Below are positions 1 to 64,000 of a stretch of 64,000 bases of DNA, in pieces (position 1 is the stretch's first letter; each line of letters opens with the position of its first letter). Where the stretch lies: positions 744,001-808,000 of the forward strand of contig JADILM010000011.1 in assembly GCA_016617785.1 (NCBI GenBank). Reading direction: 5' to 3'. Position numbers and translations under genes: made by a program. This DNA comes from Sporobolomyces roseus. Lineage: Eukaryota > Basidiomycota > Microbotryomycetes > Sporidiobolales > Sporidiobolaceae. A model generated the notes under the pieces. It was not told the origin of the DNA. It was given only the letters and a program-made list of their open reading frames with translations, and searched no databases.

Positions 1-61
1 CCTACTTCTCTTAGCTACTGTCGTTCATCTGCTTGCTGACAGAATTGTAAGCGCCGGACAG

Positions 62-2016
62 TATCACTTCGGTATACATGCTCGTCGAGTTGGTCGTTGG
101 ATACACTTTCAATGCGTTGGTTTTGGTGGCAGATGCTTATCGTGAGTCGACTTCTCGAATCTTTCTATCTTCCTCCACCGAGCAGAGCTGAACGGGCAAA
201 CCAATCAGATATGCTCACCGACTTGGTCGCTTTCATCGTGCAACTCTACGCTGATGAGGTGAGTCTGACTTTCCTCGTTTTCTCCTCGTCGAATCTCCTG
301 GCTCTCGCGGTTTCTAAGTTTCGTCGACCCGAGTTCTCCCGAGCTAACTCTCAGTCGACACCTCGCACAGATCGGAGGGTTGAGAAGAGAACACGATTCA
401 GATTCAACTGGATTCACTTATGGTTTCTCTCGAGTAGCGTTCGTCGCAAATCTGATCAACGGTACGTCCTTCCTGACATCTTCCTCTTCACTGCTCCGAC
501 CCGATCTCCTCCATTCTGTCAGGTGTCATTCTCCTTGCTCTCTGCCTCACACTCGGACTCGAATCAATGCAACGACTCTACTCTCCCGAAACCATGACTC
601 TCCCTCCTCTCGTCGCGGGACTAGGAGCTCTCGCGTTGGTATGGAACGTGATCATGTTTCAGATGTTCAACGAAGCTCATGGACATTCGCACGGGCTTCG
701 GGAGAAGGAATTGTCGTTTTGTCATCCTTCGAGATTCAGGAGGAAGATGATCGAGGTAAACTCACCCATTCCGCTCAAGGAGCAATGTGTACTTACGCGG
801 AGTCGTTGGGATAGGCAGGAATATCTGCGCCACAATACTTGTTGGGCAAGAGCAAATCGAAAAGAGCGAAGCGAACCTCGCAGCCTGCTTCGCCTTCGAA
901 TCCCGTCGTCGATCAGAACGGAAGTCAAGACGCGCTCCTAGGTCACTCAAGTGTCAAAGAGCATCGAAGCGCTCTCGCGATCCATGCTATCACCGTGAGG
1001 AGATTACTACCACTCTCCTTGAACTCAGTCACTCACGACTCTCGTTTCTCGGTAGGATGCGGTTCGTCTTCGACTTCCCTCCTCCTTCGTCGAACAGATT
1101 TTTGACTCGTTAGCGTCTACTTCGTCTCATACAGGCTGGCAACATCGCAGTGATAGTCGACGGGTTGATCTCGATTGCGTTTGGTCCAAAGATCGGAAAA
1201 GTTTCAGGATTGATCAAGCCTTGGGTCGGTATCGGTTTCGTCGATCCTCTAGCTTCTCTTGTAGTAACGTGAGTCCTGCTCTCGCCTCAGTTACGAAGAA
1301 GTTAGAACTGAATCCTCCTCCACTACTGAATCGCAGTTATGTCATTCTCTCGCACAGCTTTCCTCTCGGTACCGCTTTCTCTCCCTATCTCACGCTCACG
1401 TGAAGGCATAGCTTACCATTATGCTCATATCGACAGTCACCGCTTCTTCATACGCTCTCATGCAAGCCTTCGATCCTCAACGCACGAAACGAATTCGTCG
1501 AATCTTCCAAGCGCAAGATTGGCTCCCCTCGTCGATCTCACGACACTTGCATGTCGAGCTCGTCGGTGAGACCCAAACCCCGGTATCTCTTCCTTACTGA
1601 GCTCGAGCTGACTCGTTCTCGCATTGCTCCAGATTTCCACCTCTGGTCATTGAGCAAAGAAGATCACATCGCTACTCTCAAGTTCAACGTTACATCTCGC
1701 AAATCTGGTGACTCGCCAGTCCTCTCCGACTTGTATCCAATCGAGCAAGCTGCAAAAGCGGTTCTGGAGAAAGCGAAAGTGAGGAAAGATGCAGTGTTAG
1801 TTTCGATTGTCTCTGCTCTTTCACTGTTTCGGCTTTTGCTGACCCAGATACGCGACTCACAGTACGGTGGAGATCACGTTTGCTCAATCTACAACAGCAA
1901 GTCTATCGCAGGAGCTGGGTTGGGACGCAGAGGAAGGTGGGAACCCTCGTCGGAGCCTATCGATTCGAGCTGCTGCTCCATCGGTATCAAGACGAGGCTC
2001 GCTGACGAGACGATGA
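62..2016 (+). CDS. Cation diffusion facilitator (zinc transporter), 5' truncated
   Basis: The C-terminal about 420 residues of a CDF-family proton/metal antiporter, expected to move Zn2+ out of the cytosol into the vacuole or ER. Exons I assign: 62-141, 209-258, 371-461, 523-755, 815-994, 1056-1061, 1135-1268, 1337-1368, 1437-1565, 1633-1795, 1848-2016; phases agree throughout. Both HxxxD metal sites are visible: TM2 has ADAYHMLTD and TM5 has HAITDAAGN. A cytosolic His-rich loop (EAHGHSHG) follows TM3 and is short compared with yeast Zrc1. The C-terminal cytosolic domain has LHVELVDFHLWSL and ends with STVEITF followed by a Ser/Arg-rich tail. The Asp of the TM5 site lies on a 6-nt micro-exon. 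The start codon and first membrane segment lie outside the window. The family call is firm; metal and organelle are inferred. Confidence 0.85.
1056..1061 (+). other. 6-nt micro-exon of the CDF gene
   Basis: GATGCG (Asp-Ala) lies between an intron at 995-1055 (gtgagg...gtag) and one at 1062-1134 (gttcgt...acag). It is the only short insertion I found that joins the flanking exons in phase and restores the expected HxxxD...GN motif of TM5. Skipping it would keep the frame but delete the metal-binding Asp. Confidence 0.6.
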
Positions 2017-2484
2017 ACCATGTTATTGGCTCGAGCTCTGTTGCAAGGCGGGTCGAGGAGAGGTGGACTACTCGTGCTTATAGACAAACCCGATGAGGAC
2101 CAACAAAATTTGTACTCATAAACAGCCTCATTGATGGCAGTCCGTCATTTTGGTCGTGCCTCTCCCTCACTGATGTCGCTGAGAGGGATGGCTCGCTCCT
2201 TTGTCAGATTGCGAAGGAAACATGCCGCGAGGTTTCGCACGTTTCTCTGCGCTTTCCTTTCACTTCTGCCGCTCTGCTTCGTTGTCTCTCTCACTATTCG
2301 TTTCGCGGCTTGTGATCTCGTCAGCACTCGGCTGATCGAGGAGAGGCAGATTACACTCAGGTGGAGGTAGTAAACCTCCACTTTCGTGAATGACGAGCTT
2401 TCCCCTCTTGCTCCCTTCTTCCTCTCACTACTCTTCAATCTTCAATCTACTCTATCCACTCTCTACAAACTCTACACATCAAGA
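2017..2484. other. Intergenic region
   Basis: No gene recognised. It holds the 3' end region of the CDF gene and, near 2400-2480, a pyrimidine-rich stretch directly before the SDR start codon, as is common for promoters and leaders in this window. Confidence 0.5.
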
Positions 2485-3704
2485 ATGGCTATTCCCACCT
2501 CATTCGGCTTCGACTCGACCGCTTCCGAAGTAGCTTCTCATTACGCCAACGAGATCAAAGGCAAGACCGTCTTGATCACTGGAGTATCTCCCAATGGTCT
2601 AGGAGCCGAAGCAGCTATCTCTATCGCAAAGAGTCAACCTAAACTTCTCATTCTCGCTGGACGTTCAATCGAAAAGTGAGTCTCTCCCACTTCTCTTTCT
2701 GTCTTGAGTGAATCGAAGCTAACAATGGAGTGAGTTAGGATCAATGAAACGAAGGCAGAAATTGAGAAAGTTTCGGAAGGAAAGGTCGAAACAAAAGTTT
2801 TGATTCTCGATTTGGCTTCGTTCGAAGCTACGAAGAAAGCTGCTGAAGAGGTCCTCTCGTATGATATCGCTATCGACGTGTGAGTCGCTATCGTACGCTC
2901 TGTATCCCTCCAGTTCCAGACTGACTCCCACCTCGAATCCCTCTCCCTCGCTCACTTTCCCTCAGATTGATCAACAACGCAGGTGTCATGGCTCTCCCCG
3001 AACGTACCCTCTCTACCAATGGATTCGAGATGCAATTCGCTTCGAACCACCTGGGTCCCTTCATCTTCACCAACACGATTCTTCCTGCTCTCAAGCGTTC
3101 CTCGGATCCAAGAATCGTCGTCGTTTCTTCCTGGGGACACCACCTCTCGAACTTCTACTTCGATGACCCGAACGCTGAAGAGTCGTATGACAAGTGGAAG
3201 AGGTAAGCTCTCGCTGTCTTCGTTTTGCGAAGAGAGAAACTGACGAAGATGATCGTTGATTCGCAGATACGGTTCGACGAAGACTGCGAACGTGCAATTC
3301 GCTGTGGGCTTGTCAAAAAGGATGGGGATCAAGTCCGTATCTCTTCACCCGGGAGCTATTCGCACTGAGCTTCTTCGCTACATGACCAAAGAGGATGAAC
3401 TAGCAATGGGCAAGCTCTCTCTTTCCCTTCTCCCTGCACCAGCTTCATTCGCTGATTGGCTCGTTTCTCAATCGGAATAGGCTTCATTAACGAAGACGGT
3501 ACCCCTGGAGATCGATTCAAGTTCAAGTCACTTCCTCAAGGAGCTGCCACCCACGTTGTTGCTGCCTTCGAACCTAGCTTGAAAGGAGGAGAGTACCTCG
3601 ACGATTGTCAAGTACAGAAGGATTGTGAGGAGTATGCGTTGAATGAGGAGAATGCCGAGAGACTTTGGAAACTTAGTAACGACTTGACGAAGTCCGATTT
3701 CTGA
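2485..3704 (+). CDS. Short-chain dehydrogenase/reductase
   Basis: Classical SDR of about 311 residues, an NAD(P)-dependent oxidoreductase close to the retinol-dehydrogenase-like/WW-domain-oxidoreductase group of fungi; substrate unknown. Exons: 2485-2675, 2739-2879, 2966-3202, 3267-3409, 3481-3704. Visible motifs: the dinucleotide-binding turn TGVSPNGLG near residue 34, the NNAG strand (LINNAGVMA), the catalytic serine region VVVSSWG, and YGSTK giving the YxxxK pair, followed by HPGAIRTEL. The ATG at 2485 follows a CT-rich leader (context aaga-ATG). The last intron (3410-3480) begins with GC rather than GT; reading phase and the smooth continuation into GFINEDG support it. No membrane segment is obvious. 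Confidence 0.85.
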
Positions 3705-3899
3705 AGTGACGGGATGATGAGGGATGTAGGCGTTGCTTAAATCAGTACCTGTGTAGAAATGATAGCTTAGTGATCAGTGAGTAGTGCTAGCGAGAGTAGG
3801 CTTTCACAGCGAGATCGCATCGAGCGAGCAGTTACGACCGAATTGTCATAAAACAGCGGGATTCAATCTTTTCATGCACTTCCTCTCCTTACTACTTTA

Positions 3900-4863
3900 C
3901 TAATTGCACCAACACGATGTGTAAAGCTTCCATCCAGGTTTGATCTCTTTCGTGACCTTGACTTGCTCCTTCTTGATCGCGGGTTCGCCTTGACGAGAAA
4001 CGAGCTGATCCGCTGGAATCGACGGTCCGTCCTTCGCTTTCCAGCTAGGCTTGACGACTTGAAGAGTAGAGTGACAGACTTCGACAATTTCAAGATTGAA
4101 GCTGCGGATGAACCGAATGAAACGAGAATCGGCGTCGAGAGGAAGTTCAAGGGAAACGTTGATCATGGCGTGCTCGTCCGGACCTGAATCGCCGCCAGCA
4201 TCTGCAGTAATGGTGGAGTGTTGTCCTGTGGATGTGCGAATAGGGAGAGACACGAGTGAGACGGCATCGAGGTCGAAGTAGTCTTCGGTATAAGTGATCA
4301 TTCGAGTGAGAGGGTGAGCCAGACCGAACCGAGCGAGAAGACGGTGTGTGGGCTTAACGGACTTAGCGTCAGTGGAGCTTTGAGAGCGTTGGAATGATGC
4401 GGCGTACCTCGAGCGATTCACCCAATCCCGAAATGAATCCGTTGAGATAATTGAGGAAGTCTCCATCGTGTCTCAACCACCACAAGCTATCTCCTTCGGA
4501 GCTGCCTTTCATCAAGTCATTCCAGGCAAACTTGCGGGTCTTGCAAGACTCGGCGTCCTCCTCATTGAAAGGCTGAAAAGGCTGAACGAATTGACGAAGC
4601 ATCTCATCCTCTTTATCCCTCATTTGGATCACGACGACCCATTTCCTGATCTCCTCCCATACCTCGACAGGAACCTTTCCGATGATATCTTCTTCTCTCG
4701 TTGAGCCCGACAATCCACTTTGCAGCGTTCCTCTCCTCTTCCGAAGAAACAGGAGGTCGAAGAAATCGAAAGTCGGTTCGAGGGAAATCCATGCATGAGC
4801 GGCGGTGATGAGACCGGTAGCTCGTACTGTAAGTCCGTAAGCGAAGGTCGTGATCGAGGTCAT
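3900..4863 (-). CDS. Member 1 of a five-copy family with an F-box-like motif
   Basis: About 305 residues in two exons (4863-4408 and 4361-3900; 46-nt intron, donor gtacgc). I recognise no named family. Layout shared with the copies at 8.2, 27.9, 29.4 and 44.2 kb: an N-terminal segment AYGLTVRAT...AW, then FFDLLFLRKRRGTL, then VPVEVWEEIRKWVV (resembles the first helix of an F-box, PxEvWxxIxxxL), a variable middle, an intron at the same place and phase, and a C-terminal domain with RFGLAHPL, GGDSGPDEHAMINVS, RFIRFIRSFNLEIV and a final EIKPGWKLY. This copy has only one Cys in the segment that holds CxxC-like pairs in other copies. It is closest to the copy at 29,387. The F-box reading is an inference from a short motif. 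Confidence 0.8.
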
Positions 4864-5253
4864 TCTGAGGAGGGGAAAGGAGGGAAAGGAGGGTGAGTGA
4901 CGAGGGAAAAGGAGAGTGGACGAAGTAGCGGGGAGACCTTGCGCACGCTCGGAAGAGCTCTTGAGTGCTATGTGAGCTTGTCTAGTGTGTCCAGAGGTTG
5001 AGATGAGCGAGTTCTGTGAGAAGAGAGATCAAGAAGAAGATGTTGATCAGCGAGTGTTGGCCGATAGACGCTGTGGATAGATATATAAGCTCACTTGTTG
5101 GTTAGAGAGACAGCTCAAGCACGATCGGAACGAGGCGAGGAGTTATGGGAGAAGGAAAGAGGAAGTAACGATTTCGCAAGCCTTCTCAGTTTCGTTTTCC
5201 CTCCTATCCCTCTTGTAACGACCTGACAATCGATCAGAAGCGCTCTGCTGAGT
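4864..5253. other. Divergent intergenic region
   Basis: Shared upstream region of the minus-strand family gene and the plus-strand O-fucosyltransferase gene. It begins with a purine-rich (CT-rich on the minus strand) tract at 4864-4920, directly before the family gene's ATG. No coding sequence was recognised. Confidence 0.5.
5092..5098 (+). promoter_or_regulatory. TATA-like element
   Basis: TATATAA about 155 bases upstream of the ATG at 5254. It is a possible core promoter of the O-fucosyltransferase gene; position and sequence are the only support. Confidence 0.25.
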
Positions 5254-7346
5254 ATGTTCCACCCAGGACGGTATCTACGAGCGGATCTCGACCCGTCTCA
5301 GATCAGGAACGAGGATTTGAAAAGCAATCGCTGGAATTCCGTTTCCCATTCACCGTCGACCCTTCAGCTTGTCCTTGAATCGCTTTCCCTTCTCGTTCAT
5401 CCTACATATCATATCTTACGACCCGGACGTTGGAGAAGGATGCTCTTCAACAGCGGTTCCAATACTACACTCGACTCGAACGCAAAATACTTCGCACTCG
5501 ACAAAGAAGACCCCTCAGAACACGACCGGAATCCCACGAAGCTGGAAGATTGGACAGATACTGAAGGACAGAGAGGAAAGAAAGGATCAAGAACTTGCGT
5601 AAGTCTAATGCCGTTATACTGTTCTTGCGAAGATATCCGGATCGTAGCTGATTAAAGAGGACTTGGGGAACAGGGTCGTGGAAGTCGAAGTCTCGAGAGG
5701 ACTCTCTTCGCCGTCCTCATGATCACTTCCTTCGGTTTCGCTCTACATTCACATCAGGCCAATCGTGCGAGATGGAGCAGGCGCGAGAAGACGGAACCTG
5801 TACCAGTGAGAAAGAATGTGAGTGTATTGCTGATGGCTATCGATCAACGCCTTATATACAAGTCCTCAATGCTGACCAGGAATGACTGCAGATCCTGAAA
5901 TATGATACGCCTCAAACGAATTTTCGCCTCAACCTTCGAGATGATTTACGTTACGTGACAGGCTTCCCTCATGGTGGATTGAGTGAGTCTATCTCGCATT
6001 GATGTTTAGTTTCGGACGTCGGATTGAGCTAATGATCCTCGCTTTGACAGCCAACCAGCTCATGTCGATGTTCAAGCTCGTTCACATCGCTCAGCGCCTT
6101 GATCGCGAAGCTATCTTGTGAGCTCTATCTCTGTGAACGTCGACGAGGATCTCAAGAGACTGACTTCATCTCTTCACTATCGCTCAGACCCGACATGGAA
6201 GCTGACCATGGCGAGGGAGGAAATGCTCGTTACTCCGATTTCTTCGATCTCGACTATTTCAGCGCTCAAACAGGAGTCGCCTTCGCCGAATGGGCAGACG
6301 TTACGACCACTGCCAAACAATCAACTTCTACAGAGCAAGCTCAATTAGGTTGTTGGGGTCACTCGAAATGGTATGCGAAACCACTCGAACGATACAATAC
6401 TCAAACGACGTTCTGGCCATTCCCGCCAGCTCTCCAGAACAAGTGGATCACCTACAAGGAGACCTCGATCACGTTTGCAGGAATCGAGGTGCTCACCCAC
6501 GATAGTAACAAGGAATGGATCGACTCTCAAATTGCCGCAGGATTTGGAGTCGTCGACAACGCCCCTCCTCCTCCTCTTCCCGATCAACAGCTCCTCTGCT
6601 TTCAAAACCTCTACTACATCACCGCCGTCGAATTCGTCAAGGGCAAAGTCGATCGAAGTCATGCTCACGAAGAATTGGACGAAATCGTCTGGCGAAAGGC
6701 TGGTCGATTCCTGCGATTCTCATCTCGTATCGATGGTCTCGTCGACGAGATACTCGGATCCCTACTCGGCGACATTCATCAACCTTTCATCGCTATCCAT
6801 ATCCGACAGGGTGAGCTTTCTTCCTCTTATCAACTTTCATTGCGACACAGGTTGACGAGAGAAGAGAGGAGGAGAGCATAGGTGACTTTGTTTCCTATAA
6901 TTGGGCTTCGAGTGACAGCGCAAAGATCAAGGAAGCCTACTCACAAGGACTCACTGGTCTCCACGCCTCCCTCTCCACTCTCCCGATGCTCGAAGGTTAC
7001 GACGTCCGACAACTTCCCATTCTCCTCGCTACCGATTCGAAGGATCCCGTGCTGTTAGAGGAATTGAATCAGCTGAGATGGAAACTGATCGACCACGGGA
7101 AACTTGAAACGGAGAAGAAATATGGAGGTTGGTATCCTGGACTCCTCGACAGTGCCATCCTCAGTAGAGCTGTCGGATTAGTTGGGTGAGTCGATCTACT
7201 CGCTTTGACGGGTATCCAGGGTTCTCCCAGGCTGACCTATTTTCGTTCTCGTATTCAGTACTAAGCAATCGACTTTCACTTATCTCGCCAAGAGGAGGGT
7301 AGAGACCTGGAATGGAGGGAGCAGTGTAATCGTGCATGTAGAGTGA
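5254..7346 (+). CDS. GDP-fucose protein O-fucosyltransferase-like glycosyltransferase
   Basis: About 553 residues in seven exons: 5254-5598, 5674-5817, 5892-5982, 6051-6117, 6188-6810, 6882-7185, 7259-7346. It resembles the fungal O-fucosyltransferase-like family. A short N-terminal cytosolic part is followed by a probable signal anchor (TLFAVLMITSFGFAL) near residues 124-138, consistent with a type II Golgi/ER membrane protein. The nucleotide-sugar fold shows GGLTNQLMSMFKLVHIAQ near its start and IAIHIRQGDFVSYN in the middle, then LLATDSKDP and a C-terminal TKQSTFTYLAKRRVETWNGG. Donor, acceptor and targets are inferred from the family. The gene sits between two halves of what looks like one duplicated block of family genes. 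Confidence 0.8.
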
Positions 7347-7629
7347 TTGCTGTAGCGGGTCTCCCTCAACCTTTCCCCTTTTGGTACCATCAAGTCTCCT
7401 CTTTGTCGTTGTCTAGCCATATCAATAGAGCATCTGTCTCCTCCCCTTTCAGTGAGAGCTCCTTCTGAGCGAGCGGAATCCGAGCAGAGTTTGCATTGAC
7501 GGATCCGAAGCGAGATCAAGTTGAAGAATCGTGAAACTTGAAGATCGAAGAAAGCCATCCTCAACATCCTGACGGTCAGTCGAGGAGGCCTGTGGTATCC
7601 TGAGCGGTTCCGAAGCAGATTGCGGATCG
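7347..7629. other. Intergenic region between converging genes
   Basis: Nothing recognised. It contains the 3' flank of the O-fucosyltransferase gene. The duplicated segment begins at about 7630. Confidence 0.4.
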
Positions 7630-7729
7630 AGGGTGGGCTGGGCGGGAGTGGTTGAAGAGGTGGGAAAGAGGGAGAGAAGGGAGTTGAGTGGAGCGGTAGA
7701 AGGTTGAGGCTAGCGAGTGGAAGAATCTG

Positions 7730-8010
7730 TACTCTTTGCGAGCAGCTTGATTGAAGCTAGAGGTCTCGTCGAGTGAGGCCGAAGAGATTGAGATCAAGAC
7801 GTGGGGAGGTGAAAAAAGGCGAAGAGAAGCATAGGGATTACTCAGAGCTCACCTTTGACGGTTCTTGTAAGTGTATTGTCCTGATTCAAGCTGGTTCTGA
7901 GTGGAGTGAGTGAAGTGAGAGAAACCAAGAGCGAATTTCGCAAGATCCGCAGAGTCGATGATTCGAATCGCAATCGACCTCATCTTCTTTGCACGAACGA
8001 TACGAAGAGG
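7730..8010 (-). pseudogene. Conserved gene fragment downstream of family member A
   Basis: On the minus strand a peptide around AKFALGFSHFTHST then LESGQYTYKN is preserved between the two copies of the duplication. It is followed by a donor-like gtgagc and, some 70 bases later, a second matched patch (SLDETSS). In this copy the acceptor seen in the right copy (ctctccag) reads ctcttcgg, and the junction differs by one base, so the fragment looks broken. I do not recognise the parent gene. It could instead be conserved noncoding DNA. Confidence 0.3.
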
Positions 8011-8151
8011 GCGAGGAATAGCTGTCACGAGCGTAAGCCTCAAGAACGAAGGCAAACCGACAGAAAAGCAAAAACTTCGATTCTTCGTTTCATTCATTCG
8101 ATCTCGACCAAATCTGCCCTCTTCCACGTATCCAGGCGTAATTCAAGCGTT

Positions 8152-9085
8152 TCACCACTCGGAGATACAGGTCATCCAGAGTCTCCACCTAGGCTTGATC
8201 TTGGTTGTCGCCTTACTCTGAACTCCACTGAATTTCCCTTTCTTCGACTTCTTCTCTTCCCCTTCTTCGGCTTCTTTGACAGCCCTGGGCTTGCTCGAGA
8301 TCATATTGACTGATGAGCTGACAACCTCGAAGTTAAAGAAGCGGATGAAGCGGATGAATTGTCGATCGATATTGCGAGGGAGGGCGAAAGAAACGTCGAC
8401 GACAGTCTGTTCGTCTGGACTCGAGTCTCCGCCACATCCAGCTTCGATGACGGAGGATTCTAGGTCACGGTCAGAGTCCGGATCCCTAAGCTGAGCGGGT
8501 GCGGCCACGAGAGCGAGTGAGTCGGAAAAATCCCACTCGTTGGGATAGATCGAGATCGGTCGTAGAAGAGGATGGTCGAGACCGAACTCGGCTAGAAGGT
8601 CACGAATAGCCTTATCAATGTGAGGATTCATCAGCGTTGGAATCCGATAAGAGGGAAAAAGGGCTCGCCTTGAGCAAAACTTTCGACCAAGAGTAGAATT
8701 CTTCCGTACTCCATTCGTCGAATTCTTCCTTGCAGTCCCGGCAGTTTCCGGCACAGAAGGAACTCAAGCTCATACGCTCCGAGCTCGGTGGACGTGAAGT
8801 ACACCGAGGATTGTCGCAGAATAGTTCACTAACTAGATAATCTTCCCGATCTGCGATCTCCTCGAGTACTAGCCAGCTTCGAATCTCCTCCCATACCTCA
8901 TTAGGCACTCGAATGACCGCGCCACTCCCGACAGATGCGCTCAGCGAACCCTTGCGGCGTCGAAGGAAAATGAGGTCGAAGAAACGAAGAGCAGGTCTGA
9001 GGCGAGGCCACGCTTTGACGGCAAAGTAGAGGGAAGTTGCTCGAATGGTGAGGCCGTATGCGAGAGTGGCTTTTGCTTGACACAT
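8152..9085 (-). CDS. Member A of the five-copy family
   Basis: About 291 residues, exons 9085-8669 and 8610-8152. It has the same layout as the other copies: start MCQAKATLAYGLTIRAT, then FFDLIFLRRRKGSL, VPNEVWEEIRSWLV, a Cys-rich middle (FCDNPRC...FCAGNCRDC), and after the intron EFGLDHPL, CGGDSSPDEQTVVDVSF, RFIRFIRFFNFEVV and KIKPRWRLW. The intron (8611-8668) starts with GC (gcgagc), whereas the homologous intron in copies 1, B and D starts with GT. A lysine/glutamate-rich linker precedes the last motif. Its inverted partner is the gene at 27,910. Function unknown; the Cys pairs could bind a metal (inference). Confidence 0.8.
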
Positions 9086-9440
9086 GTCGAAGAAGGGATG
9101 GCAGTGAGGGTAGGGTATTTTGCGAGGAGGGGAAGGAGGGGAAGAATTCGAAGTTTGACGGTACTACGAGTGACGGGTCAAGTGCTGTAGCTACTAGTCG
9201 AGCTCTGAGAGGTATACTTGAGGTAGTTGAGCGGTCTTGAGGTTCGATTTGAGCGAGTTCTGATCTAGAACAGATCAAGACGTGGAGGAGTAAGCAGAGC
9301 CCTCTGGAGAACGAGAGGAGTAGTGCAACATACTCTGAGAGGTCTACTGATCAAGCTGGCGAAGTTCGAGTCGAATATGAGAAGTTGAGGTGAAGAGTCA
9401 GAAGGAGAGAGGAAATTCGTTCGTTTCGCGGAGAGGAGAG

Positions 9441-9726
9441 GTGGGATACTCACTCTCGCTTGTTCTCGTCTAATCCTTTGCGATCATGTCGAGATATAGC
9501 TCGATCGGGTAATAAGGGAACGCTCGGTGTCAGAGTCTTCTCCTAGCGAAGGAAGTGTCAAAGATATTGAAAAGTTTAGATTCGTTCGTTTCATTCAGTT
9601 GCAAACGCTTCGTTGCCCCCTTCAGAATCTCGTCTCGAGGTCCACTCGCTCGAGGATGAGAAGCACTTTGTGATGAAAGGATGTAAAGGTAGAATACAGT
9701 CGAAATAATGCGAAATCAATGCTCGT
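9441..9726. other. Intergenic region
   Basis: Upstream of family member A and downstream of the MFS gene. No gene or clear signal seen. Confidence 0.4.
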
Positions 9727-11728
9727 CTATACTACTGCTGAATGCTGTCTAGGCGGGAATCGAGCGAGTTGTAGAATGAATGTAGCAACGAGCGCCATAG
9801 CCTGCGAGCGGGGGAGGCCGAAGGTAAGTCGTCGCCTTCATTCATATCGAAACCGAACTCAAAACTCACAGCGTTCGTAAAGAAGACGTCGAAAGGTCTT
9901 CCGACTTCCGAGAAGTAGGCAAAGATCGCACCAAAGACTGAAGTTGTCAAGGTCATGGCGAGTGTTTCGATGAGAGCGATTCCTTGCAAAGCATCGGCTT
10001 GTTCTGCTGGCGAAACCATTTCGAGTACGACACCTTTCGAAGCTGGAGCGGTACCACTTGCGAGAGGGATGATAAGTGCAGCTGAAACAGAGACGATGTC
10101 AGCTGCTGGCCGAACGAGAGCGAGAAGTAGGAGGCGTACCGAGGTAGAGATGCCATCCCTGCGTTGCGAAACCGATGCAACCCGTTAGAACGGCATCGAC
10201 TAAGATGCTACCCCGTAAGAAGGTCAAGTCAAACGCTGATCCATATTGCCGCTCAGTTGGAGGAGGAGGTTTCGTAGGTTCTTGAACAGATTCCGTTTGA
10301 AGGAGAGGTTGATTCGGTTCGATCTCGCCGAAAGAGTCTGGGAGATCTGACGGGAGTTGTGATGGCGATTGTTGGCGAAGTGTTGCTGATGTAGGCTTGT
10401 GAGTGGAGCTGTACCATTCTCGACCGCTTGCGATGATTCGAGGGAAGAGGAGAGTCAGGAAAGCAGCCCTCGAAAGAGAAGCGACCGACATAAGCGTTCC
10501 GTTCTGCAATGATCAACCAGTCAGTTCGCAGTCAATTCAGTTGAAGCTTGCCAAGAAGTCGAGGACGAGAGAAACGTACTGCCGAGGGAGTGAATCCAAA
10601 AGCGGCGGTTGAAACGAGTTGCAGCAGGATCTGGATCGTGCTCGTAGCAAACGTGCTGACGAAGCTTCCCACGCCGATGAAGAAGAGACCGAACCATCGA
10701 GTCTGTTTCTCCCCATTCTCGACGAGACGAGGCAGGAAGATCTTGAGGGGAGCGAAGAATCCTCCTCCCGTTGACGACTTCGCAGTCTCTTCGACAGTTG
10801 GCGGAGGGATGTAGGGAAGGAAGATCCCCGAAATGATAGTCGAGAGTGCGAGGAGAGAGAATGCTAGGATGAAAGGTGCCGAAAGACCGAATCGATCTCC
10901 AAGGAAACCTCCAACTGGTGAACATTGACGATTCAGTCAAGCTCAAACATGCACTTGGGGAGAAGGTGGACGTACGACTGAGAGCTGCCGCAGAACCTAG
11001 CATCTGAATCCCTTGTAATCGACCGAAAGTTGCTGTTCTCTCCTCGGGTTCGACGAGTGCCGCAGCGAAAGTGTTGACGCAAAGGATGTAACCCGCTCCT
11101 CCTCCTAGGATCGTGATGAGTTGAGTGAGCTGGATCACTCGAATGCCGGTCATACCTCCGTTGACGACTGTACGAGAGAACCCAGATTAGTTCGGGAGTC
11201 GAAACTAGGCAAAACTGATCTGAAACAATGTCGTACCTCCCCACAACTGCGCGAGTACACGAATCGACGGCCAAAAGGTTTGGAAGAACATCGAGAACCT
11301 CACGCCAAACTTGCGGGTCAACCATCCAGTCGAGAAGAGGTTGAGGCAACCTTCACGGACAGAGCTTGTCAGCTATCGAAACTTCTCGCACGCTCTAGAA
11401 GGATTCGAAACTCACCACTGATCGTCGTCAACGTCACCATGTACGATACCTCCCTCGCTGATCTAGCATCAACTTCTCTGATTGAACATCTATCCAACAA
11501 CCCTCCTCCTCCTCCTTTACCCAATATCTCGTCGCAAATAATTACTCGGAATGCATAGATTAGGGTCGTCGAGGTGCACATGAACGAAGTTGAGAGGAGG
11601 AGCGTGACGAGGTAAAGTCGGATCAAAGGAGAGAAGTAGCCCTCGGAAGGAGCTGGCGAGGGATGCGAGAGTAGCGAAGTTGATTCTGTTGGTGTTGCAT
11701 CATGTTGTGAGGGTATCCGAGGTGACAT
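9727..11728 (-). CDS. Major facilitator superfamily transporter
   Basis: Multi-exon MFS permease. The first ATG (11,728) gives MSPRIPSQHD...ESTSLLSH; the longer open frame upstream begins only with TTG. Features in order: N-terminal cytosolic tail with TSLL, TM1 LIRLYLVTLLLSTSFM, GWLTRKFGVRF (loop 2-3 motif-A-like), a TM helix with LGGGAGYILCVNTF, GGFLGDRFGLSAPF, a long charged central loop (about residues 330-420), and a last helix AMALVATFILQLA before the stop at 9727. The layout resembles TetA/HIAT-type permeases of basidiomycetes. Substrate cannot be told. Donors and acceptors are standard, e.g. gtgagt after TTIS and gtacgt after AALS. Confidence 0.8.
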
Positions 11729-12125
11729 AGAGAGAGTTGTGAGGAGTGAGCAAGGGAAAGCGATCAAGGTTAAAAGGTGAACACTCGTTCATTCGAAGTG
11801 TTCGTCAGTCTGTCGAGGAGTGCGAGAGCTTAGATGATACTGTGCGAGGAGGCGAAGAGCGGGAGAGGAGAAACGGGTAAAGAAAAGGAATTTCTTCGGA
11901 TTGTTTCGAAAACTCGCTTTCGCACAACTCTGAAAAAAGGTAAGATACTGTCAGATTTGATTGCACTAAACAAAAAAGATAGCTATCAAGATGGGAGGGG
12001 TTACTAAGGGGCGGGAGGGTACAAAAAAAGGGTTATTTACAGAAGAAGAAAGCGTCGCCTTTGATACTGATAGCGAAGTTGAGAGGGTGGGTATCTAGTG
12101 TCTGAAGTCGAGTCGTTACAAGTGT
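11729..12125. other. Intergenic region
   Basis: Upstream of the MFS gene and downstream of the His-rich gene. It has A-rich patches (for example 11,965-12,050). No gene recognised. Confidence 0.4.
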
Positions 12126-14896
12126 TTACCAACGAGCGAAACGACGACGGCGAGCCATCTTCATAGGGGAGTAATCGGCATCCATAACTCCAGAGTTCGC
12201 GTCGATGCCGCGGTTAGGATCAACGGGCATGTTGGTGGTGTAATCGGTCGAGGCAGTGTTCAAGGTGACTGTAGGGGCTGCACTCGAGGCTGAGCTGGAG
12301 GCTGAAGTCGAATTGGCGCTAGCTGATCCAGAAACTGCTGAACTGGTCATCGACGAAGATGGAGCGGAAGATGAGGAGGAGCTGGCGGAACCGGAGGCGG
12401 AGGAGGAAGGAGTGACTGATGAGCTGGTGACCATCGAAGAAGGAGCGGAAGTCGATGAGGCAGCAGCGTTGTTCTGGTTGACGAGGGGAGTAGAAGTTGC
12501 GGAAGGTTCGACAGTTGAGGTCGAAAGGGTTTCATCGTCGGTCATCGAGTCCGTAGGGTAAGCCTCGGAATCGTCCATCGAGTCGCTCATCATCGAGGAA
12601 GAAGAAGAATCGGTTTCGGTCGAAGCCATCATCGGATCGTCGCTGTACGAGGCCTCATCGATAGGAGCAGAGGTCATGGTGGGATCAGCGGCTGACGAAG
12701 TTCCAGTGGACGTAGGCATGTCGGTTGAGGTGGGAAGATCGGTAGATTCGGATGAAGTTTCGGTAGGTTCGAGGAGATCACTCTTTGATTCGGTCATTTC
12801 GTCTTCATCCTCCATCGAATCAGTCGAAGAAGTAGCCGCGAGAGTTCGGTTCTTGTGAGAGTCGATCAAGTGGTTGACATCGGCGGGAGCTTCGTAGTAA
12901 GTCGAGGCAGGGATGAAGTAGAGTGAGATGTCCTCGGGAGTTTCCTCCTCCTCAGGCTCAGTCGAAGTCGAGTTTCCACCGGTAGCAGCGAAGGAGTGAG
13001 CAGCTTCGGATGCCTTTGACGAGACCATAGCCATGGGAGCGGGAGTGGTCGAGTAGAGAGGTTGAACTTCTCCAGTGGTGCCGTTGTAAGCAAAGTCTGA
13101 AAGACAGAGAAAGCGAAGAGTCAGTATTCAAGCATCTGATAGAGTGTAGAGAAGACAGAAGGCCTACTTTGCGAGAAGCCATCCTTGTTACCACAGGGAA
13201 GGAGGGAGAGAGGGGAAGGAGGAGTCAAGTCGAAAGTAGCGCAGTAATCGACTACCTTGAGAGTTTGGGAGTCAAGGATAGGAACTCGAATGTTGACGAC
13301 GTTGAGCTCGGTAGGAGTCGAAGGATCGGGGTTCGAAGCGGTAGTGAGGTAGAACTGGGTCGATTCGGCATCCGAAGTTCCGAGGACGAAAGTAGTCGCG
13401 TTGGGGGAAGGATCGGGATTGGCAGTAAAGACAAGCCCGGCGACGGTACGAGCGAGAGTGGAGTTGAAGAGGGGAGTAGCGACTTCGACGAAACCGGGAA
13501 CTCCAGCGGGAGAGAGACCACGTTTTCCGAGAGAAACCTTTGCGGAGACGGCAGGCTCAGAGGAAGCGGTAGCGGTTTCCTTCTTGTTGTCGGCATTCTT
13601 CTTCGAAGAGGAACCTTTGGACTTCTTCTTGTAAGATTTGCCAGACTTGTTCTTCTTTCCTCCCTTGTTCTTCTTCGACTTCTTCGATTTGCGTTCGAAT
13701 CGCTTGGGTTCAGATTTTGAGCGCTCCTGTCGAAAAGAGAAGAGGAGTGATCAGGAAAAAGGACGCTAAAGGAGAGAGAATGAAATGAAAAGCTTACCTC
13801 GAGATCGCGTTTGTGCGAGTGCTCGTGAATGTGGACGTGCTCATGTCCGTGGTAGTGATCGTGATCGGAGTCATGGTGGTGGTGGTTGCGAGGGTCGCGA
13901 GTCTGAATAGCGACGAGAAGGAAATCAGGGTCTGTTCGAAATTTTGAGCGAAGAGAAGAAACTCACCTCGATCTGATCCCTTTTGTGAGAGTGGATGTGG
14001 ACGTGGTCATGGTCGTGATCGTGATCGTGGCGGTGTCCGTGGCGGTGACGGTGACGGTGCCTCGAGCGGGAAGACTGAAGCGAAAAGAACAGGAAAAGTC
14101 AGGAAAGGATCGCACTAGAAAGAGAAAGAAGAGCGAGCTCACCCTAGGATCACGTTTCGCAATCTCCGACTCATCATCGTCCTCAGATCCGGAATCTTCC
14201 TCGTCATCATCGAGGGACTCTTCACCCCTCTTGGTCTTGAGGTTGAGTCCGATTCCATTCTTTCCTCCGATGAGAGCACCATTCTTTCCTCCACCAAGTA
14301 GACCACCTAGACCGAGGTTGGCGTTCGAGTTGGAGTTGGCACGAGCGTTACCATTGAGACCGAGGTCGAGAAGACCGCGTTTCGAAGATTGATGCTTGTG
14401 ACCCTTGGAGTTGAGTTGGATGACGGCCTCGAGATCGATTGAACGACGTGCCTTGTTGGCTCCGTGCCATCCATGACCGTGGCCATCCTCGCTCTGTGTC
14501 GACGAAAGGGAGTCAGTTCCGAGGGAAACTTGCGAAAAACGACGGAAGAAGGCGAGGGTGGAGGCAGAGCTATGGAGAACGACTTACGGCACACCCGTGA
14601 TGCCAGTTGTAGTGTAGAGAGTGATCAGGATCGAAGCACCCTTTAATCTTGAGATCCCTCTTCTCAAGATCGATGTCGCTGTTTACGAAAAACGAAAACG
14701 AAACATCAGATCAGATCATCGAAATCAGTGTGAAAGAGATGAAGACGTACCCCGATTTTAACATCGAGCGACGAGCTTCCTGCCTCATGGGGAGGGGAGG
14801 CATGGCGGGAGCAGCTTGCACACCAGGTGCAAGGCTCGAAAGAACGACAGAAGTGACAGCGGCAGCAGCGAACGCAGAGTTGTAGAAGTGAACCAT
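12126..14896 (-). CDS. Secreted His-rich, Ser-rich protein with multiple Kex2-type sites
   Basis: Starts at 14,896 with a signal peptide (MVHFYNSAFAAAAVTSVVLS...GVQA/AP). At least seven dibasic sites follow, mostly KR before a small or acidic residue: EKRDLK, ARRSID, SKRGLL, TKRGEE, AKRDPR, HKRDQI, HKRDLE, GKRGLS. Between the sites lie a Gly/Asn-rich block (LGLGGLLGGG), an acidic block (LDDDEEDSGSEDDD) and two His-rich segments on consecutive exons: RHRHRHRHGHRHDHDHDH and HHHHDSDHDHYHGHEH, both ending in HIHSHKRD/HIHEHSHKRD. The second half is a roughly 400-residue Ser/Thr-rich region with scattered NxS/T sites and a basic end (RRRRFARW). Exon ends coincide with repeat units. Known Kex2 precursors release peptides in this way; release, metal binding and surface location are inferred here. 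Confidence 0.75.
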
Positions 14897-15916
14897 TGTG
14901 AATTGAGTTGAGTGGTTGTGTGTGTGTGTGTGTGAGGTTGATAGAAGGTAGGGGAGTTGAGTTAAGTGAGTGTGGGTAGGGTGAGACGAGCGAATGTAGT
15001 AGTTGGAATGAGCGAGTGTGTGTGTGTAGGATCAACCTGATAGACAACCATCTTAGCGTCAGAAACTGTGTGAGAGAGTAGAAGAGAGGTGGAGACGAAC
15101 CTGAAGATCACTAGGATCGATAAAGAGTGCGAGTTTAGTAGAGTAGTGGGAATTTAGTTTGCGTCGAGCAAGGGGGGACTGTCAACCGGGACTAGTCGTT
15201 CAGAGAGAAGGGTGCCAAGAAAGAGGGGATGAGGAAGGAAGCTGTTGGAGGGATGAAGAGAAAGGAGAAGAGAGAGACGAAACGAAGGACTTTTAAACCC
15301 AATTGTTGACGCCAGTTAGTTTCGCGATAACTCCCCGCCAATATCCCTCTGATGGTAAGTCAGTCAACATTCCGACTTTGTCTGGCAAGTGCGCGAGGGC
15401 AACACTCCTTGTTGACGCGAGATCAGTTGGTTTGCGAAGGAAGTTTCGATCTTGACTGAGGGAGAAGAGAGGTGCAGGAAAGGGCGGGCCTGTCGGCAAG
15501 GCAGGGATCACATACAGTGAGTAAAGAACATCGGCGTGGTCGGCTTGTTGATCGAATCTTTGCTGCAGGACGACCGAAAGAACTCGAAGAAGCGAAAAGA
15601 GGATGATTTCGACATGGAGCTGATTGAGAGTGGTAGCGCTTGACTAGTACGTTCTGTAGTATCCCAAGCAGCTGTGATCTGTGCTGAACCTAGAATCGAG
15701 AGTGGTGGAGAGAAAGCAGAGTTGCTGACTTCGCTTTTCTCAACTTGACCCAAAAACCACTTCAACCTCACACGACCGCCGAGCTAGACGGAGCAAGACG
15801 AGAGAAAGGTTCAAGGTAGATCAATACCTAGGCTTCAAACTCCCTTCTCCCACTCTTCCTCTCTCTTCTTTTTTCGACCTCTTTGATCAAAACATCTCGT
15901 TTTCGCCTCGCCCATC
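14897..15916. other. Gene-poor region before RPC2
   Basis: About 1 kb with no well-supported gene. It holds a short TG/GT-rich stretch (14,920-14,935) upstream of the His-rich gene and a CT-rich leader (15,840-15,915) before RPC2. See the weak small reading frame at 15,364-15,615. Confidence 0.5.
15364..15615 (-). CDS. Possible small two-exon gene
   Basis: A frame starting MSKSSSFRFFEFFR at 15,615 runs to a good donor (gtatgt at 15,515) and could join, after a 60-nt intron ending ctccctcag, a second short frame ending at 15,364. This gives about 63 residues. No family recognised; splice signals and the divergent position next to RPC2 are the only support. Confidence 0.2.
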
Positions 15917-18900
15917 ATGTCCGGTCGAATCGCGAGGATGAAGAAGGCGAATATGGCAAAGCTAGCAGGGGCCCAGTCAACGAAAGAAGGAGGAGAAGGA
16001 GAAGGCAACTCGACTCCCTCAACTTCATCTTCCGCTGTTCAACCTGAAGCCGTCCAACCAGCTGGACCGATCCCTTCTACTTCTCGATCGAATTCACCAA
16101 CTGGAGTAGACTCGATGATGCCACCTGCGAAAGCTCTCCCTACCGAACCGATGGATTTGGACGAAACTCAGGAGGAAGGGACTGGAGATACAGAGATGCT
16201 GGACAACGCACCACCAGCGAGGAAGAATGGGAAAGTAGAAGCTCAGGTCAAGGACGAAGTGATGGAAGGAGAAGAAGATGAAGGGAAAGCTACGACGGAT
16301 CCCAAGAAAGCTAGTGCGAGTACGAATGGGAAAGGAAAGAAGGAAGTCAAGAGCAAGGCGAAGGCGGATCCAAAAGGGAAAGGAAAGGGAAAGGCGGTCG
16401 AGAGGGAGGATGAGATGATGAATGGTCAGAGTGCGAAAGAAGTGAATGCTGGATTGGAAGCGTTAGGTCAAGAGAACTTCAAGGGGAAATCACTCACTGA
16501 TCCAGTCAACACCGTAGCCGTAAGTCGGACGATTTCTCTTCATCATCCTCATTACCGAAGCTGATGTCGGAAGATCCCGAATTGCAGGATAAATGGGATC
16601 TCTTACCTGCTTTCCTCGCCGTGAAAGGTCTCGTCAAGCAACACATCGATTCCTTCAACTACTTTGTCGACATCGAACTTCAAGCGATCCTCCGAGCGAA
16701 CGCAAGAATCACTTCCGACGTCGATCCAAACTTCTACCTCGAATACCTCGACATTCGAGTTGGGTCACCAGAACGACCCGACGAGAACGCGATCAATACT
16801 TCCATCACTCCTCACGAATGTCGACTACGAGATCTCAGTTATTCGGCTCCTATCTACGTCAGCATCAAGTATACGAGGGGAAAACAGGAGATTGTTAGTA
16901 AAGGAATCAAGATTGGAAAGTTACCAATCATGTTGAGAAGTAACAAGTGTGTCTTGAGTGGGAAGTCGAAGGGAGTGTTGGCGCAGATGACGGAGTGTCC
17001 GTTGGATCCTGGAGGTTATTTTGTCGTTAAGGGAACGGAGAAAGTGATTCTCGTTCAAGAACAGTTGTCGAAGAATCGTATCATTGTGGAAACGGATCCC
17101 AAGAAGGGTCTCGTTCAAGCTTCAGTCACTTCGTAAGTTCTCTTCCTCTGTATTCGAAACGAAGACCTGCGGAAGTTGACAGCGAGATGCTGCAGATCCA
17201 CGATGGAACGAAAATCGAAATCCTACGTTCTCACGAAACACGGCAAGATCTACCTCAAGCACAACTCGATTCACGAAGACATCCCTATCGCTGTCGTCCT
17301 TCGAGCCCTCGGAATCGTTTCAGCACGAGAAATCGTTCAACTAGTTTGTGGAAACGACGACGACCTCCGAGCAGCGTTCGCGATCAACATTGAAGAGCTC
17401 GAAGATCTGAAAGCGAAAGCGGGAGGAGCGATTCCGGTTCAGACTCAACAGCAAGCACTCGATTATATCGGACACCGAGTCAAGATTGTGAGGAGGACAG
17501 GACCAGCTGCGGGAGGTGGATGGCAGAGTCGAAGGCCGGCGAGTGAGGAGGCTATCGAGGTATTGGCGACTGTCGTTCTCGCTCACGTTGCCGTCGAGGA
17601 CCTCAACTTCAGACCAAAAGCGATCTATATCGCAAACATGGCTCGTCGAGTGCTCGCTGCTATGCTTGACCCGAAGAACGTCGATGATCGAGATTATGTC
17701 GGAAACAAACGTCTCGAACTGTACGTCTCACATATTCCTTTGTTTCTGAGCGTTTGACTGACTTCCGTCTCGTTTCCCTCGCAGTGCTGGTCAACTCCTT
17801 TCCCTACTCTTCGAAGATCTCTTCAAAAAGTTCAATCACGATCTCAAAACGAACATCGACAAGATCTTGAAGAAGTCGAACCGAGCAACCGAATTCGATG
17901 CGATCAAACAATTCCAGCTTCACGGAGACGGAATTACTCAAGGATTCGTTCGAGCGATCTCAACCGGAAATTGGTCACTCAAACGTTTCAAGATGGAAAG
18001 GGCGGGAATCACTCACGTCTTGAGTCGACTATCCTTCATCTCGGCGCTAGGAATGATGACTCGTATCTCATCGCAATTCGAGAAGACGAGGAAAGTTTCG
18101 GGACCTCGTGCTCTCCAACCATCGCAGTGGGGAATGTTATGTCCTAGTGATACACCGGAAGGAGAAGCTTGTGGACTGGTCAAGAATTTGGCTCTCATGA
18201 CTCACATCACGACCGATGTCGAAGAGGAACCCATCTGGAATATCTGTTTCTTGATCGGTGTCGAAGGTGAGTCGATTCATTCTCTCGCAGTCTCTTTCAC
18301 GGAAGCCTGACTTCAGACTTTGCAATTGATCACAGACATCAACGTTCTCGATGGAACTGAAATCTATGCCGAAGGTCACTTGGTCGTCTACCTCAACGGT
18401 AACGTTCTTGGTCTTACTCGATGTGGACCTCGATTCGTTCGCACTTTCCGTCAACTTCGTCGAGCGGGAAGGATCAACGAGTTCGTCAGTATCTACGTCA
18501 ACTTGCAACAACAAGCGATTCACATCGCTTCGGATGGAGGACGTATCTGCCGACCACTCATTATTGTCGAAGATGCTACTAGCAAAGTCAAGCAGAGGCA
18601 CATGAACGTAAGCCGCTAATCTCTGTCTATCGAGTCTTGCGTCGGTACTGATAGCTTGCGATTTCGAGCTTACAGATGCTTCGATCAAAGATGATGACTT
18701 TCGATGATTTCCTTCGCAAAGGTCTCATCGAATACCTCGATGTTAATGAAGAGAACGACGCCTACATCTCCCTCTACGAAACGGAACTCTTACCGGAAAC
18801 GACTCATCTCGAAATCGAACCCTTCACTCTTCTCGGAGCCGTCGCCGGTCTGATTCCCTATCCTCATCACAACCAATCTCCTCGTAACACTTATCAATGC

Positions 18901-20560
18901 GCCATGGGTAAACAAGCTATCGGTGCTATCGCTCACAACCAACTCAATCGAATCGACACCCTTCTCTACCTCATGGTTTACCCTCAAACTCCGATGTGTC
19001 GAACGAGAACCATCGAACTCATCGGTTACGATCAACTTCCTGCTGGTCAGAACGCTACCGTCGCCGTCATGTCTTACTCGGGTTACGATATCGAGGATGC
19101 TTTGATTCTAAATCGAGCGAGTGTCGATCGAGGTTTCGGTCGTTGTCAAGTCTTCAGGAAATACGTTACTCTGATGAAGCGTTACCCGAACGGACTGTAA
19201 GCTCCCTCTCTTTCATCTCGCTTGTTCGTGAGACTGACTTTGAAATCCCCTTCCTCAGCTACGATCGTCTCGCGGATCCCCCGAAAGCTGAAAACGGAGA
19301 AGTCTTACCTCGTTACGGCATCCTCGATCTCGATGGTCTCGCTCACGTAGGAGAACAAGTCAACCCCGGTCAAATCTACATCAACAAGCAAACTCCCGCA
19401 AACGCAAACGACAACAGTCTGCAAGCTACAGGAGCGACTGCGAGTAGTTGGAAGAACACTGGAATGTCTTACAAGGGACCTATTCCAGGTTACATCGATA
19501 AAGTCATGCTTACGGATACGGATCAAGATTCGACTTTGGTCAAAGTACTCGTTCGACAAACTCGACGACCCGAATTGGGAGACAAGTTCTCATCTCGTCA
19601 TGGACAGAAAGGAGTTTGTGGGTTGATCGTTCCTCAAGAAGATATGCCTTTCAACGATCAAGGAACTTGCCCCGATATCATCATGAACCCTCACGGATTC
19701 CCTTCTCGAATGACGGTCGGAAAGATGTTGGAGTTGTTGAGTGGGAAAGCGGGAGTCTTGAGGGGTACTTTCGAGTATGGTACGGCGTTTGGAGGATCAA
19801 AAGCGGAGGACATGTCGAGAATCTTGATCGAGAATGGGTACTCTTACGCTGGAAAGGATTACTTGACTTCGGGCATCACGGGTCAACCTCTCGAGTGCTA
19901 CGTTTACATGGGTCCTATCTACTATCAGAAACTCAAGGTAAGTTAAGATCGTCATTCTAGTTTCGCTATTTGACTACGCTAATTGCTGTATTTGTCCACT
20001 TACAGCACATGGTTCTCGACAAGATGCACGCTCGTGCTCGGTACGCTCTCTCTCTGTCTCTCTTGATCCCGTACTCTGAAGCTGACAAGGTTCTTGACCA
20101 TTCCACAGCGGTCCTCGAGCTGTTCTCACTCGTCAGCCAACAGAAGGACGATCTCGAGATGGAGGATTACGTCTAGGAGAGATGGAGCGTGATTGTCTTA
20201 TCGCTCACGGAGCTTCCCAACTTCTCCTCGAACGTCTCATGGTTTCTTCCGATGCGTTCAAGGTTGATGTCTGTCAAGAGTGCGGTTTCATGGGTTACAA
20301 CGGGTTCTGCATGCGTGAGTCTCATCATACTATCGCTATGCACGCTATCCGACACTGATTGAGGGATCGACGATAGGATGTAAATCGTCGAAACGAGTCG
20401 TCAAACTCATGATTCCCTACGCTTGCAAGCTTCTCTTCCAGGTACGTTTCCCTGCCTCTCTCGTTCCTCCCTCGAACTGCCGCTCACCCCTCCTGTACCG
20501 CTATAGGAACTCATGGCGATGAACATCGCTCCTCGACTAGTTCTCGAAGATGCAGTCTAA
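15917..20560 (+). CDS. RPC2: RNA polymerase III second-largest subunit
   Basis: About 1,328 residues, eleven exons: 15917-16519, 16588-17132, 17196-17720, 17785-18266, 18336-18607, 18676-19196, 19259-19937, 20006-20040, 20109-20314, 20377-20441, 20507-20560. It is a core catalytic subunit of nuclear Pol III, which makes tRNA, 5S and U6 RNA. The Pol III paralogue is indicated by [19 protein letters not shown] and [11 protein letters not shown]. Also visible: [24 protein letters not shown] in the hybrid-binding region, and the C-terminal zinc site VCQECG...CMRCKSS. The core matches the usual length, but about 190 residues precede the conserved KGKSLTDP start: a Ser/Pro/Glu-rich then Lys-rich tail ([11 protein letters not shown]). 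The ATG at 15,917 is the first in frame after a CT-rich leader. Confidence 0.95.
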
Positions 20561-20957
20561 AACCTCTCGTTTCTTTACCTCGTTCACTTTCCCTCCTTCG
20601 TTTGACGTCCCCTCGCATACTCGCATCTTTACTTTCTGTTCTCTCTCTCTTTCTTAACGATACCTTGCACGACACTACGAAATTGTCGATAGTTCGCGGA
20701 ATGACTAGAAGTTTCGCACAATTCTGGTCGAGCTGGAGAAAGATCGCCTTGCATCCTCGAGCCCGCTATTTTGTTCCCAACTCCAAAGCTTATCGAACTC
20801 TGTACATACTTTGCGAACTCGCTTGAACCAGCGAATTCTTCTCTCATCTTCCGACTCTTCACTTCACCATCTCAGGATACCTCGATTTGCGCTACAGATC
20901 AGGCTCAGAAGCTTCAAGACTAATCGCAGACACTCTCCAAGCGCTGCAAGTTCGACA
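20561..20957. other. Intergenic region
   Basis: Between the RPC2 stop and the start of the hydrolase-fold gene. No convincing coding sequence. Confidence 0.4.
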
Positions 20958-23161
20958 ATGGCTTTTCAGACCTCTGACAAGAAATCGATCAACTTCCGCT
21001 CTCCCTCTCCACTCAGGCTACCGCTACTCTTGTTGGTTGCCCCAGCAGCTTTGATAGCGCTATGTGTCTGGCCTCTGCTGGTACTGGGTAGTTTCGTGAG
21101 TCTTTCATCGGGTCAATCTTTGCAACGTGAAATAGGGTCAACTTTTGTTGACGTGAATCTGCCATCCTGTAGATCCCAGTGATAGGTCTTGTGAGCTTGA
21201 CGAGTTTGCTCAGCTGTACCGCTTTCATTTGTGAGGAGAATAGTTCACTTTCGAGATTTCGCAACGCTCAAGCTAATTTCGCGAGTTCAATCTCGTCGCA
21301 GACCTCGCCCTCCCGACGAGTCTGCATCTTCTACTCTCGCAAGATCACCTTCCGCCTCGTCGCGCCTTCCTCCCGTTCACCCTTCCTCATCTACCTCTCT
21401 TCACTCCCTCAATCCTGACCCCACTCCATCTCACTCACTCGGCACTACGAATCGCCTACGATGCTTATCGTTCATCTCTCATCTCGCTATTCTTTGACTC
21501 TATTTCAAAACGAATCCTGATTCTGGGAGGTTCAGATTCGTCAAAGATCCTCAAAGAAAACATCATCTACCTCCAATCCCCAGATCCTCGTCATCAACCT
21601 TCAAAGCGACTCGACGTCTATTACCCCGAACTCTCATCGTCTTCTCCAGATAAATTCGCACCAGTCGTCCTCCTCCTCCCTTCTCCGTCTTATCGTTTCA
21701 TGTCTTCAAAAGCGTTTCCCTCTGCTCAAATCGCCCTCCGCCTCCGCCGTCTAGGATACGTCGTCGTAGTCCCTTCAATCTCTTCCTTTCCAGATGCTAC
21801 ACTAGAGACGATGGTTCACGAAACTCGGGAGTGCTTGAGATGGATTAAAGACGAGATTGTGGAGTTTGGGGGGGATAGGACGAGGGTTTGGGTGCTCGGA
21901 CATGGGGCTGGAGCTCATGTGGGGCTACTGGGAGTCGTGCAGAGTGCGGTGGTCAGTTTGAGGGAGAAAGAATTGGGAGAGAGGGAAGAGAGGAGAGAGA
22001 GGAGGAGAAGGAGGGAAGCTCAGGTGGGGAGAGACTCGCTTGATGGAAGGGAATCGCAGAGGGGGAAGGTAAAGTGAGTGGTTGAGCTCACTCAGGACTC
22101 GCTCGCGATTAACTGATCCGCTTCGACTACCTTCACAGGCATTTCTCACTTGACCCATTCCTCGACTCTTACTCTCGTCAAGCATCTCACTCGACTGCCT
22201 TTGACGCACAACCCTCCCATCGCCCTCACTACGCCTCGTCATCATCTAGCTCAGCCTCCTCTTCCTCTTCCTCGGACGAAGCCGACCTGCATTCGATCAG
22301 TTCTGCCGCGACTCTCCCCTTTCCCGCTGGAGTACACGCATGTCGTACCTTCTCCGGACCCGAAGAAGATGGAGGAGATCAACCAGAGACGAATGGGGAG
22401 ACTTTGAGTGGGTGGGATGGGATGCAGATTAGAGGAATGATTTTGGTTGGAGGAGTTTATGATACAGTTAAGCAGATCAAGAGGGAAAGCGAGATGGGAT
22501 TAAATGAAGGTCAGCTAAGTACTCCTATCAGTCTTCCAAGAACAAGCGAACTGATTGCGACTTCGTCGACAGTTTCATCTCTTTCGAAAGTTTGTGGACC
22601 TACGAAATCAGATGCTGAACTCGCTAGGTATGTTCACTCTACTCTCTCTCCTTTCTGTGTCGCCCCTGACCCCTCTCCTCGCTCTAGCCCTTGTCATCTT
22701 GTCTACGCCTCCTCCCCTCTCCTCACCGCATCCCCCTCCTCACTCCCTTCGAAGTTCCTTCTAATCCACGGAGGCGCCGATCAAGTTGTTCCTTACTCGC
22801 AATCAGTCTTACTCAAGAACCTATTAATTGGGGTCGGATTGAAGGAGGTGAGGTTGAGATTGTACAGGGAGGAATCAGGTTTGGGAAGTCTAGCTAGTAC
22901 GTTCACTCCCTTCTCCGATCAGCTGTTGTTGCGGAAAATGGTGCATCTGCTGAACGACGACCGGGAGGTACAGGTTTAATGCATCAAACGAAGTATTCGC
23001 CGTTGATTCTCGACGAAATCGAAAGAATGATCTCATCCGACTTACAAGAGATGGATGATCAAGATGTCGACGATAGGCACGCTCGAGGTTACTCGTCGAA
23101 GACTGGTGCCAAGAGTGAAAAGCGTGAACGTCGAGCAGGAGGAAGGGATAAGAAAATGTAG
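20958..23161 (+). CDS. Alpha/beta-hydrolase-fold protein, probable membrane-anchored pseudoenzyme
   Basis: About 637 residues, exons 20958-21095, 21173-21230, 21302-22073, 22139-22896, 22974-23161. Two N-terminal hydrophobic stretches (LPLLLLVAPAALIALCVWPL and IPVIGLVSLTSLLS) suggest a membrane anchor. The fold is shown by RLDVYYPE, APVVLLLPSPSY, LGYVVVVPS, ECLRWIKDEI, LGHGAGAHVGLL (nucleophile elbow), FLLIHGGADQVVPYSQS and a C-terminal SLASLMHQTKYSPLILDEI. This pattern is that of the prenylcysteine-esterase/kynurenine-formamidase branch. The elbow normally reads GHSAGAH; here the Ser is Gly, and no clear catalytic His follows YREESGLGS. Lipase/esterase activity is therefore doubtful. A charged and Ser-rich insertion (about residues 310-400) interrupts the fold. 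Function unknown. Confidence 0.75.
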
Positions 23162-23571
23162 AAAATTAGTAAAGATTCGCTGTTCGGTTTGTTTAGATAG
23201 ACTTCTTTTCAGTAGTTTTCAGTACCCTCTCGTTTGTTTGATACCCTCGAAAAGCCGTTCAGTTTTGCGAAAAAGGTGTTGTTGCGACAGGAGTTGGAGA
23301 TGAGAAAAAAGCTTTGTTGAGCGATCTACTCCTCACCACCCACTCGACTTGACTAGCTTACATCCGAGTAGCACAGGAGTCCAGTCAAGGTCAAAACCAG
23401 CTCGACAGCAGATCCAGAAGCGAAGCACTGCCAGATCCACGCAATTTCCCTTGATCTTTCTCCACTCACGCCAGCTCTCCCACGACTCGCCTGAATACTC
23501 AATTACCACACGTCAGCTACACAGAACCTCACGAGCAGATCCCGACCACTTTCAGTTGCAATCAGTTCGAA
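23162..23571. other. Intergenic region
   Basis: Contains the 3' flank of the hydrolase-fold gene and the promoter of the helicase gene. No other gene seen. Confidence 0.4.
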
Positions 23572-26500
23572 ATGGCAGAAGATTATGGAGGATGGGTTCC
23601 TAAAGATACTGAATCACCAGCGGACCGGGAGAAGCGTATGAAGAAAGAGAAGAGAGCTGCCAAATTAGCAGAGATGAATGGAGGAGCAGCCTCAACGGGA
23701 GGAGCTGGAGGAGGGAATCATCAGAAACAGAATTTAGGAGGAGGAGGAGGAGAGATTATCGATGGTTGGCAAGCACCTGCTGGAGAGACACCACAAGAGA
23801 GGGAGAAGAGACAGAAGCGGGAAAAAAGGGAAGTTTATCTCGCTCAACAGAATGGAGGAGGTCAATCTGGAGGAGCGAATCAATATCAACCTGGAGGAGG
23901 ACAGTCTCAATCGAACGAGAACTTTGGAGGCTGGGTCCCCAAGGATACGGAATCACCTGCCGATCGGGAGAAACGGATCAAGAAGGAGAAGCGAGCTGCT
24001 TATCTAGCTGCTCAAGGTCAAGGAGCTCCCGAACAATCGACTTCGAATGGGAACTACTATCCACCTCCTATGGATCTCTCTGCACCTCCACCAGCACTCG
24101 CCGAAGGAGGTACTCGAGCGATTCATCCTTCTCGATTAGCGGTCAATGACGCGTTGGCACGAGAGACTGGGGATAAAAAAGGAAAGAACGCTCAAAGTAT
24201 GACTCCTGCACGAGCGAAGTACTTGCAGAAGAAGAAGTTGAGGGCGAAGGGTAGGAAAGCTGCGGCTGGGAAAGGAGGGAAGAATAATATGGGAGGTGGG
24301 GATGAGAATGTTAGTGTCAGTGCGAGTGGAAATGGGGAGGGAGGAAGTGTAGCGATCTCGTCAGTTGCCGGAGGGAAAAGGAAGCGGGATCGAGAGGATG
24401 AAGGGAGTGATCATGAGACGGTCGACGGGGATGAGAAGTATGCTGGATTGACCGCAGAAGAGAAGGAAGCGAAAGTCAGGAAGATTGCGGAATTGAAACA
24501 GATGAGGAAGGAAGCTAGGTTGGCGAAGAAAGCGGAACTCAAGAGGATCAAAGCAGAAGGTGGGCTCGTACCTCCACCGAAACCTCGAGCACCAACAGCA
24601 CCATCGAAATTGAGAACGACAGTCATCAAAGCTCCGACTCCTGAACCTGAAACTCCTGCTGAGCCTACGGAAGAAGAACTCGCTCAACAGAAGGAGAGGG
24701 AAGAGATCGAAGCGAGGAAGGTAGCGAAACGACAGAAGAGGGAACAGAGGAAATTGGCTCAAGAAGAGAAGAAGGAACTTACGACTCTTCAAGACGATGA
24801 CACCGAGATGTCCACTCTCATCCCTACTGCCGCCACTCTCGAACGCTCCCCTACCCCTTCCACCAACATGCCGACTCTCGCTGGTTCCGTCGAACTCGCT
24901 CAACCCGTCGACTCGAATGCAGATACCTCGATTCCTCCAGCCTCTGAACCTCTCGAACCGACTCCCGCTTCTCCTCCTGCCGCTCTTCTCCGACTTCCAG
25001 GTGCAACTCGACCTGCGCCTCCTTCCGCAAAGACTCTTTCGACATTGAACATTCACGAGAGTGTCAGAGAGAAGCAAATGATCGATCCCACAAAGAAAGT
25101 CAAGATTGGACATGATATGGCAGCGGATGGAGTTGGACTCGGTGAGAGGGGAAGGAAGAGATTGAGAGGTGAAATGGGAATAGAAGAATGGTTCGCCGGT
25201 AAGTCCTGGCTTTCACTTTCTCTCTCAGTCGAATCAGAAGCTGAATTTCGAGTCTTGCAGTTCAAACTGCTGTTCTACCGATTCTCTTACCTCCCTCTAA
25301 ACGACCTCCCACACTCTATTCTCCCTTCAATCCTCCTCGAGACGTCTGCGTTTCCGCTCCTACCGGTAGCGGAAAAACTCTGAGTTATGTCGTTCCTATT
25401 GTCGAGGTCAGTTCTGCGCCTTCTCTCAGCGATCACTCGTTGTACTTGACGCATTGACCCGACAGACATTGCAACATCGAGTGGTGACTCGCTTGAGAGC
25501 GCTCGTTCTCTTACCGACACGAGATCTTGTTGGTCAAGTCCGAGAAACTTTTGAAGGATTCGCAAAGGGAACTGGTCTCAAGGTACGCTTCCTCTCCTTG
25601 ATTAGCTATGTCACCGAGCTGAGCGGGAGTGTATTGAGTACAGGTCGGAGTCGCTACTGGTCAGCATTCTTTCGCTCATGAACAATCAGTACTTGTGGGC
25701 GACGATCTACCAGAGTCAGCTACAGTCCTTTCTCAGTCTTTAATCAGATCATAGAACTGATGAGGCACTACGCTCACAGATCCATCGAAGGTGGTTCGAG
25801 TCAAGTCGATATCCTCATCGCAACTCCTGGTCGATTGATCGATCATCTCAAATCGACGAAAGGTTTTTCCCTTCAACATCTACGATTCTTGGTTCGTCTC
25901 TGGGCCTTCTCAGCTGCCGGCGAGCTTGATGAGTTGACCAAATTGTGAACAGGTCGTCGATGAGGCTGATCGATTGCTGACCCAATCTTTCCACGATTGG
26001 TTACCGACTATCCTTGCTGCTCTCAAGCCTACTTCGACTATCGTCGATGCTGCCGGTGAGGAGTCAGGGTCGAGAATGTTGGAAAAGGCGGATGCGATGG
26101 CTCCTGCTTGGTGGGATGCAGAGGGAAAGATCGGTCGAGGCGCTAGCGATGTCGATGAGCGAAGCGTTCCTTCTGTGAGTGTCGTATGGTAAATTAGTCT
26201 CGGAGTCTAGATCGGGCACTGACTAGTCGTCCTCATTCGTTCTCACAGTGCCAAAAACTCCTTTTCTCCGCTACCCTTTCCCGTGATCCCGCCAAGATCG
26301 ACGCCCTTCACCTTCATCGACCAATCTATATCTCCGTTGAAGACGCTCTTGACCCGCATGCCGAGGATGAGCAGATCGACGATGAACTCAAGTTCACTTT
26401 CCCTGCCGAACTCTCAGTACGTTTCGCTTTCCCTCTTCCGTTCTTGCTTTCACACGACGCTGACGTTCTTTCACGTTCACAGGAACACATGATAATCTCT

Positions 26501-27282
26501 CCCTCGACTCACAAGCCTCTCTACCTATTTCATCTCCTTCACACCCTCTCCATCTCCTCAGCTTTGTGCTTCACCAAATCCGTCGAATCAGCTACACGTC
26601 TCGCCAAGCTCGTTGAGTTCTTCGAAGCTGCTCGGGTGGAAGCTGGAGGAGAAGCGGAAGGGAAGAAGGTTGTCGTCAAAGCGTACTCTTCAGAATTGGC
26701 ACCGGGAGAGAGGAAGAAGGTTCTGAAGGACTTTAAAGCTGGAGAGATTCAAATGTACGTCAGACTCTGACCTCACTATCACTGCGCGTAGCTTTGATCG
26801 CTGACCGTTTCTTTGCGCGAGATAGGCTCATTTGTTCCGATCTCATTTCTCGAGGTATCGATATCTCGAACGTTTCACACGTTATCTCTTACGATGTTCC
26901 CACCGATATGAGGAAATACGTTCACCGAGTCGGACGTACCGCTCGTGCTGGTCAAAAGGGAGAAGCTTGGAGTTTGGTTGAAGATCAAGAGGTGTGTTTC
27001 GTCCCTCTTCACTCTGTTTCCTCGCCGAGATGCTTATCTTTTCTGTTCCGGTGAGTTTAGGTCGCACCTTTCAAGGCGATCATGTCGTCTGCTCAGCACT
27101 ACCAGAAGATCGATCGAGTACGAGTCAAGGAAAAGGTCGTCGAACCTTTCGTACCAGCTTATCAGGTAAGCTTCCCTCCTTTGTCGCTCTCACTTTTCTA
27201 CTTGCTCACAAGCCTTGCTCAATAGGTCGCCCTCGATAAGCTTCGAACATTCTTCTCGACTGGTCGCGAGAACAACGCTTGA
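23572..27282 (+). CDS. DBP6: DEAD-box RNA helicase, Dbp6/DDX51 type, with N-terminal repeats
   Basis: About 1,020 residues, eleven exons: 23572-25198, 25261-25406, 25466-25582, 25644-25714, 25780-25891, 25953-26174, 26249-26416, 26483-26754, 26826-26991, 27061-27165, 27226-27282. The helicase core lies in the last about 480 residues: APTGSGKT (motif I), LLPTRDL (Ia), [10 protein letters not shown] (Ib), VVDEADRLL (II), LFSATLS (III), [12 protein letters not shown] and [12 protein letters not shown] (VI). The spacing and DEADRLL fit the nucleolar Dbp6/DDX51 group, which acts in 60S ribosome assembly. The first exon encodes about 540 low-complexity residues that open with three repeats of a roughly 33-residue unit ([21 protein letters not shown]), then Lys-rich coiled regions and a Pro/Thr-rich stretch. 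The symbol is my best paralogue assignment. Confidence 0.85.
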
Positions 27283-27584
27283 AAGTCAATCTTTGCGTAA
27301 CCATCTCTCTTCGTTTCCTTCCTCTACTAGCATTCGCAATATAGCATTGATTCACTCCATGGGGACTACGTTGAGCTACCTTCGTCGGAGCTGTAGCCTA
27401 GCTGCCTCAGACCGAACGAAGCAATCGAGCGCTTCCTGGCCTTCGACTGTTCGCTTCAGAAAGAGACCTTCGAAGTCGAGATTCCGCTTGTTGCGTTGCG
27501 AGAGCAAAGTCAAATCCGATCCGCGAGAAGAGCCAGGGACTCGCAAGAGCGAGAATCCGAATTTCCCTCTGCGAAACGGGAAAT
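27283..27584. other. Intergenic region
   Basis: 3' flank of the helicase gene up to the start of the duplicated segment. No gene seen. Confidence 0.4.
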
Positions 27585-27909
27585 TCCTCTCTTCTTCTGA
27601 CTCTTCACCACAACTTTCCATTCTCGACTCGAAGGTTACTAGATTGGTCAGTACAACCCTCGAAGTATGCTACACTGCTCCTCTCGAGCTCTAGAGGGCT
27701 CTGCTTACTCCTCCACGTCTTGATCTGTTCTAGATCAGATCTCGCTCAATTCGAACCTCGAGACCGCTCAACTACCTCAAGTATACCTCTGAGAGCTCAA
27801 GTAGTAGCTACAGTATTCAATTCGTCACTCGTAGTACCTTCAAACCTCGAAATCTTCCTCTCTTACCCCCTCTCAAATCCCCTACCCTCATCGCCAACCC
27901 TTCTTCGAC

Positions 27910-28834
27910 ATGTGTCAAGCAAAAGCCACTCTCGCATACGGCCTCACCATCAGAGCGACTTCCCTCTACTTTGTCGTCAAAGCGTGGCCTCAAATTGAAC
28001 CTGTTCTTCCCTTCTTCGCCCTCATCTTCCTTCGTCGTCGCAGAGGTACCCTCTCTGCGCTCAACGAGAATGCTGTAGCTACTCGAGCTCCCGACGAAGT
28101 ATGGGAGGAGATTCGTCATCAGCTTGTACACGAAGAAATCGCCGCCGCTGAGAACAATCTTCTCTCTGAACTCGCTTGTCACAGCTCGAGGTGTCTCACC
28201 AAGCCTCACAAAGGCCAGAGGCGTTGGTATCGTCTCATGGAGAAGAAGGCCTGTCAGACCTGTCTGGCTGACGTGAAGGAATGGTCGTGCATGGTGCTTG
28301 ATCATTGGTCGCCCGAATTCCTCCAGGTCAGCCTTTCTTCATCTCCTACCCCTTTCACATCGAGCTGATCAATCGAGACCTGAGTAGACTCTACGAGAAA
28401 TCTTGAAAGCCTTCGGTCTCGCTCTACCCATCTCTAAGCCGATCTTGGACCACATCAAAGCCGACGACCGAGATTACACCGGAAGCCTGGCACTCATTGC
28501 TGCTCCCTCTCATCTTCGTGATCAAGGTTCCGCCGACACGACGATCATCTCCGCTTGCTGTGGCTCTGACGAAGGTCCTGACGAACACTCACTTGTCGAC
28601 ATCTCTTTCGCTCTTCCTCGCAATATCGATCAACGCTTCAAGCACTTTGTCCGCTACTTCGCCCTCGAAGTAGTTAGCTCCTCCATCAACAAGATCTCCT
28701 CCGTCCCGGATACTGGTGAACCGTCGGAGAAGAGCAAATCGAAGAAAGGCAAGACCAGTGGGATCAAGAACAAGGTTGTTGGCGGTATCAAACCTAGGTG
28801 GAAACTTTGGACTACCTGTCAATCGAATTTCTGA
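27910..28834 (+). CDS. Member B of the five-copy family
   Basis: About 287 residues, exons 27910-28326 and 28388-28834 (61-nt GT-AG intron, donor gtcagc). It begins MCQAKATLAYGLTIRATSLY as member A does. Then come FFALIFLRRRRGTL, APDEVWEEIRHQLV, Cys positions CHSSRC...ACQTC, and after the intron TLREILKAFGLALP, CGSDEGPDEHSLVDISF, RFKHFVRYFALEVV, a Lys-rich linker and IKPRWKLW. A and B are the closest pair in the window and lie in inverted duplicated segments. Function unknown. Confidence 0.8.
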
Positions 28835-28989
28835 GTAGCAAGGGAGGCTCGAGATCAAGCTTGAAAAGGAAGGTGAAGGAGTATCACCTCTGATAGTCGA
28901 GATCGAATGAGATGAAATGAAGAACCCGAAGTTTGACCTGTTCTCTCCGTCCCAAAGCCAATCAGAGCTCTGCGCATCGACTCGGCTTT

Positions 28990-29270
28990 GCTGGCTCGCG
29001 ATGGCGTGGTGATAAGAGATTTGTTGGGCGAAAGCGATTCGAGTTCTCGTCTGCGAAAATTGCGAAATTCGCTCTTGGTTTCTCTCACATCACTCACTCA
29101 ACTCGAATCCAGCTTGAATCAGGACAATACACTTACAAGAACCTTCAGGGTGAGCTCTGAGTAATGCCTATGCTCCTCTTCGCCTTTGTTGACCTCCTAA
29201 CTTTTTGATCTCAATCTCTCCAGTCCTCACTCGACGAGATCTCTAGCTACCATCGAACGGCTCAAGAAGA
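28990..29270 (+). pseudogene. Conserved gene fragment downstream of family member B
   Basis: Matched to 7,730-8,010 (minus). It encodes KFALGFSHITHST and LESGQYTYKNLQ, then a donor gtgagc and an acceptor ctctccag before SSLDEISS. The reading phase across that junction gives an early stop, so it appears to be a remnant. Parent gene not recognised. Confidence 0.3.
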
Positions 29271-29386
29271 GTATTGAAGTCTGTCACATCACTCTACGGT
29301 TGACTCCTTGCCCTCTTCGACCCTCTACCGCTTCACTCAGCTCCCCTCCCCTCTCTCTTCCCCCCTCTTTCTCCCACTCCCTCAGC

Positions 29387-30332
29387 ATGACCTCGATCGC
29401 TACCTTCGCCTATGGCCTCACAGTACGAGCTACCGATCTCATATCTGCCGCTTCAGCATGGCCTCGGCTCGATCCAGTTTTCCGATTCTTCGATCTCGTT
29501 TACCTTCGAAGGAAGAAGGGGAGCTTAGCTGGATCAAGTTCAAGCGTTATTATTCCGGTGGAGGTATGGGAGAGAGTCAAGCGATACCTCGTCACAACGG
29601 AGCTGGAGGACGCGGTGGATTCGATCGTTCGAGAAGCACTCAAGCCTGACGAGTGTCAAAAGCGAGATTGCTCAGAATCAGACAAGCGGAGATACTCGTG
29701 GGGCCGATTCTTCGCGATGGAAGGAGAGTGTGATAGCTGCGACTCGCGACGTTATGATTGGGTAGCGAATCTGGTCGACGGAGAACACGAATTCGACGAG
29801 GTACGTCTCGTCATGACTGTTCCACTGAAGCCGACTACAGGCTCAGCGTGCAGTCCTCAAACAGCGGATTCAAGATCTTGTGTCGACTTTCGGACTCGCA
29901 CATCCTTTAGATCGATTCATTCGCCTCGATCCTGAAAATTTGGCAGATGGTGAATCTCTTGCCCTGGTTTCCATCCCGAAGCAGTACCACGACACGGATT
30001 CAATTCTTGCACCAACCTTCTCCAACAGTACGCCTGATCTAGATCTGATTCACAAGCACGCTATTGTCGAGGTCGATTTCTCACTACCTTCCGATTCCGA
30101 CTTGCGATTCATTCGATTCGTCCGTACTTTCAGCTTGGAGATCGTCAATGTCAAGCAGATCACACAAGCACCCCTAGGACCACGAGCAGCAGCAGCAATC
30201 GGTCGAGGAGAAGCTAAAGATGAGCTGCCGCGAGCTTTAATCGCAGAACAAAGTGAGATAGGAGCGGAAGTTACCAGGGAGATCAAACCCATATGGAGGC
30301 TTTACAGCGTTGTTTTGGATAGAGTCGAATGA
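29387..30332 (+). CDS. Member D of the five-copy family
   Basis: About 301 residues, exons 29387-29800 and 29841-30332; the 40-nt intron is the shortest I assigned. The start MTSIATFAYGLTVRAT is almost the same as that of member 1 (MTSITTFAYGLTVRAT), making 1 and D a second close pair. Motifs: FFDLVYLRRKKGSL, IPVEVWERVKRYLV, Cys pairs (DECQKRDC, GECDSC), then STFGLAHPL, HAIVEVDFSLP, RFIRFVRTFSLEIV and EIKPIWRLY. In-frame codons upstream of 29,387 lack a better start. Function unknown. Confidence 0.8.
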
Positions 30333-30449
30333 GACGAGAGTCGTCGGACGAAAGGGAACGAGTCTCTATACTTTTGTAGATGCTGAAATTCTAATGGAAA
30401 TAACAACAAGCATCCTCCTTCTCGCATTCTCTACCATGAATTGAGAGTA

Positions 30450-31727
30450 CTACAGATCCATTTCCTCGTCTTCTGCATCGTCCGCACCCGCTTTCCCACC
30501 TGACATACCAGGAAACAAGCTCCCGAGTGTCTTTTGAGGTTTCGCTAAACTTTCCGCCCAATCCCTCACAGCCTAACAAACACTCTCTGATCAGCATCTT
30601 CCTCCCTAGTCAGCAAAGAGGAGAAGACTCACCTCCTCCATAGCTCCTTGTACCACTTTACTTCCCTCGACACCCCACCTCAACATCTCTTCAAACCTTC
30701 CAATTCCCACTCTGGTCTCCAAGCTCACTAGCGTGACTTTCCCACTCCTCGGCAATACAGCCACTGTCAAATTCGGTAAACTTTGTTCTTCAACCTGCAG
30801 TAAATCCAATAATACGGTCGATCCAGATCCTGTCAGGGAGGATTCACCTTTGACTGCAGAAGGGATTGATGATGGGGACAAGAGGGAGAAAGGAGGGATT
30901 TGGGCAGGACCGAGTGGGGGCAGAGAAGGGTAGGATGCGAGGGAAAGGGAACAGATGTAATCTGATAGAGGGAGTCCGGCGGAGATCAAAGCGAGTGTCG
31001 TAGCGTTGATTGCGGCTTGAAGGACGGCTGTCGAAAGGAGAAGGGGTTAGTTGGGGGAAGGAGGGAGGATGGGAGGATGGGAAACGTACAGCCATCGGAT
31101 TCGAGTATTTGGAGGTAGATGTCTATGGAGGAACGAGGGTAGAGGTGGAGGAGGAGAACGGGCTCGAATGTGTTCTTCACTGAGGCGGCTAGTTCGACCG
31201 TACGTCTGTGATGTTGTCCGGGGAGAGGAAATGAGAGAGAAGAGGGAGGGAGTTGGTTTGTGAAGAATTGCGAAGAAGAGTTCAGTCAAAACGCTGGTTT
31301 CTCGTCTCGAAAAAGGGATGGCGACTTACCTATCTTTGCCACCTTTTCTCACTCCCCCTTCACTTGAACTAGATTGTTGTACTCTCTCTCCCCAAGCGGC
31401 ACTCCCAACTTCGACATTGACATTCCCTCTATCTCCCTTCTGCTGTCCTCCTCCTCCTCCTGCACCTCCCTGATTACTCCAAGCACCATTCCTCATTCCC
31501 TCTCTCGGTCCAAACACGCTCGAAGTGACGGTAGTCAACCCATGAGAGACTTTTGCATAACCATCTGCGAGAGCTGGAGGAAGGGAAGGGGAATGGAGGG
31601 AGTTAAGAGGAGGTGGTGAGGGAAGGATCTGGAAGGATAGAGAGCGGAGTTCTAGGGGTAGGCGGGAGTCGAGTCGGAGTGAAGAAGGAGTTAAGAGTTG
31701 AGTACGAGAATTAGAAGCGGCGGCCAT
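30450..31727 (-). CDS. RRP41: Exosome core subunit RRP41 (RNase PH-like)
   Basis: About 343 residues, exons 31727-31330, 31205-31090, 31027-30633, 30572-30450. RNase PH-fold ring subunit of the eukaryotic exosome (3'-5' RNA decay and processing, nucleus and cytoplasm). Recognisable: RLDSRLPLELRSL near the N-terminus, ADGYAKVSHGLTTV, VFGPRE, HLYPRSSIDIYLQILESDG, LQAAINATTLALISAGLPL. The protein is some 90-100 residues longer than usual. Much of the excess is a Gly/Gln/Ser-rich insertion after VFGPRE (about residues 74-133), with another after the LASYPSLPP strand. Paralogue choice rests on the conserved motifs. It converges with family gene D (stops 118 bases apart). Confidence 0.85.
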
Positions 31728-31910
31728 TTCTAGTTGGCTCTTGCACTTGAGAGGTTGTCAAGGTGGAGCTGATTCGGCTGGTAAAGTGCTTGTCCTGATT
31801 GGTTGTGAGTGAGATGAGCGAGATGAAGTCAACTGAAAAGTTTCAGAAACGATCTTCTACTTCCCTCCATTAACCTTGATACAGTCGAAAGCTATATCAG
31901 GGTACACTAG

Positions 31911-34900
31911 ATGATGGCGACTCTCAACCTGATAGCGAAACAAGCGCCTCAACCTATCGGATTAGCTGCATTCGCTTACTCGCTTCCTCCCGCTCAAATC
32001 AATATCAATTATGTTCACTCGCTCCCTAGAGAAGCAAACAAAGGTGATAACTGCTCAGTAGAGATCAATGGGTGAGCCCACACTCTCTTAGATCAGTCTC
32101 AGGATGTTGTCGCTGATTTCAAGGAAATGTTGAAATTGGGTTTCATCAGTAAGACCGTGTTTGGTATGATCGAGTGCTACAAGGCATTGGCAGATCATTT
32201 CTCTGCTCAAGGTGTCATGGGCAAAGACTCGACCGAATCGAAAGAGGTATTAAACTCTCTCCCCTTCCTTCTCTCACTTGACTCAACTTGTCCTAAACTC
32301 CCTCTTTCGCATTCGCTAGATCGTCTCACTCCTCGAATCGATCCCACCATTCCCTCCCTCCTTCCCTACGGCAACCAAACTCCTCTCCTCCCTCGAGCAA
32401 CGCCTCACTCTCCGAACTTTCCTCGTCGGTCGTGGTCGTCTCACTCCTTCAATCGCCGATTACGCTCTCCACTCTGCGCTCAAGAACAACGTAATTGCCC
32501 TCGGACTCCTCACCAAAGCTCCTCATACTCAAAGATGGTACTCCTACATGACCTCTTATGAACCCGTTGCGAAAGCTCTAGTTGAAGTACCCGCGATGGC
32601 AAAGGTCAAGGAAGAGAAAGTCAAGGAAGAGAAGAAGGAGGAGAAGGCCAACTCGACTTTCGAATTGGGATTGCCGGGAGCTATCAAGGGTCAAGTTGTA
32701 ACGAGGTTACCACCTGAACCTTCGGGTTACCTTCATATCGGTCACGCAAAGGTACGCTCGAAGTGCTTACGTATCTGTCTGGGTTGATGAGCTGATACTT
32801 TGACCATTTCCGGCTGTACAGGCAGCAGTCTTGAATCAATACTTTGCGAAAATGTACGAAGGGAAATTCTTGATTCGTTTTGATGATACGAACCCTTCGA
32901 AAGAGAAGGTACGCTGTTTCCTTCCCATTCACGCTCGCAAGTTTGGCTGCTGATGTGAAATTATGCGGACGGCGTAGGCTGAATTCGAGCAATCTATCGT
33001 CGAAGATTTGGCTTTACTCGGAGTTGTCGCCGATTCGAGTTCCTACACTTCGGATTACTTTGATCAGTTGCAACAATACTGTATCGAGATGATTAAGAGG
33101 GGTAAAGCTTACGCAGATGACACCGAACAAGAAACCGTGAGTCCAGCATTCCTCTCCTACCCATTCTTTATGAAGTGAGCTGATTCGGCAATGAGAATGT
33201 TCATTCACAGATGCGAGATCAACGAATGAACGGAGTTCCCTCTGCTCGCCGTGAATCCTCCGTCGAGGAATCCCTCTCTCGATTCGCCGAAATGGCCACC
33301 GGTTCAACCGAAGGAAAGCGTTGGTGTATTCGAGCCAAGATCTCTTTCTCAGACCCAAACAAAGCGATGCGAGATCCCGTCATCTACCGCTGCAACGATT
33401 TACCCCACCACCGTACCGGAACGAAATACAAGATTTATCCAACCTACGATTTCTGTTGTCCTATCGTCGATTCGATTGAAGGAGTGACTCATGCTTTGAG
33501 GACGAACGAGTATAGGGATCGAAACCCACAGTATTATTGGATGTTGGATGCTTTGGAGTTGAGGAGGGTCGAGGTTTGGGATTTCGGAAGGTTGGCGTTC
33601 GTTTACACGCTGTTGAGTAAGAGGAAGTTGAAGTGGTTTGTCGAAGAGAACCATGTTAAGGGTTGGGACGATCCTAGGTTCCCTACTGTTCGAGGTACGT
33701 TCTACTTTCACTTGTGTCGATCGTTCAAAGGAGACTGATCGAAGGTTTGGGAGGAGAACGTAGGTATTCGAAGGAGGGGTATGACGATTGATGCGATTAC
33801 GCAATTCATGTTACTCCAAGGACCCTCTCAGGCTTTCCTCAACCTCGAATGGGACGTCATTTGGAACTTGAACAAGAAAGTTATCGATCCCGTCGCTCCT
33901 CGTCACGTCGCTCTCGAACGATCAAACCTGTACGCTCCCATCTCTCGTTTACTTCTAGATCGAGTAAGGAGTTGATGTGGTATTTGTACAGTGTTCCGGT
34001 CAAAATTATCGGAGGTGAAGGTAAACCAGATGGTAAAGTCGAGATCAAGGAGTTACCGAAACACAAGAAGAATGAAGAGATTGGATTGAAGAAGACTTAT
34101 TATGGCGAGACCATCTACGTCGAACAAAGTGATGCTGTCACTTTCGGTCAAGACGAAGAGGTGAGTTTCCGTTACTCTCTCCGTTTCTTCGCAATCTTAC
34201 TGATTCTTCGTTCATTCATTCGACTAGCTCACTCTCATGGATTGGGGTAACGCCTTCGTTCGCAAGATCACCAAGTCCTCTTCCGGATCGATTGAATCAC
34301 TCGAGATGGAGCTTAACTTGTCGGGTGACTTCAAGAAGACGAAGAAGAAGATCACTTGGTTATCACCACCTTCGGCCAACGGTTCAGGAAACGAATTGAC
34401 GAGCGTCAAATTGTTGGATTACGATTATTTGATTACGAAGAAGAAGTTGGAAGAGGAAGATTCGGTTGAGAACTTTTTGAACCCAAAGACTGAATACTCG
34501 TGCGTCTCGACTCTGTCTCAATCTTCTTCTCTATGGCGAATATTGATTGAGTTGTCTGTCGATGCGCACAGTGTCGATGCCGTAGCGGATCTCAACATTC
34601 AATCTCTCCCTAAAGGATCGATCATCCAATTCGAACGCAAAGGATTCTACATTGTCGACGTCGCGTTCGATTCGTCCTCCCCTCAAACCCCAATGGAACT
34701 CATCTTCATTCCCGACGGAAAAGCTTCCACTATCGCTCTCAAGTACCAAGTTCCCGAAGCTCCCAAGAAGGAAGGAGGAAAGACTGGAGGCAACAAGGAT
34801 AAGGATGCTGCTGCTAAAGCAAAGAAACAGGCATCTGCTGCTCCTGCGTCGACTAAGAAGACTGGACTCCCCGAGATGGCACCGACTGAGGCTCAGGAGA

Positions 34901-35118
34901 CGACCATCTTGAGTGAGGGGAAGAAGGGTTTCGAAATTCCTGTCAAGGTGAGCTTCTCTCGTCTCTTCTCTTTCCGAGGTTTGCTGGAACTGATACATTG
35001 TGAATGAGTGATATAGACCAAGATGTTCAAGGTCGATAGCCCTTACGGTGCAGATGGATACGATGCGAAAGCCGAGACTAAAATGTTCAAGGTCAAACCT
35101 GTTTACCAGCTCGAGTAG
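31911..35118 (+). CDS. GUS1: Cytosolic glutamyl-tRNA synthetase
   Basis: About 834 residues, exons 31911-32071, 32150-32246, 32320-32751, 32822-32908, 32978-33136, 33211-33694, 33764-33929, 33992-34160, 34228-34499, 34572-34947, 35017-35118. It charges tRNA-Glu with glutamate. It has a GST-like N-terminal domain ([10 protein letters not shown]...[14 protein letters not shown]), then the class I catalytic domain with [15 protein letters not shown] (HIGH), [25 protein letters not shown] and [10 protein letters not shown] (KMSKS variant), and an anticodon-binding beta-barrel (LTLMDWGN...IQFERKGFY). A Lys/Ala-rich linker and a short tail ([11 protein letters not shown]) extend the C-terminus beyond yeast Gus1. 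Two in-frame ATGs open the gene (31,911 and 31,914). Joining the donor at 32,072 to the acceptor at 32,149 restores the N-domain strand SVEINGKTVFG. Confidence 0.93.
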
Positions 35119-35488
35119 ACTATGATAGGATACAGCTGGAACACCGAGCAATATGTATGAAAAGAGTGGCGGTGGGTTGTGAGAGCACGGGAGTACGCTC
35201 GAACGGGGAGACCAAATCGAGGGGCTCGATCTCGACAGCGTTTTCACCCAGAATGCTAGGCTCATTTGTCACATCACAAGCTGGACAACGCAAGCAGCGG
35301 AGATAGCTCGGCGAGCTCGAAGTTGTTCACAGTAAAAAGTAAACCGATTTCGATTCCAAGGTTTCTTTCAAGCGATTCTTCATTCCTCTTTTCGTGCATG
35401 CATTCATCTTTCGTTCACCGTCCCACCGTTTGCCTCCCGTTCTGCTCTTCCCTCTCGCGTCCCTCGCCCTCATTCCACGATCTCCCTC
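35119..35488. other. Intergenic region between converging genes
   Basis: 3' flanks of the synthetase and F-box/LRR genes. Nothing else seen. Confidence 0.4.
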
Positions 35489-36930
35489 CTATTCCAACGA
35501 TAAAGCAAACCAGTTCTCCTCGGGTAGATCGATCTTGACGAGTTTCAGGTCGAGAGGGTCGAGATTGGTGACATCGACGTGCGACAGGAGTGGGTTGCAC
35601 GTTTGTAAGCGTTTGAAGGTTTCGAAAGACTTGCTCTGAAATGCTGAAATTACCGCACGATTTGCGATTTCGCGTCGGTAAGCCAACAAATCCTGCACGA
35701 TCGTAGCTCCCGGTCCTTCGAGCTGTATACCATTCGTGCGGACAGTATCGAAGAGACACGCCAGGTCTTCCTCGGTGAAGTGGAATAACTCGGGATATTT
35801 CCAACCATCGTCACCCATGTAGCGCACGACCGAACTGCAGACCTCATCGTCATTCGCTCCGACCCTGTGCCCTACAGAACTTCGGAAACAGTCGAGAATG
35901 AGACGAGAGAGGGAGGAATGTCTGGTCGAGCCTTTGAAGAGCGGGAGAAGGGTATCGATTTGGAGTGGGAGATGGGCGTCGATTCCAAGTCGGAGCGTAG
36001 ATAGCGAGGGCATCTGTCGTAGGTAGAGAGGTAGATCTTCGCTAGTGGTTCCGTCGCCGAGACTGAGGTAGGTAACGTGCGAGAACTGGGGAAGGAGGTG
36101 GTCGCAAGGGATGTCGAATGAATCGGTCAACCAAGCGCTATCTAGCTCGAGAGAGGTAAGTGTGGCGTAGAATTTGACCAATGCCGAAACGAAGCCTTCG
36201 TATTGCGGGTATACAGGGTCGAAGAGTCGGAGCGAGGTGATGTTCGGACAGCATTCGACGATGTCGGCGAGACTCGACTTCCAAATAGGCATCTCGAAAG
36301 CGGCATCACTGTCGAATTTGGACACTAAGCTGAGCTTGCTGAGCGAGTCCAAACGGGGCAAGGTGGAAGATTGAGGGAGAACATCGGTAGAATGGAAATT
36401 GATTTCGAGGGTCGAAAGGTTCAGATCGGCGAGGAAAGCGATGGCTGAGATATCCAGTGTGTCGCATTCATAAGAAAGGCGCTCGAGGGGAGGAAGAACG
36501 GTATGGGAGGAGGTGCGCTCGATAGGTTGAATGTAGCCAGTTTTGAGAGAATTGAGACGAGGAAACGGCTTGATGAACTCTTCGAAGGTCCCAGGCTCGG
36601 ATGTGTCCAACACTTCCGAAGTATCAAGATCCAGGACGAGCTCGCCGAGAGCAGGAGATGCTTTGACGGTTGCGAGGAGATTCGACCAAGAAGTGTCGAA
36701 AGAGATTCGAATTTGACGATAAAGGTTTCGACGGAAGTAAGGCAGAAGGCGCTTCGAGAGAGGTTCGAGGATTATCTTGTCGGGGTCGTGAGTTAGGTCG
36801 AAGATGGCGAGGAGAAGTTCGGGAGGGAGGGAAGAAAGTCGATCGATCTAGAGAGTGACGGGATTAGCTCTGGTTAGCGTAGAGAGTATGATGGACTCGC
36901 CTTATTACTACCACAGAGTATTGCATCCAT
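35489..36930 (-). CDS. F-box/LRR-like protein, copy 1
   Basis: 462 residues from a 10-codon first exon (36930-36901, MDAILCGSNK) and a long second exon (36847-35489). The intron begins with GC (gcgagt). The F-box-like start is IDRLSSLPPELLLAIFDL. Irregular leucine-rich repeats follow (LDSLSKLSLVSK, NITSLRLFDP, TLTSLELDSAW, HVTYLSLGDG, SLSTLRLGID, SLSRLILDCF). The end is LDLKLVKIDLPEENWFALSLE. F-box/LRR proteins usually pick substrates for SCF ubiquitin ligases; that role is inferred. It has exactly the predicted length of its neighbour at 37,404, with the same two-exon plan, so the pair is a tandem duplication. Confidence 0.8.
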
Positions 36931-37403
36931 CTTCGAGTCGATCTGAGTGGGCGGAGAGGGAGAAAACAGCGAGGGAAGATGAGGAGGTGGAGGGAGAATG
37001 GGTCTAGTCCTCCTCGTGAGCTTCGTGATGTGCTCTGAGATTGACGGGTAGCTCTGGCGAGACCTTAGATAGCGTTTCTCGGGCTGTTGTGGAGGGAAGT
37101 GGTTGGTTCGTCGTCAAGAATTGTCGGACCTTTTCGTTTCGCAAGTCTCAAATCTTGTTGCTCCTTGATCAAAGCAGCGAGGACAACAATGAGACCCAAA
37201 GAAGCGACAGAACAACGAGAAAATTCAAACAGATTGAGAGTAAAGCGATTTCGTTTCATCAGATTCATCCCAACTTTCCCTTCGCTAGTTGCTGTTACAC
37301 CTCCTTCTTCCGCCGCTCCCTCCCATCGTCTTTCCGGTGACACACAGCTAACCTCAATCTATCTCGGCTTCGCTCCTGCGCTTCCTCTCCTTTCGATTCC
37401 TCC
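36931..37403. other. Intergenic region between tandem F-box/LRR genes
   Basis: Promoter of copy 1 and 3' flank of copy 2. No gene recognised. Confidence 0.4.
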
Positions 37404-38850
37404 TCACTCCAAACTCAATCTGAACCAATTCTTCTCTGGTAGTTCGGTCTTAACGAGCTTGAGGTTCTCGGGATCCAGATTGTGGACGGGAATATGTGAG
37501 AAACGAGGCGAATCGTTACGCAGCTTGACATCATGAAGCGATTTGAGCTGGAGGCATCGAAGAACAGAACGATTCGCTTCTTCAAGATCAAAGTTGGCCA
37601 TTGCCTCCAATATAAATGCTCCTTCTCCTTCAATAACCACTCCGTTTCCCTCACACGCAACAATGAGCTCCGTCAGGGATTCCAACGAGAAGTTGCCCAA
37701 CGATGAGATACTCCAACCATCGTTCATCATACTTTGCGATACACCGGAGCCGATCTGATCCTCCGGATTGATTCGTCGACCCGATTCTACTCCGAAACAG
37801 TCGAGGATCAGCCGCTGGAGGGAGACGAATCGGGTGGGTCCCTGAACGAGAGCGAGGAATTCCTCGGGTTCTAGCGGGAGATGAGCGTTGTCGGTGAGGC
37901 GCAGCGAGGTGAGTTGGGAATGTCGGCGCAAATTGATAAAGAGAGAGTTTCCAGTCGTACCGGCACCGAGACTGAGGTAGGAGAGATTGATGAATTGGGG
38001 AAGGAGGTGATCGCAGGAGAAAGCGTCGACATGCTGCATGAACCCACAATGATCGAGGGTCAACGAAGTGATTTGTGGAGCACAGGACGACATGTTGGAG
38101 AGGAAGTCTCGATAATCGGGATAGCGGAAGTCGCAAAGTCGGAGAGAAGTGATGTTTGGGTTGCAATCCGTGACGAATTTGGCGAAGGCGCTGGTCCAAA
38201 TAATCGTGTCTCGATCGCTTCGGTGGCTCCATAGAGTAACCTCCTCCACCGTCTCCAGCTTGGGCAAACAAGGAGGCGGATAGTTCGTGAGATCCACCGG
38301 ACGATGGGTATGGATTTCGAGAGTGCGAAGCTTGAGGCGAGAGAGGGTATCCAAGTCCTCCGTCGCAGGGTATCCACACTCGTACGAGAGATGCTCGATG
38401 GGTGGGAAGGAGACGTCCTGTCGAACATAACGAAGCGAACTAACGTATCCCGTTTTCACTGATTTGAGGGAGGGGAAGGATCCGATGATATCGTGGAAGT
38501 CGACCGAGGAGGGATATCGAAAGCCTCTAAAGATGTCGAGTTCTTTCACGAGGGTACCGAGAGAGGAAGAGGCGCGGATTGAGTCGAGGAGGGAGTAGAA
38601 AGAATCGACGGTGGTGAGTTGGATTCGACGGTAAAGAGTTTGGCGGTAGTAAGGGAGTAAGGATTTCGATAGGGGTGCAGTGAGGGGTTCAAGGGGGTTA
38701 TGAGCGAGGTCGAAGATGGTGAGAAGAAGTTCGGGAGGGAGAGAAGAGAGACGATCCATCTGCGAAGCGAGTGGATGGAGTCAGCTCTAAGCGAACTACA
38801 GCGAACTCTGAGCTTACCTTATCAGCTTTCGTAGGCTTTATAGCATCCAT
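37404..38850 (-). CDS. F-box/LRR-like protein, copy 2
   Basis: 462 residues, exons 38850-38818 (MDAIKPTKADK) and 38759-37404, joined by a GT-AG intron of 58 nt. F-box-like MDRLSSLPPELLLTIFDL, then PLSKSLLPYYRQTLYRRIQL as in copy 1. LRR-like segments: LRTLEIHTHR, NITSLRLCDF, QITSLTLDHCG, NLSYLSLGAGT, QLTSLRLTDN, SLQRLILDCF. The end (LKLVKTELPEKNWFRLSLE) matches copy 1 closely. The second exon also starts with ATG, so a shorter protein from 38,759 is possible. Its start lies only 170 bases from the divergent P4-ATPase gene. Confidence 0.8.
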
Positions 38851-39019
38851 CCCGTTTTCAAAGTGAACCGTTTGAGAACAAAAGGAGAATTCGCTGCATC
38901 GCTTTTCGAGGTGAGTCAGGTGACTCTCTCACTCAACTTGACTCAAAGACAGCTACAAGAGCTTCAAGACGAAGCAAGATACTCTTCAAACCAATCCCAG
39001 CTAGTTCTGGGAGATCCTC

Positions 39020-42000
39020 ATGCCCTCCACTCCTCGTTCTACTTCCCCTCATCATCATCGACCCTCGACTCCTCCAGCTTCTAGTCCTCCCTCCCCTTCG
39101 AATCCGCCTTCCCCTTCTAGCCCAGTAGACGTACCTCTATTACGCCTCTCACCAGCTGCGACTCGAGTACTCCCTCCGACAAATCGAAAGATGACGGATT
39201 CAACTCCGAATGGGAATGGACTCTCTGCAACTGGGTTCGCGCAGAGGGAGAGGAAGCAGAGCAACCCTCTGAGTCAATTCAGAAGTAACGGGAGTCTCAG
39301 AGCTGCAGCGCAACAAGGTGGAGGTGGTGCGAACTCGACGAGAGGGGCTTCGATTAGATTCGGAAAGAGTTCAGCTGGAGGGAGTAGTAGAGGGGGAGGA
39401 GGCGGTAGATACGATGCGAGTAGCGTCGCAACGGGTACGACAGATGGAGATGAACAAGAGAGTGAATCGGATTTATTGGGACTCAATTCGCCAAGTGTGG
39501 GAGGCAGGAGTGCAGGTTCGAGGAAACGAGGACTGCCTGGACGAGATAGGAATGGTGGTATGCCGATGGGTCTCGGAGGGAGAGGCGAAAGTGATGGAGA
39601 ATTCGACGAAGGTTGGACAGGAGGATTGGAGGGAGAGGAAGAGGAAGAAGCTGGTTTACTAGGAGGCAGTCGAGAACAAGTGAGTACGACCTCGCCGTCA
39701 GTGATCATCTCTCGTACTGACAAGGGGGTTTGACTCGCAGGGACGCGACAGCACACTTCTCAGCAACAAAGTCAAGAAAAAGAGAAAGTCAATCGCTCAA
39801 ATGTTTTCTCTCACAGCTGCTCCTTCGACTAAACCTCGTACCATCGTATTCAACGAATCGACATCGAAACGGAGGAAGTCTCCTCATCCCGCCAATATCG
39901 TCAAGAATCAGAAATACAACGTGGTCACCTTTCTCCCTCTCGTTCTGTATGAACAGTTCAAGTTCTTCTACAACCTTTACTTCTTGCTCGTCGCTCTCTC
40001 CCAGTTCATTCCTGCACTAAGAATCGGTCAGTGGATCTCGCTTGTCAGTCGATCATTCACATGGGCTGAAGTCGGAAGCTCCGTTGACAGGTTTCCTCGC
40101 TACCTATGTCGTACCTTTGGCTTTTGTTCTCGCGGTGACGATCGGAAAGGAAGCTTTCGACGACTACAAACGATACCTACGAGACAGATCCGCCAATTCG
40201 ACCCTCTACAGCCTCCTCGACATTTCTCGCGCACCTTCTTCACTCTCTGCCCCTCATTCCCATCACGTCTCGTCTACCACCGATTCACCCTCTTCCACCT
40301 CAACTCCTCTCAAACCTACCCCTTCTTCGAACCTCAAAGTCGGAGATCTCGTCCACCTCGAAAAGAACGATCGAGTTCCCGCCGATATCCTCCTCCTTCG
40401 AACTTCCGACCCTTCCGGCACATGTTTCGTACGAACAGATCAACTAGATGGAGAAACCGATTGGAAGTTACGAGTAGCGGTCGAACGAACTCAATCACTC
40501 AAGAACGACAGTCAGTTGTTGGAGGTTGAGGGAGAAGTTTACGCAGATCCTCCTACGAAGGATATTCATTCTTTCGTCGGAACCCTCACTTTCAAATCGC
40601 TACCGACGAGTGCCGAAGCGGAAGACGAAGGAGATTTGGTCGTTTCTCATCCGATCGAACCGTTGTCGGCAGAGAATATGCTTTGGGCAAACACAGTCCT
40701 CGCAGCGGGAAGTGCAGTCGGAATGGTGGTGTACACTGGAAGAGAGACGAGGGCAGTAATGAACACGAGTCAACCTGGAACGAAAACTGGATTGTTGGAT
40801 TTGGAGATCAATCGATTAGCAAAGGTGAGCACGCTCTGGCATTCTTCGCTCATTCGAGTGAGCGCTCATCTCCCCAACCTGTTGCAGATCTTGTGCGCGG
40901 TCACCTTCGCACTCTCAGTCATTCTCGTCGCTCTTAACGGATTCCGAGGTCATTGGTGGGTTTACGTATTCCGATTCTTGATTCTCTTCTCTTCGATCAT
41001 TCCCATCTCGTAAGTCTCGATAACTTTTTCACTCTCCTGCGATCCTCGCAGAGGCTTACGATACGAGTCTCTCTTCAGTCTGAGGGTCAATCTCGATATG
41101 GGTAAAACGGTCTATGCGAATCAGATTATGAACGACCCAGAGATCCCGGAGACTATCGTTCGAACAAGCACTCTTCCCGAAGAACTCGGTCGGATTGAGT
41201 ACCTACTCAGTGACAAGACAGGAACTCTCACTCAAAATGGTTCGTTCTCATCTTTCCCGCTCTTGTTCTCCCGCACTCTCGGAGACTAACTCGATTTTTC
41301 GCTGCCGACGACAGAGATGGAAATGAAGAAGCTACATCTTGGAACCATGTCGTATGGAGTCGATTCGATGGACGAAGTTGCTCATCAACTTGCGACTGCA
41401 TTAGGCGAGAAACCAGCTCAAGGTACGCTTGCCTCTCTCTCCGCGTGTCAGTCCTTGACTCACGTTAAGTGTGTCCTGAGCGTGCAGGTGGACTGACGAC
41501 TGGAGTAGCGATCGCTTCTTCGCGAGGACGAAGGGACATGAGTTCTCGAGTCAAAGATATCGTTCTCGCTCTAGGTCTCTGTCATAACGTGCGTTTCTGA
41601 GTCGCGTGTAGACAGTGTCCTTTACTGACTACATCATTCTCGTACGCACAGGTCACGCCAGTCATCGACGAGGTTGACGGCTCAATCACGTATCAAGCTT
41701 CTTCTCCCGACGAGGTCGCCATCGTCCGCTTCACCGAATCTGTCGGCCTCACTCTCTCCGCTCGCGACCGTACATCGATGTCACTCCGCACTACCGCTGG
41801 TCAAACCCTCTCTTTCGACATTCTCGAAGTTTTCCCTTTCACCTCTGAATCGAAACGAATGGGAATCGTTATTCGAGACAAGCAAACGGGCGAGATCACG
41901 TTCTATCAGAAGGGAGCTGATGTAGTCATGGCAAAGATTGTCGCTTACAACGATTGGCTAGAGGAAGAATGCGGGAACATGGCGAGGGAAGGGTTGAGAA

Positions 42001-43852
42001 CGCTAGTCATGGCGAGGAAGCGGTTGAGCGAAGACACTTGGAACGGATTCGAAGAGGCATATCGAGAAGCTCGAGTGTCGCTAGGAGATCGGAACATTGC
42101 GAGTGCCAAGGTTATCGCCGACTATCTCGAGAAGGACCTCGAGCTGTTGGGAGTAACGGGAGTCGAGGACAAGCTTCAAGATGACGTCAAGAGTACAATT
42201 GAGCTCTTGAGGAACGCTGGTATCAAGATCTGGATGTTGACGGGAGACAAGATTGAAACCGCAACTTGTATCGCAATCTCAACAAAACTCGTTGCTCGAG
42301 GACAATATGTTCATCAGATCGCAAAGCGTACGTTCTTATCTCCGCTTATATCTTCTCCAATGACAAGGCGCTGACGCTGCTGTTTGATACAGTGAAATCG
42401 CCATCGCAAGCAAGAGATCAGCTAGACTTCCTTTCAACAAAGCTTGATTGCTGTCTCGTCATTGATGGAGAGTCTCTGCAGGTGAGCTTCTATTCCACTT
42501 TCCTGACTCGGGTCTCGCTGATCATCTTCCCTCTCGCAGCTCTGTATCGAGAACTTCCGGGAAGAGTTTATCGAACTCTCGACGAAACTTTCCGCTGTCG
42601 TCGCTTGCCGTTGCTCGCCTACTCAGAAAGCCGATGTCGCTCGTCTCATCCGCGAACACACAAAGAAGCGAGTCTGCTGTATCGGAGATGGAGGAAACGA
42701 CGTCTCGATGATTCAAGCTGCCGACGTCGGTAAGTCTACCTTTCTCGGCTCTCGACTACTTCCGAAGCATTCGCTGACTCTCCTTACCTCTTCAGGTGTC
42801 GGTATCGTTGGGAAAGAAGGTCGCCAGGCGTCTCTCGCTGCCGATTTCTCCGTGAACCAGTTCAGCTACTTGACGAAACTTCTCGTTTGGCACGGTCGAA
42901 ACTCGTACAAGCGTAGTGCGAAGCTCGCACAGTTCGTCATCCATCGTGGTCTCATCATCAGTATCATTCAAGGTAAGTCTTTCAAGTCTTTCTCGTAAAG
43001 TCATCATTCGAAACTGACTTTGCACTGCCTCCAGCTGTTTTCTCCTCGGTCTTCTACTTGTACGTGGTCCTATCTTCATGAGCAAGCTGACAGTCTGACT
43101 GATAATCTTCGTATTCGTAGCTCGCCAATCGCAATCTATCAAGGATGGTTAATGGTCGGGTACGCAACAGCTTATACTATGCTTCCCGTCTTCTCCCTCG
43201 TGCTCGATCGGGATGTCAACGAAGATGTCGCTCTTCTCTACCCTGAACTCTACAAAGAGCTTACAAAGGTATGTTGCTTCTATCCATCTCTCTCACCTCC
43301 GAGCGAAATCTCACTCTGTTTCGACGAATGCTCAGGGTCGAAGTCTGTCCTACAAAACCTTCTTCACTTGGCTCATGATCTCGCTCTACCAAGGTGAGTC
43401 TCCTCTCCTGTCAAGCTCGGCCTCAATGCTGATACTTTCGTCGCTTTCGATAGGTGGAGCGATCATGTTGGCTTCTCTCGTCCTCTTTGAATCAGAGTTT
43501 CTCAACATCGTTTCGATCTCGTTCACCGCTCTCGTCCTCAACGAACTCATCATGGTCGCCGTCGAGATCACGACGTGGCATATGCTCATGATCGTCAGCG
43601 AGGTCTTCACTCTCGCACTTTACGTGATTTCGATTGCTTTCCTTCCCGAATACTTTGGTCAGCTACCCTCACTTTCTTCTTTGACCCCTGCTGACTCAAT
43701 CTCACTCCGTAGACCTCAACTTTGTCCTTTCTCCACCTTTCATTTGGAAAGTCGCCCTCATCGTCGGTATATCGGCTGCACCTCTTTGGATCATCAAATG
43801 GCTCAAAGGCAAGTTTGCGCCAACTCAGTACGCAAAGCTGAGGGACTTCTAG
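39020..43852 (+). CDS. NEO1: P4-type ATPase, Neo1 class (phospholipid flippase)
   Basis: About 1,292 residues in sixteen exons: 39020-39679, 39741-40026, 40091-40824, 40888-41009, 41079-41239, 41315-41422, 41488-41588, 41652-42327, 42393-42481, 42540-42729, 42796-42972, 43035-43059, 43121-43268, 43336-43393, 43454-43657, 43713-43852. It translocates aminophospholipids in Golgi/endosomal membranes. Motifs: [16 protein letters not shown] (TM1-2), [12 protein letters not shown] (A domain), [10 protein letters not shown] (phosphorylation site), [42 protein letters not shown]. The Neo1/ATP9 subgroup is indicated by [10 protein letters not shown] and the end [20 protein letters not shown]. The N-terminal about 240 residues are disordered, rich in Gly/Ser, with an acidic patch. 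One intron uses the donor gttcgt (41,240). Confidence 0.92.
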
Positions 43853-44199
43853 AATGTTGTATGACTATTGGCTCAGTACCTAGACTGTGCAAGATGTTGT
43901 CATTTCCTCAAGTTCACTTTCAAACACCGTCGAGAAGCTTACTCGACTCGTCGGGGTCGAAGGGCTGCTCGAGGTAGTTCTTTCGCACTATTTCCGCCTC
44001 CGATTGTCGTCGTCGTCGTCGTCGTCCGAAACAGTCCGCGGACTTCTCTTAAAAGGCTTTCACTTTCTCTCTCTTTCTCTTCTCCCTCTTCCAACTTACC
44101 TTTTAGTCCGTTTCCTACCTTTCGTATGTTTCTCCTCTTTCTTGCTTCCTCCTGGTTCGGAGACTGACCTGATGGTTCTCGCTGCAGTCTTCAGAAAGG
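43853..44199. other. Intergenic region
   Basis: Holds a GTC/CGT trinucleotide run (about 44,005-44,030) and a CT-rich tract (44,060-44,160) ahead of the next family gene. No coding sequence recognised. Confidence 0.4.
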
Positions 44200-45126
44200 A
44201 TGGGCTCAGGACCCGCTTACTCCTTTACGACTCTCTTCTACGGCATCACCGTGTATTTGAAATCTCTATACATAGCCGCTCGAGCTTGGTCCCGCCTAGT
44301 CGGACCGTCCCGTTTCGTCGATCTCGTCCTTTATCGCCGTCGACAAGGTACTCTTTGTTGCACCTCGTCAACTTCGCCTGTTCCCAACGTTCCAACCGAG
44401 GTCTGGCTCAACATTCGCAAGTTTTTGTTCCAGGAGGAACTCATACATTCGGAAAGAACCTACCATGTCGAACGCTTGTGCGATGAGCATCGACAACCTT
44501 ACACAGACTCGGAGGCAGCAGCGGTTTGGGATGGGTTGGTCAACGGCAGATGCGACGAGAGCTGTCGGGCATGCAAGCAGACGGCGAGCGAGAAGAGGGA
44601 TAACATGCGACGCGACTTCAAGGCAAGTCCTCGAGCTTTACACGGGATTCGAAGCGCGTTTCGCTGATCAAGAATTATTGGACAGACACGTCAATCCCTT
44701 CTTCAGGAATTCGAATTGGCCTTGCCGTTTGATCGAGCCGTTTATCCCAATCAACTTAGAAATGGAGATCCCGATCGCGAAGGATCAGTCGTTCTCATCG
44801 CCCTCCCCAGTCGTCTTGGCTCATCGGAGACAGGGAGATGTCTTGTACAGGCTAGGTACAATCAGCACACAATCGTCAATGTCGACTTCAGTCTCCCTCC
44901 GAATCCCGACGATCGTTTCTTCCGTCTCATCCGAACCTTTAACCTTCATGTCGTGGACGTCGCATCGGAAACCCTCGCATTCGATATGGTACCGTTCCCG
45001 AAACCCCACCAAGGCGGAGAATGGGAGCCGGGATACAGTCGTCCTGAGTTTGATCTCAGGAAATTGACGGGAGATGAGATCAAACCTCAATGGAAGATGT
45101 GGAACCGATGTGGTGTCTTTGCGTAG
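44200..45126 (+). CDS. Member E of the five-copy family
   Basis: About 287 residues, exons 44200-44622 and 44686-45126. The most diverged copy: MGSGPAYSFTTLFYGITVYLKSLYIAARAW, RFVDLVLYRRRQGTL, VPTEVWLNIRKFLF, LCDEH...GRCDESCRACK, then after the intron QEFELALPFDRAVYP, NQHTIVNVDFSLPP, RFFRLIRTFNLHVV and EIKPQWKMW. The intron again sits at the conserved position and phase and, as in member A, begins with GC (gcaagt). It lies outside the inverted duplication and probably represents an older branch. Function unknown. Confidence 0.78.
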
Positions 45127-45654
45127 TAGAGAGGAGAGACTGGGCAGCGGCTGGAAGAGGGTTTGGAACGGAGGTATTCGATGAATGAAAAAATTGTTTT
45201 ACGAAAAGGCTTGCTACCAGTTTGTAACAATCTTTTATGTTCTGCGGTGATTGACTCTCTCGTTTGTCTCGTGTGAGACTTGACGAGATCTGACTACTGC
45301 GCTCTATGCTGGAACGATTCTGGAGAGTCCGAACTTACCGGTCGCCCTTTCGAGAAGATCAAAAAGAGCGACTCTTTCTTCTCAGTCCGAAGCAGGACTA
45401 CTACCCTTTTGCTGCAGATCAGAGCAAAGCGTCGTGATGCAGAGGTGCACATTCGATAGATTGCGAAAAGAGGGGTGTTGCAGAATTGTCAAGAACAGTT
45501 ACGAAAGTCAGCCTCTTGCAGATTGATCCTCTATCTGATTGAGTAGAGAGCCAATCTCGACGCGAACACGTCAGCATTGAGCCGGTAGTGTCATAGTAAA
45601 ATCCGAACTTACGAAACGACCGCACTCCCAGTCGAGTCAATCTCATTCTCTCGT
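45127..45654. other. Intergenic region between converging genes
   Basis: About 530 bases without a recognised gene. Confidence 0.4.
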
Positions 45655-46127
45655 TTACTCCGATTTTCCCTCGAACTCCTCTTTCGTCTCTTGCGTCTCT
45701 CTCCTCCAATCCCTGATCCTCGCCTCTGCGTCCTTCTCTTCCTCGCTGCCCTCACCTCCTACCTTTCCCTTCTTCGCGTTTCGAACGTTTCCAGTTCGAG
45801 TACGCTTCTTCCCCTTGCCTCCCTTGTCCTCGCTCTCCTCTTCTTGAGCCTTGTCCTTCGGTTCTCCCGCTAATCTCTTCCTCTTGGCTGACCTTGTTTC
45901 GACAATCTTGCTTGAGCTAGGTCCAGCATCCGTCGGAACGTCGAACCAACGACTATCGGTGAGAGCTGCGATCTCCTTCGCTCCCGGCTTGTATTTCGGC
46001 TTCGGGGGAGAGGACTCCCTGGTGATCGAGGGCTCTGCGGGAGGAGCACGGCGGCGAGGAGGTGAGCGATTGAGCGGACCAGGACGTCCCCTGTACTCTT
46101 TCGACCCGTGATCATGGTACGAGTCAT
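45655..46127 (-). CDS. Histone H3 tail-like protein 3 (degenerate tail)
   Basis: Proposed exons 46127-46086 and 46032-45655 (53-nt intron, donor gtcctg, acceptor gcagag), about 139 residues. The first exon reads MTRTMITGRKSTGD, matching the H3 tail at R2, T3, T6, R8, K9, S10, T11 and G12 but with K4 changed to M and A7 to G. The second exon encodes a charged protein: KPKYKPGAKEIAALTDSRWF, basic clusters SAKRKRLA and GKKRTRTG, and acidic EEESEDKG and GSEEEKDAE. The donor is weak. If no intron is removed, the H3-like frame stops earlier, and the longer acidic/basic frame has no ATG of its own that I can find. It could therefore also be a decaying copy. Confidence 0.45.
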
Positions 46128-46494
46128 CTCTATCGATGATGAGAACGAATGGGGAAGTAGAAAGGAGAGAATAGAATCTCGCTGATTCCACTCATTCTCG
46201 AACTCCGAGCGATTCCGCGGCTATCTCTCCCAGTCTTTGAGGAGCACTTCGAGGTGGTAGAGAGTGAGATCGCTTTGAGCTCCGACTGACTGGTGAGCGT
46301 GTTGCGAAAACGACGACTTCCGAAGAATTTGGAAGCGAAAAGTGGCAGGTTCAAGCGGTTTGATTTTGTCACTGAAATCAAGCGTACAGAGGAGTTAGCC
46401 AAACTGAATATGATTCGAGAGGAATCAGCTTCGAGCGAATAGACTCGCGGGAAAAGTCCAAACTTACGATGCGAAACTTTTCCCGTTCAATTCC
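46128..46494. other. Spacer between H3-tail-like genes 3 and 2
   Basis: A minus-strand frame (46,130-46,402) is open but has no recognised motifs. It probably holds the leader or promoter of gene 3. Confidence 0.3.
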
Positions 46495-46974
46495 TCAGTT
46501 CGGCTCCTCCAACTTTTCCTCGAGCTCTTTGATGTCTTTTGAAACGTAGCCTACATCGTTTCTCACCTTCTTGATCCTTTCCTCCACACTCTGTACTCGG
46601 TCGTCCAACGTGACTTGCTGATTCGTGATTCCTGAATTCCCTGCTCCTTCTTGCGTCGACTCACTGCTTCCACCCGCCATCATCTGGGCATTCTCCCTGA
46701 TAGTCTCGGCTCCACTCCCAGGTCTTTGATCTGTCATCTTTTGCGATGATACCCTTTCGATAGCTCCGCTTCTCTTTTCCTTTCCAATGCCTCCACCATC
46801 CTCCTCGTCCGAAGTAAGTATAGGTCCAGGTGTACCTCGATCGATGTACGCAATTGGGTGCTCTGGACTGGGTGAGTTCGATGGAGTTCGGCTGTCATCG
46901 AGGTGATGTACCATTCGCGCTTGAGGAGGTCGACCTCCAGTAGACTTGCGAGCGGTTTGCTTGGTACGAGCCAT
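46495..46974 (-). CDS. Histone H3 tail-like protein 2 with coiled-coil end
   Basis: Intronless frame of 159 residues. It begins MARTKQTARKSTGGRPPQ: after Met the first 13 residues equal the invariant tail of histone H3 (A1 to G13), including K4, R8, K9, S10 and T11. It then departs completely, with R at position 14. No histone fold follows. The middle is disordered and acidic (SDEEDGGGIGKEK), and the last about 40 residues form a probable coiled coil (LDDRVQSVEERIKKVRND...KDIKELEEKLEE). If Met is removed as in H3, the N-terminus would be a substrate or ligand for H3K4/K9 enzymes and readers; this is inference. A long purine-rich tract on the plus strand (CT-rich leader) lies just upstream. 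Confidence 0.8.
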   Translation of the reverse strand: MARTKQTARKSTGGRPPQARMVHHLDDSRTPSNSPSPEHPIAYIDRGTPGPILTSDEEDGGGIGKEKRSGAIERVSSQKMTDQRPGSGAETIRENAQMMAGGSSESTQEGAGNSGITNQQVTLDDRVQSVEERIKKVRNDVGYVSKDIKELEEKLEEPN

Positions 46975-47018
46975 GCTCGGTCAGTAGCGGGATCGAGCTG
47001 AGAGGTCGAGAGGCGTGA

Positions 47019-47092
47019 GCGAAGAGAGAGAGAGAGAAAGAAAGAGAGCAGGAGAGAGCGAGAAAAAAAGATCGAAGAAAGAGGAAGTCCGG
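47019..47092 (-). promoter_or_regulatory. CT-rich tract before H3-tail-like gene 2
   Basis: About 75 bases of nearly pure pyrimidine on the coding (minus) strand, ending some 45 bases before the ATG. Such tracts precede several start codons in this window and probably mark promoter or leader DNA. Confidence 0.35.
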
Positions 47093-47497
47093 AATCGGCC
47101 GCGGCGTTTCTCTCGCTCCCATTCTGAACTGCTGATTTGGATAATCCGTACTCATCAGTTGAGCAGTGAGTAGTAGAGCTGACGACGTCGGCCAGCTGTT
47201 GTCCCAAAAGTGCCTCCGACTGTTCGGCAATAGAATCGCTCGAAAAAGCGGTGATGCCACTATCGAGTTCAGCAGCTTGACCTGGCCCAGCCACAGCGGG
47301 AACGGTTGTGAGATTGGTCGGGAAGAGCATTTGTTAGATTGCGACGACTGTTGATACTGAAAGCAAAGTAAAGCGAAAAGTAGGAAAGTAAATCAATTCG
47401 AAACGATTGCGTCCTGTCAAGCTAGACACACACGACCTTGATCATGTCAGTATCTCCCGAGAGATTTCACGTGAGAGACAAGTAGAGGAGCGTACCA
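47093..47497. other. Spacer between H3-tail-like genes 2 and 1
   Basis: A minus-strand frame from 47,330 (MLFPTNLTTVPAVAG...) stays open for about 75 residues before running into the CT-rich tract. No family recognised; possibly upstream leader DNA. Confidence 0.3.
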
Positions 47498-47974
47498 CTA
47501 CTCTTTCGATTCTGCGACGACTTCATTCTTCGACTCATTGACAGATTTCTCCTCTTCAACAGCCTTTCCTCCTTCAACTTCAGGTTGAGCGACAGTGGCT
47601 TGAGGCGTATCCTCCTGAACTACTTGAGGTTCAGACTCGGTAACTCCCTCAGTCTCCATAACTCCCTCGTTCTCCTTCGCAACGATTTCCTCCTCAGGTT
47701 GAACTGCATCGCTCGCGAGTTGATCCTCCTCCTCACCAGCCGGAGTCTCAACTTTACGTTTCTTCTGAGCAGGTTCTTCTTCTTCTTTCTCCTCCTCCTG
47801 TTGTTCCTCCTCTTCCTGTTCCTCTTCACCACTTCCAGCGTTTCCCTCTTCTTCGTTAGGATCGATAGCTTGTCGACTGGCGAGTTCAGCTTTCGAAACT
47901 ACTTTCTTGGCGAGCTGCTTCCTTGGAGCTTGGCCACCGGTGGATTTGCGTGCAATCTTCTTCGTGCGAGTCAT
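47498..47974 (-). CDS. Histone H3 tail-like protein 1 with acidic body
   Basis: Intronless frame of 158 residues starting MTRTKKIARKSTGGQAPR followed by KQLAKKVVSK. Resemblance to H3 runs to about residue 27: K4, R8, K9, S10, T11, R17, K18, K23 and K27 positions are kept, while K14 is Q and A1 is T. From about residue 35 it becomes strongly acidic (runs of E), with a basic cluster QKKRKVE like a nuclear localisation signal near residue 73, then an E/V/T-rich tail. There is no histone-fold helix. The acidic body recalls histone chaperones in composition only. It is the upstream-most of three tandem genes in the same direction. Confidence 0.8.
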   Translation of the reverse strand: MTRTKKIARKSTGGQAPRKQLAKKVVSKAELASRQAIDPNEEEGNAGSGEEEQEEEEQQEEEKEEEEPAQKKRKVETPAGEEEDQLASDAVQPEEEIVAKENEGVMETEGVTESEPQVVQEDTPQATVAQPEVEGGKAVEEEKSVNESKNEVVAESKE

Positions 47975-48420
47975 TGAAGTCTGGAATGAAAGAAACGAGA
48001 AAGTGGGAAGAAGTGGGAAACAAAACGAGACGATCAGAGTTGATCAGCGAGCCGTAGAATGCTTAATGGGTGATAGAGGGATTAGCATACCTTCTGCAGG
48101 CTCTTGTAGAGCTTGAAGAGCAGTTGAAGAAGTGAGAGGAGAGAGAAAGAGAAGCGGGAGACGGGAAAACTTCAGAGTGGACAACTCCGCTCTTTCTCCG
48201 CGGCTTTGATTCAGGTTATTTCGGGTGTGACAAACCTGCATGAGCATCAGATGAGAGAGAGCGAACCAGGGAGCCCAGAGAGCGGCTCGAGAATAGCGGT
48301 CTCGAGGAAAAGTCGAAATGAGATTCGCTTCGCAACTCATGAAATCGATCGAAGGATACTCTCCCTCCTTAGCTCCAAGTAATCTCATCATATCGTATAC
48401 AATACAAGCACTGAATCCAT
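47975..48420. other. Intergenic region
   Basis: Upstream of H3-tail-like gene 1 and downstream of PEX14. No gene recognised. Confidence 0.4.
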
Positions 48421-49726
48421 CTACTTCTCTTCCTCTTTACCGTCCGTCTTCTCCTCGCTCTTCTCTGAACTCGCTGCCTCTGGTTTCTCCACCAACACTC
48501 CACTCGCACTCGGATCCTCCGGTTGTACAGTCGACGAGCTCGAAGCCGTCGAAGGGACGTTGTAGCCTCCCGAACTCGAAGGGTTTGCGAGACTAGCGGC
48601 ATCGACACCTTTCCTTTGCCATGCTGGTAGCGAAGGCGTTCTTGGTGCACCGCCGAAAGGCGCTGTGGTAGAGGTAGCGGAGGAAAGAGATGGCGATGAG
48701 GATGAAGGGGAGGAAGGAGTTGGTCGACGAGCGATGAGGAGAGATTTGAGGGATTTCAATTCGGATTGGAGATCGGTCAGGGAGGAAGCTTGTGTAGAAG
48801 AATGCTTCTCAAGGAGCTGTGAGTAGATTCTCAGGCTAGTGAGTAGGAAGGACACTAGGAGCAGACTCGATCTCGACTCACACTTGGCAAGCTCTTTGCC
48901 ATTTCGTCAACCTGTCTCTGCACGCCTCTCGCCCATTCATCTCGTTTCTTCTCCCCTTCCCTCATTTCCTCGACTGCTTTCTTCACTTCGTCCAATTCCC
49001 TCTCGACTGCTACTTTCTGTTCATCTAACGATTCCGCGACGGCGTCTGTCGAAGATTGTAAAGTTCTCAAGAGTTCGGCAGCTTCATCGTATTTCGCTTC
49101 GAGTGCTTTCTGAGACGCTTCGAGATCGGTCTCTGTGGGAGGTTGGAGTGAAGGTAAGAGGAATTTCTGCAGGATGGGCGAGAGAGGGAGAAAGAGAGGT
49201 CAGTAAGAATTTCGCAAGATGTGAAGTGTCAAGACGTCGCCTCTTGTTCCCGGTTGCGTCGCGCTCCTACATACTCCTAACAGACGTCTGTGCACATTCA
49301 CTTCTTCCTTGACAGTTTCGATGAAGAACACTGATCCCCCCACTCTCGACTCTTCAAACTTCTTTTCTCGCCTCTTCCCCGAGAGCCTTGATAGCCTAGA
49401 TGTGAACTCACTTGAGCCAATTTGACTGCCAACCACCCTACGCCTCCTCCTACGACGCTCATGATGAAATAGTCCCTCCAATCCCTCTCAAATTCTCTCC
49501 CTCTGAATCCTCCCATTCCACCTCCTAGTTGCCCTCTCCCTCCACCACCATTGTTGTAAGGCATGAGTGGACCACCATTCGCTGCAGATAGAGCTTGTTC
49601 GATCTCTTGTTGATTGAGTCCTTTCGATTCCAAGAATGCGATTCTTTGAGCGAGAGGTGAGGATGCGGTAGAGGGATCTCGTAGGAATGAGATAGCACTT
49701 GATAAGAGCGCTGTACGATCTGACAT
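48421..49726 (-). CDS. PEX14: Peroxin PEX14, peroxisomal import docking factor
   Basis: About 331 residues, exons 49726-49412, 49166-48882, 48816-48421. It docks the PEX5 receptor at the peroxisome membrane. The N-terminal PEX5/PEX19-binding helix bundle is clear (ALLSSAISFLRDPSTASSPL, RIAFLES, GLNQQEIEQAL). A Gly-rich linker leads to a hydrophobic segment (DYFIMSVVGGGVGWLAVKL, about residues 88-106), then a long coiled coil (LEASQKALEAKYDEAAELL...EVKKAVEEMREGEKK) and a Ser/Pro-rich tail with an SEKSEEKTDGKEEEK end. Length and order fit fungal PEX14. Confidence 0.88.
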
Positions 49727-49905
49727 CTTTGAAGCGGATAGAAGTGGAGTGAAGGAGAAGAAGAAGAGCCGCTGTTCGGTTATTCAACTGAGAATTTGCC
49801 GACAACGACGAAAAACTTTCGCAACTACTTTCGCACTCTCTCTCAACCTTGCTCTCTCATTAGACCGTGATGATGCAACGAGAGCTCAATAAATTAAGTA
49901 AGGTT

Positions 49906-52900
49906 CTACTTGAACAAACTTCTCGCCAACCTCAATGCCAATTTATCATCTCTCAATCCTTCCAACACTTTCTCCTTCTTGTCCCTAACCGTTCCATTCG
50001 CATTCCCATTCACTTGTCCTCCACCACTCAATCCAACGTTCCTGTTCTTTCCATTGATATTTCCATTGATATTCGCACTGTTGCTGTTGCTATTGAGTTT
50101 CTTTGATCCATTCATCGTCGGTCCGTTACTCGACGATCCAGGAGGTGGAAGAGGAGGAGCGACGATTCCGTCTTTCCCAACTTTCTTGAGATCGACTCCT
50201 GCGAAAACTTGATCTTTCCCTCCTGCTCCTGTTCCCGTCGAACTCCCTCCTCCTCCTCCTTTCCCACCATTCTTCCCTCCACTCGCTTTGTTCCCAGGTG
50301 TGGTAACTCCCTTGACATCCCCGAAATCCCATACTAGATCCCCTCGAAGGAATGATTCAACCGCTCCGTGTTCGAGAGCAGATTGTTTCAATTCCGACAA
50401 GATCCTCTTCGTAGCATCTCCTCCCAACCCTTCATCTCCCTCGAGGTTGATCCCTTCAATCGCCAATTCCTCTTGATCAGGTACTTTCAACCCACAAGCT
50501 TGACTAATCACTCCAGCTAAGAATACTTCAAACGCTTCGAGAGGTCGTGCGAGGTATTTCTCAACTTCTGCGTACCCCGACCACATCGGTGCGTCGAGTA
50601 CCAAGACCTCCCAACAATCTTCGAAGGGTGGTAGATCTTGTTCCTTTTCTGGACAAGTGAGAGTGTCGAACCCTGCACACATATCGGAACCGAACGAATC
50701 GGAAGTGACAGAGACGCAGTTGAAAGCGTTGGGGTAAGCGCGCCAGGGAGAGGGAGTTGAGGCGAGCATGGCGACGGAGACGGTTGAGGAATGGGGAAGA
50801 GGTGGGTCGGGAGGAGGTTTAGAGAGTGCTGCTTTCGTAGGTGCGTGTCGAACTCGGTTCGTCCAGAGTAAGTGAGGGGGAGCTACGGCTGGACCGACAT
50901 AGGAAGTGTTTCGATTTCGAGGTCGTTCGATGATCGTGAAATGTTGAGCGAGGAGAGCCATAATCGACGTGAGATAAGGATGAGAGTGTGCCTGTATCGA
51001 TGGCACTGCACTCTCAGCTGGAGGTCGTGACAGATGAAAGAGCGCCTCAGACATACCACTTTCAAGAAAGCCCAATTCCTCTCCTCTCGAATCGCCCAAA
51101 CTTCTCTACCCTTCTCTCCTCCCAATCTCATTCTTCTCGCTTTTCCTTCATCATCCACTTCCTTCCCTTCACACCAGACGATATCGAGAGCTTTTAAGAT
51201 CTTCTTCGCATCCGACTCGTCCTCCTCTGCCCATAATTCGAAAGGAGGTGGGTGAGGTCCATGAGGAATGACCGTCAATCGACGAATCAAGGTCAGGTCA
51301 GTGAACCTCATACAACATCGTGTTGCACAACCAGGACAAGCGCACTAATTATTCGAATCGTCGTCAAAAGTCAGCGATTGTTGTTAAAAAAAGAAAACAA
51401 TCGAAAGACTCACGAGATCGTAAAGATGACTCCACTCCCTCGGGGTCATACTCCTCTCAAGCTGATTCTTGTACACCCATCCTCCGAGTACCTGCATCCC
51501 TACTCCTTCTTCCCCATCTTCAGTCTCTGTAGCTCCTGATTCCTCCCATGCGATCGCTCGGAACGCATCCATGATCGCTTCTTTCAGTTCTGTTGGCGAG
51601 GTTCGTTGAAGGGCGTGATGGAGTCTGGCGAGGGCGGGAAGGGAGACGAGGGCTGGATCTTCGAAGAAACGAAGGACCTGCAAAGTGAAGCACAAATCAG
51701 TATACAGATGACAGAGAACTGAGGAGGATCTCCAAACCGTACATGATCGTGTCCGCCTCGATAAGCTTTCACCAATAACTCTTCATCTCTTGAAATCAAT
51801 CTCCTGAACAAACATTCAACGATCCTAACTCTCTCGACGCTCTTCCTTCCCTCCCGAATAAAGCTCGCATGACTCCCCGTCAAACTCAACAATTCGAGTA
51901 ATTCCGTCCTCCTGAGCGTCTCCAATGCGTTCAAAGGATCCGGTTCTTCTGCTTCTGGTGCAAGAGTCGGAGAACCTGGAGGTCTCAAAGGATTGTGAGG
52001 AGCCTTCTCGTTATCCGATCGATGGTGGTGAGAGTGATGAGGGTTGTGAGGGTGAGAATGGGAGTGATCGCAAGTCGAATGAGAGTGGTGAGAACAACAG
52101 GAACATCCTGAATCACTGTCATTTTCGGCATCGGATCCTTCGTCGGATGATCCAGGTGTACCGTATCCGCCTCCTCCACATCCAGAGTAGCCGTTGTGAG
52201 GACATCCATCCGTGTGAAGTAACCAGAGTGCGTCTTCGGCGTCGCAGGCGAGGAAATGAGATCTTCGAATGATGACTGCACGAGACGATCTTTGAGGTCA
52301 GCATGAGATACGCACTGGAAAATGAGAGAAGTGGGGAAACATACGCTTGAGTACAGCTTCTGCTTTCTCACCTCTCAATCTCACTTCCTCCCAAGCTCCT
52401 CTCGCCAAATCCGTCCCATCAGGTCCTTCACCTCTCCCTTCCAACCGATCGACGAGGTCCACTTCACTAGCAGCGAAATGTTCTCGATGATACTCCCAAC
52501 TCTCGAAGGCCCTTTTCGCTAATTCGATATGTTGTCGAGCGGTTTGTTCCCAAGATTCCAAATCGGCGAATGAACCAGAAGTCGTAATCTCTGAAGGAGA
52601 AGGTAGAGGTGAAGATCTTGAGAGTCTAGGTAAGGAAGATACAGCATCTGAAAGCGAGAGAGAAGTACCGAAAGAAAATGGATCAGTTCTCGCTTATTCG
52701 ACAAGGGAAAAGAAGGGAAGAAGAAGTGCAGCTACTCACTCCAGAAACTAGTTCTAACGTTCTTCTCCTCTTCTTCATGAGCAGCACACCACAACCTCGC
52801 CACTTTTCCTTTCCAACCTCCTACTACTACTTCATCACAAATTACTTCATACCTATCGACGGCCAAACAAGTTTTCACTGAACCATCTGGAGGTAAATGA

Positions 52901-53199
52901 GGTTTCTGTGGTGGGAGTGGTGCGGGTGTGCCATCTGATAAAGGAGCTGGAGGAGGTCTTCGATTTTTGGGTTTGTGAGAATGTCGATGATTCGAAGGTT
53001 CCATCATCGGAGTACCTGGGAGAGAATGGACTGGTTCTAGAGGGGGTGGTAAGAGGTCGGTAGAAGGTGGGATTGGAGAGAGTGGTCGAAGGGAAGAAGT
53101 TCCAGGTCGAGGTAAATTAGAGAGTGCAGCAGAACGACATAACTCGCAATTGCAGCAGCACCAACATAAAGGAGGTGGTGCTGGAGCTATATCCACCAT
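49906..53199 (-). CDS. Cys/His-rich protein of unknown function
   Basis: About 977 residues, exons 53199-52740, 52647-52345, 52275-51743, 51677-51414, 51344-51057, 50991-49906; phases agree. I recognise no named family. In order: a Cys cluster near the N-terminus (LCWCCCNCELC, residues 10-20), a Pro-rich stretch, a helical segment (WEQTARQHIELAKRAFESW), then CDAEDALWLLHTDGC and CSCCSHHSHSTCDHSHSH with a long His run (about residues 290-330). Next come helical regions, a second Cys cluster CACPGCATRCC opening exon 5, folded-looking sequence (VIPHGPHPPPFELWAEED, PHLLWTNRVRHAP, CWEVLVLDAPMWSGYAEVE), and a Gly/Asn-rich tail. The composition suggests metal binding; that is inference. Confidence 0.65.
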
Positions 53200-53594
53200 C
53201 TTGGAGTTGGCTGTTGAAGGCGTGAGTCGATCAGAGGTAAGTTCGCTAAAGGGAGAAGTTTTTTGCTGACTTCTGTCGTCTCACTTCATCGGAAAATATC
53301 GATCATTCCTACTCAACAATTTGGATTACAGAGAGAGAAAAGGGTATCTTGGATTGTACGTCAACGAAACTGAAAGAGCGTCGAGGAATCAAGGGGGAAA
53401 AGCAAAGTGAAGAAAATACACAAGTTGGAAAAATGAGAATGAGTAGTAGTGTTACTGGTGATCGAAAGTCGAAAGTAAATAGTGTTGTATTGGTATTCAT
53501 ATAGCTATTGGTTTTCTGCCGTCCTCTTCACGGCATTTTGTATCGTTCGCAAAGTTCCCCCTCCTATCTTCCTGCCTCCTCCTGATTACTGCTC
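53200..53594. other. Intergenic region
   Basis: Upstream of the Cys/His-rich gene and downstream of PHS1. A-rich patches; no gene recognised. Confidence 0.4.
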
Positions 53595-54973
53595 CTAGTT
53601 GGTAGCCTTCGCCCTACTCCTTGTACTCCTAGCAGGAGTAGCAGAAGCAGTAGCTTCAATAATAGCGTCAGGAGCCAATTTCGAAGTGATATCTTTGGGA
53701 GCGAGAGATTTCGTAGGGGTCGATTCATCGATCTTTGCGGCGATACTGGTTGAGCCTGAGTTAATCGAGGTGGAGGTCGATGCTCGAACTTTGCGAAGAT
53801 GCTTGCGGCGTTGGACGTGCATGTGCGACATCATGAAAGCGAGAGCTGCAGAAATCAGTCGAGATTGACGAGTCAGTGATATGATTCTTGCCTGTGATCG
53901 CCAACGAGAGCGGAATTAAGCGCGCCTGGAGGCCAGAACATGGTTAGACCGATCGTAGCGAAGTAACCCAAAGGTCCGAACTTCTCTCGAGCGTGACTGC
54001 AAAAAATTCCGAACAAGCCGGTCAGAGAGCGCCTTTCGGTCTCGATGGTCGAAGGATAATGGAGCTCACGCAGCAGAAAAGTAGATGAGAGCAGCTTCAG
54101 ATCCAGCTCCGACGGGGTAGAGAATGTAGAAAGCAGTGTATCTGTGAACCACTCGAGATCGTAAGTCTATGCTTGCGGTGTCGGCTAGAGCTAACAACCG
54201 AGAGAGCGACTCACCGGATCCATTCGAGAATCGGTACCTTGACGTTCATCAAGTTGGTAGCGTAATGAAGGTAACGACTAATTTCGGCGAAAGACCAAGC
54301 GGTGACCATTGAGACGTAGAAAGGGGTTTGGGGAACCTGAGGCGCAGAACCATCACTTCAGTCAATCGCTGTAGAGCGGAGAACTGGAGAGGAGAAAGTA
54401 CGACTCACAGTAGGGTAGACGACGCAAACATACCAAACGATCAACAATCTCGAAGCGATTTGAGCTACCGTCGTTCCTAGAGGTGATCGGCTATACTTGT
54501 ACTATACGATCAGCTCATCCTCATCACGATAAGAAGGGGGTCGCAGGAGAAGGAGCGAAGGTACGCACACTAGACGAGTTGCCGAGTGAACTGCTTCAAG
54601 GATTGCAGCGGTCTGTACCCACTTCACCTTGTCTCCAATGCTGTTCTTACCTCCTTTGGGGATCAGTAAAGAGCTACTTGAGGAAGCAGAGAGGGATAGG
54701 GACTGACTGATCGAAAGCGGTACTCGCCCTCTTGATCAAAGTCTCCAAACCACCTTGAACTCCCGCAGCCTCTTTCAAGCCAGTGTACCCATCTTGTCCA
54801 CCCATATGTTTGACTACGAGGCTCAAGACATATCCCCAAGCGAGTGCAGAGGCCAAATTGTAAGAGATCAAATAAGTTGTTTTGATTGATGAAGATGGAT
54901 CTGCTTTGCGACGTGTAGATCCTGCATGATTCGATAGACCGACTGTGGATGATGAAGGTTTCGAAGGAGACAT
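53595..54973 (-). CDS. PHS1: Very-long-chain 3-hydroxyacyl-CoA dehydratase
   Basis: About 311 residues, exons 54973-54708, 54640-54569, 54490-54409, 54336-54215, 54141-54070, 53996-53926, 53845-53595. Multi-pass ER enzyme of the fatty-acid elongation cycle (third step), supplying very-long-chain acyl groups for sphingolipids. Motifs: YLISYNLASALAWGYVLSLV (TM1), VKWVQTAAILEAVHSATRLVRSPL, WSFAEISRYLHYA, and the active-site stretch IRYTAFYILYPVGAGSEAAL with the Tyr and Glu of the family. FWPP...MMSHMHVQRRKHL follows. The Ser/Thr/Lys-rich tail is longer than usual. The ATG at 54,973 (MSPSKPSS) is the first in frame; upstream only TTG is available. The last intron (53,846-53,925) needs a gcgcgc donor to keep the family alignment. 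Confidence 0.88.
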
Positions 54974-55152
54974 CTCGTGAGACTTCGAAGTATGTGTGAA
55001 AGGAAGGAAGATGGAGAGAAGCAAGTTTGGAAAATCGAACAACGTCGACAACGAAGAAAGGTTGACTCTCGCAACTCTGCTTCAGATACTCGGAGGGAGG
55101 GAGAGAGAGATAGGATTGTCACAACACAAAGAGAGAGAGGAAATTCCTATGT

Positions 55153-55155
<3 letters not shown>

Positions 55156-55182
<27 letters not shown>
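55156..55182 (+). repeat. (GA)n microsatellite
   Basis: About 13 GA units in a row, lying about 185 bases upstream of the PHS1 start (PHS1 is on the minus strand). Confidence 0.9.
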
Positions 55183-55188
<6 letters not shown>

Positions 55189-55227
55189 CACGAAAAATGA
55201 AGGGGCAACAACGAGAAGCAACAAATG

Positions 55228-55264
55228 TAGATAGATAGACAGATAGATAGATAGATAGATAGAC
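55228..55264 (+). repeat. (GATA)n microsatellite
   Basis: Roughly nine GATA units with one or two interrupting C substitutions (gatagacagata). Next to the GA run. Confidence 0.9.
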
Positions 55265-55368
55265 ACGTATAGACAGAGAGGGTAACGATTAGCCCGTATT
55301 CGTCGTCATAGAGTAGAAGAGCACGCGTGTATATGTGCTCGTGCGTGAGAGAAAATCGAAGGTAAGGA

Positions 55369-57255
55369 TTAGGAAGCGTGTGAGTACATTGATTCGCCGT
55401 AGACTGATTGAGCGTCATCGTCGGTGAGCTGCACGCCTGCGGCAGCGAAAAGTTCTCGAATCTATCGGAGGGGAAAGTCATCAGCGAAAGGACTAAGAAG
55501 ATGAGTCTAAAATTTGAGACGTGCCTCGGAGTGGGCTCGAGTTGTGTGCATTCGGGAAGCGTAGTCGCATTTGACCGAGTCGTCCTCTGTGAATCAAGAC
55601 ATTCTATCAGTCTCGAGAAGATCGACTGCGAGGAAGCGTCTATAACTCACCTTTGTTATAAGTGAAAACAAATTCCCCTCCTAATTGAGCCTGAGGTCCA
55701 GGGTATCGTGGCATAGCAATACCGTTCTGATCTCTCGGCAGAGTCGTCAGTATCGAGCGAAGGTGTCTCCAGGAAGACCGCGACTCACCTTGGTCGAATT
55801 GACCATATTCTCCCAATTCGAGTTCTTGATGTAACTACCCTTGTCTCCCTCTTTACCCATGTTCAAACTACTCTTGGTCATTCCTAAAGCCTTGTACAGT
55901 TTCCTCGATCGATCAACGTAAAGCGGGAAAGGACAATCGAGTCTCTGTCGATAAGTCGGGATTAATCGATAGGAACCAGTCGAAACGAGGACGATATAGA
56001 TTGGCGGGATGATCGCTCGAGGTTCGTGGTATTCCCCTACAGAGACGGAAGAGGCGGTCGTTGAGAGGTTGTCTGTTGACTCTTGGAATGCGACGAGGGA
56101 AAGCATCGTTTCTCTTAATGCTTGAACGTATTGTTGACACAAGTTGCACCAGAAATGTCGCTGTACGATTAACCCGTGTCAGTCTCGCCAGCAAGCACGA
56201 TTCGGAGAGAGTGAGGAACGTACGAGTCCAACGAAAACGACCGTCCCTCTTTGTTTGATCAGTTCATCCAAAGTGACCGTCACACCCGTTTCTCCTACTA
56301 ATTCACATTGTCTCGCTTCCAACAGATCCTCATCGCTAGGCATCATGAATCGATCAAACTGTTTATTCTGTGACTTCTTTCTTCGTCTCTTTGTTTGACC
56401 CGGCATCGTTTCGTCGCTGTCTCCCCTTTCTTCGTCTGTCGAATCGTCCGATTCTGATGATCCTGGTCTCGGCAGTCGTAGTCGAGGTAGGAGGTTCGAG
56501 ATGGTACGAGTGCGAGATCGTGGAGTAGGAGAGGACGGAAGAGGAGGAGCTGGAGAATCGGTGGAAATAGCGGCAGGTGCAGTTGAAGGTCTTCGAGGGA
56601 TGGGTTTCGATAGAGCTGGAGGTGGTTCTCCTCCTTCAACGGCTGCTGACCCCGGTGTCAATGATAACCCTTCCACTCCTGGTCGTTTGAACAATCCCAA
56701 TCCAGTCTCTCCAACTGCTCTCTTCTGACCCGGTGAACTCGTCGCTTTCAAAGCCAACTCTTGATCCCTCAACACGAAATCCAACACATCAAAGTCATCT
56801 GCCTCACTATCATCGTAACCTTCTGGTGGTGAACCACAACCACAATCTTCCTCCTCCTCTTCTGCTTCTTCTCGACTTGGTCTCCGTCTAAAAGGAGTTT
56901 TCTTTGGAGTAGTTGGGAATGGGCTTGATTTCGAAGTAGAAGGGAAAGTGAGTTGTTTATCTTCCTGCCTTGGAGTGACGGGTAAAGTGGGAGTGAGGGA
57001 AGAAGGTGATGTAGAAGCAGGAGATGAATCATGGCTATCGTTCGAGTATTGGTATTCATCGTCTTCGAGAGTTGTTGCAGTTGAAGCTGAACCCGAGGAT
57101 CCTGGATAACCCATTGGAATTGATTTAGAAGGTGAAGGAGGGACTGCAGTTGGGTCGAATGATAGGCGAGATCCAGGAAGGGGAGGGAGTGGTAATTTCG
57201 GAGGTGCGCGAGAAGGGGGAAGAGGACGGGAGGGAGAGGGAGTATCGACACTCAT
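55369..57255 (-). CDS. AhpC/TSA-type (PRXL2-like) thioredoxin-fold protein with long N-terminus
   Basis: About 544 residues, exons 57255-56224, 56160-55789, 55726-55651, 55586-55525, 55461-55369. The last about 200 residues look like the AhpC/TSA antioxidant-type (PRXL2/AAED1) fold: VTLDELIKQRGTVVFVGL, RHFWCNLCQQYVQALRE with a CxxC pair at the expected helix start, PPIYIVLVSTGS, CPFPLYVDRSRKLYKALGM, and a late QAQLGGEFVFTYN. The first about 310 residues are disordered: Pro/Ser-rich, a strongly acidic stretch with CGCG, and Lys/Arg clusters (TKRRRKKSQNK). The intron between exons 4 and 5 starts with GC (gcacgt). Such proteins are redox-active candidates; the target is unknown. Confidence 0.75.
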
Positions 57256-59083
57256 GCTTGCGTTGCAAGGTTTCTTTTGCGTTTGATTTAGGTTGCGCGC
57301 GAGATTTCGAGGTAGCAGGACGCAAGTGCAGGAGTAGCGGACCCGGAAATTGATCGGCGAGGGAGAGGGAGGGTTGGTGTGGGTCGATTCAAACTCGTGG
57401 CTCTGCAGGATTTGATGATATGTTGCTTGTTTGTTGCTATTTATCGTGCGCTATGAGTAGAGGAGAGGGGAGAGGGGGGAGCAGAGGAGAGGGTGTTTCG
57501 AAGGGGGAAGGAAAGAAGGAAGGTCGAGAGCAAATTTCCACTCTCTCTCCTTCCTTCTCGGGAAGTTTAATCTCGTTTCATTTAACCCGTTTGCGCACTT
57601 ACGCTACGTAATCGAGCTTCGCTTCTCTCCTCTCTCTCTTCTGGGAATCGAACGAAAGCTCTATCTCGCGACGAACTTCAAGCCGTTCGTTCTCGTAAGG
57701 GAGTCTCCCCGTGATACTTCTCACCGTTCATCCAAAGTATGCAATTGATGGGACGATATTGAAATGAGGCTCGAAGAACAGCAGTGTTCGAGACTACTCG
57801 TCGCATGGCTATTTCGTACTTTATGAAAATTCTTTCAGTTTTCGTCTCATCTCCTGCAAACATCTTCACGAGCTCTGTTGATCCTCTCCTGCGTCCTGCA
57901 ATCCCCTCCCTCCTCCATACCTTCCGGCGATACTCCCACCCTGTTCGTTCTGATCGAGTCGGAACCCATTCCTGGATTCTTTCTTTTCTTTTCTTGCAAA
58001 GTTGCGAGACCAAATTTATCGACCGATCTCCTCTACTGCAAGACTCAGAGTAGTCTCGCGCGCTTCAGCTGTAGAAGTAGATACGTGTCCTCTCCTCTTC
58101 AGACTCTTCAAACTCGAGAAAGAGAGGAAAGGCTCTTTGAACGAGACTGGAAATCCGCTACCTGCGAGCGAACGTCTCCTTGAGCCCTCCCTACTAATAG
58201 GCTTTGATGAATCCGTTCATGCGAGCTAAGTTGGAGAGGTTGGAGCGAGAGAAGGGGCCGTTGAACAACAAAGTTTGAGCGAAAAGTGTCGGTGCGCAAA
58301 GGTAATTCGCAACATCGAAGTTGTACTTATCGAGACGTACAATTGAGGGTCTTTATGGCTGCGACGATGAGCTCCATACTCGCTGATGAGGAGACCAAGG
58401 CGTCCTGTCGAGCGTGTCGAGCTAGACGGACGAACCCCCTTCCTTTCAATGCGGATACGAAGAATGAGCAGGCTTTCGACTTGCCTTTCCGTTTGACCAG
58501 CCAAAGCACTCGCCACTGTCTTCGTGTCTGTTCGAGATCAACTATGTAGCCGACCATTCCACAATTCGCTCGAAGCGTCTGGAAAGCCCAACCTTTCGCA
58601 ACCACATCTCGCATTGGTTTCGTTCGTCGACAGAGGGTTATGCCGTAATTACCTCTCGTAGCTCACAACGCCGATCAAGTCTACGACACGAAATGGTGAG
58701 AGTAGCAAAGGTACAAACGCGTGCACAGAGACGAGTATTGCGATTTTCTAGGTTCTGTACCCGACTCGAGCGCTCACTCGAGCACGGAGTCCCTCTGCTT
58801 CTCGACGGTGAACCGACAGCACAGAATGAACAGATATGAAAATGTGTATAATCCAGTAGAAACAGATATGAGAAAAAGTAGTAGTAGTAGAAAATAAAGT
58901 TGGTTGAAAGGAGCGCTGAGAACAAAAGCGCTAACTTTGTGTAAAAATTTGAGTACCGAATGAATGAAGACGACAAGGTGGAATGTATAGTTGAAGCAAT
59001 AAAGAGGAGGGAGATGATATAGTAGGAGGGAAGCTGAAAGAACGAAAAGAAGGGATTATGATATGAAAAAGACCGTGAGATGC
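57256..59083. other. 1.8-kb region without a recognised gene
   Basis: Several short frames exist (for example minus 58,013-57,678 and plus 58,286-58,549), but none shows a family motif or a clean exon structure. Purine-rich tracts lie near 57,450-57,530 (upstream of the AhpC/TSA-type gene). I saw no tRNA or other RNA gene by eye, which is not a sensitive test. Confidence 0.4.
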
Positions 59084-60193
59084 TTATCTCGCGCCGGACA
59101 TCATAGGACCTGGAGTAGAACCCATCTCTGATCCTCCTTGTCCATAGAATGGATCAGATTCGTTACCAGGAGCCATCATCCCGGTCGCTTCATCCTCTAA
59201 TCCTTGTCTTCTTCCTCGAATAATCGCGAATGCCGCTAATGCTGCGAGGAGTAGTGCACCAAGGACTGACCCAACGACTGCACCTGCGATACCTCCGGCT
59301 GAGAGATTGCTTCCTCCTGAGGCGAGTGAAGCGGGTGAGGAAGCGGTTGGGAAAAGTGAGGATAAATCGGCGGTTGAGAGGGGAAGGGAAGAAGAGGAGA
59401 TTGTCGAGGAGGAAGAAGAGTTTAGGGTGGAGGAGGTCGAGTTGAGGAGGGAGGAAGAGGGAATGAGGGATGAAGAAGGTGGGAGAGTGGAAATTGTTGA
59501 GAAAGTATTGAATCCCGAGACTCCATTCGTTGGTGCTGAAGTTGCTGCAGGAGAATTCTCATAGCTGTGTACGAGGGAGATAGATAGAGACAATCAGAAA
59601 CAAGTATAGCCTCGAGAAAGACAAGGAGTGAAAGCCTCACCTGATGACTACGACGACTGTGAGTTGACCATTCTGTTGTACTGACGTCGTGAACGTCTGT
59701 CCAGCTACTTGAGTAGCTTGAGTAACTTGACCATTTCCACCCCCAGCAGTCGCGGTCTGAGCAGGAGGAGTGTAATAAGAAGTCGAAAAAGCGTTCCCTC
59801 CTCCTCCATTATTCGCACCGTTTCCTCCCCCGTTCCCGTTCTGTACAGTTGAAGTCACGACGACAGGTGAAGCATTCGTCGCCGTCGCTGCGTTACCACC
59901 ACCTCCTTGAACTGAGGTGGTCGCCGGTGAGTTGCCGTTGTTGTTGTTCCCACCATCTGAAGTCGAATCTCCTCCTTGACCTGATCCATTCTCTGTCGTT
60001 CCCCAGGTGTCTGATGTAGCAGGTGCTGCTGAAGATGATGGATCCCAATCAGATCCGTCGTTCCATCGCTGTAAACATTGAGAAAATTGAAGTTAGCGTC
60101 GATCACTCAACTTTCGAAAAATTGAAGAATTGGACTCACTCTCTGGTGTCGTTTTGATAGGTTCTTTCGTTGATGTAATGTACTGGCAGTCAT
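59084..60193 (-). CDS. Ser/Thr/Gly-rich single-pass membrane protein (Mid2/WSC-like layout)
   Basis: About 320 residues, exons 60193-60140, 60068-59641, 59564-59084. The N-terminus carries a dibasic stretch (HQRKNLSKRHQRRWND) but no obvious signal peptide. A long Gly/Asn/Ser/Thr-rich region follows (NNGNSPATTSVQGGGGN), then a Ser-rich stalk and one strong membrane helix, GGIAGAVVGSVLGALLLAAL (about residues 245-275). It ends RGRRQGLEDEATGMMAPG and a short cytosolic tail. The layout resembles fungal wall-stress sensors and many basidiomycete Ser-rich membrane proteins; identity within these cannot be fixed. No Cys-rich WSC domain is present. Confidence 0.65.
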
Positions 60194-60548
60194 TTCTGTT
60201 CTATCGAGTAGAAGTCGTCGTCGAGTAGGGAGAGAGAAGGGGGTTTGGAATTCACGCTAATGAAACCCGCGAGGAATCTGAAAGGGGGGATCAAGAAAGG
60301 GGAAGAGGAGGGGGTTTGAAACGAGTGTGGGGTGGACCAAGGAGCTGATAACCGTGCTGTGGGAAAGGTTGGAATGAAACGGAAGAGAGGCCTTGAAGTT
60401 GAGGATGAAGAGGAGTGAGAGAGGAAAGGAAAACAAATCGTAAATTTCGAAATCTCGCGAGAGACCGAGAGCCTCTCTCTCTCAAATCAATCACCACTAT
60501 CGCAACTACTACTCTCGTCTTGCTCAGTACACTTTACGAGCCTCAGCA
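60194..60548. other. Divergent intergenic region
   Basis: Shared promoter region of the membrane-protein gene and PYM. No coding sequence seen. Confidence 0.5.
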
Positions 60549-61260
60549 ATGTCAAGACCACCAATGAACCTAATCTTCCCTGATCGATCAGCTGCCGGAA
60601 TCTCATCAAACCAAGATGGACAACGAGTCATCGCTTCAACTCGAAGACCAGATGGAACGTACGCTCTTACTCCTCCTCTCTCTAGTACTTTCCACCCCTT
60701 GCCTACTCACGCCTACCCCCCTACTCGATAGATTTCGACCCGAGATCAAAGTTCGACCAGGCTACACACCTCAAGAGGACGTCTCACTGTTCCGTTCGAC
60801 TAAACAGAAGGAGTTGGATCAATATAAAGCAACGAAAGGAACTATACCGGGATTGAAACCGAATGCGATGGTACAGGATGCGTTGAGGGGAGCGCAAGGA
60901 GGAGCAGGAGGAGGAGGGGGAACGAGTAGGAGTCAGAAGAAGAATATAAAAAGGAAGGAGAAGGAACTGGAAGAGGTCAAGGATAGTTGGGATGCGGAGG
61001 AGGAAGAGGAGGAATCGAAATCGAAAGCGACGGAGAAGGATTCGAAGTTACCTCCACCAGTACCTTCTGCGACTGAGGCAACGACAACGTCGACGGAAGA
61101 TCCAGCGAAACGACTGAGAAACTTGAAGAAGAAGTTGAAACAGACTCAGCAATTGAAAGAGAAGGAGGAGGGAGGAGCTAGTTTGGGAGATGCCGAAAAG
61201 GAGAAAGTGAACAAGATGTCAGAGTTGGAGGACGAGATCACAAAGCTCGAGATATCTTAG
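60549..61260 (+). CDS. PYM1: PYM, partner of Y14-Mago (exon junction complex disassembly factor)
   Basis: About 212 residues, exons 60549-60658 and 60732-61260. The N-terminal Mago-binding domain is recognisable: VIASTRRPDGTFRPEIKVRPG then YTPQEDVSLF, as in WIBG/PYM (family pattern PDGTxRxxxxVxxGYxPQExV). Next a Gly-rich linker, a Lys/Glu-rich region (RKEKELEEVKDSWDAEEEEE) and a C-terminal coiled coil (AKRLRNLKKKLKQTQQL...MSELEDEITKLE). PYM binds ribosomes and removes exon junction complexes from translated mRNA. Its presence fits an intron-rich genome. Confidence 0.85.
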
Positions 61261-61571
61261 AGTCAGGGGATAGCGCGAGGGAAGAGGGAGAATCGAGGGA
61301 GGAACTCATCATTCGCTGGAATCGGATCAACGTTCCACTCGACCAGCCTCATCTGTTGACGCCCGCTTGCGAGCAGCCTGGAGATCTTCACAACGTAAGG
61401 GACGATGAGATGGAGAGGGACGTAAAAAAGAAGTGATTGCGATGGAGCGGAAGAGAAACAAATGGAAATGAACTCCTTGAACTACTACAGACAAAAGACT
61501 GAATTGAGGAGACGGATGGAAGGTGGGTATACGAAGGAGAGAGAATAGAGAGGAGAGCAGAAAGTCCCGAA
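61261..61571. other. Intergenic region between converging genes
   Basis: About 310 bases of 3' flanks; nothing recognised. Confidence 0.4.
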
Positions 61572-64000
61572 TCAGAATAGTAAATCGTCGAGGCCGTTTC
61601 CGTTTGATTTCGATCCATTCGTTGCCGGTTGCGACGACGACTGCGACGATCCCAAATCCAACGAAGCGAACGCGTCCAATCCCTGTGACTGCTGTTGCGG
61701 TGCTTGACTGGAAGAAGTAGAAGAAGTCGAAAAGAAATCGTTCGACATTGATTGCGAAGAACCTGGGCCTCCTGTTGTTGAAGAAGCTGGAGGAGCTCCG
61801 AAGAGACCTAATAGATCGTCGAGAGGGTTCGAAGAGACGTTCTTTGTCGATGGTGGGGCGAATAAGTCTGCTGATGCTGAGGTTGAACCACCGCCGTTGA
61901 GAGAAGATCCAAGTTGATCTTCTTCATCATCATCAAAGTCGAGTAACTACAATCACGCTCTCTCGACGTCAGTTGGGAGTAGGGAGCGAGGAGAGGTAAA
62001 ATGCGGAGACGCACGTTTTCGGCTTTTTGACCAGCGATAACGGTTGCTAATGCTGCTTCCTTCGAAGTTTCGTTCACACGTGCCATTCCTTGGTTTGAAG
62101 AGATCTGGTCAGCTCCGAGTTTACCTCCTGCTACGAAAGCTTGAACGGGTCTATTACGCGGAGTTGAAGAGAGGGTTAGTGCTTGTTGAGAATAAAGGAA
62201 GAGGGAAAGTGGAGAGCTGACTTGTGGTAAACGGCAGAAAGACAGCCTAGTTCTGAAATGAGTTCGTCGAGTAAAGCGGAAGGGACTGAAGTGGTAGGTA
62301 GGGAGATTGGTGGTCTTGAAGCGAGAATGACGTTCTGAAGTCGAAGTTCACAGTGCGATCAGTCTTCCAAATCGAAAAGAGATAGCATACCAAAACCTCG
62401 AACTCACCTTTGCGACCTCTGTATCAGAACTCAATAACCTCCATTGAATATAAGCCCTATCCCTCAGATCTGCTGAATCCGCCGTCTTCGTCGCCAATCC
62501 CAAAACCCTCTGAACCAACGCTTGTGCTTCTTCCGGTCTCGTCAGGAACAACTTGACGACCGCCGTCAAAGTTTGTAATTGTACTTGAACGGGTTCGTCT
62601 TGGTAAGTGTCGAGGAAAGAAGAGATGAGTTCAGTAGCATTTTCGATTTTCGAGGAATATTCGCCGAGAATCCAGATTAAGGAAGATTTCGCTTCGGGTT
62701 CGTCGAGTTCTTCTAGGTTCGCGCAGAGTGTGGGGATGATACCTTCGTATTGGTAAGGATACCTTCGGAAGATGTCCTGTATCATTCAACCGAATTGAGC
62801 GTCGCTTGCTTCGAAAGGAGATTGAAAGGATTTGGAACTCACCTTGATGACGACGATTGATTCTTGTACTACATAGCTCACTTTCGTAGAGATTAAATCG
62901 AGTAGCACGTTGACACATCGTTCAGCAGCCGATTCAATCTTGACCGCACATTGTCCAATCGCTCGAATCGATTTTCTAACGAAATCTACATCCACCTCAC
63001 TCGCGTACCTGTACAATCCGAACAAAGGTTCAATCAGTTTAACAAGCAAATGTTGAACTGAGATCGGAGACGCACTCTTTGAGTTCTGATAAGAAAGTAT
63101 CAACATTCTTCTCCTCGACCAATTTGATCATAATCTCCAACTTTTCAACTTTGACATATGGTGGATCGTTGTATTTACAGAAGAACACCCTCATCTCGTT
63201 CGATAGAGCTTGCGGTCGTCGTTGAAGGATCAAGTTGATGTTTCGTAAAGCGACCCATTGAACTTCTGGTGCGGAGGAAACGAGCGTGACTGGAGAGGAG
63301 AGAAAGAGGTTAGTGAGAGGTGAGAAAGGGAGATGGGAGTAAGACGTACCGAGTGGTGGTGCCATCTTTCGTAAGATTGATTTAGCGAAATCGTCCCTCG
63401 TGATCGCTTCCAAATGAATCATGACAACCTGTGCGATCATGTCCAGGTCTAATCAGTTACGAAATTCGTGATACGATTGTAGAGAGGCGAACGCACCTTG
63501 ATAGCTGCCAAGACGACCGAACCATTCGCATGTTGAAATTGAGGAATCACTCTCTCACAAATATGTTCCGCCTCTTTCTCGTCCTCCGCCTTGTACTTTG
63601 CGACTGCGCCCAAAATCGCGATCCTACCCCATTCCGTACATTCTCCCAACGCTACAAGTAATCGAGAGAGGGTGTTCGAGTCGAGTAGGAAGATAGGGGA
63701 GGATTCATCAGATTCTTGAATTTCCGTCAATGCCAACACTGCATTCGCTACCACCTGTAAGGTCACTCTCTCTCTACGTAAGCTCTGTGTTGAGCGAAAA
63801 ACGTAAGAAAAAGTCAGGTGAGGCTCACCATTGGATTTGAATCCGTCACCATTTCTTGTAAACTCCCGATAAACCCATTCTCAATCGCCAAACTAGGTCT
63901 CATATCGTACAACTTGACGACGCAAATCGCTGCTGTCTTCCTGACGTATGGATTCTCATCCCTCAAACATTTCCTCAATGGATCTGCTATGTAATCCAAA
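61572..64000 (-). CDS. APL2: AP-1 complex beta-adaptin, N-terminus outside window
   Basis: The gene enters from the right edge and stops at 61,572. Beta-adaptin of the clathrin adaptor AP-1 (trans-Golgi/endosome sorting). HEAT-repeat trunk: [101 protein letters not shown]. After the trunk comes a hinge with clathrin-box-like motifs LLDFDDDE and [10 protein letters not shown] and a Gln/Ser-rich end ([10 protein letters not shown]). No appendage (ear) domain follows. Internal exons include 63754-63495 and 63428-63350. The Met codon at 63,999 is internal to the repeat, not the start. Confidence 0.92.

Follow-up and report, generated by a model that had tools for sequence, protein, structure and literature searches.

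Three adjacent genes on the minus strand of the analysed window, a 64,000-nucleotide stretch of Sporobolomyces roseus DNA, encode proteins which open with a histone H3-like tail and in which no histone fold was found. On balance, we favour the reading that these genes (genes 1-3) encode H3-tail mimics which work in trans and outside the nucleosome, and that they form a small tandem family. The H3 N-terminus, covering approximately residues 1-28 in gene 1, would form the free N-terminal end of a protein which is disordered and probably nuclear; selection would keep this tail because it binds readers and modifiers of the H3 tail, and the mimic would act in trans as an adaptor, a competitor or a surrogate substrate. 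We infer from the sequence that the mimics are expressed, reach the nucleus and bind a partner through the tail; on the same basis the tail proteins could have the roles which an earlier note on this DNA had proposed, namely recruitment, competition, modification or chaperone-like action.

H3-like tails with no histone fold found

The minus-strand frames at positions 47498-47974 (gene 1, 158 aa), 46495-46974 (gene 2, 159 aa) and 45870-46127 (gene 3) start with MTRTKKIARKSTGG, MARTKQTARKSTGG and MTRTMITGRKSTGD, respectively. When compared with H3 residues 1-13, the three openings show 10/13, 13/13 and 8/13 identical residues, while the runner-up among the 1,547 ATGs of the window reaches 5/13 and the top score in 60 Markov-simulated windows (90,462 ATGs) is 6/13. 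The tails are thus far beyond chance expectation, in agreement with the earlier note, whose further statement that the full first 13 residues are carried applies to gene 2 and not to genes 1 and 3. The start ATG of each gene is the first in-frame Met after the upstream stop. For gene 1 this is so with or without splicing of a putative 5' UTR intron (47981-48090, minus strand; GT...AG, 110 nt), which ends 6 nt before the ATG, and the unspliced upstream translation looks, by eye, like that of the metagenomic relative P0004. A 38-nt DNA repeat spans the starts of genes 1-3, the other two copies being 71 and 61% identical to the copy of gene 3.

A Pex14 gene lies upstream of genes 1-3, all three of which are co-oriented, and the window also encodes an RNA polymerase gene of the Rpb2 type. 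Elsewhere in the window, two long frames of similar sequence lie side by side (35489-36847 and 37404-38780, minus strand); each has DRLSSLPPELLLxIFDL close to its start and is F-box-like by eye. A Pfam search on the frame at 35489-36847 gave no match.

Residues R2, T3, R8, K9, T11, G12 and G13 are common to the tails of genes 1 and 2 and of the metagenomic proteins P0002-P0005, and S10 is present in all of these except P0004, which has Gly there. The window copy of gene 3 retains the common residues as far as G12. The K4 position is not conserved across the tails, being occupied by Met in gene 3, and in genes 1 and 3 of the window Ala1 is replaced by Thr.

As regards histone H3 membership, the N-terminal tail was found in these proteins and the histone fold domain was not. 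A full-length H3 query on C11, the contig carrying the window in this 22.4-Mb, 15-contig genome, gave matches confined to H3 residues 1-41 (gene 1) and 1-25 (gene 2). In a six-frame scan of the genome with the Pfam histone family at E up to 10, for which the best candidates only were scored, none of the 26 matches listed was on C11. No Pfam family was detected at cut-off in the proteins of genes 1-3, and six of the eight metagenomic relatives likewise gave none with E up to 0.1. ATG scoring, the Pfam scan and the H3 query together bear out the claim of three adjacent proteins with an H3-like tail and no detected histone fold. A histone pseudogene or a split H3 gene was rejected, contig C11 having no histone-fold match among those listed. 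In a charge-hydropathy plot the proteins of genes 1-3 fall on the disordered side and the H3 core on the folded side. NLS-like clusters are present in genes 1 and 3, gene 2 having none by the pattern used, and no PxVxL motif was found in the three proteins.

The individual genes, their relatives and kinship

Gene 1 joins its H3-like tail to an acidic body containing a KKRKV motif. Its coding score is 0.323 bits/codon, with the five remaining frames negative, in a model trained on seven stretches of the same window. Three metagenomic proteins match the full query, at 93% (P0002), 90% (P0003) and 62% (P0004) identity. Over H3 residues 1-28 gene 1 is identical at 19/28 positions and each of these relatives at 20/28. 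All three relatives start with MARTK, nearer to H3 than the MTRTK of the window copy, and for this reason Thr in place of Ala in window gene 1 is probably derived. Q5-T6 of H3 correspond to K-I in gene 1, the K14 position is occupied by Gln in three of the four gene 1 proteins (gene 1, P0002 and P0003), and the K18 and K23 positions are kept in gene 1.

A profile of gene 1 and P0002-P0004 was compared with the PDB, and the best 60 of 130 matches were H3 or H3/CENP-A chimeras; the matches fall within residues 1-39 of gene 1 (47858-47974, minus strand), at the H3 N-terminus. Between gene 1 and P0004, 3 of 36 positions differ in residues 1-36 and 38 of 110 in the remainder of the protein (Fisher P 0.0024), while the same contrast is not significant with P0002 and P0003 (P 0.46 and 0.68). 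At the residues which gene 1 has in common with H3, codons coincide in 3, 3 and 2 of 10 cases when compared with three H3 genes, with 3.5 expected; the residues are kept and the codons are at chance level, therefore the identity appears to be held at the protein level. Since the tail is more conserved than the body in the comparison with P0004 and the codons are at chance, protein-level selection probably holds the gene 1 tail. An AlphaFold2 model from four sequences is of low confidence (mean pLDDT 55.6, pTM 0.17), its sole helix comprising 8 residues (28-35), and gene 1 would accordingly have no fold, as far as a four-sequence alignment can tell. No match to gene 1 was found in viral contigs, and none to genes 1 and 3 in contigs of prokaryote genomes, both being collections not expected to contain fungal genomes.

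Gene 2 continues beyond its perfect H3 1-13 tail with a middle rich in serine and proline and a C-terminus that is charged and coil-like, and its coding score is 0.118 bits/codon, the five remaining frames being negative. All 20 of its PDB matches are N-terminal and involve H3, H3 peptides or Cse4. Among genes 1-3 it is the nearest to H3 in DNA. Codons 1-14 (46933-46974, minus strand) agree with an H3 gene of contig C2 at 39/42 nt and 10/13 codons, with P 0.0016 for codon sharing, uncorrected over nine comparisons; with the two H3 genes of contig C4 the codon agreement is 8/13 (P 0.050) and 9/13 (P 0.0096). The gene 2 tail, as judged from its codons, may reflect either a later capture or conversion by an H3 gene. 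The metagenomic fragment P0001 is 96% identical to the gene 2 body over 55% of the query; it has a three-residue insertion relative to gene 2 and begins at an internal Met, so that it lacks the tail region.

Gene 3 (45655-46127, minus strand) has its tail and body in different frames. The tail, with Met at the H3 K4 position, occupies codons 1-13 (46089-46127), and the body lies in a coding-like frame (GRPGPLNRSPP..., 45655-46089) which is offset from the tail frame in the assembly. Past codon 13, the ATG frame (85 aa, starting with MTRTMITGRKSTGD) is not coding-like (-0.170 bits/codon), while over 45658-46086 the overlapping 178-aa frame has a score of 0.104 bits/codon, with negative values in the remaining five frames there. 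Metagenomic relatives P0005, P0006 and P0007 show 89, 86 and 85% identity. P0005 carries tail and body in a single frame, opening with MTRTMITGRKSTGGRPGP; in P0006 and P0007 the called start is the second Met, and from there on they share the gene 3-type frame; P0008 matches gene 3 in the C-terminal half only. Because tail and body form one frame in P0005 and two here, the window copy is either disrupted or mis-assembled; an intact gene 3 is present in a relative, as read from the P0005 sequence. The idea that an intron accounts for the change of frame was rejected by eye, P0005-P0007 retaining the residues that would be removed. Met at the K4 position is found in two sequences, window gene 3 and P0005, and is absent from genes 1 and 2. 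At the residues common to gene 3 and H3, codons coincide in 1-2 of 8 cases (2.4 expected by chance), and therefore here too H3 identity seems to be held at the protein level.

Genes 2 and 3 are also related at their 3' ends. The end of gene 2 (46339-46541, minus strand), consisting of C-terminal codons, stop and a 3' UTR with a GTAAGT donor-like site, is homologous to that of gene 3 (45504-45693, minus strand): the local alignment of approximately 200 bp has a score of 63, reached by 0/500 shuffles and 0/242 control windows. Both ends contain CGTAAGTTYGGA (46457-46468 in gene 2, 45602-45613 in gene 3), a motif which taken alone occurs no less often than chance would give (9 matches vs 5.5 expected). 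Downstream of gene 3, at 45328-45339 (minus strand), there is another GTAAGTTCGGA, possibly the remnant of a duplicated 3' end or a chance occurrence. BLASTP of gene 2 beyond the tail against P0005 or gene 3 gave no convincing protein similarity (best E 0.18). Given the shared 3' ends, the simplest reading would be that genes 2 and 3 are tandem duplicates in which the two ends were preserved and the middle part diverged. Kinship of gene 1 to genes 2 and 3 beyond the tail appears marginal: at the 3' ends 2/500 shuffles reach the score for genes 1 and 2 and 73/500 that for genes 1 and 3. At the 5' flanks the corresponding numbers are 17/500 for genes 1 and 2, and 201/500 and 237/500 for the other pairs. 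The proposal of a tandem family, partly supported, gains from the metagenomic relatives and from the homology of genes 2 and 3 at the 3' ends and tails, and loses from the frame disruption of gene 3 in the assembly.

Genomic setting and competing explanations

The genome contains at least four full H3 genes, two on C4 and two on C2, the latter forming an inverted pair. The C2 genes, at 581471 (minus) and 588922 (plus), lie approximately 7.5 kb apart, have an intron after codon 5 and are identical for 850 bases from the ATG, not across the whole 3-kb loci. Divergent H3-like exons at C7:220781-221390 and C4:237304-237602 are candidates for a centromeric H3 or a variant. The pattern M-[ASTP]-[RS]-T-K has 47 sites in the genome: the four H3 genes, genes 1 and 2, and 41 sites not continuing as H3. 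Since this pattern misses gene 3, and a search with short tails missed genes 2 and 3, further members of the tail family may be present elsewhere in the genome. The RKSTG pattern was rejected as a family finder, being too unspecific (176 matches vs 160 for the reversed control). Two frames opening with MTRTKQKARRGQ (L022, C3:2067376) and MARTKQNRRTLP (L100, C8:275375) are H3-like for a few residues only.

As for enzymes and readers of the H3 tail, the genome encodes a Set1-like H3K4 methyltransferase fragment and an HP1-like chromodomain, the one typed out of 12 chromodomain matches. Out of 24 SET matches, the five fragments examined are Set2-, SUV420-, Set1- and Ash1/NSD-like, with one showing a single weak match. 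SET matches in opposed pairs of equal or near-equal scores (C6:1401177 and C6:1405436; C6:823356-834547) suggest local duplicates. A K9 methyltransferase was not found by a Pre-SET search, which had no match and no positive control. In a six-frame exon search LSD1 was not seen: none of two SWIRM and six amine-oxidase matches shared a contig, and the weaker SWIRM match is Ada2-like. This weakened a reading of the tails through LSD1 in the manner of SNAG domains (passages on LSD1 are in PMC6320820).

The tail might serve simply as a nuclear import signal and not as a chromatin mimic, which we regard as unlikely. Residues 1-28 of H3 are described in passages of PMC5677370 as the yeast H3 NLS, a cargo signal of Kap123, which binds K14 and K23, and gene 1 does retain 19/28 of this stretch, K23 included. 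However, K14 is replaced by Gln in gene 1, P0002 and P0003, and K14Q strongly lowered import of an H3-NLS reporter according to the same passages; moreover, the K14-K23 part is missing from genes 2 and 3, gene 1 contains a KKRKV motif apart from the tail, and import alone leaves the R2-T3...RKSTGG core at the extreme N-terminus unexplained. It seems quite improbable that the proteins are PAF15-like factors, whose H3-like N-terminus would engage a UHRF1-type PHD finger in replication-coupled maintenance of DNA methylation. The analogy is that the N-terminal VRTK of disordered PAF15 is bound by the UHRF1 PHD like H3 ARTK (part of PMC7060239), and in gene 1 the K18 and K23 positions, too, are retained; against it, the PIP box Q..[ILMV]..[FYW][FYW] is matched in 0/3 window proteins and gene 3 has Met at K4.

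That same Met could make gene 3 a natural inhibitor of the K4M-like type, directed at an H3K4 enzyme in the way that K27M-like EZHIP is directed at PRC2, an analogy to which we would give little credence. Window gene 3 and P0005 share the Met, the genome has the Set1-like SET fragment, and EZHIP offers the precedent of a K-to-M-like inhibitor protein (PMC6513997), but the Met is retained in two sequences only, window gene 3 is frame-disrupted, and LSD1 was not seen, SWIRM and amine-oxidase matches sharing no contig. A slender chance is left to the view that the genes are relics, chimeras which captured the 5' coding end of H3 and carry a tail without specific function. The DNA of the gene 2 tail is indeed close to H3 (39/42 nt; P 0.0016 for codon sharing, uncorrected) and gene 3 is frame-disrupted in the assembly, but the gene 1 tail outlasts synonymous divergence and is found in three relatives, and gene 3 has an intact relative (P0005).

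Within the favoured reading of H3-tail mimicry in trans, the core R2-T3...R8-K9-S10-T11-G12(-G13) suggests as possible partners proteins that read or write the K9 block, or two-point readers of the N-terminus and K9. The K9 block comes into question because R8-G12, the part kept in the three window tails, is all that the Neurospora K9 methyltransferase DIM-5 required in vitro, as stated in sections of PMC3248561. Against K9-block reading is the Gly at the S10 position of P0004, S10G having been scored negative for DIM-5 activity in those sections. More tentatively, the genes may form a dedicated tandem family in which the H3 tail is uncoupled from the nucleosome and soluble mimics modulate the readers and writers of that tail; its members would have, respectively, much of residues 1-28 under selection, a perfect 1-13, and a K4M-like core.

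Comparison with known H3 mimics

H3 mimicry by non-histone proteins is already known, as the reports on PAF15, whose N-terminus engages an H3-tail reader (PMC7060239), and on EZHIP (PMC6513997) indicate. No native fungal H3-tail mimic was found in the literature, as covered by titles and abstract openings, and annotated orthologues in named fungi, outside the collections compared here, may exist. If the favoured reading is true, a protein reproducing as many as 28 positions of the H3 N-terminus outside any nucleosome would be a natural experiment on the off-chromatin tail, and signals of anti-H3-tail antibodies in this lineage would be worth re-checking. The tails also offer natural variants of tail recognition, namely K4M, K14Q, S10G and Thr for Ala1.

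Canonical histone H3 has the N-terminal tail in common with genes 1-3, in which the histone fold was not found. The likeness to vertebrate PAF15/PCLAF, judged here by sequence, lies in a disordered protein with an H3-like free N-terminus. PAF15 reaches PCNA via its PIP box, whereas genes 1-3 have no PIP-box match, and unlike in PAF15 the H3-like stretch of gene 1 extends to residue 28 and a tandem set of three is present here. EZHIP is likewise a non-histone protein with an H3-like segment, and gene 3 has Met at the target-lysine position; however, the segment is C-terminal and K27-like in EZHIP and N-terminal and K4-like in gene 3, for which inhibition is only a candidate function. The SNAG-domain proteins SNAI1 and GFI1 are H3 mimics for LSD1, with the mimicry at the extreme N-terminus, and the H3 identity of the window tails is presumably longer than theirs. 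The H3-mimic motifs of PAF15, EZHIP and the SNAG proteins are short. What sets genes 1-3 apart from these, as far as the sequences tell, is how long the H3 copy is and that it is placed at the terminus, together with its tandem set.
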